Assembly: GCF_037893185.1 (NCBI RefSeq)
Contig: NZ_CP140772.1
Span: 5,084,001 to 5,148,000 of the forward strand
DNA: 64,000 nucleotides
Reading direction: 5' to 3'
Source: Chitinophaga sp. 180180018-3
GTDB lineage: Bacteria; Bacteroidota; Bacteroidia; Chitinophagales; Chitinophagaceae
The position numbers and the translations under genes were made by a program. The notes beneath the pieces were generated by a model. That model made no database searches. It was not told the origin of the DNA and worked only from the letters and a program-made list of their open reading frames with translations. Positions 1 through 64,000 of the stretch are shown here, one piece after another (position 1 is the first letter of the stretch; the number at the start of each line of letters is the position of its first letter).

Positions 1-1602
1 ATCAGCCAATCCGAAGCGCGACAGCGACACCGGTGTAAGATCGCGGGCTATCTGCCGCAGCTCCATCATAGAGGTTTCCAGCTGATGGCTCAGTTTCTCT
101 TTTATCCCCGAGGCATTCTCAGGAAGCTTGGTAAGGTTCAATTGTAACGCCGATAGCCGCCCTCCCAGCCCATCGTGCAATTCCCGGGCAAGCCGGCTGC
201 GCTCCTGTTCCTGCCCGTTGAGCATAGCTGCGTAATTGTTGATCGTTTGTTCATGCTTTACTTTTTCCAGCTCCCGTTCCAACAGTTGCTGACGCTGCCG
301 GCTAATGCGCTGCCGGTTACGCAGCAACAGGAAAAGCAGGAACAATACCACGATTACTACCAACAACGCAAACAGATAAATCATTTGCCGGAAATATCCC
401 TGCTGCAATGCCAGCTGCTGCGTGCTGTTCTGATTTTTCAACTCCAGTATACGCCGTTCATTTTCGCTGGCCTGGTACTGCTGTTCCAGCTCGTTGATGC
501 GGACTTTTATCTGACGTTGATCGAGGCTGTCTTTCAACTCCGTATAGGCTTTCAGGTAAGTAAACGACTCTTTCAGGCGCCCGGCCTTTTCATGAAGCTG
601 GTAGAGGTCTTTCAGGGACGACAAATGATAATACGCGGACCCGTCTTCCGCTGCCAGCTTATAAATTTCACGAGCCTGACCAATAGCAGCAGCATACTTC
701 CCCTGTGCTTCATAAATCTTCAGCCGCGCTGTCAGCAGGTTGTAGTGATTATTTTTATCCTTCCAGATAGTAATAACAGAATCGGCCTGTTCGCAGCGCT
801 GTTCTGCTACTTTGAAATGGCCGTTCCTGCTTTCGTACATGGCATCATACAGGTACCACGGTCCCCATAAGCTGCTGGCGCCTGCAGCATCCAGCGCTGT
901 GCGGGCCTGTGCCAGGTACTGGCCGGCCTGAGGCACACTATCCATCTGCAACAACAGGGTAGCTGCCGTGATATAAGCGTTGGCCTTATTCTCCGGCTGG
1001 CCTTTGATGCGGACCATTGCTATATTCTTCAGCAAATAAGGATACGCTTTTTGTGGCTGGCCGGCATTAATAAATTTGGAAGCAATATTGAACATGCTAA
1101 CGGACAGTGAAAGCGTGTCGTTGAGTTTTTCAAAAATGGGGATAACAGATAGTAACATTTCCAGTTCCCGGTCGGGGTTTCCTTTTCTTCCGATCACCGC
1201 GGAAAGGTTCCCGGTGGCAATGGCATAGAGGTGCATGGCCGGAGCGCTGGTATCCGGCTGCATAAGGCGGCGTACTTCGTTATAGGCCGCTTCCGATTTA
1301 TCAAGTTTATTGGTACGCGCATAAATCTTTCCGAGTACAAAAAGGGATTTTGCACGGCCGTAATGGTAGTGCTGCTCCTGCATGAGCTGTTCCGACTGCA
1401 GCGCATGGAAAAGGGCACTGTCGGGCTGATTACTTTTGAGATACAGCTCGGCCACTTCATACATCAGTCGCGCCCTGGTAGTATCAGGAGCCTTCCTGGC
1501 AGCCAGTTCCAACGTACTATCCAATTGTCGCCGGGATGCCTGTTGCGCGCTGATGATGTTCCAGGTTGTGAGGAACATCATGCAAAGTAGCCATGTTTTC
1601 AT
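1..1602 (-). CDS. TPR sensor histidine kinase, 3' end beyond window
   Basis: Two-component sensor kinase, open from the ATG at 1602 to the left edge, so the ATP-binding domain lies outside. The translation starts MKTWLLCMMFLTTWNIISAQ, a signal peptide. A long TPR-like helical region follows, then a single membrane helix (about residues 405-427) and a coiled coil. Near residue 472 comes the HisKA_3 phosphoacceptor box with the core ARELHDGLGG, followed by a dimerisation helix. This is the NarX/LiaS-type layout that pairs with LuxR/NarL response regulators; its partner is not visible here. The family fit is strong, the signal sensed is unknown. Confidence 0.9.
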   Translation of the reverse strand, partial: MKTWLLCMMFLTTWNIISAQQASRRQLDSTLELAARKAPDTTRARLMYEVAELYLKSNQPDSALFHALQSEQLMQEQHYHYGRAKSLFVLGKIYARTNKLDKSEAAYNEVRRLMQPDTSAPAMHLYAIATGNLSAVIGRKGNPDRELEMLLSVIPIFEKLNDTLSLSVSMFNIASKFINAGQPQKAYPYLLKNIAMVRIKGQPENKANAYITAATLLLQMDSVPQAGQYLAQARTALDAAGASSLWGPWYLYDAMYESRNGHFKVAEQRCEQADSVITIWKDKNNHYNLLTARLKIYEAQGKYAAAIGQAREIYKLAAEDGSAYYHLSSLKDLYQLHEKAGRLKESFTYLKAYTELKDSLDQRQIKVRINELEQQYQASENERRILELKNQNSTQQLALQQGYFRQMIYLFALLVVIVVLFLLFLLLRNRQRISRQRQQLLERELEKVKHEQTINNYAAMLNGQEQERSRLARELHDGLGGRLSALQLNLTKLPENASGIKEKLSHQLETSMMELRQIARDLTPVSLSRFGLAD

Positions 1603-1664
1603 ACCTGAATTTGCAGAATTTCTTTCAATTCCGCTTGTTCATTTTATGAAATACACCCAACCGG

Positions 1665-1682
1665 GGAGATGCATCTCCCCTT
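1665..1682. promoter_or_regulatory. 18-bp perfect palindrome between divergent genes
   Basis: GGGGAGATGCATCTCCCC is a perfect palindrome about 60 bp upstream of the kinase start and 90 bp upstream of the TolB-like gene. The half-site CGGGAGATG recurs at about 1689. Because both neighbours are transcribed away from it, a terminator role is unlikely and an operator is the better guess. Confidence 0.45.
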
Positions 1683-1770
1683 TTTCCGGGAGATGAAAAT
1701 CATGGATAACAGCGATTGACCTGCCTTTGTGAAAGTAGGATTTTTGTACTCATTCAAATCATCCATCATC

Positions 1771-2673
1771 ATGAAAAACTTGTGTTCCTTCCTGCTGTTA
1801 CTCCCTGTTTTGCTGGTAACCGGATGCAGTAAAAAAGATAGCCATCCTTCCGGTGGCGGTGGTGGCGGTCACCTGTTTTACGCTGCCAATCTGGCTTTCA
1901 AGGTATTAGACCTGGGCTCAGGTACAGAGAAGAGCATTATTAATCATGCCCAGGAATCGCACCTGGAGCGTTATGATGTAGCGAGAGATGGTAGCGAAAT
2001 TATTTTCTACAGTGAATCGCTCAATTCCGATGATATCACCTTTACGATATATAACCCCGATGGTACAGTCATCAAGCGATTCCAGCTGACGAAATATGTG
2101 AGCGGTGTTCCAAAATTTTCACCGGATAAATCACTGATCGCTATTATCCGGCAGCCGCCATCTGTTTATCCTGATAAATATGTTTTTATAGTAGACAGAA
2201 ACGGGAAGGCGCTCCATGCATTCAAAGGTGCGGAAGACTATGCATGGACTTCCGATGGGCGGTTGCTGATGAGCACTGCCAGTGGTTTCTATCTTACTGA
2301 TGCTTCACTCAATAATGCCACGCCGGTGGGTAATGGTTCCTTCCAGGATACGCCGGTGCAGTTGGATATCAGCCGCGACGACAAGCAGGTAGCCTTTGTA
2401 AGCGGCAAACATATCTGGAAAATGAATCTCGATGGCAGTAATCTGCAACAGGTCACCAGCAGCGGTGTGCGGGAATGGTTCCCGGCATGGTCGCCGGATG
2501 GCAGCAGGCTATTCTTCTCACTCGACTGGAGCGGCACCTGTCTGGAAGTGCGTTCCATGCCCGCAGGTGGCGGACAGGTATACCTCGATCCACCAGGCGA
2601 TGGCCCGGCGCCCCGGGTGATGGCCGGAGGACAGCGTATCTGCAGCAGATCGCAGCCGATGGTACGGCACTGA
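1771..2673 (+). CDS. TolB-like beta-propeller lipoprotein, probable frameshift near the 3' end
   Basis: Exported lipoprotein. The ATG at 1771 gives MKNLCSFLLLLPVLLVTGC, a type II signal peptide with a lipobox Cys at residue 19, then a Gly-rich linker and repeated propeller strands. The clearest TolB/WD40-like blade is WSPDGSRLFFSLDWSGTCLEV. The last ~25 residues no longer look like a propeller. The frame starting near 2596 instead reads DGRRTAYLQQIAADGTALML, which is what a final blade should look like, so a frameshift around 2595-2625 is likely. The stop lies 5 bp from the stop of the convergent MFS gene. The ATG at 1771 is preferred over an upstream TTG because it begins the lipoprotein signal. 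Function unknown. Confidence 0.75.
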   Translation: MKNLCSFLLLLPVLLVTGCSKKDSHPSGGGGGGHLFYAANLAFKVLDLGSGTEKSIINHAQESHLERYDVARDGSEIIFYSESLNSDDITFTIYNPDGTVIKRFQLTKYVSGVPKFSPDKSLIAIIRQPPSVYPDKYVFIVDRNGKALHAFKGAEDYAWTSDGRLLMSTASGFYLTDASLNNATPVGNGSFQDTPVQLDISRDDKQVAFVSGKHIWKMNLDGSNLQQVTSSGVREWFPAWSPDGSRLFFSLDWSGTCLEVRSMPAGGGQVYLDPPGDGPAPRVMAGGQRICSRSQPMVRH

Positions 2674-2678
2674 TGTTG

Positions 2679-3911
2679 TCAGGCACTTACCAGCGGCGTT
2701 TGTTCTTTACGCGTCAGTACGCCTACGCGATACATCACTACTACGCTGAAAAGCCCCAGTGCAAGATAGCTGAAAGATAAATTTACGCCGTCTTTTGCAG
2801 GCAGGAGGTACATCAGCGCCCCACTCAGAATGGAAACGATCACATAAGACAGGCCACCGGTGAGGCCTCCGGCGATGCCCGCATTGCGGGGGAAGCGTTG
2901 CAAACAGAAAGTAAAGTAGTTGTTATAAGTAAACCCGGCGCCCACATGTACGAGGAAAGCAAATACAAGCACGGTCCACAGCTGATCGAACAGGGTATAC
3001 ATCACAAATAGCAATGCAGCCCAGAACAGCTGTAACCCAACGTTTACGCTCATTTTGCGGAGCAGCGGCCGGTTGATCATTGCTTTTCCGGCGAAACCTC
3101 CCACCATCCAGGCAAAGCCCAACGCCAGCGAGCAATAGCCCGTAACAACGGGTGAGAGGCTGAAATGATGCTCGATAATAAACGGGCCCGACATGTTGTA
3201 TACCATTACCATGGAGTAAGCCAGTCCCATCATTCCTATACCCAGCGTAAAGCTGCTGGTGCGTATCATCTCATAATAAATAGCAATGATTTTTGTGGGA
3301 TGAAAAGGTGTGGTGTGTTTGATAGTTTCACCGCCAAAGATCAGCTCCAGCAGGAAGAACAAGGCGCCAAAGGCTCCGAGGAAATAAAAATTGGACTCCC
3401 AACCAAAGTTAACCTCCAGGTAGCCACCGATGAAAGGTGCTACAATAGGGCCGGTTGACCAGATGATCGTAAAAAAACTGAGATAGTGCCTTAATTTATC
3501 TCCCGAATATAAATCAACAAAAAGGGCACGCTTGCTTACTGCCATTGTAGCCATCGTAACTCCATGCAGTATACGCATGGCATAGATAACGTAAATGTTG
3601 TGGGTATTGGCGATGATCACGCTGGAGACCACCATCACAAATATGGATATGAGCGATAAGCGGTACCGTCCGTAGCTGTCGAGCAGTCCGCCTACAAACA
3701 GTTGTGATAATCCATAGCTGATCAAAAATAAGCTCAGCGTAAGCTGGGCCTGACCGTTGGAGATCCCCAATGCCCGCGTCATGCCGGGCAGTGAAGGGAG
3801 GTAAATGTCGGTCGCAAATCCTGACATGGGTATTATGGCAAATGCGAGAATGGTGGCTATTCCTATATTGCCTTCCTTGATCCTTTTTTCTGTAACAATG
3901 CTAATCTTCAT
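2679..3911 (-). CDS. MFS drug exporter, Bcr/CflA-like
   Basis: Inner-membrane major facilitator of about 410 residues, 12 predicted helices, usual length for the DHA1 group. The N-terminal segment (about residues 25-75) reads MSGFATDIYLPSLPGMTRAL and then a GGLLDSYGRYR loop, which matches the Bcr/CflA subfamily: helix-1 DIYLPS motif and the motif A loop between helices 2 and 3. The substrate cannot be told. A perfect TAnnTTTG box lies 31 bp upstream. The divergent-convergent arrangement puts the AraC regulator (4009-4875) just upstream on the same strand with its own promoter, so it may or may not control this exporter. Confidence 0.9.
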   Translation of the reverse strand: MKISIVTEKRIKEGNIGIATILAFAIIPMSGFATDIYLPSLPGMTRALGISNGQAQLTLSLFLISYGLSQLFVGGLLDSYGRYRLSLISIFVMVVSSVIIANTHNIYVIYAMRILHGVTMATMAVSKRALFVDLYSGDKLRHYLSFFTIIWSTGPIVAPFIGGYLEVNFGWESNFYFLGAFGALFFLLELIFGGETIKHTTPFHPTKIIAIYYEMIRTSSFTLGIGMMGLAYSMVMVYNMSGPFIIEHHFSLSPVVTGYCSLALGFAWMVGGFAGKAMINRPLLRKMSVNVGLQLFWAALLFVMYTLFDQLWTVLVFAFLVHVGAGFTYNNYFTFCLQRFPRNAGIAGGLTGGLSYVIVSILSGALMYLLPAKDGVNLSFSYLALGLFSVVVMYRVGVLTRKEQTPLVSA

Positions 3912-3941
3912 TTTCTACAATTGCTGGTGTTCCGTTCGCCG

Positions 3942-3949
3942 CAAAGTTA
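3942..3949 (-). promoter_or_regulatory. -7 box of MFS gene
   Basis: On the minus strand TAACTTTG matches the Bacteroidota -7 consensus TAnnTTTG, 31 bp before the MFS ATG. No convincing -33 TTTG at the usual spacing. Confidence 0.45.
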
Positions 3950-4008
3950 GCGCTTCAGGCATCAGGAACTGACATAGAATTCTCATAATTTTCATGACAG
4001 TGCGGGGA

Positions 4009-4875
4009 TCATTTAGCGGGCTGCAACTGTTTGCGGTACGCTCCGGGCGTAATACCACGGCGTTTTTTAAAGAGGCGCGACAAATAACTTTCATCAGTAA
4101 ATCCCAGTTCCTCAGCTATTTCCTGGATGCGCATGTTACTGTATCCGAGGCGGGTTTCCACCAGTTTGAGTTTGTATTCAATTACGTATTCCTGTATACT
4201 CTGCCCCGTATGTTTCCTGAAATACTCGCCCAGGTAAGTTGTTGAAATATTGAAGCGGGCCGCCAGTTGCGGCAGTTTTAGTTGTTGGGGCTCATAGACA
4301 TGTTCCTGCAGGTAGCTGATGATTTGCATGATGGAGAAGCGGCCACTGTTTTCTGCAACGCCGGTATTTTCAGCGCGCAGCAGGTTCCGGGCAATGAGGT
4401 TCAGCAAAATCGACATCGATTGCCGGATGATCAGCCGGTAGCCTTTTCCGTGCAGCAGGTGCTCCCGTTCGATGCTCTGTAACAAAGTAGCAGCAAGACT
4501 TTCATCGGCCGGATCCCGGAAGATACAACCTGCTTTGGAATGATAGTTATGGAAGATGTAATCCGTTTTCTTCATCCAGTCGCATTGTTCGAGCCGCTCC
4601 GCATCGTCTTTCAACTGGAGGATGAACAACTGGGAGAAGCGGATGAACAGGAACCCGGTGGTGGTTTGGATGTCGAAACTATGCTGATCGTCCGGAGAGA
4701 GCAGGAATAATTTTCCGTTACTGTATGGATAACTGTTTCCGTTTACATGATGTACTCCTTTGCCCTCGCGGATATAAGCCAGTTGAAAATAATGCATCGG
4801 GCGCGCGGGGGCCGTCCATTCGTCCAGTATCTCCGGCACAATTTCATATGGCAACTGCACAAATTGATCAAACAT
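4009..4875 (-). CDS. AraC family transcriptional regulator
   Basis: 288-residue cytoplasmic activator. The N-terminal half (about 1-170) is an AraC cupin-like sensor domain (Y-x-x-G-x-G-x-H-x-x-x-G pattern near residues 34-45, and an SPDDQHSF strand). The C-terminal half (about 185-285) holds the two AraC helix-turn-helix motifs; the second reads IAEELGFTDESYLSRLFKKR and ends in GITPGAYRKQ. Transcribed divergently from the DHA2 exporter at 4966, which is the probable target, with a 12-bp palindrome in between. The -7 box lies only 4 bp before the ATG, so the mRNA may be leaderless. Confidence 0.92.
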   Translation of the reverse strand: MFDQFVQLPYEIVPEILDEWTAPARPMHYFQLAYIREGKGVHHVNGNSYPYSNGKLFLLSPDDQHSFDIQTTTGFLFIRFSQLFILQLKDDAERLEQCDWMKKTDYIFHNYHSKAGCIFRDPADESLAATLLQSIEREHLLHGKGYRLIIRQSMSILLNLIARNLLRAENTGVAENSGRFSIMQIISYLQEHVYEPQQLKLPQLAARFNISTTYLGEYFRKHTGQSIQEYVIEYKLKLVETRLGYSNMRIQEIAEELGFTDESYLSRLFKKRRGITPGAYRKQLQPAK

Positions 4876-4879
4876 CTCA

Positions 4880-4887
4880 CAAAACTA
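4880..4887 (-). promoter_or_regulatory. -7 box of araC gene, possible leaderless start
   Basis: Minus-strand TAGTTTTG fits TAnnTTTG perfectly, with a TTGC 20 bp further upstream as a weak -33. Only 4 bp separate the box from the ATG at 4875, so the start site would fall at or next to the A of the ATG. Confidence 0.5.
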
Positions 4888-4916
4888 CCAATAAAACCTC
4901 TTAAAGTGCAATTTCT

Positions 4917-4928
4917 AATTGTACAATT
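4917..4928. promoter_or_regulatory. Palindrome AATTGTACAATT, candidate AraC or MFS operator
   Basis: Perfect 12-bp palindrome midway between the divergent AraC and DHA2 exporter genes. It is just upstream of an imperfect -7 box (TTTCTTTG, 4934-4941) facing the exporter. Location is the main argument; AraC proteins usually bind direct rather than inverted half-sites. Confidence 0.35.
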
Positions 4929-4965
4929 CTGATTTTCTTTGCCCTTTCAAAACAGGATTTCGTAT

Positions 4966-6357
4966 ATGGACGCAGCATTACAGCTCGCGCATCCCCGGCG
5001 ATGGTGGGCATTGGGAATACTTTGCCTGGGTGCATTTCTTTCACCATTGGATTTTTTCATTGTTAACATTGCGCTTCCGGCCATCAAAGCGGATCTGGGG
5101 CTAAGCGACAGCTCATTACAGCTGGTAGTGGCGGGTTACGGGGCCGCCTATGCTGTTTTCGTAGTAACAGGCGGCAGGCTGGGTGATATTTACGGCCGCA
5201 AGCGGTTGTTTTTGTCGGGGATGCTGCTGTTTACGATCAGTTCGGGCGCCTGCGCTATGTCGGTCAACAGCTGGTGGCTGATTGGCGCCAGGATCATACA
5301 AGGCTTTGCTGCAGCCATGCTGGCGCCACAGGTGCTCTCCACTATCCGGGTAATATTTCCGCGTGAAGAGCAACCGGCAGCGATGGGTATTTTCGGCGCC
5401 GTATTTGGGCTGGCCGCTATTTCAGGGCAGTTGCTGGGTGGTATACTGGTGAAGGCCGGCTTGTTTGGATTAAGCTGGCAGAGCGTATTTCTGATCAATA
5501 TTCCGGTAGGTGTGATCACGATGCTAACGGGCATGTATATACTAAAAGAAAACCGGCCGCCTGTCCGGCAGCAGCTGGATATTCCGGGCATGCTCCTGAT
5601 CACGGCAGCACTGCTGCTGTTTATTTATCCCATCATCAAAGGCAGGGAAGCGCATTGGCCGGCGTGGGTGTTCATTTGCCTGGGAATAGCATTGATGGCG
5701 GGGTTAGCCTTTATACGGGTAGAAAAATCGGTACTGGGTCAGGGGAAATCACCGTTGATACACCTGCCCCTGTTCCGCGACCGGCATTTTGTATCGGGCC
5801 TTGCGATCATCTATCTATATAACCATACTGCATCATTTTTCCTTGTGTATCCGTATTATTTACAACGCGGGCTGCATTGGGACGTATTAGCGGCCGGTTT
5901 ATCGGTACTGCCCTATGCAGCGGGATTTTTTACGGGCCCGCTTATCAGCGCAGCGGTGGCAAGGCGGGCCGGCAATTATGTAGTCAGCATTGGTCAGGGT
6001 TTACTGGTGATCGGTTTCACCGGAGCAGTAGTTGCATTGCTCCTATCACCGGAACCGGGATGGCTGCTCACTATCGCCCTTTTCTGTGCGGGTATGGGGC
6101 ACGGAATTGTGATGCCTTCGATGATGCGCATTACCTTAGCAGGTATTGACGCGCATGTAGCCGGACAGGCAGCGGGTATTGTCAGTACCGCTATACAGGT
6201 GGGCAGCGTATTGGGCGTAGCATTGCTGGGTACTTTATTTTTTATGTTGCTGGATCATTATGCCTTTAATGCCGCCATATCGCTGACGCTGGGCGTACTG
6301 GCCCTGGTGCAGTTGTATGCGTTCCTGTTAACTATCAAAATAAATAACATTAAATAA
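4966..6357 (+). CDS. MFS drug exporter, EmrB/QacA (DHA2) type
   Basis: Inner-membrane proton-coupled exporter of 463 residues, 14 predicted helices. After the cytoplasmic start it reads FLSPLDFFIVNIALPAIKAD, the helix-1 motif of the DHA2 group (D and NxALP). Then come the motif A loop GGRLGDIYGRKR and the antiporter-type helix 5. The ATG at 4966 is chosen over a TTG at 4939 because the TTG overlaps the likely -7 box. It is followed after 6 bp by the NTF2-like gene, so the two are probably one operon, switched by the divergent AraC regulator. Substrate unknown. Confidence 0.92.
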   Translation: MDAALQLAHPRRWWALGILCLGAFLSPLDFFIVNIALPAIKADLGLSDSSLQLVVAGYGAAYAVFVVTGGRLGDIYGRKRLFLSGMLLFTISSGACAMSVNSWWLIGARIIQGFAAAMLAPQVLSTIRVIFPREEQPAAMGIFGAVFGLAAISGQLLGGILVKAGLFGLSWQSVFLINIPVGVITMLTGMYILKENRPPVRQQLDIPGMLLITAALLLFIYPIIKGREAHWPAWVFICLGIALMAGLAFIRVEKSVLGQGKSPLIHLPLFRDRHFVSGLAIIYLYNHTASFFLVYPYYLQRGLHWDVLAAGLSVLPYAAGFFTGPLISAAVARRAGNYVVSIGQGLLVIGFTGAVVALLLSPEPGWLLTIALFCAGMGHGIVMPSMMRITLAGIDAHVAGQAAGIVSTAIQVGSVLGVALLGTLFFMLLDHYAFNAAISLTLGVLALVQLYAFLLTIKINNIK

Positions 6358-6363
6358 GTGATC

Positions 6364-6753
6364 ATGCATTTATCAGAAAAAGCAAAAGAGGAAGTGATCC
6401 TTTTTCATGAACAGATCTGCCAATGGTTCAAGGGAGATGGTAATGGTACAGCAGCAGCTGCCGCGGAGTTACTGCGTCATTTCAGTACCCGTTTCCGTAT
6501 GATATCTCCCAATGGTATTGAAAGATCATATGAAGACACACTGGCCTGGCTGCCTACAGCCTTTGGTGCGAAGCCGGACATGCAAATTACTATCACGGGT
6601 ATGCAGGCACATGAGTCCGACAAACACGTGCTGGTTATCTACCAGGAAACACAGGTTTTCAATGGGGAGCAGCAAACCAGGAATTCCAGTGCCGTATTTA
6701 TACGGGAAGATGTACATGCGTATTGGTTGCATCTATGGGAAACCTGGGCATAA
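6364..6753 (+). CDS. NTF2/SnoaL-like small protein
   Basis: 129-residue cytoplasmic protein with the alpha+beta layout of the NTF2-like superfamily (DUF4440/SnoaL type): an N-terminal helix, FSTRFRMISPNG, a helix, and then strands ending WLHLWETWA. Members are small enzymes or ligand binders; no catalytic residues can be assigned. It begins 6 bp after the exporter stop and is presumably co-transcribed. ATG 6364 is preferred to GTG 6358. A bidirectional terminator follows. Confidence 0.75.
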   Translation: MHLSEKAKEEVILFHEQICQWFKGDGNGTAAAAAELLRHFSTRFRMISPNGIERSYEDTLAWLPTAFGAKPDMQITITGMQAHESDKHVLVIYQETQVFNGEQQTRNSSAVFIREDVHAYWLHLWETWA

Positions 6754-6800
6754 CCCAATCCGGCCAAACACTTTACCGGATCTGTACCAACAGCGCAATA

Positions 6801-6835
6801 AAAAAAACCGCCCGGTAAAACCGGGCAGTTTTTTT
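6801..6835. terminator. Bidirectional intrinsic terminator
   Basis: CCCGGT-AAA-ACCGGG stem flanked by A7 on the left and T7 on the right, between the convergent NTF2-like and OmpA genes. It works on paper in both directions. Confidence 0.85.
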
Positions 6836-6863
6836 ATGGTAAGCGTGACGTTAAAGTTGCTCA

Positions 6864-8267
6864 TTAATACAAAGTAAACTCAACGCGTCTGTTCTGCTGA
6901 CGGCCGGCTGCTGTTTTGTTGGAAGCAATCGGCTGAGTAGAACCATATCCAACAGCTTCGATGCGGGAAGCATTGGCGCCTTTAGATACGAGGTAGTTTT
7001 TAATAGCCTCAGCACGTTCTTTGGAGAGGCGCATGTTAGTGGTGGCAGAACCGGTATTATCGGTATGACCAGCCAGTTTCAGGCTAAAGTTTTTCTCTAC
7101 CAGCAATGCAGCTACCTTATCCAGACTTGCCAAAGAAGTAGGTCTGATAGTAGCTTTACCCAGATCAAATTCCAGGTTATCGATCGCATCTTTCACCACT
7201 TTCTTATCTGCTTCAGTGACGATTACTTTTTCCTTGATAATCTGTACAGGTGTCTGCAGTGGGCAACCAGCTCCATCTACCTTAGTACCAGCAGGCGTAT
7301 TCGGGCATTTATCCAGGTAATCAGGAACGCCGTCGCCATCGGTATCTTTCTTCATATCAGCTACTTCGCTCTGCAGTTCAGCAATAGCCTGTTGATTGCG
7401 GGCATCGCTTTCTGCAAGGGATTTTTTCAGCGCCGCATTTTTATCCCACAGGTCCATTGCCAGCTGCGCTGCAGGATTTACTACTGCCAGCTGTGGTTTT
7501 CTTCTGCTACCAAGTGCAAATTCCACTCCTACACGGCCGGTAGAAAATTTATCTTTCTTGCCGTTGTTTACACCATCAAATACATTGCTGTTTACAAAAT
7601 TCACGGTGTAACCCAGGTCTATATTAACGCCGCGTGCAACGTTAAATTTCGCACCTGCTCCTACCGGTATAAATAACTCACGATGCTGAGATTTACCATC
7701 GGAATTCAGCACCGACATATCTTTACCATCCACCGCAGTTACAGACGGGCGGAAAGCAATAGCACCAGCACCGGCAGATACATACGGAAGAATGAAGCCT
7801 TTTTTATTGATCCAGTTAATGGTTCCGAGCGTGAATACACCACTTACGGAAGCAGACCAGTCGATATCAGTTTTGAAGGAGTTAATGCCACCAACGGGTA
7901 CAGGAACACCGTTAATGTTCGTCAGTGTCTGAGATCCTTTGGTAGAACCTTTCACTTGTCCCTGCATAAACTCAGCCTGCAGACCGAAGTTGTGGAAGAT
8001 CTGTTTCTTGATATAACCACCATACACAAGCCCAACGTGATTGAAGTCGAAGTTATTGAAATAATAAGGGCCGCCGAACGGACCGAAAGCAGCTGATCCA
8101 CCACCCCACACACCGATTGACCAGGTGCGGTAATCTTTAACACCATTGAAAGGAGTAACACGGTCTACTTTCGAGTTAGAATTTTCCTGTGCAAATGCAG
8201 TTCCCGTCAATGCCAGTACAGATGAAGCCAATAGAACAGACTTCCCAAATCTTGTAAACTTACTCAT
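6864..8267 (-). CDS. OmpA family outer membrane protein with TSP3 repeat
   Basis: 467-residue outer membrane protein. The signal peptide ends at TGTAFAQ (residue 27). Residues about 45-255 form an 8-stranded OmpA-type barrel. A coiled linker and one calcium-binding thrombospondin type 3 repeat (DTDGDGVPDYLDKCPNTPAG, about 310-330) follow. The C-terminal OmpA/MotB peptidoglycan-binding domain (about 355-467) carries LAGHTDNTGSATTNMRLSKE with the conserved Asp and Arg that bind diaminopimelate. The protein should tether the outer membrane to the cell wall. Such porins are usually abundant; an imperfect -7 box (ATGTTTTG, minus strand at 8313-8320) lies upstream. Complete at both ends. Confidence 0.95.
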   Translation of the reverse strand: MSKFTRFGKSVLLASSVLALTGTAFAQENSNSKVDRVTPFNGVKDYRTWSIGVWGGGSAAFGPFGGPYYFNNFDFNHVGLVYGGYIKKQIFHNFGLQAEFMQGQVKGSTKGSQTLTNINGVPVPVGGINSFKTDIDWSASVSGVFTLGTINWINKKGFILPYVSAGAGAIAFRPSVTAVDGKDMSVLNSDGKSQHRELFIPVGAGAKFNVARGVNIDLGYTVNFVNSNVFDGVNNGKKDKFSTGRVGVEFALGSRRKPQLAVVNPAAQLAMDLWDKNAALKKSLAESDARNQQAIAELQSEVADMKKDTDGDGVPDYLDKCPNTPAGTKVDGAGCPLQTPVQIIKEKVIVTEADKKVVKDAIDNLEFDLGKATIRPTSLASLDKVAALLVEKNFSLKLAGHTDNTGSATTNMRLSKERAEAIKNYLVSKGANASRIEAVGYGSTQPIASNKTAAGRQQNRRVEFTLY

Positions 8268-8437
8268 AAAAAATTGAATTGGGTTATTGATAATAATCAG
8301 TTTTTGCTATAACAAAACATAGCTAAATGAAAAAAATATAACGGTACCGTATTTTTGACGACAGGGCATTTTACAAAGTTTGTGCCAAGAAAGAAATTAT
8401 CGATTTAAGTTTATGGTTATGAGTTAGTTACAATAAA

Positions 8438-8565
8438 AAGAATTACGAATTAGGAATTACGAATTACGGATTGACAGGGAGATATTAGCGAGTAACAATA
8501 TCATTATTTACTCGCTAATATCTCCCTGTCAATCCGTAATTCGTAATTCCTAATTCGTAATTCTT
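8438..8565. repeat. Long perfect inverted repeat, 58-bp arms (element A)
   Basis: The arms 8438-8495 and 8508-8565 are perfect reverse complements around a 12-base loop. Outer parts of the arms consist of iterated AATTACGAATT/AATTAGG units; the inner part holds CGCTAATATCTCC. It sits between two divergent genes (ompA-like and glycosyltransferase), so it is not simply a terminator, and the right arm runs up to the glycosyltransferase -7 box. A second element at 12265-12394 has the same layout and a related core. The intergenic stretch 8268-8599 holds nothing else recognisable apart from promoters. Confidence 0.9.
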
Positions 8566-8567
8566 CC

Positions 8568-8575
8568 TACATTTG
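8568..8575 (+). promoter_or_regulatory. -7 box of glycosyltransferase gene
   Basis: TACATTTG matches TAnnTTTG exactly, 24 bp before the ATG at 8600 and 2 bp after the inverted repeat. It argues for the ATG at 8600 instead of the upstream TTG at 8573. Confidence 0.6.
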
Positions 8576-8599
8576 TGGCCTTATTTCAATGTTCATGAT

Positions 8600-9781
8600 A
8601 TGAAGCGGGTACTTTATGCTTTTCCATATAATCCTATAACACTGCACAGTGGCTGCCAGACACGGGCCTATACTTTGCTCAGGTATTTTAAGGACAGAGG
8701 CATGAAGGTAGATTTGATTTCCCGCCAGGGCGATTGGGAGAGAATTTCGCCGGAAGGCATGGAAGCTATCCGCAACAGTGGCCTGGTAGAAAAGGCCTGG
8801 TTCTGGTTTCGTAAGCCTCTCAAGAAAAATCCGATCACTTATTTTTTTAATTATAAGCTGAAGGAGCTGCTGTTTAAGTTAAAGCTGAAACCCGTCAAAG
8901 GTGCGGTGCCAAATCATGTTAATTCATATTCTCAGCAGTTATTCAACGATATTCTGCAGCATAACAGTTACGACTATATTATTATCAGCTATATCTACTG
9001 GGCCGATCTGATAAAAAACAATCCTTACATCGGACAAGCGGTGACGATCCTGGACACGCATGATTTTATGTCGTCGCAACACCAGCGCGACAAAGGTTTC
9101 CGGCTGGGACCTGCTCTCGGGGATGAAGTGAGAAGATTATCGTTGTTTGATCAGGTATGGAGTCTTTCGCAGGAGGAAACCTACTTCTTCGGGCAGTTTG
9201 TAAAGGGCGAGACCTGGTTTCATCCGGTGGTAGTGGAGAAAGCGCCGCCTGCAGCGGCAGATACGCCGGAAAAGTTCGACCTGATCTATGTTGCTTCCGA
9301 TAACCGGAATAATATGATCTCCTGCGAATGGTTTTTCAATCAGGTGTATCCGTTATTGCCTGCAACGATCCGCATTTGTGTCATAGGTAAGATAACCGCT
9401 CATGTACCGTCGGGGTTGAAGAATGTTACATTGGTACCGTTCGCAGCATCACTGAGCGAATATTATGATCAGTCGCGCGTAGTACTCTGCCCTATGCTGG
9501 CGGGTACCGGCGTAAAAGTGAAAGTAATTGAAGCCATGTCATTCGGACTGCCTGTAGTGTGTAATAATCATGGACTGGATGGTTTACCGAATAAAAGCAG
9601 CAATGGTTGCCTGGCTACAGAAAACCCTGCTGAATTTGCAGAGTATATACAACAGCTGTTGAATGATCCGGTATTTTATGCGCAGCAAAGTGCCTTCGCC
9701 GCTACCTGTTTCAAAAATAATTTTTCAGAAGAAATTGCTTACAGGCAACTGGATGCCGCATTAGGGATTAAACCATCGTAA
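8600..9781 (+). CDS. Glycosyltransferase, GT-B fold, group 1-like
   Basis: 393-residue sugar transferase. The N-terminal Rossmann half (about 1-200) starts MKRVLYAFPYNPITLHSGC, where the HSGCQTR loop is typical of acceptor-side glycine-rich loops in GT-B enzymes. The C-terminal half contains DLIYVASDN, then MLAGTGVKVKVIEAMSFGLP, which is the nucleotide-sugar binding E-x7-E-like motif of GT4-type enzymes (GTGVKVKVIEAMSFGLPVV). The donor and product are unknown; it may act on surface polysaccharide. No membrane segments. Convergent with a GT2 gene, 5 bp between stops. Confidence 0.88.
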   Translation: MKRVLYAFPYNPITLHSGCQTRAYTLLRYFKDRGMKVDLISRQGDWERISPEGMEAIRNSGLVEKAWFWFRKPLKKNPITYFFNYKLKELLFKLKLKPVKGAVPNHVNSYSQQLFNDILQHNSYDYIIISYIYWADLIKNNPYIGQAVTILDTHDFMSSQHQRDKGFRLGPALGDEVRRLSLFDQVWSLSQEETYFFGQFVKGETWFHPVVVEKAPPAAADTPEKFDLIYVASDNRNNMISCEWFFNQVYPLLPATIRICVIGKITAHVPSGLKNVTLVPFAASLSEYYDQSRVVLCPMLAGTGVKVKVIEAMSFGLPVVCNNHGLDGLPNKSSNGCLATENPAEFAEYIQQLLNDPVFYAQQSAFAATCFKNNFSEEIAYRQLDAALGIKPS

Positions 9782-9786
9782 AATAA

Positions 9787-10851
9787 TTACTTTTTGAGCC
9801 CCATGATGTTTTCGTAAAAGAGAAAGAAACGTCTGGCTGTGGCTATGTTTACCGTACCTATAGCAGTTCCTATTTTGAGCATAAAGATTCTTTTCCGGTA
9901 TTGGCGGGAAACCTGTTTCCGGTGCCAGGTAAGCGCTTTCCTGTTTTCCAGTAATTGCTGCATCATTATCCTGTGCGCTTCTTTGCCGACCGTGGCAGCG
10001 TTGACATATGTTTCAAAGTAGCCTCCATATATCACTACCCTTGCGTTGTGAAAACGTTGGTATTCTTCCCGGTATTGTTCGAAAATATGCTGCTCCATCA
10101 GGAAATTCTTTACAAGACGGTCTGCCGCATAAAATGCTTTGATTTTTTCTTCAGACAGGCGCGCGCCGGTAATAGACTGCTCCTTTTGTTCCGCTTCCCG
10201 GATTAAATAGTTATAAAAAACTCCGTCGATGCACCTGATTGCTTTGGCATAATAAACGGCCTCTATAACAAAAGGGGTATCTTCGAATTTCGGGATGCGG
10301 AACCTGATGCAATGTTTCTCTATCAAGTCGCGTCTGTAGAGCTTTCCCCAGGCAGCGGTGCTGATGATATCTTTCCTGAGCGAACACTCTGCCAGGCAGC
10401 TAACCAGGAAATCGCTGTTGATGTAATTTTCCGGATGGTATTGAGTGGTCCAGACAGTATGGAACTGATCTTTCACCCATTTGACGGTCCGGTGTCCGTA
10501 GCAGACGATATCGGCCTGGTGTTTTTCTGCTTCGGTTACACATGCCGCTACTGTTTCCGGCTCAATCCAGTCGTCTCCGTCTACAAATAAAATATAATCG
10601 CCCTTGGCGTGGTCCAGCCCATTGTTTCTGGCAGGCCCGGGGCCGGCGTTAGGCTGGGTCAGTACCTGGATATTCTCATGCACCTGCGCCAGCTGTTGTA
10701 AAACAGCCAGTGAATCGTCTGTAGATCCGTCATCCACTACAATAATCTCCGTATGAGGATAGCTTTGCCCGGTAACAGCCTGGATACAACGGGGCAGATA
10801 AGGCGCCAGATTATAAACGGGGATGATAATACTTACAAGAGGGTGCCGCAT
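9787..10851 (-). CDS. Glycosyltransferase family 2
   Basis: 354-residue GT-A enzyme. Residues 1-110 give the classic GT2 fold: PLVSIIIPVYNLAPYLPRCI, EIIVVDDGSTDDS, NAGPGPARNNGLDHAKGDYI, and the metal-binding FVDGDDW (DxD, about residue 93). The rest is a helical C-terminal region with no clear membrane anchor. Such enzymes transfer single sugars to surface glycans. It has its own leader region and no operon partner on the same strand; the neighbouring GT-B gene is convergent. Confidence 0.92.
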   Translation of the reverse strand: MRHPLVSIIIPVYNLAPYLPRCIQAVTGQSYPHTEIIVVDDGSTDDSLAVLQQLAQVHENIQVLTQPNAGPGPARNNGLDHAKGDYILFVDGDDWIEPETVAACVTEAEKHQADIVCYGHRTVKWVKDQFHTVWTTQYHPENYINSDFLVSCLAECSLRKDIISTAAWGKLYRRDLIEKHCIRFRIPKFEDTPFVIEAVYYAKAIRCIDGVFYNYLIREAEQKEQSITGARLSEEKIKAFYAADRLVKNFLMEQHIFEQYREEYQRFHNARVVIYGGYFETYVNAATVGKEAHRIMMQQLLENRKALTWHRKQVSRQYRKRIFMLKIGTAIGTVNIATARRFFLFYENIMGLKK

Positions 10852-10904
10852 AGTTGTTTTAATGGAAGGTCTAAAATTAATAATTTCTTCATGAATGGAT
10901 CAGC

Positions 10905-10944
10905 GGATAAAAATAAAAAACCGGGGTGATATCTGCCCCGGTTT
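10905..10944 (-). terminator. Terminator of yceI-like gene
   Basis: Minus strand: AAACCGGGG / CCCCGGTTT stem (10918-10926 with 10936-10944) followed by a T-rich tract (TTTTTTATTTTTAT). It lies 25 bp downstream of the YceI stop. Confidence 0.85.
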
Positions 10945-10968
10945 CCTTATTGCTGTAAGTAACAGCCA

Positions 10969-11640
10969 TTATTTTTTCTTAGCCTTGAGGTTAAGGTCCA
11001 GTTCAACATCTTTGCTGATCATCCAGTTTTCAGGGCTACCATCAGTTTTGTAGCTGATACCCCAGGCGCTTCTGTCGATAACAAATTTTGCAGTAGCAGT
11101 TACTTCATCGGCAGTAACATTTACTACAGCAGGGAACGTGATGTTCAGGGTGCTGTCTTTCAGTGTCAGGTTACCGCTGATCAGGTGATTAGCACCTGGT
11201 AAGAGGCTCTTCTGCTGGGTGCTGTCGTAAGCAGCTACTTTTGTAATAACGAATTTCGCGGTAGGATACTTTCCTACATTGAAAAAGTCGGGGCTTTTCA
11301 GGTGCCCTTCGAGGTCGCTCGCTTTTTTGTCTTTTTCAGTTACAGATGCCGTATCCACTTTCAGGGAAACCATGTTGATATCCACAGTACCTGCAGTTAA
11401 TCCATCTTTACCAGCAGAAAGGCTTCCTCCTGTAACGGAAATAACGCCAAAGCGGGGAGCCATACCACCTTTGTGTGTACCGCGCCAGCCAACAACGGTG
11501 CCGGTAGTGTCGATGGTGAAGTTGTTGCCGGTTGCAGCTGCTACTTCCTGTTTTTCGGTAGTTGCAGCTTTGTCAGAGGAAGGACCTCCGCAGGATGCCA
11601 ATACAGCGAGGGCAGATAATGCGATGATCGATTTTTTCAT
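10969..11640 (-). CDS. YceI family lipoprotein
   Basis: 223-residue periplasmic or outer membrane lipoprotein. MKKSIIALSALAVLASCGG gives a lipobox with Cys 17. After a short linker the YceI lipocalin-like barrel covers about residues 40-220, with TGTVVGWRGTHKGG at its start and DRSAWGISYKTDG near its end, both conserved in the family. YceI proteins bind long-chain polyisoprenoids; ligand here unknown. Monocistronic with a strong terminator. Confidence 0.93.
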   Translation of the reverse strand: MKKSIIALSALAVLASCGGPSSDKAATTEKQEVAAATGNNFTIDTTGTVVGWRGTHKGGMAPRFGVISVTGGSLSAGKDGLTAGTVDINMVSLKVDTASVTEKDKKASDLEGHLKSPDFFNVGKYPTAKFVITKVAAYDSTQQKSLLPGANHLISGNLTLKDSTLNITFPAVVNVTADEVTATAKFVIDRSAWGISYKTDGSPENWMISKDVELDLNLKAKKK

Positions 11641-11782
11641 GAGATGTATAATATTTGCGGCAAGATAAATTAAATGCAGCAGGTTTTAAAATTCCCGGAC
11701 CTGCCTGTAACGGTTGCCCACTGATACTGCATTCAATCAGGCGCTGGTATTGAAAATGATTTTTTTCTGTATAAATCAGCGT

Positions 11783-12235
11783 TTAGATTTTTGTTTGCAG
11801 GTTTTGTTTTTCTATGAGCTTCTTCATTATTTCCAACGTACCTCTCCAGTAAAAATCCAGGTGCCGGAAAATCGTTTCGGTAGGAAAGTTCCAGATCTTC
11901 AGGGCCAGTAAGGTTTCGTTTTGAACGAGCGTCAGTGTAAACTCAACAACAGTATAGTTTTCCGGCAGATCGGACAGGCGTGATATCGTACTTAATTGTG
12001 TATACCGGATTTGTTTATGTAGATCAAAAGCCTGAACAACGCCTCTGTTTTCGAAGCCGACATGATGAAATCCGCGGATGATCATTGGTCTGCCGATTTT
12101 CCAATCGGTGTTCACCTCGATTTCCATTTCCGGAGGGCCAATCCATTGCTTCATTAACCCCGGCAGGGTGAGGTAATTCCATACCACTGAAGGTGTTGCG
12201 TTGATAAGCACGGTTCTGTCTATCGGAGGTATCAT
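11783..12235 (-). CDS. SRPBCC domain protein (AHSA1-like)
   Basis: 150-residue START-like hydrophobic-pocket protein. The ATG at 12235 gives MIPPIDRTVLINATPSVVWN, the usual first strand of the SRPBCC fold, followed by LMKQWIGPPEMEIEVNTDWK, strands, and a long C-terminal helix ending in MKKLIEKQNL. A longer reading from 12334 would run into the inverted repeat and is rejected. It is downstream of bioB on the same strand with the inverted repeat between them. Ligand and role unknown. Confidence 0.8.
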   Translation of the reverse strand: MIPPIDRTVLINATPSVVWNYLTLPGLMKQWIGPPEMEIEVNTDWKIGRPMIIRGFHHVGFENRGVVQAFDLHKQIRYTQLSTISRLSDLPENYTVVEFTLTLVQNETLLALKIWNFPTETIFRHLDFYWRGTLEIMKKLIEKQNLQTKI

Positions 12236-12264
12236 TGGGTTAAATGCTACTGAGATCCAAAGAT

Positions 12265-12394
12265 AAGAATTAAGAATAGGGAATGTGGAATTAAGAATGA
12301 TGAGCGAAGATTTTAGCAGATAGATAACATTCAAAGTATCCGCTAAAATCTTCGCTCATCATTCTTAATTCCACATTCCCTATTCTTAATTCTT
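12265..12394. repeat. Long inverted repeat, 53-bp arms (element B)
   Basis: Arms 12265-12317 and 12342-12394 are perfect reverse complements around a 24-base loop, and pairing continues a few bases into the loop with one mismatch. Outer arm parts are built of AATTAAGAAT-type units; the inner part holds GCTAAAATCTTC, related to the core of element A. The right arm includes the last codons and stop of bioB (12386-12388), so the bioB message ends in this stem. No T-run follows. Confidence 0.9.
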
Positions 12395-13354
12395 TCCTGG
12401 CATTGGTTCCAGACCGAGGTGCTGCAGCATCTGCATATCTTCATCAACGCCCGGGTTGGGGGTCACCAGCAGTGTTTTTCTTTCACCGGTAAAAATGGAA
12501 TTGGCGCCGGCCATGAAACACCAGGCTTGTTCAGACTCTGTCATATCTATCCTGCCGGCGGTGAGGCGTACGGTTGATGCGGGCATTACAATCCTTGCGG
12601 TAGCGATCATTCTGACCATATCCCAGGCATCCACTTTCGGATTGCTTTCGAGCGGCGTACCTTTCACGCGTACGAGGGCATTGATGGGAACAGATTCCGG
12701 ATGCTTAGGCATGGTAGCCAGTGTGAGCAACATGGAGATACGGTCGCGGTGCGATTCGCCCAAACCGATAATTCCGCCGGAGCAAACCGTGATTCCTGCT
12801 TTACGTACGTTGTTGATGGTATTGATCCTGTTGTCGAATTTCCGGGTGGAGATGATCTCCTGGTAATATTCTTCGGAAGTATCGAGGTTATGGTTATAGG
12901 CGTGCAAACCGGCTTCGCGGAGGCGTACGGCCTGTTCTTCCGTTAGCAGACCGAGGGTACAGCATACTTCCATGCCGAGGTCGTTTACACCTTTCACCAT
13001 ATCGATTACACGGTCGAAATCCTTGTTGTCTCTCACTTCACGCCAGGCAGCGGCCATGCAGAAACGGGTGGCGCCGGTATCTTTTGCTTTTTGAGCGTGC
13101 GCCAGTACGGTTTCAGTAGGCAGCAGGGCCTGTACTTTTATATCAGTATGGTACCTGGCCGCCTGCCCGCAGTAGGAGCAATCTTCCGGGCATCCGCCGG
13201 TTTTAATGGAAAGCAGTGTGCACACCTGTACTTGCCGGGCGGAATGCCACTGGCGGTGTACAGAAGCCGCCTGATAAACCAGGTCCAGCAGGGGCTGGTC
13301 GTAGATAGCCTGGATCTCTTCGAGGGTCCAGTCGTTTCTGATAGCAGATGTCAT
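12386..13354 (-). CDS. bioB: Biotin synthase
   Basis: Radical SAM enzyme that inserts sulfur into dethiobiotin, the last step of biotin synthesis. The 322 residues match the family length. The radical SAM cluster motif [10 protein letters not shown] has Cys 55, 59 and 62. The second [2Fe-2S] cluster ligands are placed as expected: Cys 99, Cys 131 or 132, Cys 191 and the Arg in STVRLTAGR. Other bio genes are absent from the window. It follows the ferritin-like gene by 41 bp on the same strand, so the two probably share the promoter at 14026-14055. The stop lies inside the inverted repeat. Confidence 0.97.
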
Positions 13355-13395
13355 AATTCGTTATTGAGTGGATAATAAGTAGTATGCAGATAAGC

Positions 13396-14007
13396 TCAGG
13401 CAGGTACTTTCAGCTCTTCACCGATGGCGCTGAGCCATTCACTGAACAACTGCTGTTCCAGGGCCAGGATGTGCCGGGCATGTGTTTCCCAGGCGGCATC
13501 GAATTCATTGAGCTGGTTGATCATTTCTTCCAGGTGCCCTTCTTCTTCCAGGATGATAGACTTCACCATTACCTTACTGGCGGCGTTGTCGAGTGTAGCC
13601 TGATAAACAGGGTACAGCTCATCGGCGCGTACTTCGATGGCATAGGTCACAAAGAGATAGGCCGCATGCCGGAGCCGGCTGCCTTCGAGGCTAAATGTAT
13701 CTTTCAGGTAACGGCAGGTTTGCATGTCCAGCCGGTGCAGGTAGTGCCGGGTTTGGTTGGGGGCCAGCAGCTCGTGGAGCTGGTATGTTTTACAGGATTC
13801 CGGATCTACTTTCGCGATCTGTTTCTTCAGGTAGTAGGCGTGCCGATGCTCTTCTGCAGCATGTTTCAGCTGGATGAAGCTGACCAGCGTGGGATGTTCA
13901 CAGGCCGATATTTTCCTGGCGCCGGCATTTTCCATGAAGGAGAGCGTGTTCAGCCACCGGGCATGTAGCTGGTCGTGGCCAACGATATGTTGCAATAAAT
14001 CCTGCAT
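13396..14007 (-). CDS. Ferritin-like diiron-type protein upstream of bioB
   Basis: 203-residue, all-helical cytoplasmic protein. I do not recognise a named family, but it shows the E...ExxH...E...ExxH ligand pattern of ferritin-like diiron proteins: Glu25, Glu53-x-x-His56 (in AAEEHRHAYY), Glu125 (in AIEVRADELY), and Glu155-x-x-His158 (in LEEEGHLEEM). The spacing fits a four-helix bundle. It is first in a two-gene unit with bioB and divergent from a MocR-type regulator. A supply or repair role for iron used by BioB, or an oxidase role, is only inference. ATG 14007 is chosen because the -7 box ends 18 bp before it; the upstream TTG at 14028 overlaps the box. Confidence 0.75.
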   Translation of the reverse strand: MQDLLQHIVGHDQLHARWLNTLSFMENAGARKISACEHPTLVSFIQLKHAAEEHRHAYYLKKQIAKVDPESCKTYQLHELLAPNQTRHYLHRLDMQTCRYLKDTFSLEGSRLRHAAYLFVTYAIEVRADELYPVYQATLDNAASKVMVKSIILEEEGHLEEMINQLNEFDAAWETHARHILALEQQLFSEWLSAIGEELKVPA

Positions 14008-14025
14008 ATACAATTTGTTTCCATT

Positions 14026-14055
14026 CAAAAGTAAACGGTTACCGGATGATCTAAA
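14026..14055 (-). promoter_or_regulatory. Promoter of ferritin-like/bioB unit
   Basis: Minus strand: -7 box TACTTTTG at 14033-14026 (perfect TAnnTTTG) and TTTA at 14055-14052 with an 18-bp spacer. The spacer contains one copy of the repeat CCGGATGAT. Confidence 0.6.
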
Positions 14056-14128
14056 TAGACCAGTTTTTATATTTTAGCTAGTCCGGATGATATTTTACTG
14101 GCCAGAGTTGGCCGCTGAGATAGTCCAG
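14042..14128. promoter_or_regulatory. Direct repeats in the MocR/bioB divergent region
   Basis: CCGGATGAT occurs at 14042-14050 and 14083-14091 on the + strand, 41 bp apart, each followed about 10 bp later by CCAG. TAGACCAG (14056), TAGTCCGG (14079) and TAGTCCAG (14121) form a second related set. MocR-type dimers are known to bind spaced direct repeats near divergent promoters, so this is a candidate operator; one copy lies between -33 and -7 of the bioB-side promoter. Confidence 0.45.
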
Positions 14129-14256
14129 TGGCCTAAAAAGCCGGTATTTATTCAAATCTTCACAACAATTACACATTAGCAAAAAACATATTCAATTGTT
14201 CCTTCTTTCAAATGAAATAACTTGCCGGACCATCAGGCAATGCCAATTTTAGCATC

Positions 14257-15777
14257 ATGAGCAGTCCGATTCCATATAAAAGTTTTGTACAGGTAGACCG
14301 TGGGTCGGCCACGGCGGTGTACCTGCAGATAGCCCGGCAGCTGATCAATGCGATACAGCGCGGGTTTCTGGTGACCGGTACCAGGCTGCCGGGCACAAGG
14401 GAATTCAGCGTATTGCTGGGGGTAAATCGCAATACGGTAGTAGCGGTATACGAGGAGCTGGATGCCCAGGGCTGGGTGGAGACCCGCCCCAATAAGGGCA
14501 CCTTCATTGCAGGCAAAGCAGACGCAAAGCCGCAAACGATCCATCCTGCCGGAGAGCAGCAGCTGGCCGTTTATCCTGGTACCACCGGATTTTCGTTCAA
14601 AAAATCGAGCCTGCTGGATAATCCATTCGAGCACTCCTCCTGTGAATATGTATTCAATGATGGCACGCCCGACATCCGTCTGACCCAGATCAACCATCTC
14701 TCGAGTTTATATAGTGCTAACCTGAAGCGAAAAAGTAATCGCCGGAAACTGGGATATTACAACCACGACGGCAGCGAGTATTTTAAAAAGAACCTGTCGA
14801 ATTACCTGAATCAGTCGCGCGGACTGCATATATCCAAAGACAACATCCTCATCACCCGGAGCACCGAAATGAGTGTTTATATCACCTCAGAAATACTACT
14901 TTCGCCGGGCGACATTGTACTGGTAGGCGCGCTGAGTTACTTCTCTGTTAATATGATCTTCCAGAAATCGGGCGCACAAATTATGCTGGTGCCGATAGAT
15001 GACGAAGGTATAGATGTAGACGCGGTAAGGAATATCTGTAAACAGCATCCGATACGCATGTTGTATATCACTACGCATCATCATTACCCGACCACCGTAG
15101 CACTCAGTGCACAGCGAAGAATTGCGTTGCTTAACCTGGCCTCCACCTTTGGGTTTGTGATACTGGAAGATGATTATGATTACGATTTTCATTACGACAA
15201 TAGTCCGGTGCTGCCCCTGGCGAGTGCAGACAGTAACGGCATGGTGGTATATACCGGCGCCTTCGGAAAATCGCTGGCGCCGGGGTTCAGAACCGGGTTC
15301 ATTGTAGCGCCGGAAAACCTGATGACAGAGATGCGGAAGCACCTGGGTATTATAGACCGGCAGGGCGATGTACTGATGGAGCAGGTATTAGGGGAAATGA
15401 TTGAAGCAGGAGAGATACAGCGATATCTTAAGAAGTCGTTGAAAGTATACCAGGAGCGGCGGGATCATTTCGTGGAGTTGTTGCAGCAGCATCTGGGCGG
15501 ATATATAGATTTCAAGAAGCCGGCGGGCGGTTTGGCGGTATGGATCCGGTGGAAGCAGCCGATCAATCTGATGCGGCTGAGCAGAGTGTGTGCGCAGAAT
15601 AATTTGTTTATTCCGAAGACGCTGTTGTATCAGCAGAAGGATTTGACGGCGATGCGGCTGGGGTTTGGGCATATGACGCTGCAGGAAGCCGAGGAGAGTG
15701 TGAGGGTGTTGCGGAGGGGTGTGGAGGAGGTTACTTCCCATCTCCCACCCCAACATACTCAAAATACTCCCCCTTAA
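14257..15777 (+). CDS. MocR/PdxR-type GntR regulator with aminotransferase domain
   Basis: 506-residue PLP-dependent transcription factor. Residues about 12-85 are a GntR winged helix (YLQIARQLINAIQRGFLVTG, then LGVNRNTVVAVYEELDAQGW). Residues about 130-480 are a fold type I aminotransferase domain, with DDYDYDF (about 305-311) for the pyridine nitrogen and GAFGKSLAPGFRTGF, where Lys338 should hold PLP. MocR members sense PLP together with amines or amino acids. It is divergent from the ferritin-like/bioB unit, its likely target. Its last 47 bp overlap the convergent gene at 15731. Confidence 0.92.
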   Translation: MSSPIPYKSFVQVDRGSATAVYLQIARQLINAIQRGFLVTGTRLPGTREFSVLLGVNRNTVVAVYEELDAQGWVETRPNKGTFIAGKADAKPQTIHPAGEQQLAVYPGTTGFSFKKSSLLDNPFEHSSCEYVFNDGTPDIRLTQINHLSSLYSANLKRKSNRRKLGYYNHDGSEYFKKNLSNYLNQSRGLHISKDNILITRSTEMSVYITSEILLSPGDIVLVGALSYFSVNMIFQKSGAQIMLVPIDDEGIDVDAVRNICKQHPIRMLYITTHHHYPTTVALSAQRRIALLNLASTFGFVILEDDYDYDFHYDNSPVLPLASADSNGMVVYTGAFGKSLAPGFRTGFIVAPENLMTEMRKHLGIIDRQGDVLMEQVLGEMIEAGEIQRYLKKSLKVYQERRDHFVELLQQHLGGYIDFKKPAGGLAVWIRWKQPINLMRLSRVCAQNNLFIPKTLLYQQKDLTAMRLGFGHMTLQEAEESVRVLRRGVEEVTSHLPPQHTQNTPP

Positions 15778-16489
15778 GCCTGTACACCAAACTCTTCTTC
15801 GTCACCTGATTCTTTTTATCCACCACCGGTATATACAGCTCCTTCTTCTCTTCATCAAATGTTATCAGCTCCACCGGTCGCTCCGGCCGGTCTACCACAC
15901 TAAAGAAATCAAACGACACATCAATCCTGTTCAGCAGCTTCGTTTTTGTTTTGAATAATCTTGCGGTATCTGCAAGCTGGTTACCTGCTATGGTAAATAC
16001 GGACACCGATTGTGAAATATCGCTGTTGGAATATATTCCGTTGGAGATAGCGAGGTAATACGTTTTTCCATTTATCACTACGGTGTAGATTTTTGAATAA
16101 AAGCATCCCGGATCACCTTCCTTAAAAACAGGTATCCGCGTATATACCTTCCCGTTATCTTTATATTGATAAATAGTATTAAAGAATCTCATGGTTCCCC
16201 CGGTTTCCGTATCCCAACTGTAGATTCTGAGATTGCCATCTTTTGAAGTTACAATATCACAACGACTACTGTCGCGTAATATTTTAAAATCATAATTAAT
16301 GGTGGCAGGATTATCTTTGATTAACTTTCTAAACTCCTCGCCAAATTTATAGGAGCAATTAATAGAGGAATCTGAGATCTTCGAATATAATTGTGATAAT
16401 TGCTTTTCTGCAGTTTTAAGATTAGTCTGGGCATAACCGCTACAGGAAAGGATCAACAGCATGGTCATCTGACCAAATATAATTTTCAT
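15731..16489 (-). CDS. Secreted hypothetical protein
   Basis: 252-residue protein of no recognised family. MKIIFGQMTMLLILSCSGYAQ is a signal peptide (an alternative lipobox at LSCS is possible). The mature part is mostly beta strands with aromatic residues (YDFKILRDSSRCDIVTSKDG, YSWDTETGGTMRFF, YLAISNGIYSNSD). It looks like a periplasmic accessory protein. Its 3' end overlaps the MocR gene by 47 bp tail to tail. ATG 16489 starts the signal peptide; an adjacent ATG at 16492 is equivalent. Confidence 0.7.
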   Translation of the reverse strand: MKIIFGQMTMLLILSCSGYAQTNLKTAEKQLSQLYSKISDSSINCSYKFGEEFRKLIKDNPATINYDFKILRDSSRCDIVTSKDGNLRIYSWDTETGGTMRFFNTIYQYKDNGKVYTRIPVFKEGDPGCFYSKIYTVVINGKTYYLAISNGIYSNSDISQSVSVFTIAGNQLADTARLFKTKTKLLNRIDVSFDFFSVVDRPERPVELITFDEEKKELYIPVVDKKNQVTKKSLVYRLKGEYFEYVGVGDGK

Positions 16490-16565
16490 CATCCAACAAT
16501 AGTACGTCATATTTTTCGGAAATGTTAAATCTCTTCCTTGTTGTTCCCGCGAGAAGGAAAATCGA

Positions 16566-16573
16566 TACCTTTG
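16566..16573 (+). promoter_or_regulatory. -7 box of SDR gene
   Basis: TACCTTTG, a perfect TAnnTTTG, with TTG 23 bp upstream. The predicted leader to the ATG at 16664 is about 80 bases. Confidence 0.5.
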
Positions 16574-16663
16574 CTATACCCAAATATCACAACACATCTA
16601 TCTACCTACTGCTACAGCTGTTACCGTTTTTGCTGAGATCAAATAACTTTAAAATATATGATT

Positions 16664-17422
16664 ATGAAACAGCTGGAAAACAAAGTGGCCCTTATTACGG
16701 GCGGAGCAGGAAGTATCGGAAAAACAACCGCAAAGTTATTTATTGAAGAAGGTGCTAAAGTTGTTCTTGTAGATCTTGATGAAACAGCATTAAAAAAAGC
16801 AGCTGCTGAATTAGGTGACCATGCAGCCTATGTTGCAGCAGATGTAACATCCGCAGCGGATGTGGAAAAATATGCAAAGGAAGCTGTAAAAAAATTCGGA
16901 AAGATAGATATCTTCTTTAATAACGCGGGTATAGAAGGTGTTGTTAAACCCATTACTGAATTTCCGGAAGATATTTTCGATAAAGTAATGGCCGTTAATG
17001 TAAAGGGCGTGTTCCTGGGCTGTAAATATGTGTTACCGCAGATGAATGACGGCGGCAGTATGATCATTACTTCGTCAGTAGCCGGACTCGGGGCCTCTCC
17101 TAACTTTATCGCCTATACGACCAGCAAACACGCTACGCTGGGGATTATGAAAACTGCAGCCCTGGAAGCTGCGCCCAGGAAGATTCGTGTGAATACCATA
17201 CATCCGTCGCCGGTCAACAACCGGATGATGCGTTCTATTGAAGAAGGATATGAACCGGGAAAAGGTGCAGAGATGGAAAAATTATTTGCATCCGGTATTC
17301 CGCTTGGGCGATATGCGGAACCTATTGAAATAGCGAGATTAGTGGTGTTCCTCGGATCTGATAATAGTCAGTTTATCACCGGAGCGCAATATGTGATAGA
17401 TGGTGGTTCTTCTGCTAAGTAG
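16664..17422 (+). CDS. Short-chain dehydrogenase/reductase
   Basis: 252-residue classical SDR oxidoreductase, cytoplasmic. Visible motifs: cofactor loop TGGAGSIG (residues 13-20), Asp37 at the end of strand 2 suggesting NAD preference, DVTSAAD, NNAG (86-89), catalytic Ser137/138, Tyr151-x-x-x-Lys155 in YTTSKHA, and a C-terminal FITGAQYVIDGGSS. The substrate is not evident. ATG 16664 is favoured over the ATG at 16658 only by family N-termini. Stand-alone transcript ended by a strong terminator. Confidence 0.93.
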   Translation: MKQLENKVALITGGAGSIGKTTAKLFIEEGAKVVLVDLDETALKKAAAELGDHAAYVAADVTSAADVEKYAKEAVKKFGKIDIFFNNAGIEGVVKPITEFPEDIFDKVMAVNVKGVFLGCKYVLPQMNDGGSMIITSSVAGLGASPNFIAYTTSKHATLGIMKTAALEAAPRKIRVNTIHPSPVNNRMMRSIEEGYEPGKGAEMEKLFASGIPLGRYAEPIEIARLVVFLGSDNSQFITGAQYVIDGGSSAK

Positions 17423-17430
17423 ATAATGAT

Positions 17431-17470
17431 ATTAAAAGAGCGCCCTCAAAAACGAAGGCGCTCTTTTAAT
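17431..17470. terminator. Bidirectional terminator, 14-bp perfect stem
   Basis: ATTAAAAGAGCGCC at 17431-17444 pairs with GGCGCTCTTTTAAT at 17457-17470 around a 12-base loop. It lies between the convergent SDR and NarL-type genes and provides T-rich ends on both strands. Confidence 0.85.
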
Positions 17471-17526
17471 CAGATACGCTGCTGATAGAGGCTCTCTATA
17501 ATATTGGCGGTATGTATATGCTATTA

Positions 17527-18153
17527 CTATAATTTCACTAACCCCATACTATTGGCCTTCAATATGAGCCCTATACGATTTTTCACATCAAAAAGCTCAA
17601 ATAGCCGCGCGCGGTAAGTGTCTACGGTGCTTTCGCTCAGGTGTACCTGTTTGGCTATTTCGGAGTAGCTAAGATCAGTACACATCAATTGCAGTAACAT
17701 TTGCTCCCTGTCTTTCAACACGATGGCGGGTGTCTTTTGTTCCACCGGCTTGCCTATTTGTCGGGCCACCAACGGCGTATAATAGAAGCCGTATTGTACA
17801 ATAGCCTGTAGCGCTTCATGCAACCCTTCCGAAGAAACAGATTTCAGCAGGTAGCCCCTGGCGCCGTGATGCAGCATTTTGATGATGCTGGCGTCGTCTT
17901 CCTCCATGGTCAGCACCAGGATCTTCAGGTTGGGATTATGGACAGCAAGCCAGGCTGCCACTTCTATACCACTCATGCCAGGCATATTCACGTCCAGCAA
18001 TAAAATATCGGGGGCTTGCTGCTGCACGCGTTCAATAGCTGCCTTCCCGCTTTGCGCTTTCCACAATACGGAAAAACCTTCCAGCTCGTTGATCAGGGCT
18101 GCCAGGGAATCGCAGAAAATGGTATGATCGTCGGCAATCGCAATCGTCGTCAT
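17527..18153 (-). CDS. NarL/LuxR-type response regulator
   Basis: 208-residue response regulator. Receiver domain residues 1-120 with acidic pair Asp8/Asp9, phosphoacceptor Asp54 (LLLDVNMPGMSG), Thr82-region (VLTMEED) and Lys104-region (GYLLKSV). C-terminal LuxR HTH about 145-205 (LSYSEIAKQVHLSESTVDTY). The ATG at 18153 begins MTTIAIADDH. The likely partner is the HisKA_3 kinase at 21146-22963, on the same strand but separated by two + strand genes. The partial kinase at the left edge is a second possible partner. Confidence 0.93.
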   Translation of the reverse strand: MTTIAIADDHTIFCDSLAALINELEGFSVLWKAQSGKAAIERVQQQAPDILLLDVNMPGMSGIEVAAWLAVHNPNLKILVLTMEEDDASIIKMLHHGARGYLLKSVSSEGLHEALQAIVQYGFYYTPLVARQIGKPVEQKTPAIVLKDREQMLLQLMCTDLSYSEIAKQVHLSESTVDTYRARLFELFDVKNRIGLILKANSMGLVKL

Positions 18154-18201
18154 GATAGCTAAGGCTTTACACGTAAAAATAATTTTTTTTTCCGTGGCAA
18201 A

Positions 18202-18219
18202 ATCATGGAAAACCATGAT
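18202..18219. promoter_or_regulatory. Inverted repeat ATCATGG-N4-CCATGAT
   Basis: Perfect 7-bp arms around AAAA in the region between the response regulator and the + strand exported-protein genes. A single half-site AAAATCATGGA also occurs near 1697 upstream of the other kinase. Candidate response-regulator operator. Confidence 0.4.
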
Positions 18220-18263
18220 GATTTTTGAGGGATAAGCATGACAGGCAGGGGGAAAGAAGTGCC

Positions 18264-18271
18264 TACCTTTG
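18264..18271 (+). promoter_or_regulatory. -7 box upstream of exported-protein genes
   Basis: TACCTTTG, a perfect TAnnTTTG, without a clear -33. It would drive the small open frame at 18355 and the gene at 18472. Confidence 0.5.
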
Positions 18272-18354
18272 AAACTGTGCTGAATGGCAAACCTATACAT
18301 GGTATCCCTTACCCTGTCATGGAGTATGACCTGGTTAATCCTAAATCCTTTCTT

Positions 18355-18456
18355 ATGCGATCATTCATATGGATAGCAGGCCTGCTGCTATGCGGGCAAT
18401 GCTACGCCCGGGACCAGGATACGGCGCTACTCCTGAAAGTCAAAATATTTCATTAA
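18355..18456 (+). CDS. Possible 33-codon secreted peptide
   Basis: MRSFIWIAGLLLCGQCYARD looks like a signal peptide ending at CYA, followed by only about 14 residues to the stop at 18454-18456. It sits between a -7 box (18264) and the gene at 18472, 15 bp before the latter. It could be a leader peptide, a small exported peptide, or a remnant of a longer gene. Nothing beyond the signal-like start supports it. Confidence 0.3.
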   Translation: MRSFIWIAGLLLCGQCYARDQDTALLLKVKIFH

Positions 18457-18471
18457 AGAATAATAATAACC

Positions 18472-19920
18472 ATGAAAAGTGCATGCTTGCTACTGCTAAT
18501 TTTTTTAATGGGCCATACCGCTCTGTATGGGCAGGCCTGGGGCGATTGGATTGATGTTGGTTATGGTATACAGGTATCCTTTAAGTTCGGAAAAAGGTCC
18601 TGCACATTTGCGAATACTTACGCAAGGATCAGGAATATATCGTCCAGCAAATACTGTTCGGTAAACGTGGTTTTTCACACTGTTTGCGATAACAGTACCA
18701 ATGAGATGTCTATTTCGGCCAACAAACTGGCGCCCACACAAATAAAAGAATCTCCCGGCGACTGGTACGTTACCAGCTTACAGGTGTTTGATATCCGGCT
18801 CTCCCAACTGACAGACGAGAAATGCCGCCGGATTACCTTATCTAATACTGGTGGCACCGGCGGCAATACGGGCGCAGGACAGCCAGGAAACTTTGGCAGC
18901 AGCGTTGACCAAAGCGGCGATTTTATTAATGTAGGGGAACAACCCAAAGGGTATCAGCCTCCGAACGAAGCCGGGAACAAAGCGGCCTGGGAAATACTAA
19001 AAGCAAAAGACGAAAAAGAGAAGCAAGATAGAGACGCCCGCCAAAAAGCTACCGATGAAAACAGGAAAAAACAGGAGGCATTGAACCGGCAGCAGATCAA
19101 TACAGCCCAACAACAGCAACAAAAGCTGCAACAGCTGGTTGCGGAACAGCAGCAAAGGTACCAGCAAACTCAAATGGATCTTACAAATGCGCAAACCGCT
19201 GCCAACAGCGTATATGATGCCGCTATTGCCGGAGGTAAGAAAACCTCCGGTGCCCTGCTGGACGCTACCATGGCTGGAGCACGCGAGATCAGTGATCCTA
19301 AAGCACAATTGGCCTATACCGGAGTAGGACTAGCGGTGACCTTATTTGCTCACCTAGGGGAGAAAAAGCAGGAACGTCTGGAAAAGGAGGCTGCAGCAAG
19401 AAGAGAAGAAGAGCGGAAACAAGCGCTAATAGAAGCCAAGGGACAATTTATTGAAGACGCTATACAAATCAACAAATACCAGTTTAGCGATCTCGTGTCG
19501 AAAGGCCGCTATGCTGCCTTGTTAATTGCACCTATCAGTAACAGTGCGGAAGAAGAGTCCATTTACTTTTCCTCCCTGGCTTTTGTCCCTCCATATGAAG
19601 ACGGCAGCCATCCGCTGAAAGACGAGGTACAACGCAAGCTGCTGCTGTCTTTAAACCAAAAACCGCCGGGTGGCTACAAGGTGTATACGTTATACCCGGT
19701 GATAAATATTGATAAGTTCCAGGACGAGTTCATCAAAAAAATGGCCAGCGGGCACTTAATTGGACTGCCTTGCGAGTTGTTGTCGTTCACCAGATTGCCT
19801 TTTGAAACTTCAATCCCGGCCGGCTCAGATTTCTGGGGAGAACCTGCAGGACAGAACAAGGCGCCAGCAGCGGAGAAAAAAGAAAAGGAGAAAAAGCAGG
19901 AGGATTTTTGGAATAACTAA
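18472..19920 (+). CDS. Exported hypothetical protein with coiled coil
   Basis: 482 residues, no family recognised. A signal peptide (MKSACLLLLIFLMGHTALYG) is followed by a Cys-containing beta-rich domain (about 21-120), a Gly-rich linker, a Gln-rich coiled coil (about 165-235), a second helical segment rich in Glu/Lys/Arg (about 285-330), and a globular C-terminal domain with a Lys/Glu tail ending DFWNN. No membrane segment besides the signal, though AYTGVGLAVTLFAHLG (about 282-297) is weakly hydrophobic. With the gene at 20079 it lies between a response regulator and a kinase, suggesting a common role at the cell envelope. Confidence 0.75.
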   Translation: MKSACLLLLIFLMGHTALYGQAWGDWIDVGYGIQVSFKFGKRSCTFANTYARIRNISSSKYCSVNVVFHTVCDNSTNEMSISANKLAPTQIKESPGDWYVTSLQVFDIRLSQLTDEKCRRITLSNTGGTGGNTGAGQPGNFGSSVDQSGDFINVGEQPKGYQPPNEAGNKAAWEILKAKDEKEKQDRDARQKATDENRKKQEALNRQQINTAQQQQQKLQQLVAEQQQRYQQTQMDLTNAQTAANSVYDAAIAGGKKTSGALLDATMAGAREISDPKAQLAYTGVGLAVTLFAHLGEKKQERLEKEAAARREEERKQALIEAKGQFIEDAIQINKYQFSDLVSKGRYAALLIAPISNSAEEESIYFSSLAFVPPYEDGSHPLKDEVQRKLLLSLNQKPPGGYKVYTLYPVINIDKFQDEFIKKMASGHLIGLPCELLSFTRLPFETSIPAGSDFWGEPAGQNKAPAAEKKEKEKKQEDFWNN

Positions 19921-20078
19921 TACAACTGTCTGACCAAATTCCTGATGGCAGGTTTGAGATGCCAATAACCGCAGTTAAGGGTAATTAAAATGAACTAAAT
20001 ATTTTGAGACATAAAGGCCAGCCAACATTGATAGTAATCTGATCCGTGGATCAAGCGCGGATCTTTAAAAAAAAATTT

Positions 20079-21005
20079 ATGAAAATACTGAAACCTTTTA
20101 TTGCAATTTCACTCTCCTGTATTCTTGTAAGCAAGATATACGCGCAGGACAAATCCTCTCAGGCACAGAATGCCTATTTGCAAGCGGAGGAATTATTCAA
20201 CAACAAAAACTATGATGGTGCATTAGAACAGATAAATGCCGCAGAAAATTTCCTGGGAAAAAACAATTCCAAAATTCTCTACCTGAAAATCCAGATATTA
20301 AATGCTCAATTTTCAAGTTCTCCAACACCATATGTTCCCCTAAAGGGTGCACTTACCGAGTTTTTCCAAATAACGGATAAAAATAATTACCCTCAGGAAA
20401 AATACATTGAGATACTGAGGCTGCAATCGGACTTGTCCGATTTTAAAAGAAAAGACAGCATTGCGAGCCAGAATCTTTTGGCAGATGGAAGCTTAACTTC
20501 TTTGTCCGCTTACATAAATAGTACCCCGAACTCATTGTATTATTCTCAGTTAAATAATAAAAGAGCTCAGGAACAAGGCAAAGCAGATGAAGTAAATAGA
20601 ATTGTCCACCAGAACAAGGTAAATAACCGGATAGCAGAACTAAATGACAAATTAATACCTCGTGCTAAAAGAAAAAACACACGTCACAAAATTTTGGGAA
20701 GCGTGCTTATGGCAGCTGGCGGTGTAGGCATCTATTATATGATAAGCCTGGACAAGAAAGATCAGAACTCATCATTCGGGGACAAATCTAACACGTCGTC
20801 AACCTATGCCGTAGGAATTCCAAGTGTAGCCGCAGAGGTTTTGGGCATTATAATGGTTATTGGCGGTGGCAATCTGCGAGCATTAAAAAAAGAAAGAAAT
20901 GACCTTATTCGTGAAAAGAACTCCTGGGCGGTAACATTAAGCCCATATTATAATAATACTGTGCGCAAGGGCGTCTTTGGGTTAACATGTAAAGTGACAT
21001 TTTGA
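20079..21005 (+). CDS. Exported hypothetical protein, TPR-like N-terminus
   Basis: 308 residues. MKILKPFIAISLSCILVSKIYAQ is a signal peptide. Residues about 30-75 read as one TPR-like hairpin (AYLQAEELFNNKNYDGALEQ), then a helical region, two weakly hydrophobic segments near 215-230 and 255-275 (VGIPSVAAEVLGIIMVIGGG), and a C-terminal strand region ending GLTCKVTF, reminiscent of the last strand of outer membrane proteins. Function unknown. It follows the gene at 18472 after 158 bp with no terminator seen between them. Confidence 0.75.
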   Translation: MKILKPFIAISLSCILVSKIYAQDKSSQAQNAYLQAEELFNNKNYDGALEQINAAENFLGKNNSKILYLKIQILNAQFSSSPTPYVPLKGALTEFFQITDKNNYPQEKYIEILRLQSDLSDFKRKDSIASQNLLADGSLTSLSAYINSTPNSLYYSQLNNKRAQEQGKADEVNRIVHQNKVNNRIAELNDKLIPRAKRKNTRHKILGSVLMAAGGVGIYYMISLDKKDQNSSFGDKSNTSSTYAVGIPSVAAEVLGIIMVIGGGNLRALKKERNDLIREKNSWAVTLSPYYNNTVRKGVFGLTCKVTF

Positions 21006-21106
21006 AGATACTTCTTTACTATTAAGAGTGCATCGCAAGCCCTTTACAAATAACGACGGAAGAACTAAATAACATAACACTGTCCTTGTTGCGTTCCCCA
21101 AAACCC

Positions 21107-21130
21107 AGAGGCTTTCATCTGAAAGCCTCT
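21107..21130. terminator. Terminator between convergent genes
   Basis: AGAGGCTTTC-ATCT-GAAAGCCTCT, 10-bp perfect stem between the gene ending at 21005 and the kinase ending at 21146. The T tract is short (TTCC) on the + strand, AC-rich on the other. Confidence 0.55.
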
Positions 21131-21145
21131 TTCCATTTACATTCA

Positions 21146-22963
21146 TCAGCTCCGCTCCACCGGCATCGCAATCAGCACCTCCGTGCCCTTGCCTTCACCC
21201 GACAATATCTGTATAACTCCCCGGGCATACTTTACCCGGTTCACCACATTCGACAAGCCAAAGGAATGAGATAGCGCATCATCTGCATTAAACCCTTTTC
21301 CATTATCCTTTACCGTTATATGGATTTCCTGGTCAGTGATTTGCAACCGCAACAACACTTGCTGGCATTGGGCATGCTTGGCGGCATTCATGAGCAACTC
21401 ACAGGTAATCCGGTAAATCAGCATCTGTAATTCTTCTCCCGGGCTTTGCACTACCTGGTGTTTAAAATCAAACGATATCTGATACAGAGAGAAAAGATCC
21501 CGTCCATAGTCAGATAGTGCTACAATCAACCCTTTGGAGACCAAATTACGCGGCATCAACCGATGGGCAATATCCCGGATACCGGCGATAGAACTATCGA
21601 TGATCGCTTCTGTACTCCTGATGAGCTCTTCCTGTACACCCTGGCTGACACGTATAATACGGAGATAGTTCATTTTGAGGGCGGTAAGCATAGGCCCCAC
21701 ACTGTCGTGAAGATCGCCAGCTATCCGCTTCCGTTCCGTGTCCTGTATCATCAGCAGCTGCTCCAGCACTTTGCCATGCTCTTCCTCCAACCGGTTGACC
21801 TTCAACAGGACGGCCTGTTTGTCTTTCCACAGCTTCAGAAAAATAGCATAAGTTAAGATACCAGCTTCCAGCAAAATACCCAGCAAAATGCCATGGTCGT
21901 TGAGCCAGTAGCTTTGCAGCAAGCCTGCATTAGAAAATACCTGCAATAAAGTCATGAGGGAAACACAAGCCACAGCCAGGCAAAAAAAACGTGCTGTACT
22001 ATCTTTGTTGAACAACCACGCCAGCAGACCGAGTATACTGCCAGCTCCCAATAATAAATAAAGATGCCAGACAACGTTCATCCAGGCTGGGATAAACCCG
22101 CCGGGCTGCCATAGGAGGGAAACCAACAAAACGCCCAACAGCAACGGGATAGCAAGAGAAAATGCCTGCAAGAATAATCGTATCGCTTTTGCCTGCAATT
22201 GCGCGGCAAAAAGTTGCCATAGCATCCGTAACATGCTGAACAGCGCTAACTGTATTGCTACAGGCTTTACTATCTCATTGAAGCCCGGCCATTGTGGGTA
22301 CAACATGGGGAATAGATACCCGTAATGCGCCAGTATCCAGCAACTGATAAAGCCCAGGTAAAGCGCATAATAACCCAGGGCGACGTTGCGAAAAAGAAAG
22401 AGGCCAATAATCGCCGAAACTATCATCACCAGCACTACTCCCAGGTATAGCCATATCAGCCGGTCAAAGCTGCGATAACGCTGTGCCAGTTCTGTTGCGC
22501 CAAGCAGTTGATAACCCACGTTCACATTTTTCCCCATGGCCCGGAAAGCCGCCAGGTAATAGGCTGGCTCTGTGCCTGCAGATACAGCAGCAGTATGCCA
22601 TACGTATGCACGGTGGTTATCATAAGGCAAGTGATTACCGCCGCTATATAGCAGCACCGGCAGGGCTTCGGGAAAAAGCTGATACAACTGTACACTGTCA
22701 AGGCTGGTATTGTCTATAGATAAAATCAGGTCGGCCGGCTTACCCTGTAATTTCCACACCAGGTAACACCAACTGTTGGTAAGTCCAAAATCTGCTTTGC
22801 TATCCGAGACCACTGCGTAACGTAATGTATCCGGGCGCAGATGCAAGGTAGTTGCCGGGCCTGGAGCAGAAAAGCTGGTAACACTGTCGGCAGGCGGCCG
22901 GGCCTCCGCAACAACAGCGTAAAGCAGCCATATTCCGCAACAAAGCAACTTTGGGATAAACAT
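21146..22963 (-). CDS. 7TMR-DISM histidine kinase
   Basis: 605-residue sensor kinase. Signal peptide to about residue 21, a periplasmic 7TMR-DISMED2-like beta domain (about 40-175), seven membrane helices (about 185-385), a coiled coil (LKVNRLEEEHGKVLEQLLMI), HisKA_3 with phosphoacceptor in KRIAGDLHDSVGPMLTALKM, and an HATPase_c domain ending with the N box CELLMNAAKHA and G box VKDNGKGF. The periplasmic domain of this class usually binds carbohydrates, so a sugar signal is possible. Likely partner: the NarL-type regulator at 17527-18153. Confidence 0.93.
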   Translation of the reverse strand: MFIPKLLCCGIWLLYAVVAEARPPADSVTSFSAPGPATTLHLRPDTLRYAVVSDSKADFGLTNSWCYLVWKLQGKPADLILSIDNTSLDSVQLYQLFPEALPVLLYSGGNHLPYDNHRAYVWHTAAVSAGTEPAYYLAAFRAMGKNVNVGYQLLGATELAQRYRSFDRLIWLYLGVVLVMIVSAIIGLFLFRNVALGYYALYLGFISCWILAHYGYLFPMLYPQWPGFNEIVKPVAIQLALFSMLRMLWQLFAAQLQAKAIRLFLQAFSLAIPLLLGVLLVSLLWQPGGFIPAWMNVVWHLYLLLGAGSILGLLAWLFNKDSTARFFCLAVACVSLMTLLQVFSNAGLLQSYWLNDHGILLGILLEAGILTYAIFLKLWKDKQAVLLKVNRLEEEHGKVLEQLLMIQDTERKRIAGDLHDSVGPMLTALKMNYLRIIRVSQGVQEELIRSTEAIIDSSIAGIRDIAHRLMPRNLVSKGLIVALSDYGRDLFSLYQISFDFKHQVVQSPGEELQMLIYRITCELLMNAAKHAQCQQVLLRLQITDQEIHITVKDNGKGFNADDALSHSFGLSNVVNRVKYARGVIQILSGEGKGTEVLIAMPVERS

Positions 22964-23245
22964 GGATTGGGATAAGGGATGACTATTTCTACAATAGTAA
23001 GAAATTCTTCGTCATCTGCTACATTGATGAGTCCTTTTTATCCTATCTCCCCAAAAACCAATTTGCCTGTTTAAATATTATTCTTATCTTGTAGTACACC
23101 GGAAAATGTTGACCCATGTTGTGCAAAAGGAATCCGGAAGGAGCATTTAACCCATCAACAAAAACAGTGAACTTTTTAATAAAAATCCCGATTAGCAAAT
23201 CTGTTTAATTCAGCATTTATTATTCATCTAAAACCCATCATTGTT

Positions 23246-24190
23246 ATGACACTATTCAATTTCCGTTTCATGATGATTGTTATGTTTGGCGCTATCCTGC
23301 TGGCAGGTAGCAGTTGTACTAAAAACATGCTTAAGCCCCAACCCGGTGGAATCGAAACCAACAACCTTAACCTTACTACTGCCACCACCACCAACTTCAG
23401 TAACCTGATCGCGTACAAAAACAGCGTGCACCAGCTGATGGCCGGCTATTACCGGACCTGGGGCGACGCGGTTACCGATCCAGTGCACTACAAAACAAGA
23501 ATGACAGATCTGCCAGACAGCGTGGATATTGTGAGTGTATTCACCGACTATACTCCTGCCGGAAATCCTTTCTGGGATACGTTGAAACTGGTATATGTGC
23601 CTTACCTGCACCAACGCGGTACCAAAGTGATTTACACCGGGGGCTATTTCTCCGGCGCCTCCACCAATCCTACCGGCCTGGCCAGCTGGGTACAGGGAAT
23701 TATCAATACCATCAATACCTATAACTATGATGGATACGATATAGATATTGAAAGCACCGATAGCGGTACTACACTCCAGGATGAGATCGCCAGTTTCCAG
23801 GCATTGTCGAAATACCTCGGGCCGAAATCAGGTACTACCAAATTGCTGGTATATGATACCAATCAGAACGGAAATGCACTGATGGCCGGCATCAAAGATG
23901 TGGTGAGCTATGTGTTTCAACAGGCTTACTGGAGAACCACCACCAGTCTTACTTCCTCCTTCAAAACCTACGCATCGTACATCAGCCCGTCCAAATACCT
24001 GGTGGGCGTAGACTATGAAGATGGTACCGGCTACCAGCCTGGTCAGATGCCCGCCTATGCGCTATGGCAACCAAAGCAAGGCACTAAGGGCGGCGTATTT
24101 GCCTACGGGATCGATATGGAAGGTCCTAACTCAGGAAGAAATTTTGTGACCACCCGTGCAGCAATACAAACGATGAACCCTGCACACTGA
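23246..24190 (+). CDS. GH18 lipoprotein (endo-beta-N-acetylglucosaminidase-like)
   Basis: 314-residue surface or periplasmic lipoprotein. Signal with lipobox LLAGSSC, Cys24. The mature TIM-barrel carries the GH18 active-site motif DGYDIDIE at residues 162-169 (DxxDxDxE, catalytic Glu169), with ...YTGGYFSG before it and VFQQAYW after it. The size and motifs resemble endo-beta-N-acetylglucosaminidases (EndoF/EndoT type) more than full chitinases. It should cut between GlcNAc units of N-glycans or chitin-like chains. Not in a SusCD locus; monocistronic with a terminator. Confidence 0.9.
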   Translation: MTLFNFRFMMIVMFGAILLAGSSCTKNMLKPQPGGIETNNLNLTTATTTNFSNLIAYKNSVHQLMAGYYRTWGDAVTDPVHYKTRMTDLPDSVDIVSVFTDYTPAGNPFWDTLKLVYVPYLHQRGTKVIYTGGYFSGASTNPTGLASWVQGIINTINTYNYDGYDIDIESTDSGTTLQDEIASFQALSKYLGPKSGTTKLLVYDTNQNGNALMAGIKDVVSYVFQQAYWRTTTSLTSSFKTYASYISPSKYLVGVDYEDGTGYQPGQMPAYALWQPKQGTKGGVFAYGIDMEGPNSGRNFVTTRAAIQTMNPAH

Positions 24191-24208
24191 TCAGCTTAGT
24201 TTAACATC

Positions 24209-24247
24209 AAAACGGGGAAGCGGTTTTACAGCTGCTTCCCCGTTTTT
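24209..24247 (+). terminator. Terminator of GH18 gene
   Basis: AAAACGGGGAAGC pairs with GCTTCCCCGTTTT, loop about 12 bases, then a T tract. It is about 20 bp after the stop. Confidence 0.88.
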
Positions 24248-24342
24248 TTATCGAATATTTCGTTTATTTTTGGTGCGCTCCGGGTCTTAATTAACCCCGG
24301 CTTTTCTCCAAAGCCGATGTCCCGGAAAATAATAAATTGCTG

Positions 24343-27300
24343 ATGGAAAATAGATTAACGAATAAGGATCAGGAAGATGTAAATCAGGCTACAGCTGCTT
24401 TCCTAGAAAAACATCGCCTGCAACTGCTCGGATACCAGGAGGTACGGGAACGGCTAAACGTTGACAGCTTATTTGATTACTGGGATCTGGCAGAGGACGA
24501 CGCCCACGAATCTTGCAGTTACTACAGAGAAGAATACGAAAGCGAAAGAGAATATTTTGAGCAGTATCACCGTATTTATTATTGCGAAGGAGATCTGGAG
24601 ATAGATGGTGACCTGGAAATACCTGACGCTTATTTCGACCTGCTGGTAGTAAATGGAAACATGAACATCCGCGGAAAGATACGTTCTTCGTATGGCGAAG
24701 CAACCCACTATTACGTAACCGGTGATACCACAGCGGATTACCTGGACCTGGGACTTTTTCAAAAAACCTGCGGAAAAGAATCCTGCCGTTATATGGTACT
24801 CGCATGGGGACAAGACGACGAAGTGGTACACACTATGCCTGACAGGAAGGTGGATGCCCCTTTCTTTTTCTCCTGGTTTTATGATCTCTATTGCTTTGAA
24901 TTTGCACCGCATACGCTGATTGCAGCATTATACAACAGCGATGAGCTGTCGGCCTATAAAACAACCAATGCCCTGCTGGAATGGCATGACTATGCTTACG
25001 CTTTCCGTCCGGAATTTTATGGCCCTGTTAGGGAGAGTTATCACGATAATATGGATATCTATACAGATAAAATCTGTGAGGCGCTGAAAAACAATCAGCC
25101 GGTGCTGATGGATGGTGTAACGGCAGCAGGGATTCAGCTTACCAGGCAAGGCGTTCGTTTGAAAAACGAAGGAGATCTGGCGGGTGCTTATCAGTGCTTT
25201 AAGGAAGCGATTAATGTCTCCCCATCCTATTATTGGGCATATTTCTATGCAGGGAAATGCCTTTGGCAACAGCAGGCCTTTGTACAGGCGATGGCACGCT
25301 ATGCAGCCGGTATTCCGTTTACCCCTGAAAAAATCGCCTATGAATCTGCCTGCATAGAACAGGCTGCACTGAGTGCCATACGTACCGGTGAGTATACAAA
25401 AGCTATTGAATGGGCGGAAATGGCTTTGCAGAAAAATGCAGCATCACATTTTGCACTACGGGTACTGGGCGAAGCGTATCTGTATATGAACCGGCTGGAT
25501 GAGGCGAAGAGCTATCTGGAGAAATCATCGGAGCTATCGGGTATCTTTACTACCAGCTGGCTATTAGGGCTGGTGTATTATCTTCAGGGAGATCATAAAA
25601 AGGCTGATAAATATTACAGATTTGCGCGCGACAAAAACGCCAGGGCGCAACCTTATACCGAACAAACCAACCTCACTTACTTTTACGGCGAATCAACTGC
25701 GGTTAACTGGGACGCCGTGCAACTGCAGGCTGCCGTAAAGGATCAGCCGTATTGGAATGAATTCTTCAACAAGGTGCTGCAGCAATATGGCCCGGATCTG
25801 TACAGGCGAACCGGGGAGATTCCCTACCACTGGATCAGCCAGCAACTATACACCATACCGGAGCAATACCGGACAACAGATATGTTACGGGCATTGATGA
25901 CGCATCAGACTAACGGGGAATATGATGTGAATGGAAACCTGCTGCAATATTTCAAGCCGGAATTGATAGATCAGGAAGCCGTGCTGCTGGCAATAAATCG
26001 CGAAGAACCCTGCTACTATGATCATATTCCGGCTGCGCTGCTTACTGCCGGCGTTTTCAATACACATCCGCATGGAATAGATCTGGCCCACATTCCCGCC
26101 GGAGAAATGACCTATGAACTTTGTTTCCGTGCAGTAGCCGGTAATCAGTACAATTATAATTACGTTCCTGAGGCATTTAAAGACGAAAGGATGAATATTG
26201 CACTCATTGCCAGTGGCGCGCTGAGTAGCACCTCCAGTGTAGAGCTGCCTTTAAAATACCATAGCAATGAATATATCAGGCAGGCAATTGACCTGGGGCT
26301 TCAGGTCATAGCGCGCATTCCGGCAAGACTGGTAGATATATCCATCTTCCAATATCTGGAAAATAAATATGGAAAAGAAGCGGAATGGCCTTTTATAAAA
26401 GAACAATACGAGCGGCAAAGCTGGCGCTATGGATCACAGTCGGATATTGAGCGGATGGGGAAAATGCTGCGGAAATATGGTATGGATATATTCCAGCATG
26501 TTAATGCTTCGCAGATCAACCAGCACAGTTATCTGTATTTTGAAAAGCATCTGGGGCATCTGCCGGCGTTTCAGGAAAACGTCAAAGCCTTTGGCTGGGA
26601 CGAGCAGGCGACGGAAACGGATGAAGACATACAGGAGTTCGACAGTGATACTTTTGATAAAGTTTGGGCCTGTTTCTGGGATGAGGATTTTATCGTCAGC
26701 GCCCTGCGTGCTGAAGATCCGGAACGCCTCTACCAAGTGCCGCATCAATACCTTACACAAAAGATTTGTGATATTGCGGTCAGCAGGGATTCCTATGATT
26801 TCGAGTTCGTGCCAAAAGCATTTGTTACCCCGCAACTTTGTGAAATCGCCTGCTCACAGGATTATGGTTCGGCCCTGGAATATGTGCCTATGGCCATGCG
26901 TAGCGAAAAGGTCTGTGATCTGGCCCTCAGGCGGGACGCGGATAATATTAAGTTTGTACCATTACAGCTGCGTCATATAAACAGGTGCATACAAGTGCTG
27001 TCCGAAAAAAGCAGCCTTTACCCGTATGTGCCTTATGAACATTATGCTACCGTTTTTGAAACACTCTTCCAAAAAGAAAGGGATCATTTTGATGCAGATT
27101 ATCTGCTGTTAGCATGGGGCCTGGGCCTGATCATTGACAAACAGTATACAGCAGCGCGGGAGAAATTAACCGCAGTAACGCAAGTGGAAGAAGTGAGCAC
27201 CACACGCTGGCATCAGGCGCTTTATTATATCGGCTGGAGCTACCACCTGGAAGGCGATAGCACTACTGCCGGTGAATACTGGCAAAGAGCACAGGACGTG

Positions 27301-27411
27301 GCCCAAACAGGCAAGACAGATGAAACAGACCGGCTGCTCTTCCACTACGCCAGTTTCCAACTACCGCCAGTACCTGAAGCCCATGAAGGATCAGCTGCAC
27401 TGTTGGTATAA
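24343..27411 (+). CDS. Large multidomain protein: bactofilin-like strand region, TPRs, DUF4116-like repeats
   Basis: 1022 residues, no signal peptide, so presumably cytoplasmic. Acidic N-terminal helices (about 1-80) are followed by a short right-handed strand stack (GDLEIDGDLEIPDAYFDLLV then VNGNMNIRGKI, about 82-120) like bactofilin/polymer-forming repeats. Residues about 270-460 are TPR repeats (AYQCFKEAINVSPSYYWAYF and others). From about 590 come repeated segments of the kind YELCFRAVAGN...YNYVPEAFKDERM and QKICDIAVSRD...FEFVPKAFVTPQL, similar to DUF4116/DUF4116-like helical repeats. A last TPR pair lies near 930-985. Role unknown; scaffold-like. TTG at 24337 is rejected in favour of ATG 24343. 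Confidence 0.82.
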   Translation: MENRLTNKDQEDVNQATAAFLEKHRLQLLGYQEVRERLNVDSLFDYWDLAEDDAHESCSYYREEYESEREYFEQYHRIYYCEGDLEIDGDLEIPDAYFDLLVVNGNMNIRGKIRSSYGEATHYYVTGDTTADYLDLGLFQKTCGKESCRYMVLAWGQDDEVVHTMPDRKVDAPFFFSWFYDLYCFEFAPHTLIAALYNSDELSAYKTTNALLEWHDYAYAFRPEFYGPVRESYHDNMDIYTDKICEALKNNQPVLMDGVTAAGIQLTRQGVRLKNEGDLAGAYQCFKEAINVSPSYYWAYFYAGKCLWQQQAFVQAMARYAAGIPFTPEKIAYESACIEQAALSAIRTGEYTKAIEWAEMALQKNAASHFALRVLGEAYLYMNRLDEAKSYLEKSSELSGIFTTSWLLGLVYYLQGDHKKADKYYRFARDKNARAQPYTEQTNLTYFYGESTAVNWDAVQLQAAVKDQPYWNEFFNKVLQQYGPDLYRRTGEIPYHWISQQLYTIPEQYRTTDMLRALMTHQTNGEYDVNGNLLQYFKPELIDQEAVLLAINREEPCYYDHIPAALLTAGVFNTHPHGIDLAHIPAGEMTYELCFRAVAGNQYNYNYVPEAFKDERMNIALIASGALSSTSSVELPLKYHSNEYIRQAIDLGLQVIARIPARLVDISIFQYLENKYGKEAEWPFIKEQYERQSWRYGSQSDIERMGKMLRKYGMDIFQHVNASQINQHSYLYFEKHLGHLPAFQENVKAFGWDEQATETDEDIQEFDSDTFDKVWACFWDEDFIVSALRAEDPERLYQVPHQYLTQKICDIAVSRDSYDFEFVPKAFVTPQLCEIACSQDYGSALEYVPMAMRSEKVCDLALRRDADNIKFVPLQLRHINRCIQVLSEKSSLYPYVPYEHYATVFETLFQKERDHFDADYLLLAWGLGLIIDKQYTAAREKLTAVTQVEEVSTTRWHQALYYIGWSYHLEGDSTTAGEYWQRAQDVAQTGKTDETDRLLFHYASFQLPPVPEAHEGSAALLV

Positions 27412-27487
27412 GATGATGTTACCGGTCGTGCAACTTTATTGGGCTGCTGGCAACTTTTTTTACAGGCAGCGGTTAGCGCATACATCG

Positions 27488-27495
27488 TACATTTG
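27488..27495 (+). promoter_or_regulatory. -7 box 4 bp from an AraC start codon
   Basis: TACATTTG fits TAnnTTTG exactly and ends 4 bp before the ATG at 27500, so transcription would begin at about the start codon, as for the AraC gene at 4875. No good -33. Confidence 0.45.
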
Positions 27496-27499
27496 AAAC

Positions 27500-28357
27500 A
27501 TGAACACGAAACCGCCCATAGCTATACACAAAAAACAACTAGACGATTTCGGTATACAATTAAAACCGATGATCAATCTGCATGAGGGGATCAAAATTGC
27601 TCACCGGGATGATCATTATGTATTCATATTGCAACAGCGGGGAGCACTTCTCCTGGAACTTGATTTCAATGAAATGGCGTTGAGCGGGCCTTCGTTGTGC
27701 TTTATTATGCCGGGACAGGTACATCGCTACATCAGCCTAGCGGACAGCGCCGGGCATTTTCTTTTTGTGGATGCGAGCCTGGTTACCGGTCAGTACCGGG
27801 ATCTGTTCGACTCCTTCCAGCATCTCCGGCAGATATTTCCATTAGCAGCAACGCACATTATTTTCAATAGCATAGCGCTGGCGGAGCAATTGCTGTTGCA
27901 GGAAAATTATCCATTTAAAAAGGCGGTCGTATCGTCCTTTATGGCGTCTCTTATGGGGCTCATAGCGGCCCAGGTGAAGCAACAGGATATTATCAGGGAA
28001 TCCATCAATGGACAACGGTTTACCGTTGCCAGTAAGTTCAGAGGACTGGTAAAGAAGAAGTTCAAACAGCTGAAACAGGTGCAGCAATACGCGGAACTGC
28101 TCAACATATCCCCTCTTTACCTGAATGAATGTATCAAGGAAGCAACCGGGCATCCTGCCAGTTATTGGATACAGCAGGAAATATTGCTGGAGGCCAGGCG
28201 GCTGTTGTATTATACGACACTGGATGTGAAGGAGATTGCTTTTGAGTTGGGTTACGAGGAACACGCTTATTTTTCAAGATTTTTTAAGAAAAATTCAGGA
28301 ACAACGCCAGTGGAGTTTAGGGTTAAAAACCATGAATTGTCCAACTATAGCCGTTAA
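27500..28357 (+). CDS. AraC family transcriptional regulator
   Basis: 285 residues. N-terminal cupin-like sensor (about 20-110: HRDDHYVFILQQRGALLLEL, IMPGQVHRYI). C-terminal double HTH (about 185-278) with LLNISPLYLNECIKEATGHP, then KEIAFELGYEEHAYFSRFFK and GTTPVEFR. It is followed after 60 bp by the first 51 codons of an MFS transporter that has its own -7 box, the expected target gene, now broken. The regulator may therefore be an orphan. Confidence 0.92.
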   Translation: MNTKPPIAIHKKQLDDFGIQLKPMINLHEGIKIAHRDDHYVFILQQRGALLLELDFNEMALSGPSLCFIMPGQVHRYISLADSAGHFLFVDASLVTGQYRDLFDSFQHLRQIFPLAATHIIFNSIALAEQLLLQENYPFKKAVVSSFMASLMGLIAAQVKQQDIIRESINGQRFTVASKFRGLVKKKFKQLKQVQQYAELLNISPLYLNECIKEATGHPASYWIQQEILLEARRLLYYTTLDVKEIAFELGYEEHAYFSRFFKKNSGTTPVEFRVKNHELSNYSR

Positions 28358-28387
28358 ACGTATAGCATTCCCCGCTATAGCCGGGGA

Positions 28388-28395
28388 TACCTTTG
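28388..28395 (+). promoter_or_regulatory. -7 box of the truncated MFS gene
   Basis: TACCTTTG, perfect TAnnTTTG, 21 bp before the ATG at 28417. The near-palindrome CCCCGCTATAGCCGGGG (28370-28386) lies directly upstream, and CTATAGCCG also occurs at 28343, so it may be an AraC-binding region. Confidence 0.55.
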
Positions 28396-28416
28396 TACTC
28401 AATTTTTTAATTAATT

Positions 28417-28572
28417 ATGAGTACAATTGTTAAAACTGTAGAAACAGCAGCAACCAGCAAAAGTTTCCCTGTTCTAGTAGCCCCTGTAATACTTTCCTTA
28501 TTTGCCACTTTTCTTACCATTGGTATTTCTTTCGGCGTACTACCCAAATTCATCTATAACCAGCTGGAATAA
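28417..28572 (+). pseudogene. N-terminal remnant of an MFS transporter, 51 codons
   Basis: The frame reads MSTIVKTVETAATSKSFPVL and then one membrane helix ending IGISFGVLPKFIYNQLE before a stop. In Bacteroidota MFS proteins of the YfcJ/YhhS-like group this is how helix 1 begins, and the text normally continues GFSN...GLVIG. Here it stops after QL-E and only 13 bp separate it from the end of the convergent anti-sigma gene. It has an intact promoter and an AraC neighbour, so a truncated remnant is the best reading. A genuine small membrane protein is the alternative. Confidence 0.65.
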
Positions 28573-28585
28573 AGATTTTTAGCGT

Positions 28586-29179
28586 TTAGTTTTCCTTTCC
28601 GGATGAATCTTTCCTCGTAGAGATCCGGTAGTCGTCGGGGGTGATGCCCCCCACCCCTTTGGGCTTTTTACGGCGGGGGATGTTTGCCGAGTCGATATAA
28701 GGCCTGTAATGTTTCACAGATGATGAATCTATTCTTACCGGCAAGGGTTGAGGTGTAGCTATCGAATCGGTGGCAGGTATATTGTTAAGTGTATCTTTCA
28801 GCAGTATGGAATCTTTCCCTGGTGTTGGTTTTACCTGGGGTATTTTTCTTTGTTCAACAGTGGTATTGCTATCCTTTGCAGGAGCTGTTACCTGTGGTAT
28901 TGGCGAAATTTCCTGTGGAGGTACTTTCGCTGGTGTATGATCTTTACGGCTATAGTACCACAGCAGTGTAGCGGCTACCATTGCAGCGGCGAGGCCGTAC
29001 CAGATAGCAGTGGTATATTTCGGGGTAATATTTTTCTTTGGCGCGCCTGTGTCCGGGCCGTCAGCAACCGCATCCAACTGCATATCAATGTTGGCCCAGA
29101 TACCGTCGGCCATGTCCGGGATGGGTACCTGTTCCAGCTTTGCTGCTATTGATTGTTCATATGGAGTGGTTGTATTCAC
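28586..29179 (-). CDS. Probable membrane-bound anti-sigma factor
   Basis: 197-residue single-pass membrane protein. The N-terminal part (VNTTTPYEQSIAAKLEQVPI, then MADGIWANIDMQLD) looks like the short sigma-binding helices of Bacteroidota anti-sigma factors. One membrane helix follows at about 60-80 (AIWYGLAAAMVAATLLWYY), then a Pro/Ser/Thr-rich periplasmic tail with a basic end. The GTG at 29179 shares its G with the sigma stop TAG, typical coupling. An ATG at 29239 would add 20 residues encoded inside the sigma gene in another frame and is less likely. No zinc-finger motif is seen. Targets unknown. Confidence 0.75.
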   Translation of the reverse strand: MNTTTPYEQSIAAKLEQVPIPDMADGIWANIDMQLDAVADGPDTGAPKKNITPKYTTAIWYGLAAAMVAATLLWYYSRKDHTPAKVPPQEISPIPQVTAPAKDSNTTVEQRKIPQVKPTPGKDSILLKDTLNNIPATDSIATPQPLPVRIDSSSVKHYRPYIDSANIPRRKKPKGVGGITPDDYRISTRKDSSGKEN

Positions 29180-29715
29180 TAATTCTTTATAGCATTTATT
29201 TTTTGTTGAAGTATCTTTCTTGCTTCGCTCAGATGCCATTTGCTGGTCCCCTCACTGATATTTAATTGTGCTGCAATTTCCTTGTGAGAGTAGCCATCGA
29301 TCGCATATAGTACGAACACCGCATGGGTGGCCGGGGGCAGCTGCCTTACCAGTTGTAATATGGCGGCTGCATCTGTTTTTTCGATGATGCTGTTATTTAC
29401 AAACGGTTCTTCTGCTGTATCTAATTCCAGGTTGGCGAATCGGGCACGTTGTTTTATCAGGTCAAGTGATTCGTTGATGATGATCCGTTTTAACCAGCCA
29501 TGAAAATTGCCTTTGGTTTCGTCGAATGTATGGATGCTCCGGAACATCTTCACAAATGCGTGTGCCAGGATATCAGCTGCTTCATGCTCATCAATAGCAT
29601 AGCGCATGGCAACAGCTATGGCAAAGCCATAGAGTTGCCGGTACAGTTGTTCCTGCGCCTTTCTATTGCCACTACGGCAGTCCGTGATGATGCTATTTAG
29701 ATCCTGTTCCAGCAA
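29179..29715 (-). CDS. ECF RNA polymerase sigma factor
   Basis: 178 residues with region 2 (YRQLYGFAIAVAMRYAIDEH, ...DILAHAFVKMFRSIHTFDET) and region 4 HTH (LPPATHAVFVLYAIDGYSHK, then EIAAQLNISEGTSKWHLSEA). It is coupled to the anti-sigma gene at its 3' end. No ATG is available near the start; TTG at 29715 gives the expected N-terminus. Targets unknown; no SusCD genes lie next to this pair, unlike the ECF/FecR pair at 56-58 kb. Confidence 0.9.
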   Translation of the reverse strand: MLEQDLNSIITDCRSGNRKAQEQLYRQLYGFAIAVAMRYAIDEHEAADILAHAFVKMFRSIHTFDETKGNFHGWLKRIIINESLDLIKQRARFANLELDTAEEPFVNNSIIEKTDAAAILQLVRQLPPATHAVFVLYAIDGYSHKEIAAQLNISEGTSKWHLSEARKILQQKINAIKN

Positions 29716-29906
29716 TTAAGCAAATAACTTGGGTTCGTTTGTTTTTATCAACGGGTAGCCCTGCGTAGAGGGAGTACCCCGGCACACTTATTAAAGTGTT
29801 ATTTTGTACCTGACGCCACCTGATGATGATGCGGGTATTCGCAGTACAGATGTGCGGCAGCTATTCTTTCAGTCGCTGCAAACGATGAGTTTCCGGCTGC
29901 TGTGGT

Positions 29907-30731
29907 TTACCATTTCTCATCGTTGACCTTTCTTGCGAAAATAGCGGTTGCGATGGCGCTTACGTTCAGCTTCTCTGCAGGGTCGAGCTCATTGTAGAAC
30001 CAGATGTTTTGATCGATCATATCTACAATAGCGATCACGCCCCCGCTCGTACTTAGTTCGTAACCCGACAGTAACTTAAATGGCAGCTGCCCGGTTTTCC
30101 CATTGGATAATTCTGTTTTTTTGATGCTCAATGGTTTTATAAAAACAGTATCTGTCCCATTTGTTGCCAGTCCGGCTGCTCCAGGTTTTACGAAAGTAAA
30201 CGGGTTCTTATCATTTTCCGCTTTCCTGTCGTATATATTTGTCATCAGCAGGCCCCAATTTTTGCTTTCCTGCGTGGTATCCACCTGGATAGTTGCTGAA
30301 AACACGTATTGGTGGTGTTGCAATATTTCAAATCCATTCAAAATATCATTATGGTGGATCGTTTCATACTCCACTTTCCTGGTCACCTGTTTTTCGTCTG
30401 CGTACACCTCCACATAGTTTCTCCCATCCGTCAATGCATAGCGGAATTTTGCCTTTTCTTTTTCTATCGTTTCTCCTTTCTGTATCCCCATCTGGTTCAG
30501 CCATAGATTTTCGAGGAAAAAACCGCGGCCTCCCCATCCCGGATATTTAACATGAACCCCTCTTTGGATCTTTGAGGTTGTAAAGTTAGCAAACGACATT
30601 TTGTTGCCCCTGGCGCCGGTAACATGTTGCATAGTAGCCTGTTCCCTGAATTTTTCAGGAACTGACAATTTCATGGTAGTACCGCAACTCATTAAACAGG
30701 CTACGCCTAACATCAATACTGTAATTCTCAT
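29907..30731 (-). CDS. Hypothetical lipoprotein
   Basis: 274 residues, no known family. MRITVLMLGVACLMSCGTT gives a lipobox with Cys 16. The mature part is beta-rich with a long stretch of alternating polar and hydrophobic residues (YVFSATIQVDTTQESKNWGL). Isolated gene, with a 190-bp gap to the sigma gene downstream in which no feature was found, and the nested inverted repeat at 30858 upstream. Likely periplasmic or outer membrane facing. Confidence 0.75.
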   Translation of the reverse strand: MRITVLMLGVACLMSCGTTMKLSVPEKFREQATMQHVTGARGNKMSFANFTTSKIQRGVHVKYPGWGGRGFFLENLWLNQMGIQKGETIEKEKAKFRYALTDGRNYVEVYADEKQVTRKVEYETIHHNDILNGFEILQHHQYVFSATIQVDTTQESKNWGLLMTNIYDRKAENDKNPFTFVKPGAAGLATNGTDTVFIKPLSIKKTELSNGKTGQLPFKLLSGYELSTSGGVIAIVDMIDQNIWFYNELDPAEKLNVSAIATAIFARKVNDEKW

Positions 30732-30857
30732 TTTATTCTCTTAATACAACAATTAATCTATTTTCTTAATATATATAACCGGCTTTGCAGCCGGCAGGTA
30801 ACCATATTTGCCTGTTTATTATGCCCTATGAGCATCTGACGTACATGGTCCTGTAAA

Positions 30858-30953
30858 GGTAATACCCAGTTTATTTGCCAAAGGTTGGGTAAAGTGAAAA
30901 AAAAATTTTTTGTCAGGCTACCCAACCTTTCAGGACAACAAAAGAGTATTACC
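30858..30953. repeat. Nested inverted repeat in a divergent intergenic region
   Basis: Outer arms GGTAATAC (30858-30865) and GTATTACC (30946-30953); inner arms AAAGGTTGGGTA (30880-30891) and TACCCAACCTTT (30919-30930), all perfect, with an A/T-rich centre (A9 then T6). It lies between two divergent lipoprotein genes, so a regulatory hairpin or operator is more likely than a terminator. A smaller hairpin CCGGCT-TTGC-AGCCGG is at 30780-30795. Confidence 0.6.
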
Positions 30954-30989
30954 AGCAAACAAGTGTTATACCTGATCTAATTGAAATGT

Positions 30990-31436
30990 ATGAAAACATC
31001 AACTATGAATTTTGCTTTTATGGCCATCGTACTGGGCACCATTCTTCTGTCCTGTAAAAAAGAAAAAAGCAATGAGCCGGAATGTGGTATCAGTATGACC
31101 GGCCTTGCCGGCTCGTACAAACTTACGGCTTTACAATACCGGGCAACTGCCACTACGGCGCCGGTGGATTACCTGTCATCTCTTGATGACTGCGAAAAAG
31201 ACGATATCCTTATATTAAAAAGCGACGGCGCCTATAACTACAATGATGCCGGCACCGTTTGCACAGCTGAGGGAGCAAACAGCCACGGCACCTGGCATGT
31301 AACCGGCAACACTATTACCAGCGATGGTACCTTCAACGGCACCATTGCCAGCTACGACTGTAAAACGTTGGTTTTTTACAAGGAAAATGCAATAGTGACG
31401 GGCGACAGGATGACATTTACTATGGTAAAGCAATAG
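30990..31436 (+). CDS. Lipocalin-like lipoprotein
   Basis: 148 residues. MKTSTMNFAFMAIVLGTILLSC contains a lipobox with Cys 22. The mature domain starts GISMTGLAGSYKLTALQYRA, then strands with DDCEKDDILILKSDGAYNYN and GTWHVTGNTITSDGTFNGTI, matching Bacteroidota lipocalin-like (lipocalin_4/DUF5004-type) domains with a conserved SYKL/ W-x-V core. Ligand unknown. The start ATG at 30990 is preferred over TTG 30981. Convergent with the GNAT remnant, overlapping it by 17 bp. Confidence 0.8.
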   Translation: MKTSTMNFAFMAIVLGTILLSCKKEKSNEPECGISMTGLAGSYKLTALQYRATATTAPVDYLSSLDDCEKDDILILKSDGAYNYNDAGTVCTAEGANSHGTWHVTGNTITSDGTFNGTIASYDCKTLVFYKENAIVTGDRMTFTMVKQ

Positions 31437-31659
31437 CGATAAAATCATCGCTGGCAGTATCAAATATTGCCCAACGCCCTAATACACCGGTACAATAATC
31501 TTTCAAAGCATCGTTGAACAGCGCTGTATATTGCGCCAGTGTACGTGCCGGCAGATACCGCGTTACCTGTTCATCCTCAAACAACGACATGAACAACTGC
31601 AGTTCATCTGGTCTGAACTCACGAACAACGATTGTATCGCTTTGATAAAGTATACGCAT
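31420..31659 (-). pseudogene. GNAT acetyltransferase, N-terminal remnant
   Basis: 79 codons from the ATG at 31659: MRILYQSDTIVVREFRPDEL, then FMSLFEDEQVTRYLP and FGRW-like GRWAIFDTASDDFIAIALP. This is the first third of a GNAT acetyltransferase of the usual ~170 residues; the acetyl-CoA loop (R/Q-x-x-G-x-G/A) is missing. The frame stops inside the 3' end of the lipocalin-like gene. It looks like the surviving 5' part of a gene cut at this junction. Confidence 0.7.
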
Positions 31660-31768
31660 GGTTATAGATTTAAGCCGGGAGCCAGATCGTAAAAATCCGG
31701 CTCCTGGTATAACTTCATGCGAATATACAGTCAAATGAACTTCCCTGTTTAACAGTTTTCCAGCAATT

Positions 31769-34216
31769 TCATTCCGCCCGGATGGCCTTTACCGGATTGG
31801 CAATGGCAGCTTTTAACGCCTGTAAACTGATGGTCATCAATGCTATGATAAGAGCAGACACCCCCGCCAGCAAAAACACCAGCCAGCTAATATGAATCCT
31901 ATATGCAAATTCCCTCAGCCAGCTATTCATCAGAAACCATCCCAGCGGCCATGCTATCAGATTTGCGAAGAGGATTAATTTTGTAAAGTCTTTTGTAAAT
32001 AAGGCCAGAATATCCCGGAGACTGGCCCCCAGCACTTTCCGTATCCCGATTTCCCGGGTTCTTTGCTGCACCATATATGCCACCAGGGCAAATAATCCTA
32101 TACATGCGATGATAATCGCCACCATCGAAAAGACACCGAATAACAAACCAAATTGCATATCATTGTCATATTGACGGTTGAAATAATCGTCAAGAAATGA
32201 AAAACTGAACGGATTGCCCGGAAAGATCTCTTCCCAGGACTTCCGGATATACCCAATTGTCCGTGGAATATCGGCCGTTTTAATTTTTATGAGATAATAT
32301 TCATCGTCCGAATAATCACGGCCATTGAATTGAAATACAAGCGGCTCGGCTTTCTTTTGAAGGGATTGCAGGTGAACATCGCTCGTTACGCCCAATACCA
32401 TGCAAGCTCTCTTATTAGTCCATACCTGCTTACCAACAGCATCATCCGGGCCCGTAAAACCCAACAGTTTCGCGGCAGACTCGGATATCACCAGCCCGTG
32501 CTGATCTGTTCCATACTTCCGGGAAAAATTCCGGCCCGCCTTCATGCTGATTCCTAAAACATGCAGATAGTCTTCATCTATATCGATAGTTTTGATACTC
32601 ATCTCATTTTTATCACCCGACAGCGTAGTACTGTATTCGCCATGCCATCTCGTTTCTTTTCCGGGCAGCGCATCCGACATGCCCATTGACTCTATAGCCG
32701 GATTTCTTTTGAGTAGCTCTTTGAAAGCCTGCACCACTGGTCCATTCAGTGAATCTGAGTGGCTGGCCCAACGCCCGGGCCTGTCCATTATCACTACCCT
32801 GCTCATTTTCAGGCCTAAGTCCTGGTTGAGCATAAAATGTACCTGCTGGTAAACAACAATAGTCCCTATTATGAGAAAAATGGAAAGGGCAAATTGAAAA
32901 ACTACCAGTCCCCTCCGCAACAATATTCCTTTTCCGGATGCTTTCAGTCCGCCTTTCACTACAAGAGCCGGTTTAAAAGAGGACATAACAAAAGCCGGAT
33001 ACAACCCGGAAAGTAGAGCGCCAATAACCAGAAACCCCAGAAACAGCCAGCCATAGGAGCTGCAAAGAAAACCAGGCAGGGAAAAGTCATCCGGGAAAAC
33101 ACCTCTCATCCACTGCAGCAGTAACACCGTCAGCCCAATTGCAATAGTAAAACTCACTATATTAGTAGCCAATGCTTCAGCCAAAAACTGTTTTATCAAC
33201 TGGATCTTCTGTGAACCTAAGACCTTTCGGATGCCGATCTCCCTCGCTCTGTTAATAGACCCTGCGGTGGAAAGATTAATATAATTCACCCAGGCAATGG
33301 TAATGATAAAAAAAGCAATCAACATCAGGAAAAATATGGCTTTGGCACTTCCTCCCGGCTCTGGTTCATCATCACGCCCTGGCGCCAGATGTATTTTCTC
33401 CACCGGCTGTAAAGAAAGCCTGCTTTCCACCGCATTTTCCTTTTCAGCAGGGATATGCCGACTGACAAAACCAGGCAACTTTGTCTCCAATATTGCCGGA
33501 TCTGCTCCCTGGCGAAGCTGTACGTAAGTGTAAAGATCTTTCCGTTGCCAATTGTTTTCAAACCGGGGCCTGCTCCGGTGATATAAAGAGGCATAGGAAA
33601 TCAGTACATCGAATTTTATATGCGACTGCCCCGGAACATCTTTAAATACCCCGGTAACACGGCACAGATCCAACACGCCGTCATCGTCGTCCATTCTGAA
33701 CATCTTACCCAGCACATGCTCACTACCAAACAACTTCAGGGCCATGGACGCTGATATTACGGCTGTACCAGCCTGATCAAGCGCAGCGTGCGGATCTCCT
33801 TCTTTAAAAGGAAAGGAAAACATGGTCAGAAAAGAAGGATCTGCAAACAATACTTTAGTTTCTTTAAAAGCCCTGTTGTCATCAGCCGTAATCACGCAAT
33901 TATTCTTGGAACCAACGTTATACAATCGCGCTGCTGCAATGACTTCCGGAAATTCACTTTTCAGGGAAGGACCAACACCGGAATAATTCTCTGCGCTCTT
34001 AAAAACGAGTTGCCCCTGCTGGTAATAATCGAGATTGACGCGATAAAGATCCCGTTTGTTCGTGTGGACGTTGTCGTAACTATATTGATAAGATACATAG
34101 CCCAACAACAATATGGCGCTTGTTATTCCAATAGCAAGACCGCCAATATTAATACCTGAAATCAGGCGATTCTTCCATAGGTTTCTCCAGGCAATTTTCA
34201 GATAGTTTTTAAACAT
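31769..34216 (-). CDS. FtsX-type ABC transporter permease, 815 residues
   Basis: Inner-membrane protein with the MacB/FtsX two-half layout. Starts MFKNYLKIAWRNLWKNRLISGINIGGLAIGI (helix 1), a MacB_PCD periplasmic domain (about 55-240), a first FtsX block (AREIGIRKVLGSQKIQLIKQF, helices about 285-440), a second periplasmic domain, and a second FtsX block (RTREIGIRKVLGASLRDILA) ending VNPVKAIRAE. No ATPase is nearby, so it must use an ATPase elsewhere; such orphan permeases are common in Bacteroidota. Start ATG 34216 is chosen over TTG 34240. A similar permease is at 44558-46933. Confidence 0.9.
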   Translation of the reverse strand: MFKNYLKIAWRNLWKNRLISGINIGGLAIGITSAILLLGYVSYQYSYDNVHTNKRDLYRVNLDYYQQGQLVFKSAENYSGVGPSLKSEFPEVIAAARLYNVGSKNNCVITADDNRAFKETKVLFADPSFLTMFSFPFKEGDPHAALDQAGTAVISASMALKLFGSEHVLGKMFRMDDDDGVLDLCRVTGVFKDVPGQSHIKFDVLISYASLYHRSRPRFENNWQRKDLYTYVQLRQGADPAILETKLPGFVSRHIPAEKENAVESRLSLQPVEKIHLAPGRDDEPEPGGSAKAIFFLMLIAFFIITIAWVNYINLSTAGSINRAREIGIRKVLGSQKIQLIKQFLAEALATNIVSFTIAIGLTVLLLQWMRGVFPDDFSLPGFLCSSYGWLFLGFLVIGALLSGLYPAFVMSSFKPALVVKGGLKASGKGILLRRGLVVFQFALSIFLIIGTIVVYQQVHFMLNQDLGLKMSRVVIMDRPGRWASHSDSLNGPVVQAFKELLKRNPAIESMGMSDALPGKETRWHGEYSTTLSGDKNEMSIKTIDIDEDYLHVLGISMKAGRNFSRKYGTDQHGLVISESAAKLLGFTGPDDAVGKQVWTNKRACMVLGVTSDVHLQSLQKKAEPLVFQFNGRDYSDDEYYLIKIKTADIPRTIGYIRKSWEEIFPGNPFSFSFLDDYFNRQYDNDMQFGLLFGVFSMVAIIIACIGLFALVAYMVQQRTREIGIRKVLGASLRDILALFTKDFTKLILFANLIAWPLGWFLMNSWLREFAYRIHISWLVFLLAGVSALIIALMTISLQALKAAIANPVKAIRAE

Positions 34217-34247
34217 GGCATGTGGAATTAAATTGAACAATTTGAAG

Positions 34248-34272
34248 CAGCCTTAAAACAGGCTGTTTTTTT
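34248..34272 (+). terminator. Orphan intrinsic terminator facing the + strand
   Basis: CAGCCT-N6-AGGCTG followed by T7, 32 bp upstream of the FtsX-permease start and on the opposite strand. No + strand gene ends here. It could insulate against antisense transcription or be left over from a lost gene. The rest of 34217-34511 shows no gene. Confidence 0.65.
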
Positions 34273-34511
34273 ACGGGTAGATTTCAAGTGTTCAGCAAGA
34301 AACGTCGATGATTGGGAAGTGATATTTCTTTTTCCACAAATTCAATCAGGTATAGCAACCTAAATAACGATAACAGCGATAGAACTATTGTGCAAATGCC
34401 AATCTGACTAAATTTACCCCCTTATTCTTAATAAAAAATCCGACGCTGCTTATTTCTTTTCTTTCAGATACTCTGACAATTGCGTATTTTATATATATTC
34501 GTCGTAATTAA

Positions 34512-35285
34512 ATGAAAATAAGCCATATGAAACGATACGCCATTTTACTTCTTCTATTTGTATCACTGGCCGGGTACGCCCAGAATTCCATCAACAATTA
34601 CAAATATGTACTGTTGCCTGAGCGGTTTACTTTTGCGAGAGAAGATAATCAGTATGGGCTGAATACCCTTGCCAAGTCTCTCCTTGAAGAAAAAGGATTC
34701 ACTGCTTACTTCGACAATGCTGAAATCCCCAAGGAGCTTGCTGCCAATAAGTGTAATGCACTGCGTGCGGAGGTAACCCAGAAAAAAGGGCTATTTGTTA
34801 CCAACCTTACGCTGCTGCTGAAAGATTGCCAGGGCAATATCGTCTTTAAAAGTAAAGAAGGAAAAAGCAGGGAGAAAGAATTTGCCACCTCCTACAACCT
34901 CGCGCTGCGGGATGCGTTTACTTCATTGAATGATGTACCATATGCTTATAACGGTACCACCAACGCACTTCCTCCACCGGCTGCGGCGCCTGCTGCTGCT
35001 ACTGCACCAGCTCCGGCCCCTGCGCTGCCTACCACCCCGGCTGTAGTGACAGAAGTAAAAGAAGCTGCCGGCACCTTATATGCTCAGGCAACTGCCAATG
35101 GATATCAGTTAATAGATACTTCTCCTAAAATAGTTTTAACCTTGCTTAAAACTTCCGCACCCGATTACTTTATTGCTGAAAACGGTACTTCCCACGGAGT
35201 TGTGCTGAAGAAAAGCGGGGATTGGCATTTCGAATATTATAAAGATGCTAAGCTTGTTTCCGAAAAACTGCTGATCAAGTTCTAG
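34512..35285 (+). CDS. Secreted hypothetical protein
   Basis: 257 residues. A signal peptide (MKRYAILLLLFVSLAGYAQ, from the internal ATG at 34527; the ATG at 34512 adds five residues) precedes a mixed alpha/beta domain (YVLLPERFTFAREDNQYGLN, residues about 30-140). A Pro/Ala-rich linker (about 148-180) and a small beta domain near the end follow. Similar proteins occur in Bacteroidota as uncharacterised exported proteins. Single gene with a near-perfect palindromic terminator. Function unknown. Confidence 0.75.
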   Translation: MKISHMKRYAILLLLFVSLAGYAQNSINNYKYVLLPERFTFAREDNQYGLNTLAKSLLEEKGFTAYFDNAEIPKELAANKCNALRAEVTQKKGLFVTNLTLLLKDCQGNIVFKSKEGKSREKEFATSYNLALRDAFTSLNDVPYAYNGTTNALPPPAAAPAAATAPAPAPALPTTPAVVTEVKEAAGTLYAQATANGYQLIDTSPKIVLTLLKTSAPDYFIAENGTSHGVVLKKSGDWHFEYYKDAKLVSEKLLIKF

Positions 35286-35303
35286 TAGCATGGCATTATG
35301 CTG

Positions 35304-35337
35304 AAAAGCCTTCAGATCCCGGGATCTGAAGGCTTTT
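35304..35337. terminator. Palindromic terminator, 17-bp arms
   Basis: The 34 bp are a perfect palindrome (AAAAGCCTTCAGATCCC and its complement) with T/A ends, between the convergent genes ending at 35285 and 35391. It serves both. Confidence 0.85.
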
Positions 35338-35390
35338 TGCTTTTTATACCAGAGATGAGCATGTACTACATTGTATCGTAACTACTTCTT

Positions 35391-35831
35391 CTAAAATACG
35401 GCCCCCGATGCTGCCACCTCCCAGCTGCCCTCCGCCACCTCTTCTTCCAGCTCTCCATTATCCCAGCCGCAATAGCCGATAAATATCCTCAGCTCCTGCT
35501 CTGTAAGGGTACTATTATTAATGCCTTCCACCGCCGCTTTGAAATCGCCTCCAAAATAAATGCCATCCGCCACCAGCGTGCCTCCTGCTATCAAATCGGG
35601 CCGGCGATGTAAAAAATAAAGATGTTCCTTGTCTACCGGACCTCCATCGCGCAAAGGAAAAGGCTTCCCGTGTTTAAATTCTTCCAGCTCCGTTAACCCT
35701 CTCGGAAACACCCTGTTTATCACAAATCCCATGGCTCCCTTCTCATTATACTCAGTAATGAATATAATGGCGTCTTCAAAAAAAGTATCATTCAGGAGAG
35801 CAGTTGCATGTAAAAAGATACCAGCGTTCAT
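35391..35831 (-). CDS. YqgE/AlgH family protein
   Basis: 146 residues, cytoplasmic. Family signatures: MNAGIFLHATALLNDTFFED, NEKGAMGFVINR and the GYCGWDNGELEEEVAEGSWE segment. The family (DUF179) is widespread and its molecular function is not firmly known. Slightly shorter than the usual ~185 residues, as is normal in Bacteroidota. Monocistronic. Confidence 0.92.
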   Translation of the reverse strand: MNAGIFLHATALLNDTFFEDAIIFITEYNEKGAMGFVINRVFPRGLTELEEFKHGKPFPLRDGGPVDKEHLYFLHRRPDLIAGGTLVADGIYFGGDFKAAVEGINNSTLTEQELRIFIGYCGWDNGELEEEVAEGSWEVAASGAVF

Positions 35832-35948
35832 AGGGTGAAGGTAGTTATTTTATAACCACATCGCCTTATTTCGGCTACAACAATAGTAGATTTGGCTACA
35901 TGTCTTCCCCTGCTGCGGCTGAACTTTGTATCTCCAAAAAACAGTTAT

Positions 35949-36839
35949 ATGAAAATTATCGTAACAGGTTCATCAGGCAACATCAGCCGGCCACTGACGC
36001 AATTGCTGGTACAAAAAGGACATACCGTAACTGTTGTCAGCAGCAACCCGGAAAAACAACAAGCCATTGAAGCCCTCGGAGCAGCGGCTGCCATCGGCGC
36101 TGTGGAAGATGCAGATTTCCTCACCTGCACGCTGCAAGGCGCGGATGCACTTTATGCGATGATACCGCCCAATTTCACCACCACCGATCAGAGAGCCCGT
36201 TACCGGCAGATAGGCCACAGCTATGCGCGAGCCATCAGGGCCACGGGTGTAAAACGGGTGGTACATCTCAGCAGTATGGGCGCCCATCTCGATAAAGGTA
36301 TTGGTATCATCCTCGGCTCCCACGATGTAGAGGGTATATTAAATGAGCTTCCGGGCCTCTCTCTCACCCATCTCCGGCCGGGTTCTTTTTTCTACAATCT
36401 TTATGGTTTTATAGATTCAATTAAAAGACGGGGGTATATTCGTGCTAACTATGGTGGAGAAGATAAAACACAGCTGGTAGCAGCAACAGATATTGCCGCT
36501 GCTGCTGCAGAAGAGCTCGACGCCATTCTTCCTGCCAGGCCGGTACGCTACATCCTCAGCGATGAGTGCAGTTGTAACAACATTGCGGCCGTATTGGGTA
36601 AGGCTATTGGCAAACCAGACCTGCAATGGATCACTTGTTCCCGGGAAGAAGCACTGGCCGATTTTAAGGAAAGAGGTATTCCGGATAACACGGCAGCTGA
36701 GATTGCAGATATATATGATAGTATTCACAATGGCGCTTTCGAAGAAGATTATTATGCACATGGGCCCGTTGTACCAGGCAAAATAAAACTAACGGACTTT
36801 GCCAAAGAATTTGCGGCTGTCTTTAACCAGGGAAATTAA
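35949..36839 (+). CDS. NAD(P)-binding NmrA-like protein
   Basis: 296 residues, atypical SDR. MKIIVTGSSGNISRPLTQLL carries the GxxGxxG-type dinucleotide loop, followed by the strand-2 end VVSSNPEK (no acidic residue, suggesting NADP), GADALYAMIPPNF, VKRVVHLSSMGAHLDKGIGI and a C-terminal substrate domain. Members act as reductases or redox sensors; the substrate is unknown. ATG 35949 is preferred to the longer reading from 35892. It is followed after 11 bp by an AraC gene, probably one operon. Confidence 0.88.
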   Translation: MKIIVTGSSGNISRPLTQLLVQKGHTVTVVSSNPEKQQAIEALGAAAAIGAVEDADFLTCTLQGADALYAMIPPNFTTTDQRARYRQIGHSYARAIRATGVKRVVHLSSMGAHLDKGIGIILGSHDVEGILNELPGLSLTHLRPGSFFYNLYGFIDSIKRRGYIRANYGGEDKTQLVAATDIAAAAAEELDAILPARPVRYILSDECSCNNIAAVLGKAIGKPDLQWITCSREEALADFKERGIPDNTAAEIADIYDSIHNGAFEEDYYAHGPVVPGKIKLTDFAKEFAAVFNQGN

Positions 36840-36850
36840 AATCTGCTGCC

Positions 36851-37756
36851 ATGAAAAATACCACTCCTCATAAAATCCATACCATCACTGAATTTCACCA
36901 GCTCCGGGGCTTACCTAAACCTGAGCACCCGCTGATCAGTGTTATCAATTGTGAAGACATTCAGCACCCTCAGGAAGCCCCAGACAACCTGGTGCTGGAA
37001 TTCTATTCTATAGCGCTCAAAAAAAGATTTGATGGTAAAATGAGATACGGGCAGCAGGAATACGATTTCGATGAAGGGGTGATGTTTTTCATGGCGCCGG
37101 AACAGGTTTTCTCTATAGAAAGAAGCGTTCAGCAAAAACATACGGGATGGATTCTGCTGATCCATCCCGACTTTCTCTGGAATACGCCGCTCGCCAAAAC
37201 AATCAGGCAGTATGAGTATTTCAGCTACTCCGTGAATGAAGCATTGTACCTGTCGGAGAAAGAAGAAGCCACCATCGCCGGTATCCTCGGAAATATTGAG
37301 CACGAGTATCATTCTAATATAGATCAGTTCAGCCAGCGGGTCATTATTGCACAGCTGGAATTATTGCTCACTTATTCCGAAAGATTTTATCATCGGCAAT
37401 TCCTTACCAGGAAAATAATCAACCACAGGATCCTCGACCGTTTTGAAGAAATGCTGACCGGGTATTTTAATGATCCCAAACAAACGGGGTTGCCTACCGT
37501 ACAGTATTTTGCGCGGGCCATGAATCTGTCTTCCAATTACCTGAGCAGCCTGTTGAAAGTGCTAACGGGGCAGCATACACAGCAACACATCCACAACCGG
37601 TTGATTGAAAAAGCCAAAGAGCGGTTATCTACCACTGATTTGTCGGTAAGCGAGATAGCCTATGAACTGGGATTCGAGCATCCACAGTCGTTCAGCAAGC
37701 TGTTTAAAGTAAAAACGAATCTGTCGCCCCTGGAGTTTAGGCAGCAATTCAGTTAG
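36851..37756 (+). CDS. AraC family transcriptional regulator
   Basis: 301 residues. N-terminal AraC-like sensor region (about 1-150, YDFDEGVMFFMAPEQVFSIE) and C-terminal HTH pair (about 200-298): FARAMNLSSNYLSSLLKVLT and SEIAYELGFEHPQSFSKLFK with LSPLEFRQQF. Eleven bp after the NmrA-like gene, so co-transcribed. It probably regulates this small operon and perhaps the esterase that follows. Confidence 0.92.
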   Translation: MKNTTPHKIHTITEFHQLRGLPKPEHPLISVINCEDIQHPQEAPDNLVLEFYSIALKKRFDGKMRYGQQEYDFDEGVMFFMAPEQVFSIERSVQQKHTGWILLIHPDFLWNTPLAKTIRQYEYFSYSVNEALYLSEKEEATIAGILGNIEHEYHSNIDQFSQRVIIAQLELLLTYSERFYHRQFLTRKIINHRILDRFEEMLTGYFNDPKQTGLPTVQYFARAMNLSSNYLSSLLKVLTGQHTQQHIHNRLIEKAKERLSTTDLSVSEIAYELGFEHPQSFSKLFKVKTNLSPLEFRQQFS

Positions 37757-37853
37757 CATTTTTATCCGTTACGGGATATAAATATTTTTATGAAGATGAT
37801 AAATCATATTATTTTATTTATGTTCAGCCAATGCCCAATTTTGTGTCAAAAAG

Positions 37854-38801
37854 ATGAACAACAAATTGGCATTATCCCCGGATGTAATAGCAGCGCTGGA
37901 ATTCATTCAATCCATCCCGGCTGTGGATACAACAGATGCGGCGCTTGCGGGCCGGCAATTTTATGAAGCTTTTATCCCTATGGCCGGCGAGGCCGAGGAA
38001 ATAGATATAACAGAAAGAACGATACTATTGTCTGGCGGAAATATCCGTATACGTATTTACCGGCCGTCGGACCAGCCACTGCTTCCGGCAGTAGTGTATT
38101 TTCATGGCGGATGGTTTAATGCGGGCAGTCTGGATACGCACGACAGGCCACTGCGAACATTGGCAAAATTATCCGGCGCCGTGTTTATTTCCGTCGATTA
38201 CAGGCTGGCGCCTGAATTTCCGTTTCCGCATGGCCTGCAGGATTGCTTCGATGCGTTGCAATGGGTGGTGGCCAATGCTGCGCTGCTGAACATTGATGCC
38301 GCTCGTATTGCCCTTGCGGGCGACAGTGCCGGAGCCGCGCTGGCAACAGCCACTGCAAAACGGGCTGTTAAAGTGATGAATATATCCGTTTGTTGCCAGG
38401 TACTCATCTATCCGGTGACAGATTCATCGCTCAACACGCCTTCCTGGCATCGGTATGCTGATGGGCCCAATCTTACGCTCGATGGCGCCCGCATAGCATG
38501 GGATTGGTACGCCCCTGCGCCGGCCGACCGGCACCATCCGGATGCAGCGCCGCTCAATTCGTCCGATCTTACGGGGCTGCCACCGGCGCTCATCATCACC
38601 GCGGAACACGATCCGCTGCACGACGAGGCGGTGCAATATGCAGAAAAATTACAGCTGGCGGGCGTAGCTACGCAATGGTCGGAATATCCGGGAATGGTTC
38701 ATGGATTTTTTCAGATGGGCGGGATTATTAGCAGCGCGAAACGGGCGATGGAAGAAGTGGCCGGTTTCCTGACAGACCGGTTTGCGACAACACGGAAATA
38801 A
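37854..38801 (+). CDS. Alpha/beta hydrolase, HSL-type esterase
   Basis: 315-residue cytoplasmic esterase/lipase of the hormone-sensitive lipase family. Oxyanion motif HGGW (residues 84-87, family HGGG variant), nucleophile Ser158 in GDSAGAA, Asp253 in TAEHDPLHD and His283 in GMVHGFF complete the triad. Acts on short acyl esters by family. It is 97 bp after the AraC gene. No signal peptide. The HGGW form is a slightly unusual oxyanion loop. Confidence 0.93.
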   Translation: MNNKLALSPDVIAALEFIQSIPAVDTTDAALAGRQFYEAFIPMAGEAEEIDITERTILLSGGNIRIRIYRPSDQPLLPAVVYFHGGWFNAGSLDTHDRPLRTLAKLSGAVFISVDYRLAPEFPFPHGLQDCFDALQWVVANAALLNIDAARIALAGDSAGAALATATAKRAVKVMNISVCCQVLIYPVTDSSLNTPSWHRYADGPNLTLDGARIAWDWYAPAPADRHHPDAAPLNSSDLTGLPPALIITAEHDPLHDEAVQYAEKLQLAGVATQWSEYPGMVHGFFQMGGIISSAKRAMEEVAGFLTDRFATTRK

Positions 38802-38816
38802 TGAAGTGCTGCCGGC

Positions 38817-41648
38817 TTAATCCCCGGTCGCCGGAGCATTATTCCCCTTGCCAAATTTCCTCGGATACCAGGCGATAGTAAATAAAAAATATTGCTTCAA
38901 AGTATTCATTGTTCCGGTGGTCAGGGTATTATTATTGCCATAACTGATTATTCCCATATTCTGGTGTAGTAAATCCATGGCTACTACTTTGAACTCCAGA
39001 TTATTGGCCTTCAACATGCGATACGAGGCATTGAGGTTCCATACAGTAAAATGATGGGAGCGGGATCCGGAGGCCGAGGTGTAGTTATAAATAAGGTTGG
39101 TTCCCAGTGTTAGTCTTTTTAAAACAAAACTCCCGCCTGCCTCTGTTGATTGAATATAACTCCTGAAAATGGTACTGTTGGCGCCTGTTTGAGCGGAACG
39201 GTAAAAAGTATGCTGTTGCTTCAGATCCAGGGTAATATTGTCTTCACTGGTATAATACAAGCTCACCGTGCTGGTATTCCTGATATTGTCCGACCAATTC
39301 CTGATATTGTTAACATAGGATGGCATTCGGGAGATATTAAACAAAGAAGACATAAACACCTGGATCTGTTGACCAGAGAATTTAAATGCGCTGTTCAATT
39401 CGCCCCGCAGATTTAAATACCGGTTACCATCCATATTAACTGTATAGTAGGCGCTCCGGCCCAGCTTATCTATCACACTGCTATCCGAAAGCGCATTGCT
39501 GATCATCCCGCCTGTGATATTTACATAATAGTTAAATGACTTCCTGTTTGCGAAGCTATTACGCCTCCACGAAAAAGTTATTTCCTTTCTGTCGGCAGGC
39601 TTCAGGCCTGCGTTTCCCAGGCGCAGGTAATATTGATCTGAGCTATCAACCAGTGGTACCAGCTGATCAACGGAGGGATAGTCTTTGCTGATCTTAAATC
39701 CGAGGTTATAGCTTTCCACGAATATGCCGGACTGGATATTGCTATACCGGATGCTGGCCGCCGGAACAAAATATTGATACCGGTTGGCGATCTGCTGAAA
39801 GCTGTGATCAGAGGTATTCTGCAGATAATAAAACTGCGCCTGCGCAATGAGATTAGCAGACAGGTCTCTTGAATAACGGCCAGAGAGGTGCCAGGAAAGA
39901 TGTTTTCCGATATTCAGTGCAGGTTGTTCGTTTATGATCAGCGCATCGCTTTTGCCCGACAAATAGGCATTAGTAACCAGATGCCCGGATTGTATATCGC
40001 CGGCTTCATTATACCGGCTGTTGTGGCTGATCTGAAAGCTATTCTGTATATTCATTGATAATCCCCTTGCGAAGCCACGGGAGCCGAAAATACTCCTGGA
40101 AAAATTCCCCCATTCTATAAAAAGGGCTTCGTTGATCTCATTATTCCTGTTGTTATACTGCCTGTTGTAAAGCGTATCCTGGGCAGGATCAGCCACAGAA
40201 ACAAACGAGCTGTTTCTGAGAAGATTATTCCGGCGGGTGCTATAGGTAAATGTATTCCTGATCGTAAAATCCCGTGGCCCCCGGTAATAACCATTATCTT
40301 TCCTTACAATACCTGTTTCTATATTGATATTCCGGTTGTTCCGCTGCTCATCGTTATTTATTTCATTACTGCTTACCGGGTATTTCGCGTTGTTGAAGAG
40401 CTTACTTAGCTGCCCGCTTTTATTGCGACTATCTTCCGACTGAAAGCCTGCGTTGGTATAAAATGTAATATTATCCTTATGCCTGTTATATTTCGCATTC
40501 AGCTGCTGAGTAGTGGCATCTGTGGTCACATTCATAGCCTGTTGCCGCAGTTGCATACTATCTTCACTGATCGTTGTAAGCGTTTCCGTGTTATTTAATG
40601 TTGTGCTGTTATTATTTCCGATCAGGTAGTCCACATTCAACCTGCTATCATTATAAGCATTAGGTTCCGGAATAAAGTCGTGCTGAAATGCAAATCCCGC
40701 TACGTTAGACCGGTTAATACCTTGTTGATTAAAATCGGTCTGATACCCCAGCCCTCCGTCTGTCGCGCCTTTATAGGTACTGTTGCGCAACAGGGTCGAC
40801 ATATCATCTGCCCGTTTATTGATATTATTACTGGCAGCGATGATTCCCAGTTGATTCCGTTTGGAAAATAAATTGATATTGGCATCTGACTCATAGCGTT
40901 CATTAGTTCCATATCCTGCACTCAACTTGCCGAAATACCCCATGCTTTTGTTTTTCTTCAATTGAATATTGATATGGGTAGTTGAATCCATCGGGCTTCC
41001 GCCGTTATTGCGCTGCTGATATACCTGTACTTTCTCAATGGCATCCTTTGGCAAATTCTGTGTAGCTACCCTGGTATCGCCGCCAAAGAAAGGCTTTCTG
41101 TTCACCAGTACGCTACTTACGGTTCTGCCGTTAACGGTGATAGCACCATCGCCCCAGATCACCACACCGGGCAGTTTTTTCAGCAGATCTTCTGCCACCG
41201 CATTGGGGGCGAGTTTGAAGGCATCGGCGTTAAACTCCAGTGTATCCCCGTTCATCCTGACAGGAGGAATATCTCCTTTTACCACTATGTCTTTTAATAC
41301 CTGTTCATGCTTGTTGAGGATCAGGTTACCAAAGTTGAGCCGCTTCTCTGTGGCGGATATTTTAAAATGCTTTTCTACCGGATCATATCCCATAAAACTC
41401 ACTATGAGCTTTAATAGCACACCAACAGGCAGCTCCTTAAAACTGAATTCTCCCAGGTTGCCCGACAGCTGATAATTAATGAGCGAACTGTCATTTACAC
41501 TATAAACTGCTACAGTAGCCAGTTGTAAGGCATAATCATGTACTGAATCGCGTACCGCGCCTGTTACAACCCCAACCCGGGTGCTGTCTTTCTGCTGGGC
41601 TGCTGCCTGCATAACAGTCAACAAAAACAGGTAAATGAAATGCTTCAC
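38817..41648 (-). CDS. Outer membrane beta-barrel protein, OMP_b-brl_3 type
   Basis: 943-residue TonB-dependent-like barrel. Signal peptide to about residue 17, a carboxypeptidase-like regulatory domain (about 25-110, GVVTGAVRDSVHDYALQLAT), a plug (about 120-225, LKKLPGVVIWGDGAITVNGR) and a large barrel with repeated strands. The GTG start at 41648 overlaps the TGA of the upstream propeller gene (GTGA), so the two are coupled. Most probably imports or secretes an unknown substrate together with the propeller partner. Ends normally, without a SusD partner. Confidence 0.9.
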   Translation of the reverse strand: MKHFIYLFLLTVMQAAAQQKDSTRVGVVTGAVRDSVHDYALQLATVAVYSVNDSSLINYQLSGNLGEFSFKELPVGVLLKLIVSFMGYDPVEKHFKISATEKRLNFGNLILNKHEQVLKDIVVKGDIPPVRMNGDTLEFNADAFKLAPNAVAEDLLKKLPGVVIWGDGAITVNGRTVSSVLVNRKPFFGGDTRVATQNLPKDAIEKVQVYQQRNNGGSPMDSTTHINIQLKKNKSMGYFGKLSAGYGTNERYESDANINLFSKRNQLGIIAASNNINKRADDMSTLLRNSTYKGATDGGLGYQTDFNQQGINRSNVAGFAFQHDFIPEPNAYNDSRLNVDYLIGNNNSTTLNNTETLTTISEDSMQLRQQAMNVTTDATTQQLNAKYNRHKDNITFYTNAGFQSEDSRNKSGQLSKLFNNAKYPVSSNEINNDEQRNNRNINIETGIVRKDNGYYRGPRDFTIRNTFTYSTRRNNLLRNSSFVSVADPAQDTLYNRQYNNRNNEINEALFIEWGNFSRSIFGSRGFARGLSMNIQNSFQISHNSRYNEAGDIQSGHLVTNAYLSGKSDALIINEQPALNIGKHLSWHLSGRYSRDLSANLIAQAQFYYLQNTSDHSFQQIANRYQYFVPAASIRYSNIQSGIFVESYNLGFKISKDYPSVDQLVPLVDSSDQYYLRLGNAGLKPADRKEITFSWRRNSFANRKSFNYYVNITGGMISNALSDSSVIDKLGRSAYYTVNMDGNRYLNLRGELNSAFKFSGQQIQVFMSSLFNISRMPSYVNNIRNWSDNIRNTSTVSLYYTSEDNITLDLKQQHTFYRSAQTGANSTIFRSYIQSTEAGGSFVLKRLTLGTNLIYNYTSASGSRSHHFTVWNLNASYRMLKANNLEFKVVAMDLLHQNMGIISYGNNNTLTTGTMNTLKQYFLFTIAWYPRKFGKGNNAPATGD

Positions 41649-42880
41649 TTTAAAGGATATCCGGGATTGGGCTTTAGTTTAATAATAACAGGATTACTCC
41701 GGGCCGAACTATTGCTGAAATATGCCTGTATGCGATCGTTATACCTGACGCCCCTGTTACTGGCAGCATCTCTGGCGTCAAACATCTCCCGGGACGACAC
41801 ACTCGCATATATATTTACGCCGTCAGTTGTAAGAAAACTATACGTAATGAAATTAGCGGTGCTGTAATTACCATTCATCGTTACGGGCAGGTAACCATTA
41901 TCAGCGTCGCTTGCAATATGATCCACTGCGATCAGGGCTGCGGAATGAAGATCATAGATATAAGAAGCGCTTCCATTCAGCGTATTCAGTTTAAAAAACA
42001 ACAGCCCGCCTAACTGAAAGAAATGCGACACCGTAAAAATAACGCCGCTGGTATTCTTTATATAGGCAAATCGCTTTCCATAATAGTCCGGAGCATATTT
42101 AAAGTCGCGCGGGAGCGATCGTTGCTGTGGAAATACGAAAGTATACTTCCTGCGAATGCTATCTTTGCTGACCGCGTAAATATCATATCCATAGTACCGG
42201 ATCAACGTAACGTTATCGGGGTTCCCGGTATCGAAAAAGAAGCCCCCTGCCACAGATGTAAGGTCTTCATTACAGATCATCCTGTTGTAGTTCGCATATT
42301 GAAATGCCTTGCCGGAGAGGTTGCCATCCGAATAAAATTTCAATTCGTAATCAACTGAATCCTGCCTGTTTTTCTTGTAGCTATAGTTGATATTATAAGA
42401 AAGAAGGGTATTGCCTGACAGTTGATAGAAATAGTAAGCGCCGGTAGTATCTTCATAATTCCTCATCAAATTTCCATCAAAGCTGAATACTTTTACTTTG
42501 TTGAAATTATAACCAATTTTGATCATCCGGTTGGTATTGTCGACAGTAAAAAAATGTGCTTTTACTTCATCGGTTTTCCGGCCGCAGTTAATTTTTGAAT
42601 GGAATTTTCCGTCCTTTAGGAAAAATAAAACGGCATTGGTATCCATGTCCAGGATGATGTAATACTCATCAGTCACATACAATTGATCGATTTTTCCGAA
42701 TAAGCTCTCCTTATTCGTTTCCAGTGGTATATAATCTATGGCTGTAAATAGCTTTGAGGTAGTAGCACCTATTGCTGCCTCAGGATCTATTCTCAGCGTA
42801 ATACCTTCCTGCTGCGCATGGCAGGTTATACTTACCATCAATATAAGTGTGGAAATCGTATTTACCAGACAGATTCTCAT
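41645..42880 (-). CDS. 6-bladed beta-propeller protein
   Basis: 411 residues. Signal peptide MRICLVNTISTLILMVSITC then HAQ, possibly type I. Blade-like repeats follow: YIPLETNKESLFGKIDQLYV, DEYYIILDMDTNAVLFFLKD, KVKVFSFDGNLMRNYEDT and others, typical of the Bacteroidota 6-bladed propeller (BF2992-like) family. Its stop overlaps the barrel start by 4 bp, so propeller and barrel work together at the outer membrane. The region 42881-43010 holds no gene. Confidence 0.85.
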   Translation of the reverse strand: MRICLVNTISTLILMVSITCHAQQEGITLRIDPEAAIGATTSKLFTAIDYIPLETNKESLFGKIDQLYVTDEYYIILDMDTNAVLFFLKDGKFHSKINCGRKTDEVKAHFFTVDNTNRMIKIGYNFNKVKVFSFDGNLMRNYEDTTGAYYFYQLSGNTLLSYNINYSYKKNRQDSVDYELKFYSDGNLSGKAFQYANYNRMICNEDLTSVAGGFFFDTGNPDNVTLIRYYGYDIYAVSKDSIRRKYTFVFPQQRSLPRDFKYAPDYYGKRFAYIKNTSGVIFTVSHFFQLGGLLFFKLNTLNGSASYIYDLHSAALIAVDHIASDADNGYLPVTMNGNYSTANFITYSFLTTDGVNIYASVSSREMFDARDAASNRGVRYNDRIQAYFSNSSARSNPVIIKLKPNPGYPLK

Positions 42881-43010
42881 GGGTATTTTCTCATATCGGG
42901 AATCATAAATTTATCTAGTATTCAGAATATAGTCATCCAGTGAATTTAATTAAATGCCACCGATTATTCCCACATAAACGCTAGATTTATTTCCGTCACG
43001 ATAAGCAACT

Positions 43011-43430
43011 TCAACCGGGTATCTTATCAAACAGCCATTTATCGAGGCTATACTTTCCTCCACCTGTTACCAGCAAAAACAGAAACAATACCAGGAACAA
43101 AAACGGCGGCTGATCGTCTTCAAAAATCTTTCCCGAGCCCATCATAAAGGTAATGACGCTCATGTTGATGACCAGGGCAAGGGCTACTGGCCGGGTCAGC
43201 AATCCCAGGATCAGTAATATCCCTCCTGCCAGCTCTGTTCCTTTCCCCAGATAGGCCATCAATACCGGGGCAGGAAAATGGAGGTCGGTAAGCCAGGCAA
43301 TGTTTCCCTCCATATGGCCCTGACTAAAAATACCTAAGCCATGAACAAAGATCAATAAGCCGGCCATTACGCGGATAAATACTAATCCGTTTTCTACATT
43401 AACCGGGGAGATCAGCAATTTTTTTATCAT
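43011..43430 (-). CDS. DoxX family membrane protein
   Basis: 139 residues with four predicted membrane helices (FIRVMAGLLIFVHGLGIFSQ, MAYLGKGTELAGGILLILGL and others), matching DoxX. Family members sit in the inner membrane and are linked to redox stress. A perfect -7 box (TATTTTTG, minus strand 43454-43447) is 17 bp before the ATG. Divergent from the winged-helix regulator. Confidence 0.88.
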   Translation of the reverse strand: MIKKLLISPVNVENGLVFIRVMAGLLIFVHGLGIFSQGHMEGNIAWLTDLHFPAPVLMAYLGKGTELAGGILLILGLLTRPVALALVINMSVITFMMGSGKIFEDDQPPFLFLVLFLFLLVTGGGKYSLDKWLFDKIPG

Positions 43431-43446
43431 AGAAAATCATTTGACT

Positions 43447-43454
43447 CAAAAATA
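43447..43454 (-). promoter_or_regulatory. -7 box of doxX-like gene
   Basis: Minus-strand TATTTTTG, exact TAnnTTTG, 17 bp upstream of the ATG at 43430; no clear -33. Confidence 0.5.
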
Positions 43455-43501
43455 AACGGGCACAAATACCTTAGTGGTAAACATGTGTAAAAAGATGTAA
43501 A

Positions 43502-44401
43502 TTGAACTGTAAATCTTTTACTGTGCGGTATTTACATAGGCCACTCCTTTCTATTCTGTTGCTGATTGCCACGGGTTCCGGCATCGCTGAAGCGCTGCCC
43601 TCCGAACAAGATAACCGTAAAGTCATCCAGTTACGGCATATTGGTCACGAGTTGCTGCTGGCTGCCGGCGACAGCACCTCCATCGTACTGCCTGTAAAAG
43701 AAATTACGGAGGGTGCTTATCAGATCTCGTTTGAAAAACCCTTTCCATTTGTACCTGATTCCCTGTTGAACATCACAGAAAGGATCATGAAAAGCAAACC
43801 ACTGACTGCGCCTTATACATTGAGTGTGATGAAGGCGGGCTCGCCACAGATTGTGTACGGGTTTACCAGTGAAGATGCGGCAAAAGGCACTGTGCCCTGT
43901 ATTGGCAGGAATATGCCGGCAGACAGTTATATCATCACTATTCAGCTGCCAGGTGTCATAGCAGCCAGTCAGCAGCAACAGCTCTATTCATTACTCGTTT
44001 ACGGTTTGCTCATCATCATTGCAGGCAGCATTGGCTATCTTGTTTATCAAAAGAAACGTTCCCCCATATCCGTTATCCCGGTACAAACGGATACCACGCC
44101 AGGCGTTGCCATTGGGGATTATATGTTTTTCCCGGTAAAAGGGAAATTAACCTATGGTGCAGAAACCATCGCACTGACAGCCAAAGAACAAACCCTGCTG
44201 AGCATTTTCGCCCGGCAATTGAACCAGGTTATTGACCGTAACTTATTACTGAAAGAAGGTTGGGAAGACGAAGGCGTCATTACCGGCCGCAGCCTGGATA
44301 TGTATGTTTCGAAGCTCCGCAGAAAGCTCGGGAAAGATGCCTCCATAAATATTAAGAACGTTCATGGCAAGGGCTATAGCCTGACTATAGCAGACCTTTA
44401 A
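43502..44401 (+). CDS. Membrane-anchored winged-helix regulator (ToxR-like layout)
   Basis: About 299 residues. An N-terminal hydrophobic segment (about 13-31) is signal or anchor. A beta-rich periplasmic domain (about 35-160), one membrane helix (about 163-182, LLVYGLLIIIAGSIGYLVYQ), and a cytoplasmic OmpR-type winged helix (about 205-299: LTAKEQTLLSIFARQLNQVI, TGRSLDMYVSKLRRKLG, NVHGKGYSL) follow. This topology suggests direct coupling of an envelope signal to transcription without a kinase. There is no ATG; TTG 43502 or GTG 43523 must serve. Possible target: the permease at 44558, 156 bp downstream. Confidence 0.85.
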   Translation: MNCKSFTVRYLHRPLLSILLLIATGSGIAEALPSEQDNRKVIQLRHIGHELLLAAGDSTSIVLPVKEITEGAYQISFEKPFPFVPDSLLNITERIMKSKPLTAPYTLSVMKAGSPQIVYGFTSEDAAKGTVPCIGRNMPADSYIITIQLPGVIAASQQQQLYSLLVYGLLIIIAGSIGYLVYQKKRSPISVIPVQTDTTPGVAIGDYMFFPVKGKLTYGAETIALTAKEQTLLSIFARQLNQVIDRNLLLKEGWEDEGVITGRSLDMYVSKLRRKLGKDASINIKNVHGKGYSLTIADL

Positions 44402-44491
44402 TGACCGATATCGGACAGTCGCTGTCATAAAACCGGACACCCCGCTCCCCTCTCTGCCGGCATCCACGCTGATTTCCGTGCATTTCCGGTA

Positions 44492-44506
44492 TGGCATCCT
44501 TCTTGC
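44492..44506 (+). promoter_or_regulatory. Sigma-54-type -24/-12 promoter
   Basis: TGGCATCCTTCTTGC keeps the GG and GC dinucleotides with exactly 10 bp between them, as in TGGCAC-N5-TTGC. It ends 51 bp before the ATG of the FtsX-type permease. No enhancer-binding protein gene is in the window. Confidence 0.55.
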
Positions 44507-44557
44507 GCCCCGCCCACAGGTCTTAGTACCGCCTGCACCCACAAAAACTGCTTTCGT

Positions 44558-46933
44558 ATGTTGAGCAACTACTTCAAAACTGCCTGGCGCAGCCTGCGAC
44601 ATCACAAATTATTCTCCGCCCTTAATATCCTGGGGCTGACCCTGGGTATGAGCAGTGCCATACTCATTTTTCTGTGGGTGCAGGATGAGTTGAGCTACGA
44701 CCGGTTTAATGCCGACGCGGAGGATATTTACCGGGTCATTGTAAGGGGCGCAGGTAAAGAAGCCGCCACTGCTCCTTTCGCTTTTGGCCCGGCCTTGCAG
44801 GAAGAGCTGCCCGAAGTGCTGGCGGCAGCACGCTTTACACCGGCTGACCAGAAAGTACTGTCGTACCGCGATCGTCAGTTCAGCGAAACCGGGATCGGCT
44901 ACGCAGATTCCAATTTCCTGCAGGTATTCAACTATCCTTTGGTGAAGGGCTCTCCGCAGGAAGCATTATCCCGGAAAGACGGCATTCTGCTGACAGAACG
45001 GGCTGCTGCAAAATACTTTGGCAACGACGATCCCCTGGGGAAAATGATGATGCTGGATAATCAGGGTTCTTTTATGGTCACCGGCGTATTAAAGAATATT
45101 CCCCGCAATTCCCATCTGCAGTTCGATTTCCTGTTACCCATGTCGGTAAGGGAAGAAAAGGAAAGAAACGACAACAGCTTCTGGAATAACTTTACTTATT
45201 TCACCTTTCTTAAGCTCCGGAAAAATGCGGCAGATGCACCGGGGAAAATACAGCAATTGCAGCAAAAGGTCCTGGCTGTATATAAAAAGCATACTCCCCA
45301 GGTGGAAGCCACGTTCGAGCTGCAACCGTTGACTGATATCCATTTGCGCTCCCATTACATCATGGATGTTGCGGGCCAGGGAAATATTCAGTATGTACAT
45401 ATCTTTTCGTGGGTAGCGCTAATTATACTGGTGATTGGTTGTATTAATTTCATGAACCTGGCTACTGCCATTTCCGGTGCGCGGGCCAAAGAAGTGGGCT
45501 TGCGTAAAACGATCGGGGCCCAGCGCTACCAGCTGGCATTACAGTTCCTGGCAGAATCATTGCTCCTGTGCTTTACTGCGCTGGTGCTGAGTCTTGTTCT
45601 GGTCTGGCTGATATTGCCGGTTTTCAACGACATAACCGGTAAAGAAGTGAACCTCCTGTTCCTCTCCGGCAGCAGGATAGCCTGGTTATTGGCCATCACT
45701 GTTGTTGTGGGGCTGCTGGCCGGAGGTTATCCCGCCCTGGTTTTATCTTCCTTTAAACCGGTAAATGTACTCAAGGGCATGAAGACATTTCATCCCGGAA
45801 AGTCTTATTTCCGGAATGGATTGGTGGTGTTGCAGTTCACTATCTCTATTGTGCTGATCATCGGCACCATTGTCGTTAATCAGCAATTACAGTTTATCCA
45901 TCACCGTGATATTGGTTATAACAAAGAGAACCTGCTGTATATCCCTATTCCGCAAATGGGAGACATGCAGAAAAGTGCCAGGCTGATCGACGAAACCCTG
46001 AGCCGTTATCCGGGCATTACAGATCATACTATAGTGAGCGATTTGCCCACCAATCTTACCAGTGGAGATGTAGACGTGCACTGGGCTGGTCAGCAACCAG
46101 GCCGTCAGGTGGTTTTTTCCTTATTGGGCGGCGATGAGCACCTGATCAGTGCATTTGGCATGCACCTGATTGCCGGAAGGTATTTTTCGAAAGATTTTGC
46201 CGGAGATGAACATAACTATCTCGTCAACGAAACGGCGCTGAAAACAATGGGCCTTACCCCAACTGCTGCCCTGGGCAAAACCATCACCTACTCCGGCCAC
46301 GTAGGCACTATTATCGGGGTGTTGAGAGATTTTAATTTCAAGCCGATACATCAGCCGGTGGATCCTTTGTTGCTGATGAAAGACTGGTCACGGGGAAATC
46401 TATACGTAGTGGTGCGTACCACACCCGCCACGCTGAAAGCCATATTACCATTGGTGCAAAAATCGTTTGGCAGCGTTTATCAGGGCTATCCTTTTACCTA
46501 TGGATTCGTAGACCAGGATTTGTCGAGGTTGTATGTTGCCGAACAACATATGGGCCGGTTGATCAACGTATTTTCTCTCCTATCCATCCTTGTATCCTGT
46601 CTGGGGCTTTTCGGTTTATCGGCTTATACGGCGCAGCGCCGCTTCAAGGAGATCGGAGTACGCAAGGTACTGGGCGCCAGTGTTGCCGGTATCGTGCGGT
46701 TACTGGCCGGGGAATTTCTCTTACCGGTTGCCATCGCCGGCCTGATCGCCTTTCCGCTCGCGGCCTGGGTAATGACCCGGTGGCTGGCGGCCTTTGCTTA
46801 CCGGATTCCATTGCACTGGTGGTTTTTCCTCGTTGCAGGAACCGGAGCGCTGATCATCGCATTGATCACTATCAGCTTCCAGGCGATTAAAGCAGCGCTG
46901 GTTAATCCCGTACAGAGCTTACGCTCAGAGTAG
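44558..46933 (+). CDS. FtsX-type ABC transporter permease, 791 residues
   Basis: Same two-half MacB/FtsX layout as the protein at 31769. MLSNYFKTAWRSLRHHKLFS, helix 1 (LNILGLTLGMSSAILIFLW), MacB_PCD periplasmic domain (about 55-230), FtsX block with AKEVGLRKTIGAQRYQLALQ (about 270-430), second periplasmic part, and a final FtsX block RFKEIGVRKVLGASVAGIVR ending VNPVQSLRSE. No ATPase partner in the window. It lies behind a sigma-54-like promoter. The stop is 1 bp from the end of the convergent YdeI-like gene. Confidence 0.9.
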   Translation: MLSNYFKTAWRSLRHHKLFSALNILGLTLGMSSAILIFLWVQDELSYDRFNADAEDIYRVIVRGAGKEAATAPFAFGPALQEELPEVLAAARFTPADQKVLSYRDRQFSETGIGYADSNFLQVFNYPLVKGSPQEALSRKDGILLTERAAAKYFGNDDPLGKMMMLDNQGSFMVTGVLKNIPRNSHLQFDFLLPMSVREEKERNDNSFWNNFTYFTFLKLRKNAADAPGKIQQLQQKVLAVYKKHTPQVEATFELQPLTDIHLRSHYIMDVAGQGNIQYVHIFSWVALIILVIGCINFMNLATAISGARAKEVGLRKTIGAQRYQLALQFLAESLLLCFTALVLSLVLVWLILPVFNDITGKEVNLLFLSGSRIAWLLAITVVVGLLAGGYPALVLSSFKPVNVLKGMKTFHPGKSYFRNGLVVLQFTISIVLIIGTIVVNQQLQFIHHRDIGYNKENLLYIPIPQMGDMQKSARLIDETLSRYPGITDHTIVSDLPTNLTSGDVDVHWAGQQPGRQVVFSLLGGDEHLISAFGMHLIAGRYFSKDFAGDEHNYLVNETALKTMGLTPTAALGKTITYSGHVGTIIGVLRDFNFKPIHQPVDPLLLMKDWSRGNLYVVVRTTPATLKAILPLVQKSFGSVYQGYPFTYGFVDQDLSRLYVAEQHMGRLINVFSLLSILVSCLGLFGLSAYTAQRRFKEIGVRKVLGASVAGIVRLLAGEFLLPVAIAGLIAFPLAAWVMTRWLAAFAYRIPLHWWFFLVAGTGALIIALITISFQAIKAALVNPVQSLRSE

Positions 46934-46934
46934 C

Positions 46935-47309
46935 TTAAGCCGTGGTTCCTTTCACGCCGGATCTTTCCACCTCCACAGCTTCATAGACATATGCCTTCAG
47001 TATTGCCCGCAGCTCAGTGATGCGGCGACTGTCGGTGAAACGCACCTGCCGGCCAATTTTCGTATTCTCTCCCATTTTCACGAGGATACCGTCAGGATCA
47101 GCTAACAGGTAGCCTTTGAGAAACAGCAAGGCGCAGTATTCCTTAAAGCCCTGCACTACTACGATGTTCCTGCCCTGATCAGTATAACAGGGCTTGCCCC
47201 ATTTCATTTCCTCGGTCAGCCCGCAGTCGAGCAGGATAGCCCTCAACTTTGTCATTTCTTTCTGCCACTGCGGAGCGCGACTTAAAAAGGCATCTATCTT
47301 AGGATTCAT
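46935..47309 (-). CDS. YdeI/DUF1801 family protein, C-terminal part missing
   Basis: 124 residues with a clear N-terminal DUF1801 (YdhG-like) domain: MNPKIDAFLSRAPQWQKEMT, EEMKWGKPCYTDQGRNIVVV, KEYCALLFLKGYLL, then ILKAYVYEAVEVERSG. Full YdeI proteins continue for about 70 residues. Here the frame ends four codons after the conserved VERSGVK, directly at the end of the convergent permease gene. It is last in the ArsR/SRPBCC/DoxX operon, 10 bp after DoxX. Truncation seems likely, though DUF1801-only proteins exist. Confidence 0.75.
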   Translation of the reverse strand: MNPKIDAFLSRAPQWQKEMTKLRAILLDCGLTEEMKWGKPCYTDQGRNIVVVQGFKEYCALLFLKGYLLADPDGILVKMGENTKIGRQVRFTDSRRITELRAILKAYVYEAVEVERSGVKGTTA

Positions 47310-47319
47310 CTTGCTACAT

Positions 47320-47703
47320 TTATTGATTAGCTAATATCACCTTTCTTTCCACCGGCCGGAAGTACCAGGAAACCGCCGTCAGCGTAAGCAACAATATGCA
47401 GGGAAATATATCTTTTGCCGGGCTGCCGATTGCAATATGAGAAAATAGTGCGCCCGACATGACAAAGAAAAAACCTGCGTATGCCCATTCTTTCAGCAAA
47501 AGGAATCTGGGAATCAATATAGCAATTACTCCCAGTATTTTCCAGACGCCTATGATGGTCATAAAATAACCGGGATAACCCAAACCAGTCATAAAATCTG
47601 ATTCACTTTTCATTTTGAATATCTGGACGATTCCGGTAGAAGTCATTCCCAGCGCCATCCAGAGCGTGGCGATCCAATAGATGATCTTATTTCTTTTTGT
47701 CAT
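47320..47703 (-). CDS. DoxX-like membrane protein
   Basis: 127 residues, four predicted helices (IIYWIATLWMALGMTSTGIV, GVWKILGVIAILIPRFLLL, AYAGFFFVMSGALFSHIAIG, IFPCILLLTLTAVSWYF). Matches the DoxX_3-like group that accompanies ArsR/SRPBCC operons in Bacteroidota. Spaced 6 bp from the SRPBCC stop, so co-transcribed. Confidence 0.85.
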   Translation of the reverse strand: MTKRNKIIYWIATLWMALGMTSTGIVQIFKMKSESDFMTGLGYPGYFMTIIGVWKILGVIAILIPRFLLLKEWAYAGFFFVMSGALFSHIAIGSPAKDIFPCILLLTLTAVSWYFRPVERKVILANQ

Positions 47704-47709
47704 GTCAGA

Positions 47710-48174
47710 TTATTTTAATTTGCCCGCTACTTCCTGAATACGATTGTGTGCCATGTTAATACCCATCGGCATTCCCATCTTCAAAATCTGATCCCTGTGC
47801 TCAAGAGAATCATATAAAACATGCATACTAAGTTTGCTGGTATCGTCAGTCAGTGCTTCAAATTCATAGAACTCCAGTTGTACCCCTGTATTGGCAGTTT
47901 CCATTTCGAAAGTCCGTACGATCTTCTTATCAGGGATAAAATCATGGATAACCCCGCTGAAAGGATACTTGTTGCCTTTATGATCAGTTGTTTCAAACTG
48001 ATAGCTACCATGCCTTTGTGCTTCCAGCTTCAGCACTTTTGTACCCATCCATTGTTCGATGATGCCTGCTTCAACATGCGCTCTGAAAAGCAATTCCACA
48101 GGCAGTTCAAACTCCCTGGTAATCACTACTTCCAGTTTGCCGTCTTCGGCGTTGACTTTGGTTTTTAGTTCCAT
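47710..48174 (-). CDS. SRPBCC (AHSA1-like) protein
   Basis: 154 residues: MELKTKVNAEDGKLEVVITREFELP, AGIIEQWMGTKVLKLEAQRH, strands, and a long C-terminal helix (GINMAHNRIQEVAGKLK). Hydrophobic-cavity fold of the AHSA1/START type. In the ArsR operon, 6 bp after ArsR. Probably binds a small hydrophobic ligand; role unknown. Confidence 0.88.
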   Translation of the reverse strand: MELKTKVNAEDGKLEVVITREFELPVELLFRAHVEAGIIEQWMGTKVLKLEAQRHGSYQFETTDHKGNKYPFSGVIHDFIPDKKIVRTFEMETANTGVQLEFYEFEALTDDTSKLSMHVLYDSLEHRDQILKMGMPMGINMAHNRIQEVAGKLK

Positions 48175-48180
48175 GTTTGT

Positions 48181-48504
48181 TTATTTTTTTGTTTTGTAGG
48201 TTTTCATGATTGCTTCCAGTGCATTAAACCGGTCATCCCACATCTTGCGGAATGGCTCAATAAAGTCATCTACTTCTTTCATTTTTTTTGCATTAATGTG
48301 ATAGTAAATTTCCCTGCCATTCTGCGTTTGTGCCAATAGTTCACATTCGGTGAGTATCTGCAGGTGCTTTGAAACGGTAGGCCTTGCTGTGTTGAAATTG
48401 GCGGCTATGGCTCCGGCTGTCATGGCTTGTGAAGCCACCAGCAAGAGTATGGCCCGTCTTGTAGGGTCAGCTATTGCCTGAAATACATCTCTTCTCAAAT
48501 TCAT
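48181..48504 (-). CDS. ArsR family transcriptional repressor
   Basis: 107 residues, first gene of the operon. Winged helix with [40 protein letters not shown] (recognition helix) and a wing near [12 protein letters not shown]. No metal-binding CxC motif, so it is of the non-arsenic type that usually pairs with SRPBCC proteins. Two copies of a 16-bp operator-like sequence overlap its promoter, fitting autoregulation. Confidence 0.92.
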
Positions 48505-48507
48505 TGT

Positions 48508-48549
48508 GTAGCCATTTGACTACAAATATATGCGTAGTCATTTAACTAC
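48508..48549 (-). promoter_or_regulatory. Two ArsR operator copies
   Basis: GTAGYCATTTRACTAC occurs at 48508-48523 and 48534-48549 (+ strand), 26 bp apart, each with inverted GTAG/CTAC ends. One copy lies in the -33/-7 spacer, the other just downstream of the -7 box, where a bound repressor would block polymerase. Confidence 0.7.
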
Positions 48550-48554
48550 ACAAA
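48523..48554 (-). promoter_or_regulatory. Promoter of arsR operon
   Basis: Minus strand: -33 TTTG (48554-48551), 20-bp spacer, -7 TATATTTG (48530-48523). Both boxes match the Bacteroidota consensus exactly, 18 bp before the ATG. Confidence 0.8.
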
Positions 48555-48574
48555 TTTATTTTTGGGTAATAGCA

Positions 48575-49270
48575 TTACTCCAGGCCGATAGCTTTAAATA
48601 AATCCTGCCGGTAGCTGGCTGCTACCGGGATTTCATATGTTCCCACAAATATTCTTCCACCGGAGAGGTGACTGATTTTGTTTTTGTTGACAACAAATGA
48701 ACGGTGAACCCGCAGAAAAATGCCTGCCGGTAGTGTATCCGTAAAAGTGGAAAATGGCATTTTAGTGAGGTAGGTGGCTCCGTTTGTAACTACTTTGGTG
48801 TAGTTTCCCTGTGCTTCTACATACAGGCAATCGCCGTAGGTCAACTGATAAATATTCCCCTCGCTCCTGATAAAAAGGGATTTAGTTTCGTCTTCTTTGA
48901 CAGCGGGATTTAATTTTTCTTTTACCTTATCAACCGCCACGATAAATCGTTCGAGGGAAAACGGTTTGAGCAGGTAATCCACTGCCGCCAGGTCAAAGGC
49001 GTTTACTGCATACTCCTGGTAAGCGGTGGTAAAAACTACGAGTGGTGCGTTTTTCAGCGTATTGATAAAGCTGATGCCACTCAATACCGGCATATTGATA
49101 TCGAGGAAAGCCAGGTCAGTTGGGTGTGTTGACAGAAACGATTTTGCCTCGAGGGCATTCCCGAATTCGCCCAGTATACGCAGGAAAGACAGATGCCCGC
49201 AATAACTGCGGATGATAGACCTGGCCGTGGGCTCGTCGTCTACGATGATACAGGTAATCGTTTCATGCAT
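48575..49270 (-). CDS. LytTR response regulator
   Basis: 231 residues. Receiver domain about 1-120 with phosphoacceptor Asp57 (FLDINMPVLSG), Thr83-region (FTTAYQEY) and Lys105-region (LLKPF). LytTR DNA-binding domain about 140-230 (YVEAQGNYTKVVTNGATYLT, FLRVHRSFVVN). It overlaps the LytS gene by 8 bp and forms the classic pair. The ACGGTGACG direct repeats at 50361-50391 are a candidate binding site. Confidence 0.95.
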   Translation of the reverse strand: MHETITCIIVDDEPTARSIIRSYCGHLSFLRILGEFGNALEAKSFLSTHPTDLAFLDINMPVLSGISFINTLKNAPLVVFTTAYQEYAVNAFDLAAVDYLLKPFSLERFIVAVDKVKEKLNPAVKEDETKSLFIRSEGNIYQLTYGDCLYVEAQGNYTKVVTNGATYLTKMPFSTFTDTLPAGIFLRVHRSFVVNKNKISHLSGGRIFVGTYEIPVAASYRQDLFKAIGLE

Positions 49271-50303
49271 ATTTTATACTGAGTTTCAATTCGGTAAAAT
49301 AGCGGTCGTGCTGTGCGTATTGCCTGAGTGTATAATTATTATTGTACAGGAGATTAAGCCTTTTGATAGTATTAGCAAGACCCACCCCTGAATTATCGTC
49401 CGGCAATTCGCTTACCGGCGCATTTTGCTGATAAGAATTAGTTACTTCCATGCAAATGAAATTATCGTCCAGTGTCAATGCCAGATCTATGTAAACCTGT
49501 TGTCCGGTGGTATTCCCTGCATGTTTAAATGCATTTTCAACAAAAACGATTAATACCAGTGGAGCAATCTGTATACCGGTATCGGCTATACGGGGAGTAT
49601 CTGTTTTCAGCACCAGCCGGTCGCTCATCCTGATCTGCTGGAACGCTATATAGGTGTTGATATATTCCAGCTCGTCTTTCAGCGGCACAAAAGTTTTCCT
49701 TGCTCCGTAAACTGAATAGCGCAGCAGATGCGATAGTTTTAACAACAGCTGCGGTACCCTTTCAGGTTGATCTATGGAGATACCGTATAGGTTATTGAGT
49801 ACGTTGAACAGAAAATGAGGGCTTAACTGCGCCTGCAGCAGTCCGAATTCGCTTTCCTTTTGCGCTGCTTTAGCCTTTGCTTCTCTTAATTCCCGCTCCA
49901 TTGATACCCGTATGAGTTTGAGTAATATTCCTGTGATCAGTCCGGCTGAGAAAAAAGGTACGGAACCATATAGCAATTCTAAAAATTCGGCATGACGATA
50001 GCCCAGCAGGTATTTGATTGTTACAAAATCCACACATAGCAATGCAGCAGCTACCAGCAGCGAATAAACTACAAACGGCAACAGTTGTCCTTTCAGATAA
50101 TAGCGCCCGCATAACCACCGGCCGGCGTAGATATATGCCATGAAGAAAAGGCCATTAGCCACGGCGGGGCCTATACTATTAAAATGAAATCCTCCCGCAT
50201 AAAACAGATACGCCCAAAGGGCCAGCATACCCAGTACAGCCACCGTAAAAACCAGGTGGCGCTTCCATATTTTTCCGTTGATCAGTTGCTGAATGGTGAA
50301 CAT
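49263..50303 (-). CDS. LytS-type sensor histidine kinase
   Basis: 346 residues. About four membrane helices in residues 15-140 (LVFTVAVLGMLALWAYLFYA, GLFFMAYIYAGRWLCG, LLVAAALLCVDFVTI, GLITGILLKLIRV), then a coiled coil, His_kinase motif LSPHFLFNVLNNLYG and an HATPase region (VFVENAFKHA, GVGLANTIKRLNLLY). Signal unknown. Together with the LytTR regulator forms a bicistronic operon. Confidence 0.93.
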   Translation of the reverse strand: MFTIQQLINGKIWKRHLVFTVAVLGMLALWAYLFYAGGFHFNSIGPAVANGLFFMAYIYAGRWLCGRYYLKGQLLPFVVYSLLVAAALLCVDFVTIKYLLGYRHAEFLELLYGSVPFFSAGLITGILLKLIRVSMERELREAKAKAAQKESEFGLLQAQLSPHFLFNVLNNLYGISIDQPERVPQLLLKLSHLLRYSVYGARKTFVPLKDELEYINTYIAFQQIRMSDRLVLKTDTPRIADTGIQIAPLVLIVFVENAFKHAGNTTGQQVYIDLALTLDDNFICMEVTNSYQQNAPVSELPDDNSGVGLANTIKRLNLLYNNNYTLRQYAQHDRYFTELKLSIKYA

Positions 50304-50360
50304 ATCATAAAATTCGGCAAATCCCCATGCGGATATTCCATTTCCTACAGATAATACCCA

Positions 50361-50391
50361 AACGGTGACGGATACCCTAAAAACGGTGACG
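50361..50391. promoter_or_regulatory. Direct repeat AACGGTGACG x2, candidate LytTR site
   Basis: AACGGTGACG at 50361-50370 and 50382-50391, 21 bp period, i.e. two helical turns with an 11-bp gap. LytTR proteins such as YpdB bind 10-bp direct repeats with this spacing. It lies between the lytS start (50303) and the + strand barrel gene (50503), so either could be the target. Confidence 0.5.
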
Positions 50392-50502
50392 AAATATCAG
50401 ATCCCCTCCGGATAACCCGCTGCCACCTCAACACCACTATCCGGCCCCCTCTTTTTGCCGGCGCCGGAGGCTTTACCAAATTTACCGGAAAAAGCGCAAT
50501 CT

Positions 50503-52710
50503 ATGAGATCAGGACTGCTTTTATGGCTGCTACTATCCATGCTGCCGGGATATCCGGCCCTGGCGCAAAAAGACAGCAGCAAATTATCGGGGCAGGCTAA
50601 GCGCCAGTTAAAGGAAGTGACGGTAAGCGCCAGAAAACCGCTGGTAGAGCATCACATCGACCGTACCATTGTAAATATCGAAGCGATGATTACTGCAGCC
50701 GGCAGCAATCTGCTGGAAGCACTTGCCAAAAGCCCGGGAGTGAGCGTAGACTTAAATGACGGGATCAGTCTTAACGGCAGGCATAATGTGCTCGTATTGA
50801 TCGATGATAAACCTACCTATCTTTCTGCCGCTGCATTAGGCGCATATCTGAGATCGCTTCCGGCCAGCCTGGCCGACAGGATAGAGCTCATTTCCAACCC
50901 GCCTGCCAAATACGACGCAGCCGGAGGCGCCATCATCAATATAGTGCTGAAAAAAAACAGGGCGATGGGATTAGATGGCAATATTAACCTGGGATATACC
51001 CAGTGGGTATATGCACGAACAAACGACGCCCTGAATGTCAATTTCAAAACACAAAAAGTGAATCTATCCGGCAACCTCAGTTATTCCGGTGAACATAATT
51101 ACTACGATGAAACCAATGCCAGGTACTTTTACGGGCCTGATGGCGCACCATTGCGCACCGTACTTTTACATAACCGGTACCAGTCTGGTTACGACAGCTG
51201 GAATGCCCGAATGGGAATGGATTATTTTGTTACTCCGAAAACGGTTGTGGGGGCGGTATTCACCGGAAATATAAATCCGAAAACCGACTGGCTGGGATAC
51301 AACAGCCATCAGTACAGTAGTGATATGCGCCCTGACACCATTGCCAGCGGGTATACCAGCGGGAAATATGACTGGAAGAAAGCAGGGCTGAACCTGAACT
51401 TCCTGCATAAGTTCGATAGTACCGGCCAGACGGTAACCGCTGATGTTGACTACCTGCACTACTATTCCGGCTCGAGCCAGGTTTCGCCGAACGCGGTTTA
51501 TCTTCCTGATGGCAAGCCTGTCAGCGACAGCCTGTTTAATTTCGAAAAACCCATACAGATACATATCTATTCCGGAAAGGCGGATTACACGCTTCCACTG
51601 GCGCATCAGCTGAAGTTCGAGGCGGGGATCAAATCGAGTTATGTTGTTACCGACAACCTGTTTAACTGGTACAACGAAGCGGGCAGTATCAAGTTGCCCG
51701 ATTACGCCAGGAGCAATCATTTCCGCTATATAGAAAACATCAATGCCGCGTATATGAGCGGGAAGAAAGAATGGACGCGCTGGGCCGTTCAGGGCGGGCT
51801 GCGGATAGAAAACACGATAGCTAAAAGCCATCAGCCGGGTAACCCGGTGTTTTCTGATACCTCCTTCCGCAGATCGTATAATGCACTCTTTCCCAGTTTG
51901 TATCTCTCATATAAACTCGACTCCGGCGGCCATCACATGCTATTCTTCAGATACAGTAAAAGGATCTCCAGGCCTAATTATCAGCAGTTAAATCCTTTTG
52001 TATTTTATGTTAACAGGTATTCGTACAATGCCGGGAATCCGAGCCTGACCGCCAGTTATAACCAATATATAGAGCTGATGTATACCTACAAGCACTATTT
52101 CAGTTTTACCGTCGACTACGGCGGAGGCAACAATGGCCTGTATACCATCACCAGGGCTTATGGCGATGTATTTGTTTCCCGGCCGGAGAATTTCATGGAT
52201 AACAGGTTCCTGGGCCTGGTGGCAGACGTGTCGCTTTCTCCGGCCAGGTGGTGGGCGCTGAATCTGCATCTGCTGAATGTATTTTTTTACAACAATGGCG
52301 ACCTTCCGGGGATCAGTATCCATCGTGTTACCAACCTGCATGAGGTGGAAGTATATCATCAATTCAAATTCGGAAAGGGCTGGAGTGCTGAATTAACGGG
52401 CTTCTTCCCCGGAGCACAAACCTGGGCGCAAAACCGTAGCAGTGCGGTGTATAACATTAGTGCCGGTGTACAAAGGATCCTGTTAAAGGATAAAGCAACT
52501 ATCAGGTTAAAGGCAGATGACATTTTCAATACCATGCGTCCGCATGGAGTTACAACAGGTATCGACAATGCCATATCATTTTATTCCCGGCAAAACGATA
52601 ACCGGCGGGTGGGCGTTTCCTTTAATTGCCGGTTCGGGAAGCCAACCAATAGCAGAAGCCGGAATCATCGTAGCGGCAGTGCTGACGACGAGAGTAAGAG
52701 AACGGATTAG
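50503..52710 (+). CDS. TonB-dependent receptor-like barrel protein
   Basis: 735 residues, outer membrane. Signal peptide MRSGLLLWLLLSMLPGYPAL then AQ, no long carboxypeptidase-like domain. Plug region (about 35-150: LKEVTVSARKPLVEHHIDRT, LLEALAKSPGVSVDLNDGIS, KYDAAGGAIINIVLKKNRAM) and an OMP_b-brl_3 barrel to the C-terminus. ATG 50503 is chosen over an earlier in-frame start at 50455, which lacks a signal. The LytS/LytTR pair divergently upstream may control it. Cargo unknown. Confidence 0.9.
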   Translation: MRSGLLLWLLLSMLPGYPALAQKDSSKLSGQAKRQLKEVTVSARKPLVEHHIDRTIVNIEAMITAAGSNLLEALAKSPGVSVDLNDGISLNGRHNVLVLIDDKPTYLSAAALGAYLRSLPASLADRIELISNPPAKYDAAGGAIINIVLKKNRAMGLDGNINLGYTQWVYARTNDALNVNFKTQKVNLSGNLSYSGEHNYYDETNARYFYGPDGAPLRTVLLHNRYQSGYDSWNARMGMDYFVTPKTVVGAVFTGNINPKTDWLGYNSHQYSSDMRPDTIASGYTSGKYDWKKAGLNLNFLHKFDSTGQTVTADVDYLHYYSGSSQVSPNAVYLPDGKPVSDSLFNFEKPIQIHIYSGKADYTLPLAHQLKFEAGIKSSYVVTDNLFNWYNEAGSIKLPDYARSNHFRYIENINAAYMSGKKEWTRWAVQGGLRIENTIAKSHQPGNPVFSDTSFRRSYNALFPSLYLSYKLDSGGHHMLFFRYSKRISRPNYQQLNPFVFYVNRYSYNAGNPSLTASYNQYIELMYTYKHYFSFTVDYGGGNNGLYTITRAYGDVFVSRPENFMDNRFLGLVADVSLSPARWWALNLHLLNVFFYNNGDLPGISIHRVTNLHEVEVYHQFKFGKGWSAELTGFFPGAQTWAQNRSSAVYNISAGVQRILLKDKATIRLKADDIFNTMRPHGVTTGIDNAISFYSRQNDNRRVGVSFNCRFGKPTNSRSRNHRSGSADDESKRTD

Positions 52711-52790
52711 CCATTACAGGCGAAGCCATCCCGGCTGTGTTGCGTCTGGTGCAGCGCTTTATTTACATCTCCCGAAAAATTAAATAATCT

Positions 52791-52798
52791 TAGCTTTG
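52791..52798 (+). promoter_or_regulatory. -7 box of small hypothetical gene
   Basis: TAGCTTTG, exact TAnnTTTG, 20 bp before the ATG at 52819. Confidence 0.5.
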
Positions 52799-52818
52799 GG
52801 TATTCAAAAAATAAGCAG

Positions 52819-53073
52819 ATGGATCAACGACAAACTTTTGGAACACATGAAGAGCTGAAAGCCTTTCTGACCAGTCTTCAGCAAGAAAGCACAACCGCAG
52901 GATTACTGGTGGATCACGAGGGATTATCGAGAGTATCCGGCAAAATTACCGCCATCAGCCCTGGTACCACTATTGCTGATGATATGATACAAATCAATGG
53001 AGAAAGTACCTTTCGGCTGGGCGATATTGTTGCGGTGAATGGTATTTTCCGTTCGGATTATTCAGAGTGCTGA
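52819..53073 (+). CDS. Small hypothetical protein, 84 residues
   Basis: No family recognised. The 84 residues start MDQRQTFGTHEELKAFLTSL and continue as beta strands (GLLVDHEGLSRVSGKITAIS, MIQINGESTFRLGDIVAVNG). No signal or membrane segment; probably cytoplasmic. A perfect -7 box supports it. Its last 12 bp overlap the end of the convergent phosphotransferase gene. Confidence 0.7.
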   Translation: MDQRQTFGTHEELKAFLTSLQQESTTAGLLVDHEGLSRVSGKITAISPGTTIADDMIQINGESTFRLGDIVAVNGIFRSDYSEC

Positions 53074-54063
53074 GGGCTCCCAATAAGTACCTGCCAGGTG
53101 TTTTAATAATCCTGTAATGCCTTTTAAATGAGCAGGCTGAATAAAGGCATAAAACTGATCGTGGGTGGTATGAAAGCCCATGTAAAATAACCAGAACCCC
53201 AGGATCAGGTAAGGTACTGCAGCTAATTCTTCCTCGCTTACCGGCCGGCACTGGCGATATGCATCCAGGAAAATCGCATAGTCGTTGTCGGCAGTCTGTT
53301 GCGTCATCCGTCCGTTAAATACATCCAATGTAAGATGCAGGTAAAAGGTCATGATGTCATTCACGAGCCAGCCGTAGCCCATAAAGTCAAAGTCGAAAAA
53401 TGTGACGGAGTCGTCTTCAAAGTGAAAGTTCTTGGGTAGGAAGTCGAAATGACAATATCCTTTGGAGAATTCCGCCGTATTTAGTTGTGAGAGCTTTTCT
53501 GCGGCCTGTTTTGCGGCCTGCTGCAGCCAGTTGTACCCTTCGGGATCCTCTGCGAAGGCGGGCTTCAGCATTTTCAAGGGTTCGAAAAGCGTGGTTTCGA
53601 GGTCAAAATCCCAGCGGGTTTCGTTTAGTTGAACAGATGATGACACATTGTGAAAACGTGCCATTTCCTGGCCCAATGCGCGAAGCTGGTTTTCACTGAG
53701 CGCTCTTACGACCTTACCGGGGGCGTAGCTGAATAAAACGGCATGTCGTGTTCCTTCTATGGCTTCCAGTTGCTGAACAGGATCTCCGGAGATATCAGGA
53801 ATGGGATAAGATACTGATACACCGGCTTTCTTCAGCGCCTGTAGCAATGCTACTTCTGCACTTATATGCGGTAAGCTCCGGTGGGTAGAACGATAGACCC
53901 GAAGAATAAAACGGCCTTTGGAGGAAGTTATCAGGTAAGTATCTCCTACTCCCCTGACCAGGAGTTTGCCATTTACATTTTCCAGGCTATATTTTTTAGC
54001 GATCAATGAGGAGAGGGCTACAGGGCAAAGCGTGGAATAGCTTGCAGGGAAAACAGTTTTCAT
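53062..54063 (-). CDS. APH-like small-molecule kinase
   Basis: 333 residues of the aminoglycoside phosphotransferase/choline kinase fold. N-lobe: GVGDTYLITSSKGRFILRVY (ATP-binding strands and Lys). C-lobe: HGD-like loop YCHFDFLPKNFHFE (Asp and Asn of the catalytic loop), then FFDFDFMGYG (metal Asp). The HFDFLPKN form is closest to homoserine-kinase-like/APH members that phosphorylate small molecules; substrate unknown. ATG 54063 fits the domain start; ATG 54093 would add ten residues. Confidence 0.88.
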   Translation of the reverse strand: MKTVFPASYSTLCPVALSSLIAKKYSLENVNGKLLVRGVGDTYLITSSKGRFILRVYRSTHRSLPHISAEVALLQALKKAGVSVSYPIPDISGDPVQQLEAIEGTRHAVLFSYAPGKVVRALSENQLRALGQEMARFHNVSSSVQLNETRWDFDLETTLFEPLKMLKPAFAEDPEGYNWLQQAAKQAAEKLSQLNTAEFSKGYCHFDFLPKNFHFEDDSVTFFDFDFMGYGWLVNDIMTFYLHLTLDVFNGRMTQQTADNDYAIFLDAYRQCRPVSEEELAAVPYLILGFWLFYMGFHTTHDQFYAFIQPAHLKGITGLLKHLAGTYWEPSAL

Positions 54064-54154
54064 GTGATGAAGATACGATAATAATCTACGCATTATGCTT
54101 ACGCTTTCTGCCAGATCTGCGTTGGAACGCTAAAACGGCTTCGTTGAAAATAAA

Positions 54155-54180
54155 AAGAGCCGCCTCGAAAAGCAGCTCTT
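54155..54180 (-). terminator. Terminator of the chimeric gene
   Basis: Minus strand AAGAGC...GCTCTT stem followed by TTTTTATTTT, 90 bp downstream of the stop of the gene at 54271. Confidence 0.75.
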
Positions 54181-54270
54181 ATTGCTCAATTCATGAAAAC
54201 AAAATCTAGTGTACCATCTTTATATTGCGGTTCAAAGTGAACCACTGTGACAGTGGCCTATTGAATCATA

Positions 54271-56061
54271 CTATCGGTCTCTATACGCCATACTCACCAC
54301 TTTCCCGATACCGCCTGAAAAAGACTGGTATAACTGCAATGGCGCATTAATATCGGGCACATCATAAATATCCATCATGCCCGAGGTGGCGGGAGCCCCC
54401 TTCATATAGGTGCATACCACCAGTTTCCGGGAAAGAGCGATATATCTTACAGCATTGAGATTGAAATCACTAATAGAATTAAAACGCTGGAACTTCATAA
54501 GGGAAATCGACCTGTTGCCGTAATCTTTCATGAGTATACTACGATTGGCAACGGCGTCATATTCATAGACTTTTCCTCCAACACAATAAAAAAGATAACC
54601 CTTATCCGGACTTGCGGCAAATTGCGTAGCACCGGCGATTCCCTCCCCTACGATTTCTCCATAATAATTTTGCTGGCCTTTAAAGGTAAAACGTGCGAGA
54701 AATTTTTTACCATTGGTATGGTCCTGCAATACGGCGAACACTTCCCCACTATTGAACGGTACATACTCCATATACAGCAGATCCTTGCCTGTATTAAAAT
54801 CGAAAAGGGTTCCATTATTAAAAGGAACACAGCTGGTTCCGGAGCCGGGATAACGGTAAAAGGCGCCTTTATCTGTGTCGTATAATACGCCCGTGGGCAC
54901 CCAACTGGATTTGTTGATCGCCGCCCAGCGGGATGGCGTAAATGGCGTACCATCTGTTTTGTTGTTAACAGGACCTTCAATGTACCCCTGGTCGAAATGA
55001 TATACATTCTTATCCGCATACAGCAATCCACCGTACACACCCAGATAGAACTGCGAGCCAGCCCAGTTTGTGACCGGTGGCGCCGGGTTCATAGCCATTC
55101 CCAGATCATAGCTGGGATTATATTCCAGCGTATCCGGCCCAAGTGCTACTGCATTCTTACTGGTGCCAACGTAAATAGCCACTGTACCATTGGCTGGTGG
55201 GCTGGGGTACATTGAATACCCCGTTTCTACAAATGCGGGTATCCCTGTAGCGATATAAGCTGATGACATTATTTTAAGAATATCGGTATAAACCGTATCG
55301 GCATTGCCACGATGAGATATTATATCCAACCGGCTATTTCCATTTTCCATATCACACAACAATAGCCACCCCTCATAGCTGGGTGCACTTACAGTAAGAT
55401 TGAAATAGAAATCCTTGCCCGTGAAGGAAGATACCGCCCCCGAGAAAGTAGTTCTGTTTCCGTTAAACATACCTGTGGTAATGGTAACTTCCTTCACAGC
55501 TGTAGGCAATGTCTGCAACTGTATGGTCTTACTACCAGTCCAGGGCGCCAATTCCTGCGGTCTGTAACCAACGAATGAAACAATTACCGCGTCCTTTGTG
55601 TCTGGCAGCTGCAGGTTGAAATTTCCTGAAGCACCGGACAATACGCCTATATGAGTACCTTTTACAGCAATAGTGGCGCCCGGGAGCGGGCGCCCATTGT
55701 CATCAACCACTTGACCCTCTATTTGGTTGTGTTGGGCCGGTGCCTGAACAGGCGCCGGCATTTCCTTCTTTAGCTGTTGGATCACGATTTCGTTATTCGG
55801 CCGGATCTCATAAGTCAGCTGAGCCGGCCTCAAATAGGTATCCAGTACAAGCGGCACGGGAGTATTTTTTACATTAACATCAAAGCGCCAGTCACGTGGC
55901 AACATGTTGTTATTGTAAATGAACTTGTAAGTCGTTTGTTTCATGATCTCTTTAAAGAATTGAGGAAACGTAACTCCCTTTTCCGACATAGTCATCTGCG
56001 CATAGCAGGCCGATCCCAGCATACAAAATGCCAATAACAAAGCAATACGGAACCGCATCAT
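54271..56061 (-). CDS. Chimeric protein: SusC-type N-terminus joined to PKD-like lipoprotein C-terminus
   Basis: 596 residues. Signal peptide (1-21); an STN domain (about 22-95: FPQFFKEIMKQTTYKFIYNN); a carboxypeptidase-like regulatory domain (about 114-183: IEGQVVDDNGRPLPGATIAV); and the start of a SusC plug (VTITTGMFNGNRTTFSGAVS, then FTGKDF, to residue 218). Instead of plug and barrel, the text switches to YFNLTVSAPSYEGWLLLCDM, the characteristic C-terminal region of Bacteroidota PKD-like family lipoproteins, and runs on as that protein to the stop. In intact loci a SusC gene is followed by SusD, other lipoproteins and a PKD-like gene. An in-frame deletion from SusC into the PKD-like gene explains this. 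It follows FecR and an ECF sigma factor, which usually control SusC. Confidence 0.85.
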   Translation of the reverse strand: MMRFRIALLLAFCMLGSACYAQMTMSEKGVTFPQFFKEIMKQTTYKFIYNNNMLPRDWRFDVNVKNTPVPLVLDTYLRPAQLTYEIRPNNEIVIQQLKKEMPAPVQAPAQHNQIEGQVVDDNGRPLPGATIAVKGTHIGVLSGASGNFNLQLPDTKDAVIVSFVGYRPQELAPWTGSKTIQLQTLPTAVKEVTITTGMFNGNRTTFSGAVSSFTGKDFYFNLTVSAPSYEGWLLLCDMENGNSRLDIISHRGNADTVYTDILKIMSSAYIATGIPAFVETGYSMYPSPPANGTVAIYVGTSKNAVALGPDTLEYNPSYDLGMAMNPAPPVTNWAGSQFYLGVYGGLLYADKNVYHFDQGYIEGPVNNKTDGTPFTPSRWAAINKSSWVPTGVLYDTDKGAFYRYPGSGTSCVPFNNGTLFDFNTGKDLLYMEYVPFNSGEVFAVLQDHTNGKKFLARFTFKGQQNYYGEIVGEGIAGATQFAASPDKGYLFYCVGGKVYEYDAVANRSILMKDYGNRSISLMKFQRFNSISDFNLNAVRYIALSRKLVVCTYMKGAPATSGMMDIYDVPDINAPLQLYQSFSGGIGKVVSMAYRDR

Positions 56062-56205
56062 ACAATAATGGTTGGTTGCTGACTTTTACCTGATTCACAC
56101 AAGCTGCGTCAATATTTAAACTATAGATTCTGGTGATTCAGGTACAGGCAAAGCAATTCCCTCCGCCGTAAGGGCAGTCTTTGTTCAGTATCTGCAACAA
56201 ATTTG

Positions 56206-57357
56206 TTATTTAGCTAACCGGGCTTTAATACGATTATTCTTTAGGGAAAATTCCACTGCTCCGGTTGCTGAAAGAGCAGACAACACGTTCTCCAATGATG
56301 ACGAGCGTTCCATGATTGCGCTGAATCGCAGCGCAGCTACTGCATCATCTGCTTCAAATTTCATATCATACCATCTCGACAATAAACGTAATATCACATC
56401 CAACCTTTCGTTATCGAAATTGAAATAACCATTCTTCCAGGCGATGGCCTGTTCTGTATCTGCGGCCCGCACAGGTATTACAGCTGAGGGCTTGTGCGCT
56501 ACTTCCGATTCCTGCCCCGGCTGCAGTATCACAGCCACTGCATTACGGTTCTCCACCTTCACCTTTCCGGAAAGCAGTGTAGTCAGGGTAGCTGCTTCAT
56601 CCTCATAAGCATTGATGTTGAATTTCGTTCCCAACACCTGCAACATCTCATATGGTGTAGATACAACAAATGGTCTTGCATCCTGCTTTACCTCCAGGTA
56701 TACTTCCCCGGTAACATCAATACGTCTTTCTTTATCCGGAAAAACAGTAGGATACCTTACCGATGAAGCAGCATTCACCCACACCTTCGTACCATCGGGC
56801 AGAACCAGACTGAATTGTCCGCCACGTCCGGTTTGCAGCGTATTATAGCTTACATCGGTCAACGGATCACCAGCGGTGTATACCAGCTGCCCTTCCTGTT
56901 GTGATACAACAGCTGCTCCCTGGTTGAGTACGCGATGCCCTCCGCTGTCCAGCGTTAGCTGCGAGTTATCCGCCAGTACCAGTACGGCCTTGCTGCTTCC
57001 GGGCTGAATGGCGGCCAGGCTTGCCGGGCCATGAACTGACTCTGTCCGGAATAAGAAAATATATCCCGCTGCTACCATCAACAGCAAAACAGCTGCTGCA
57101 GCCGCAGTGCGCCGCCATACCCTCCATCGCCGCACCTTTCCCTGATGTTCTTTTATCTGCTCAAATATCTGCTCCCGCAATGCCAGGTCTTCCCCATCCT
57201 CTGCCGGCTCCTCCCAGGCTTCTTCCATCATTTCCTCCAGCTGCGGCAAATAAATGCCTTCCCTGATCATACCAAACAACTGCCGTTTTTCATGGGTGGT
57301 GATGGTATTGGTCAGGTATTTGTCCATCAATTGCTGAAACTGTTCAGGTGCTGACAT
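56206..57357 (-). CDS. FecR-type anti-sigma factor
   Basis: 383 residues. N-terminal cytoplasmic sigma-binding helices (MSAPEQFQQLMDKYLTNTIT), a membrane helix (about 85-103, TAAAAAVLLLMVAAGYIFLF), a FecR domain (about 160-260, GGQFSLVLPDGTKVWVNAAS, RRIDVTGEVYLEVKQDARPF) and a C-terminal DUF4974 (about 310-380). It carries the signal from an STN-type receptor to the sigma factor. Upstream ECF sigma factor and downstream STN-containing gene complete the usual set. Confidence 0.94.
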   Translation of the reverse strand: MSAPEQFQQLMDKYLTNTITTHEKRQLFGMIREGIYLPQLEEMMEEAWEEPAEDGEDLALREQIFEQIKEHQGKVRRWRVWRRTAAAAAVLLLMVAAGYIFLFRTESVHGPASLAAIQPGSSKAVLVLADNSQLTLDSGGHRVLNQGAAVVSQQEGQLVYTAGDPLTDVSYNTLQTGRGGQFSLVLPDGTKVWVNAASSVRYPTVFPDKERRIDVTGEVYLEVKQDARPFVVSTPYEMLQVLGTKFNINAYEDEAATLTTLLSGKVKVENRNAVAVILQPGQESEVAHKPSAVIPVRAADTEQAIAWKNGYFNFDNERLDVILRLLSRWYDMKFEADDAVAALRFSAIMERSSSLENVLSALSATGAVEFSLKNNRIKARLAK

Positions 57358-57428
57358 AACAAATAGTATAGCTTATACTATAAAGACACTAAAAAAAAGA
57401 AACAGGTGCAGTGCTCTGAAAATTCTTT

Positions 57429-58031
57429 TCACCTTTTTATTTCCGTCAGCAGCCAGATGACCAGCAAAGCGTGGCCACCCCGCTCACGAACGTACGTCCT
57501 TACTGTTTGAAGCGCTCTGATAATATGGCTCTTTACAGTAGCCGGCGCAATATTCAGCTGGTGGGCTATCTGGGCATGGGTAAGGCCTTGTTCCCGGCTG
57601 AGTTTAAATATTAATGATTGCTGGGGCGATAATCGGGTTATTGCTTCCTGAATCATCATGACAGTTTGCTTGTATTCCATCAACGCTTCCGGAGTCAGTT
57701 CATCTTCCAATGACAACTCATCAGCCGGAATAATTACTTCGGCTGCTTTTCGGCTGAGTTGGTTCATAATCGTATTCCGCGCCATGATGAACAGCCATGC
57801 ATCAAAATCTTCCACCTCCCTCAGATACCGCCTCTTTTCCCACAACCTGATAAACACAAGTTGTACTGCATCCCGCGCTTCTTCAGGATGTTTAAGGAAT
57901 GACAAGGCTAATTGATGGATACGGTTCCAGTGAAGGTCGAAAAGATGCCTGTAGGCTTGTTCATCATCCGCAGCAACCCTCTGTAGCAGGGATGCTTCGT
58001 TATATTCCTGGTTGACTGACAATATTAACAA
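57429..58031 (-). CDS. ECF sigma factor (FecI-like)
   Basis: 200 residues. Region 2 (ASLLQRVAADDEQAYRHLFD, SFLKHPEEARDAVQLVFIRL, LWEKRRYLREVEDFDAWLF) and region 4 (LSPQQSLIFKLSREQGLTHA, QIAHQLNIAPATVKSHIIRA). A short hydrophobic tail follows (HALLVIWLLTEIKR). TTG at 58031 is the only plausible start; no ATG is in frame. It lies 71 bp upstream of fecR. Their only obvious local target is the chimeric gene. Confidence 0.92.
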   Translation of the reverse strand: MLILSVNQEYNEASLLQRVAADDEQAYRHLFDLHWNRIHQLALSFLKHPEEARDAVQLVFIRLWEKRRYLREVEDFDAWLFIMARNTIMNQLSRKAAEVIIPADELSLEDELTPEALMEYKQTVMMIQEAITRLSPQQSLIFKLSREQGLTHAQIAHQLNIAPATVKSHIIRALQTVRTYVRERGGHALLVIWLLTEIKR

Positions 58032-58171
58032 AAATTATGCGCACCTCGATATTACGAAGATAAATTTAAAAAACACGTTTCTCCAATACTTTCTTCGTAT
58101 TGTTAGTTGGCAAATTATCATACATTTAGTTTTATTTTTATCTATAGCAGTTATAATAGTACCTTAAACAG

Positions 58172-58969
58172 ATGTTTAATTCAGAGGGGATTGAAAAAAC
58201 AACGGGCTTCATCAACGTCGATGACCAGCTGCTGTACACAGTATCCTATCATCATTATAAAGACCGTCCAACAATCATTCTGCTGCACGATAGTTTGGGC
58301 TGCATACAACTTTGGCGGGATTTCCCTTTGCAGTTATCTGAGGCAGTGCAATGTAATGTGTTGGTGTACGACAGACTGGGATATGGTGAATCGGTTCCAA
58401 TGCCTGGTTATGAGCGAACCAACAATTATATGGAACAGGAAGCAGCTGTGTTGAACAGCTTACTGACGTTGCTTGAAATAGACAACGCCCTGCTGTTCGG
58501 ACACAGCGATGGCGGATCTATTGCTTTGATAGCAGCTTCCAGGTATCCGGACAGGATCAGGGCCGTTATGGCAGAGGCAGCGCATATTTTTGTGGAAGAT
58601 ATAACGCTGAAGGGTATACGCGAGGCCATGGAAGCCTATGGAACTACAGATCTGCAGCAGCGGCTGGCCAGATATCATGGTAATAAAACAGACACCCTTT
58701 TTAAAGCCTGGACGCTTACCTGGACCCGGGACGACTTCAGGAACTGGAACATCGAACATCTGCTACCGGGTATCACCTGCCCGCTTTTGTTTATCCAGGG
58801 CGAAGCCGACGAATATGGAACACTGGCGCAGGTAACGCAAACCATTAGCCAGGTGAGCGGAAGTGCTACCAGTTATATTATTCCCGGAGTTGGACATACA
58901 CCGCATAAGGAAGCTCCCGAACTTGTTTTGATGGCAGTAGCGCATTTCCTGGCCGGGCAGTCATTTTAA
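58172..58969 (+). CDS. Alpha/beta hydrolase
   Basis: 265 residues, cytoplasmic. Oxyanion strand PTIILLHDSLGCIQLW (HDSLG), nucleophile Ser112 in FGHSDGGSIAL, Asp213 in QGEADEYG and His242 in GVGHTPH complete the triad. Size and motifs fit the epoxide hydrolase/haloperoxidase-like group. Substrate unknown. Isolated; followed after 12 bp by a good promoter for the next gene. Confidence 0.93.
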   Translation: MFNSEGIEKTTGFINVDDQLLYTVSYHHYKDRPTIILLHDSLGCIQLWRDFPLQLSEAVQCNVLVYDRLGYGESVPMPGYERTNNYMEQEAAVLNSLLTLLEIDNALLFGHSDGGSIALIAASRYPDRIRAVMAEAAHIFVEDITLKGIREAMEAYGTTDLQQRLARYHGNKTDTLFKAWTLTWTRDDFRNWNIEHLLPGITCPLLFIQGEADEYGTLAQVTQTISQVSGSATSYIIPGVGHTPHKEAPELVLMAVAHFLAGQSF

Positions 58970-58980
58970 GTGCTATAGCT

Positions 58981-59011
58981 TTTGTACAATCCTTTAACTG
59001 GTTTACATTTG
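58981..59011 (+). promoter_or_regulatory. Full Bacteroidota promoter of DUF4256 gene
   Basis: TTTG (58981-58984), 19-bp spacer, TACATTTG (59004-59011): both boxes and the spacing match consensus. ATG 59058 is 46 bp further. Confidence 0.8.
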
Positions 59012-59057
59012 TAAGGACTTCCAGAATGATAAACCTACACTTCCTCAACCGAGATAT

Positions 59058-59621
59058 ATGACCACTAAAAAAAAGCTGTCATCAGCGCAACAAACCGAAT
59101 TGCTTAAAGTATTGCAGGTCCGTTTTGAAAAAAACGTGAGCCGTCATAAAGGTATTGAATGGGCGAAAGTGCAGACCAGGCTAACGGCGAGCCCCGAAAA
59201 GCTCTCATCGCTCCACGAAATGGAGACTACCGGTGGCGAGCCGGACGTTGTTGGATACGACAGCAAAGCCGGCGAGTATATCTTCTACGATTGCTCACCT
59301 GAAACACCTGCAGGCCGGAGAAATGCCTGTTACGACCGGGAAGCACTGGATGCCAGGAAAACAGCGAAACCCGCCAATAATGCCATCGATATGGCCGCTG
59401 CCATGGGCATTGAGCTTTTAACCGAAGAACAATACCGGGAGTTGCAACAACTGGGAAAATTCGATACTAAAACATCCAGCTGGGTACAAACACCTGCGGC
59501 TATCAGAAAACTTGGCGGCGCGTTGTTTGGCGATCGCCGTTACGACCACGTCTTCTTTTATCATAATGGCGCTTCTTCTTATTATGCCGTCAGAGGCTTT
59601 CGCGGTTCTTTAAAGGTATAG
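59058..59621 (+). CDS. DUF4256 family protein
   Basis: 187 residues. Family signatures: KVLQVRFEKNVSRHKGIEWA, METTGGEPDVVGYDSKAGEY, FYDCSPETPAGRRNACYDR and YDHVFFYHNGASSYYAVRGF. Cytoplasmic; function unknown, members are often next to stress or regulatory genes. Own promoter. Confidence 0.9.
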   Translation: MTTKKKLSSAQQTELLKVLQVRFEKNVSRHKGIEWAKVQTRLTASPEKLSSLHEMETTGGEPDVVGYDSKAGEYIFYDCSPETPAGRRNACYDREALDARKTAKPANNAIDMAAAMGIELLTEEQYRELQQLGKFDTKTSSWVQTPAAIRKLGGALFGDRRYDHVFFYHNGASSYYAVRGFRGSLKV

Positions 59622-59632
59622 TATAAGACCTG

Positions 59633-59681
59633 ATAGCTACCGGGAAGTATTTTTAACTACGAAATACTTCCCGGTAGCTAT
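59633..59681. repeat. 19-bp perfect hairpin without T tract
   Basis: ATAGCTACCGGGAAGTATT (59633-59651) and its reverse complement (59663-59681) around an 11-base loop. It follows the DUF4256 stop by 12 bp. There is no T-run after it on either strand, so it is not a standard terminator; mRNA 3' stabiliser is possible. Confidence 0.7.
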
Positions 59682-59741
59682 AAAGGATAATGAACCCTCC
59701 ATGTTATACACTGATAGCACCCTCGTAATTCCCCACCCACT

Positions 59742-59873
59742 ATGATACCGGTAAAGGCTGCCTATAGCTTTCCTTTTATAGTGGCCCTCAAAAAAAGTTT
59801 TATGGAGAAACACCTAAAAAAGCATCCTGCTGTTAAACGACCTCGTGTGAATCCAAAACATTATCATAAATGA
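59742..59873 (+). CDS. Possible 43-residue protein coupled to the DKNYY gene
   Basis: MIPVKAAYSFPFIVALKKSF then a very basic tail ending HPAVKRPRVNPKHYHK. The stop TGA overlaps the ATG of the next gene (ATGA), typical of translational coupling. No family is recognised, and chance is not excluded at this size. It would be a leader or small basic protein. Confidence 0.3.
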   Translation: MIPVKAAYSFPFIVALKKSFMEKHLKKHPAVKRPRVNPKHYHK

Positions 59874-61543
59874 CTATACGAATAATCACAAAACTTTGTT
59901 ACCTGCTAATGTCACTTCCACTTGCTTCCAGCGCCCAGCACCGCCCTTTATTGCCTACTGTTCATGTAAAAGATGCAGCGGTAGATACCAGTCTTCAGGT
60001 AGTATCCGGCAACTGCCCTTATTTCGACCGGGACATTTATCTCTTCAACAAAAACTACGTTATCTATGAAAACTGCCATACCCGGAAATATCTCTACCCG
60101 GATATGAACAGCTTTCACCTGCCTGCTTATAACGAAGGCGGTTTCTTTGCATTAGACAAAAACGGGGTATACTTCAGGGGTACCTTCATTGCTGCAGATA
60201 CTACCGGCTTTATGATCGTAGGCAGGAACAATGACTATAAAAACATACAGATACTATGGAAAACCAGGGATGCTGTGTATAAGAATCTGGAAAAGATCCC
60301 TGTTGGGGATGTGGCCAGTTTCCAGGCAGTCAGATGCCTGAATGGCGATTATTTCAAGGACAAAAATTATCTGTATTACTTCGACAAAAAAATTGATGGC
60401 TCCGATGCAGCCAGTGCATCTGTATCCTGCGATAATTTCATTTACGATAAACATCACAGTTATATGGATGGTAAAGTAACTACTTACCAGGGCGAAGCCA
60501 TTATACCTGTCAACGACCGGCTTTTTAAAACCACAACAACCGTACTAACGAGAGATTTTAAACCATTGCCCGGTATAGATGCCGCTACCCTGAGGCGGCT
60601 GTCAGCCAGTTATGCTGCGGATCAGCACCATGCTTACTACTATGATAAAGTTTTGCCTGTAAAAAAGCAGCATTTAAAAAATGTGAAAGTATGGGAACAG
60701 GTTAACCGGGCCTACATTTCGGATGGCTTTACTATATGGAGCAGAGACGGCGACCCCGAACCTGACTTCGACGCAGCTACCTTTGGAATGCTTCCTCATT
60801 CGGACTTCTGCTATGATAAACGTGGTGTTTATGAAAGAGAATACATAGAAAGAAAGCAACAGGTAATCAATAAAAAATTCCCCTTCCGATATCAAAAAGA
60901 TGTATCAGATAAAAACACCTTTATCACAAACGATTCCAGGTACATTATATACGAAAATCAGGCTTATGATCCCTGGGATAAAGTACTATACAGTAACTTA
61001 TCTCAACAACAAATAACACTTGCCCGTGAAAATAAACTCTCTCTTAACAAAACAGGCGACAAAATAACCGAAAAGCAGCAGCAGTATGAGTACCTGTTAT
61101 ATAAAGCCGCGGATAAAATTATGTGGAATAATAAAGAAACCGGTGCAGATGCAACCTCCTTTGTTCACGTAGTAAATAGTTATTATAAAGACACTCATCA
61201 TGTTTACCAGTACAGCCAGGCAGTTGGGCTAACGATCCTAAATGGTATCGATGCGGCTACTGCAAAAGATGTTAATGGATTCCTGACAGACAAAAACTAT
61301 ATCTATTACGGCACCACAAGAATGATAAAGAGCGATGGACTGGAGTTCCTGGGTATTTTTGCCGGCTACCGGAAGGGCTGCGGCCTTGATCGTTCACCGG
61401 TTTCTAACTACCTGCTTTTCCTCAACGCGGAAGGCTACTGGCTGGCCATCCTATCCAACGGTGTATCTATCCGGCATCTGGGGCGTACGCTACCCGACAA
61501 CTGGAAGACAGCTGATACCAAAATCGAATTTGAGATGAAATAA
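59870..61543 (+). CDS. DKNYY repeat protein
   Basis: 557 residues, exported (signal peptide to about residue 22, LPLASSAQ). The body is built of DKNYY-type units: RDIYLFNKNYVIYENCHTRK, DYFKDKNYLYYFDKKIDGSD, FLTDKNYIYYGTTRMIKSDG, and several diverged copies with HHAYYYDK and VYERE. DKNYY proteins are predicted surface or periplasmic repeats of unknown function. The final part (about 500-557) lacks repeats. ATGA overlap with the small frame before it. Confidence 0.88.
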   Translation: MTIRIITKLCYLLMSLPLASSAQHRPLLPTVHVKDAAVDTSLQVVSGNCPYFDRDIYLFNKNYVIYENCHTRKYLYPDMNSFHLPAYNEGGFFALDKNGVYFRGTFIAADTTGFMIVGRNNDYKNIQILWKTRDAVYKNLEKIPVGDVASFQAVRCLNGDYFKDKNYLYYFDKKIDGSDAASASVSCDNFIYDKHHSYMDGKVTTYQGEAIIPVNDRLFKTTTTVLTRDFKPLPGIDAATLRRLSASYAADQHHAYYYDKVLPVKKQHLKNVKVWEQVNRAYISDGFTIWSRDGDPEPDFDAATFGMLPHSDFCYDKRGVYEREYIERKQQVINKKFPFRYQKDVSDKNTFITNDSRYIIYENQAYDPWDKVLYSNLSQQQITLARENKLSLNKTGDKITEKQQQYEYLLYKAADKIMWNNKETGADATSFVHVVNSYYKDTHHVYQYSQAVGLTILNGIDAATAKDVNGFLTDKNYIYYGTTRMIKSDGLEFLGIFAGYRKGCGLDRSPVSNYLLFLNAEGYWLAILSNGVSIRHLGRTLPDNWKTADTKIEFEMK

Positions 61544-61980
61544 AAAGCGAGAAAATACTTTGAATTATTGTCGATATATCTTGTAATTGTCGATTACGGT
61601 CATGTCCTCCGTGTATACCTAATGTTAAAATACTATCGAAATTACATTTCTCATCAATGTCGCATACATTTCCAAATGTGTACAACTCACTATTTCCCAA
61701 TCAATTGAGCATCCATCCTATACCCCTCATATACTCATCCTCAGATTATCCTCATATCATCCTCTAAGGATCCTATACCTTATCCAGTTTCAGCGAGCGC
61801 CAAAACCGATACTATTTTGCTTCTAAAAACACTACCCATACGATCTCCTGAAACATCTACATATTCACCCCAATCTTCTGCGTTGGATCTGGAAGTGGTG
61901 ATAACCGCGGGTTATTATAACGATGAAAATGACATCGCTAATAAAGTGTTGGCCAGTGAGGTACTGAGTGCGGTTAGTCT
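61544..61980. other. 437-bp intergenic region without a clear gene
   Basis: Low-complexity, AT-rich. ATTGTCGAT occurs twice (61567 and 61586, period 19) and CCTCATAT twice (61725 and 61750, period 25). A + strand frame open from 61709 to the stop at 61982-61984 lacks any start; its end (LDLEVVITAGYYNDENDIAN, then KVLASEVLSAVSL) reads like a protein C-terminus and may be a gene remnant. Confidence 0.4.
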
Positions 61981-62316
61981 TTAAGGTAATGACGGCACTA
62001 CCTCATCGTCGGGGTTAGCGGGGTTATAATATACCGTAACAGTATCCCCGGGATTCATATTGGCTCCCAGTTCTATATTGGTTGCAGTATGTTCCTGTCC
62101 GTCTTTAGTTTTGAATGTAATATGATAGCGGGTTGGCTTCGCGCCATACCTGCTTATTCTTCCCGCCATTTTATCTGTTATAGTAGCGGTTACAGGTTGA
62201 TAGTTTTTGTATTTCTTTTTATCGGGTTGCTGGCTGATAAAATTCCAGGCGGTATAAGCCACTGAAATAATGACCACCACTACAATAAGATAGATAACAG
62301 TTTTAGATTTTTCCAT
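61981..62316 (-). CDS. DUF3592-like membrane protein
   Basis: 111 residues. One N-terminal membrane helix (about 8-27, VIYLIVVVVIISVAYTAWNF), then a beta domain with YQPVTATITDKMAG, YHITFKTKDGQEHTATN and GDTVTVYYNPANPDDEVV, the DUF3592 pattern. It faces the periplasm or the cytoplasm from the inner membrane. It lies 31 bp downstream of the TPR protein gene and is probably in its operon. Confidence 0.75.
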   Translation of the reverse strand: MEKSKTVIYLIVVVVIISVAYTAWNFISQQPDKKKYKNYQPVTATITDKMAGRISRYGAKPTRYHITFKTKDGQEHTATNIELGANMNPGDTVTVYYNPANPDDEVVPSLP

Positions 62317-62347
62317 GGTTATTATTCTTTTTTACATCCGTCTGCAG

Positions 62348-63694
62348 CTACTTGTCGTCGGCCCCTGCATATTCCTGGTACACATTGCTATTCCTGATTT
62401 TATACAGCCAATCGTTGCCCCAAAGCCGGTTCATAAAAGATTCGTGTTTTTTCAATTCCGGATCATTCAGTTCGAGCATATCCCTTCCATAAAACATAGC
62501 CATAGCGTTTTCTTTCAATTCTTCTTCGGGCATCCGGGATAACAATTCCCAGCCGGCCGATAAGGTAGCGGCGGTTGCTTTGATGCCTTCCGTACGGCGT
62601 TGACAGGATGCCAGCATCTGGTATAAGCCGGCCAGCATCATTGGGTTGGCATCTTTGCGATCCAGAGCCAAAGCTGATTTGTAGACAGCGGCGGCATCAG
62701 ATAATTTTTTATCAAAATAATAAAGATTGCCTTTGGCGATCCGGTAATGAAACTGTTCCTGGTTATTTGTGGCCAGGCCTTTGTGTACAGCTTCATCCGC
62801 CAGTTGAATAGCCTTATCAATACTTTCGAAGGCTTTTTCTTTGTTATTATGCGCATAGAAATTATGCAGAAAGAAATACACAATGGCCTCCTGCTGCAGC
62901 CAGCGATGACGACGTGTGATGTTACAACATTGCTCCTTATAAAACAGCAGATCCTTTTCACTGGTGTAAGTAGCTGCCTCATTCAGTTTGATAAGGTATT
63001 GCTGAAACTGGATAATGTCTATTTCCTCCTGGGATGTTCTCCGGGCTTTTGCTTCTTCCAGTATCTGGTTCATAGCCCCTGGAATGTCCAGGTCGGGCTT
63101 TATATAGCGTACAGCGGAGTTGTGCTTAACCAGTCCTTTATACAATTCTGCTTCTGTGTTATCATACAATAAAAACCGTATTGGTGCGGGTATCCGGATG
63201 GCTGCAAGGAATGACATCCATTCTACCAGTTTGTCGAAATTGCTTACCTGTTCCGGAAACAATGCGATAGCCAGTACGCTGTTTTTTCCATCTATCTGCA
63301 GGGTAGCTGCGAGGCTGGTCAGGGCTGTTACAAACTCCTGTTGGGTAACTGTTGTTTTTCCCTGGTAAGGATGTTCCCATAGAATCTTGCTACCATATTC
63401 TTCTACTAACTTACTATCCTGATTAAACTGCTGAAAATACTGATGGAGGTTTTGCAATAACGCGGCTGCATAAACTCCGCCATCTTCTTCAAATGGCTGC
63501 AGATGCAACAGGAAAGTATCCGGCAGGTTTTTCTCTTCAGAGGCCTGAAACATCACAAAGCCCTTTATGGTTTTATACTCCACCAGGTTGGCACCCATCA
63601 TGATAAACGTACGTACATCCGGATGATCTTTCAACTCCTGGCTCCATAGGTCACTTAGCTGCAGCACCCGCTGCATAATAGCGTTATTCTGCAT
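62348..63694 (-). CDS. Hypothetical TPR protein linked to a VgrG-like gene
   Basis: 448 residues, no signal. N-terminal domain of unknown fold (about 1-230: MQRVLQLSDLWSQELKDHPD, LHLQPFEEDGGVYAAALLQN, IAALFPEQ-like ALFPEQVSNFDKLVEWMSFL). C-terminal TPR-like helices (about 270-400: AFESIDKAIQLADEAVHKGL, YFDKKLSDAAAVYKSALALD). It starts 7 bp after the VgrG-like stop, so is its direct operon partner; a cargo adaptor or chaperone for a contractile secretion tip is an inference. Confidence 0.7.
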   Translation of the reverse strand: MQNNAIMQRVLQLSDLWSQELKDHPDVRTFIMMGANLVEYKTIKGFVMFQASEEKNLPDTFLLHLQPFEEDGGVYAAALLQNLHQYFQQFNQDSKLVEEYGSKILWEHPYQGKTTVTQQEFVTALTSLAATLQIDGKNSVLAIALFPEQVSNFDKLVEWMSFLAAIRIPAPIRFLLYDNTEAELYKGLVKHNSAVRYIKPDLDIPGAMNQILEEAKARRTSQEEIDIIQFQQYLIKLNEAATYTSEKDLLFYKEQCCNITRRHRWLQQEAIVYFFLHNFYAHNNKEKAFESIDKAIQLADEAVHKGLATNNQEQFHYRIAKGNLYYFDKKLSDAAAVYKSALALDRKDANPMMLAGLYQMLASCQRRTEGIKATAATLSAGWELLSRMPEEELKENAMAMFYGRDMLELNDPELKKHESFMNRLWGNDWLYKIRNSNVYQEYAGADDK

Positions 63695-63701
63695 CCGTTT
63701 T

Positions 63702-64000
63702 TTAGTTGATATTCACCGTTTTGCCATTCAGGATAGAGTCCTCTACTGACAGTAAACTTAATTTCCCGCCAGAACCCACTTCGGTTTCCTTTTCTGCTCC
63801 AATACTGCATTTTTGTTTTGCAGCGATATTTACGTGATGGGGGTCGAGTGAAAATCCGGAGCCATTAAAGGCATCTCCTTCACCACTTCCCGATCCCATT
63901 GATACCATTTCTGATCCAACAGCCGAGATATTTTTAGCTTTAAGCATGATATCTTTTTCGGCAGCGATGGTAATTTCTCCTTCTTTATTGAGGACAATAG
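63702..64000 (-). CDS. C-terminal part of a VgrG-like protein, 5' end beyond window
   Basis: The last ~99 residues of a minus-strand gene whose start is outside. The text has the repeated short strands of VgrG/gp5 needle domains: EITIAAEKDIMLKAKNISAV, then GSGSGEGDAFNGSGFSLDPH, VNIAAKQKCSIGAEKETEVG and ILNGKTVNIN. This suggests the tip of a Bacteroidota type VI secretion or related contractile system. The internal ATG at 63947 is not the real start. Confidence 0.7.
   Translation of the reverse strand, partial: IVLNKEGEITIAAEKDIMLKAKNISAVGSEMVSMGSGSGEGDAFNGSGFSLDPHHVNIAAKQKCSIGAEKETEVGSGGKLSLLSVEDSILNGKTVNIN

Follow-up and report, generated by a model that had tools for sequence, protein, structure and literature searches.

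What becomes of a gene that begins as a SusC protein and ends as a PKD-like family lipoprotein, and can its product still act on the regulators next to it? The question is raised by an open reading frame in the window, i.e. the whole 64,000-nucleotide stretch of Chitinophaga sp. 180180018-3 analysed here. An earlier note had described this frame as an in-frame SusC/PKD-like chimera and the probable deletion scar of a Sus-like locus.

Architecture of the chimeric gene

The chimeric ORF (54271..56061, 596 aa, on the minus strand as are all features of the window given below) starts with ATG, contains no internal stop and is open throughout. Frame and coordinates agree with the earlier note, and the two parts are matched by the TIGR04056 model and by relatives of the PF16407 family, respectively. 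Residues 1-216 correspond to the start of a SusC protein, residues 219-596 to a PKD-like lipoprotein without its lipobox and PKD domain. The typical SusC start that had been claimed consists of a signal peptide (residues 1-22, 55996..56061), recognised from the sequence and nearly identical to the start of the intact SusC P0080, an STN signalling domain (residues 23-96, 55774..55995), and an NTE/CarbopepD_reg_2 domain (residues 112-184, 55510..55728) that is found by Pfam at 114-172 and matches the solved SusC NTE 9hfj. The STN assignment rests on a Pfam match at 45-95, a confident region of the structure model and the alignment to intact SusC; the Pfam match is below the cut-off, which also holds for the intact relative L063. 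A Ton-box-like stretch, VKEVTITTG (residues 189-197, 55471..55497), is placed by alignment to intact SusC and by its location after the NTE, where an excerpt of PMC7782687 also puts the Ton box (DEVVVTG in the Bt1763 example). The SusC part ends with the beginning of the plug, FSGAVSSFTGK (residues 206-216, 55414..55446), as aligned to 6 intact SusC proteins.

The SusC/RagA model TIGR04056 is the only NCBIfam model that matches the chimera. It covers residues 113-218, i.e. model positions 2-106 of 981, and scores 62.3 bits, the cut-off being 368.25; the match ends at the breakpoint that the earlier note had put at about residue 218 (55410). The Pfam search gave no Plug match, and the remaining plug and the barrel are absent, as is also seen in the alignment to intact SusC and in the model. 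The suggestion that the product lacks any pore is thus supported.

The rest of the ORF (54271..55407) is made up, according to homologues and the model, of the last PKD strand and a BtuG-like beta-propeller. The lipoprotein family had been named correctly, but about three quarters of the protein are retained rather than the C-terminal half. PF16407 itself is not matched in the chimera at E <= 1; it is found in P0002 and in the L063 protein. The PKD-like relatives start, as read by eye, with a Cys-containing lipoprotein-type signal (e.g. ...ASCMKD), whereas the chimera begins as SusC. In the structure model (mean pLDDT 87.4) the STN region, the NTE and the BtuG-like propeller are all predicted with confidence.

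A search of 5.8 billion proteins, with 7998 candidates scored, gave 75 matches. Among the matches listed, PKD-like lipoproteins (PF16407) come closest to the second part, with about 64% of the query covered. The best of them, P0002, has 71% identity over 64% of the query; the propeller part is 49-71% identical to 18 members of the family (P0002-P0019) and 37-38% identical to P0020-P0022. SusC proteins match the first part only, the closest intact one found being P0080 (81% over residues 1-218). Both families are therefore those that had been claimed. No protein among the matches listed, except the window's own, has both parts together. A family-wide search (294 genomes with at most 4 candidates scored in each, i.e. 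a weak negative) gave no homologue of the same architecture, the two other matches being to the lipoprotein part only, and the same holds for the genus loci described below. A literature search found no paper on the 'PKD-like family lipoprotein' or on DUF4843 with SusC, from which we make no wider claim of being unpublished, and by its listing nothing relevant on SusC/SusD fusions or remnants.

In terms of known systems, the chimera shares with the SusC/RagA proteins (TIGR04056) of ECF sigma/FecR loci the signal peptide, STN, NTE, Ton-box-like stretch, first plug residues and upstream sigma-FecR pair, but it has no full plug, barrel or SusD partner. Likewise, it has the predicted STN of the cell-surface-signalling TonB-dependent transducers but not their transport barrel. 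With the PKD-like lipoproteins (PF16407), encoded by the fourth gene after FecR in relatives, it shares the C-terminal propeller; the SusC start replaces lipobox and PKD domain, and surface display is not expected. The modelled propeller also resembles that of the BtuG-type surface lipoproteins, which bind cobalamin.

The intact locus in relatives and the extent of the deletion

Upstream of the chimera lie a FecR anti-sigma factor (56206..57357) and an ECF sigma-70 factor (57429..58031, with TTG as the listed start), both intact in domain searches, as had been noted. The FecR-SusC intergenic region (56062..56205) is retained: in a comparison of seven sequences, made by eye and with a rough alignment, short stretches are common to the window and the relatives. 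SusD is absent from the locus.

The second part of the chimera is matched in 47 of the 79 genomes of the genus search (present genome included). Seven relatives were mapped, and all seven have the order sigma-FecR-SusC-SusD-DUF4843-PKD in a single direction, with a SusC of about 1100 aa and a PKD-like lipoprotein of about 500 aa. Sigma, FecR, SusC and PKD were assigned by similarity in each; the middle genes were assigned as SusD and DUF4843 lipoprotein by similarity in five (L063 by Pfam, the other four via the named copies L070-L073) and by size and position in two. The named GTDB genomes were also scanned, where some strains give two loci, and the best 80 of 89 relatives were kept, most of them more distant than the seven mapped ones. 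SusC, SusD, DUF4843 and PKD are kept as separate genes in 78 of these best 80 of 89 loci, 75 of them in plain order with FecR and 3 as variants (L082 without FecR at a contig edge, L096 with DUF4843 as two ORFs and L144 with SusD as two); the other two (L076 and L111) are cut by contig ends. A fused SusC-PKD gene occurs in none of the 80. The SusD of L144 (Chitinophaga pinensis YS-16) is split into short ORFs of 104 aa and 119 aa, possibly by a frameshift, and in G041 a second FecR homologue lies directly 3' of the PKD-like lipoprotein (L064:5500-6645).

At the junction the SusC side stops at SFTGK and the lipoprotein side picks up at YFNLTVSAPSYEGW. Here intact P0080 reads FTGKEL and intact P0002 reads FTDTYFYL, which, together with codon comparison to relatives, places the join at codons D217-F218 (55408..55413) and refines the earlier breakpoint. 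The distance between the reference points is 5074-5373 bp in 6 relatives and 51 bp in the window, i.e. 5023-5322 bp are missing (6 out of 7 relatives; L069 was not measurable by the motif used). By comparison with these loci, the deletion took out most of SusC and the whole of SusD and of the DUF4843 lipoprotein, and it stripped the PKD-like lipoprotein of its lipobox and PKD domain. Barrel, SusD and PKD domains had been noted as gone, and the DUF4843 lipoprotein has to be added to them. A long repeat at the breakpoints was considered and rejected: at most a few bases around GA(T) might be taken as shared, and ancestral DNA would be needed to fix the point exactly.

Translocation instead of deletion was also rejected. 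The present genome was searched for the absent part of SusC (E <= 1e-60), for SusD, for DUF4843 and for PF16407, and only diverged paralogues were found, at two loci (SusC 37% and 36%, SusD 36% and 34%, DUF4843 25% at one of them). The missing parts thus have no close copy elsewhere in the genome, so that the change is a deletion and no rearrangement. With the conserved order in relatives, the spacing difference of 5.0-5.3 kb (6 out of 7) and a second deletion in the genus (see below), the suggestion that the locus is the deletion scar of a Sus-like operon is well supported by the sequence comparisons. The simplest reading is a single event, limited to one lineage. The origin is ordinary, i.e. 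a deletion that stayed in frame by chance; it is the product that is unusual. We note that the two paralogous loci (C1 4.627-4.633 Mb and 1.486-1.492 Mb) carry SusC, SusD and PKD-like genes (36-37% for the SusC part searched), therefore the system type is not lost from the genome. A further SusC paralogue near 4.896 Mb of C1 (L152:3618-6911) has a TAA near its start, and its longest ORF begins after this stop.

The second deletion is found in G013, where a different event removed the same operon, about 8.8 kb in comparison to the intact G031 locus. At this scar (L179:8508-8685) the initial 15-17 codons of sigma adjoin the lipoprotein's final 45-48 codons, which are in a different frame. The downstream flank is 85% identical to G031 over 3.7 kb, the 157 bases immediately upstream are 81% identical and a region further upstream is 88% identical over 3 kb; between the 157-base stretch and this region G013 has about 4.2 kb that are absent from G031. 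Taken together, the two scars mean that deletions have removed the operon on at least two occasions in the genus, and they show how such operons are lost. In G022 the PKD-like lipoprotein gene is in two frames, apparently frameshifted (L181:10532-12021), and in G039 a remnant of 37-38 residues of the lipoprotein C-terminus lies apart from the intact locus of the same stretch (L180:13585-13695).

Age, constraint and the possible action of the chimera

Neither half of the chimera shows a clear acceleration in comparison to its closest intact relative, be it in branch lengths or in relative-rate counts. In a first tree of 8 sequences the own branch of the SusC part made up 0.094 of the tree length (bootstrap 0.07-0.122, 40 replicates) and that of the other three segments 0.056-0.066; once the divergent L069 is left out, the 95% intervals all overlap, the SusC part being still the highest (0.124 vs 0.089-0.099). 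In the SusC part, changes unique to the window were not in excess of those in intact P0080 (6-9 vs 7-10, five outgroups), and the propeller gave 25:28, 38:25 and 26:24 against P0002 with three outgroups (largest chi2 2.68). Of the 53 SusC-part positions without variation among 6 relatives, three differ in the window (G44T, R201G and K203R), the comparable counts in the other six sequences being 0-5 of 50-55. Two of the three follow the Ton box, and all three sites are unchanged in P0080. The longer first-tree branch and these three residues are weak hints of relaxation, in the SusC part only. The lack of a clear acceleration means that either the deletion is recent or the product is constrained, two cases that the rate tests cannot separate.

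We consider it likely that the locus is a recent, probably near-neutral deletion scar of about 5 kb whose exported, pore-less product holds the sigma factor OFF and the operon quiet. The deletion of about 5.0-5.3 kb would have left the frame intact and fused the SusC start to the propeller. Since the SusC-type signal peptide is kept, the chimera should reach the periplasm, presumably as a soluble STN-NTE-linker-propeller protein without barrel and without lipid anchor. There it would bind FecR constantly, because there is no barrel to report a ligand, and would shield FecR from proteolysis, so that the sigma factor stays OFF; the scar would in this way keep its own operon quiet. The prediction draws on Pseudomonas, where, in an excerpt of PMC11637429, complete inhibition of Fox, Fiu, Iut and Hxu signalling followed when exported signalling domains were overproduced, i.e. 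a barrel-less exported STN shuts such switches off. Like the chimera, these isolated transducer domains have a signal sequence and an STN without a barrel, but they are engineered and overproduced and have no NTE or propeller. The STN domains of SusC proteins act in anti-sigma signalling, as stated in an excerpt of PMC7782687. The intact sigma and FecR and the confidently modelled STN, NTE and propeller domains are consistent with this action. The earlier note had suggested that the product could still signal to FecR; the parts for this are present, but judging from the excerpted Pseudomonas work constant inhibition is likelier.

Several points speak against such a lock. It is a prediction that presumes expression of the chimera, and a single chromosomal copy in Bacteroidota that carries a propeller may behave differently from the overproduced Pseudomonas domains or be degraded. 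In the classic view, as given in an excerpt of a review (PMC9249621), the STN-FecR contact passes on the inducing signal, inhibition being unmentioned there. If the sigma factor drives its own operon, the lock would also mean that less chimera is made. The Pfam match to STN does not reach the cut-off, although the same is true of intact L063, and the excerpt of PMC7782687 puts the NTE before the STN in sigma-controlled SusC, whereas in the chimera and L063 the STN comes before the NTE. Nevertheless, the chimera would be a natural version of the Pseudomonas overproduction experiment, a chromosomal barrel-less STN beside intact FecR and sigma, and it offers a simple way to test whether, in Bacteroidota, a free STN keeps switches of this kind locked OFF.

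The hybrid might not be made at all or be degraded at once, leaving the sigma/FecR pair simply without a receptor. Damage is also seen in other copies of the locus type (the G013 deletion and the two-frame gene of G022), and a propeller that is normally displayed at the surface may be a target of periplasmic proteases. We hold such a dead locus to be unlikely, given that the chimera has neither stop nor frameshift, its domains are predicted to fold and the upstream region is retained. The opposite, domestication of the chimera, is possible from the sequence. Selection would then maintain the fusion as a pore-less sensor, with the periplasmic propeller binding a ligand or stabilising the protein and thereby modulating the STN-FecR contact. 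The frame is kept, both breakpoints lie inside a linker that is predicted to be disordered and joins folded domains, FecR and sigma are each intact, neither half is clearly relaxed, and natural pore-less STN-NTE proteins adjoin FecR and sigma in the genus (next section). However, an in-frame join has a 1 in 3 chance, a recent deletion equally predicts normal rates, and three otherwise invariant residues of the SusC part are changed here and not in P0080. With the fusion in one genome only and no homologue of the same architecture found in the searches, we regard this form of domestication as quite unlikely. Of the earlier alternative of a neutral scar or a domesticated sensor, the scar is supported and is probably near-neutral; the sensor is unsupported.

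It is very doubtful that the propeller-STN fusion is a newborn regulator, in which case the deletion would have made the uptake operon into a self-contained periplasmic switch over FecR/sigma that acts on sigma targets elsewhere in the genome, as a natural counterpart to the engineered signalling-domain constructs. An artefact of assembly or subculture, which the restriction of the fusion to a single genome might suggest, is highly improbable: the assembly consists of a single 8.13-Mb contig, a close copy of the missing pieces was not found elsewhere in it, and the identical protein is present on 4 database contigs, one being the present genome and the other three not necessarily independent.

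Pore-less STN-NTE proteins of the genus

A protein such as the chimera gains plausibility from proteins of the same genus that have an STN and NTE without a barrel and lie beside FecR and sigma. The present genome encodes, near 6.005 Mb of C1 (L151:5056-6858), a 600-aa STN-NTE protein that contains GxQVAGFxN repeats and lacks a SusC barrel. Its gene directly follows those of sigma and FecR, and that of a second repeat protein comes next. Like the chimera, the 600-aa protein has STN and NTE on a non-SusC body beside sigma and FecR; this class is widespread and conserved and has a repeat-rich C-terminus, whereas that of the chimera is a PKD-family propeller. The LA_2272 model matches the L151 protein with a score below its cut-off, and the database names of its relatives are 'STN and carboxypeptidase regulatory-like domain-containing protein' and 'LA_2272 family surface repeat-containing protein'. 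From its sequence the L151 type looks like a natural class of pore-less sensors. Its relatives are found at E <= 1e-40 in 72 out of 79 genus genomes, the present one included. Besides the own region, 20 of the 71 others were examined, chosen along the identity range: in 7 of the 20 neither sigma nor FecR was detected at E <= 1e-8, and in the own region and the other 13 both adjoin the L151-type gene. Proteins of this kind are common and often belong to sigma/FecR cassettes, and they may be of more importance than the chimera.
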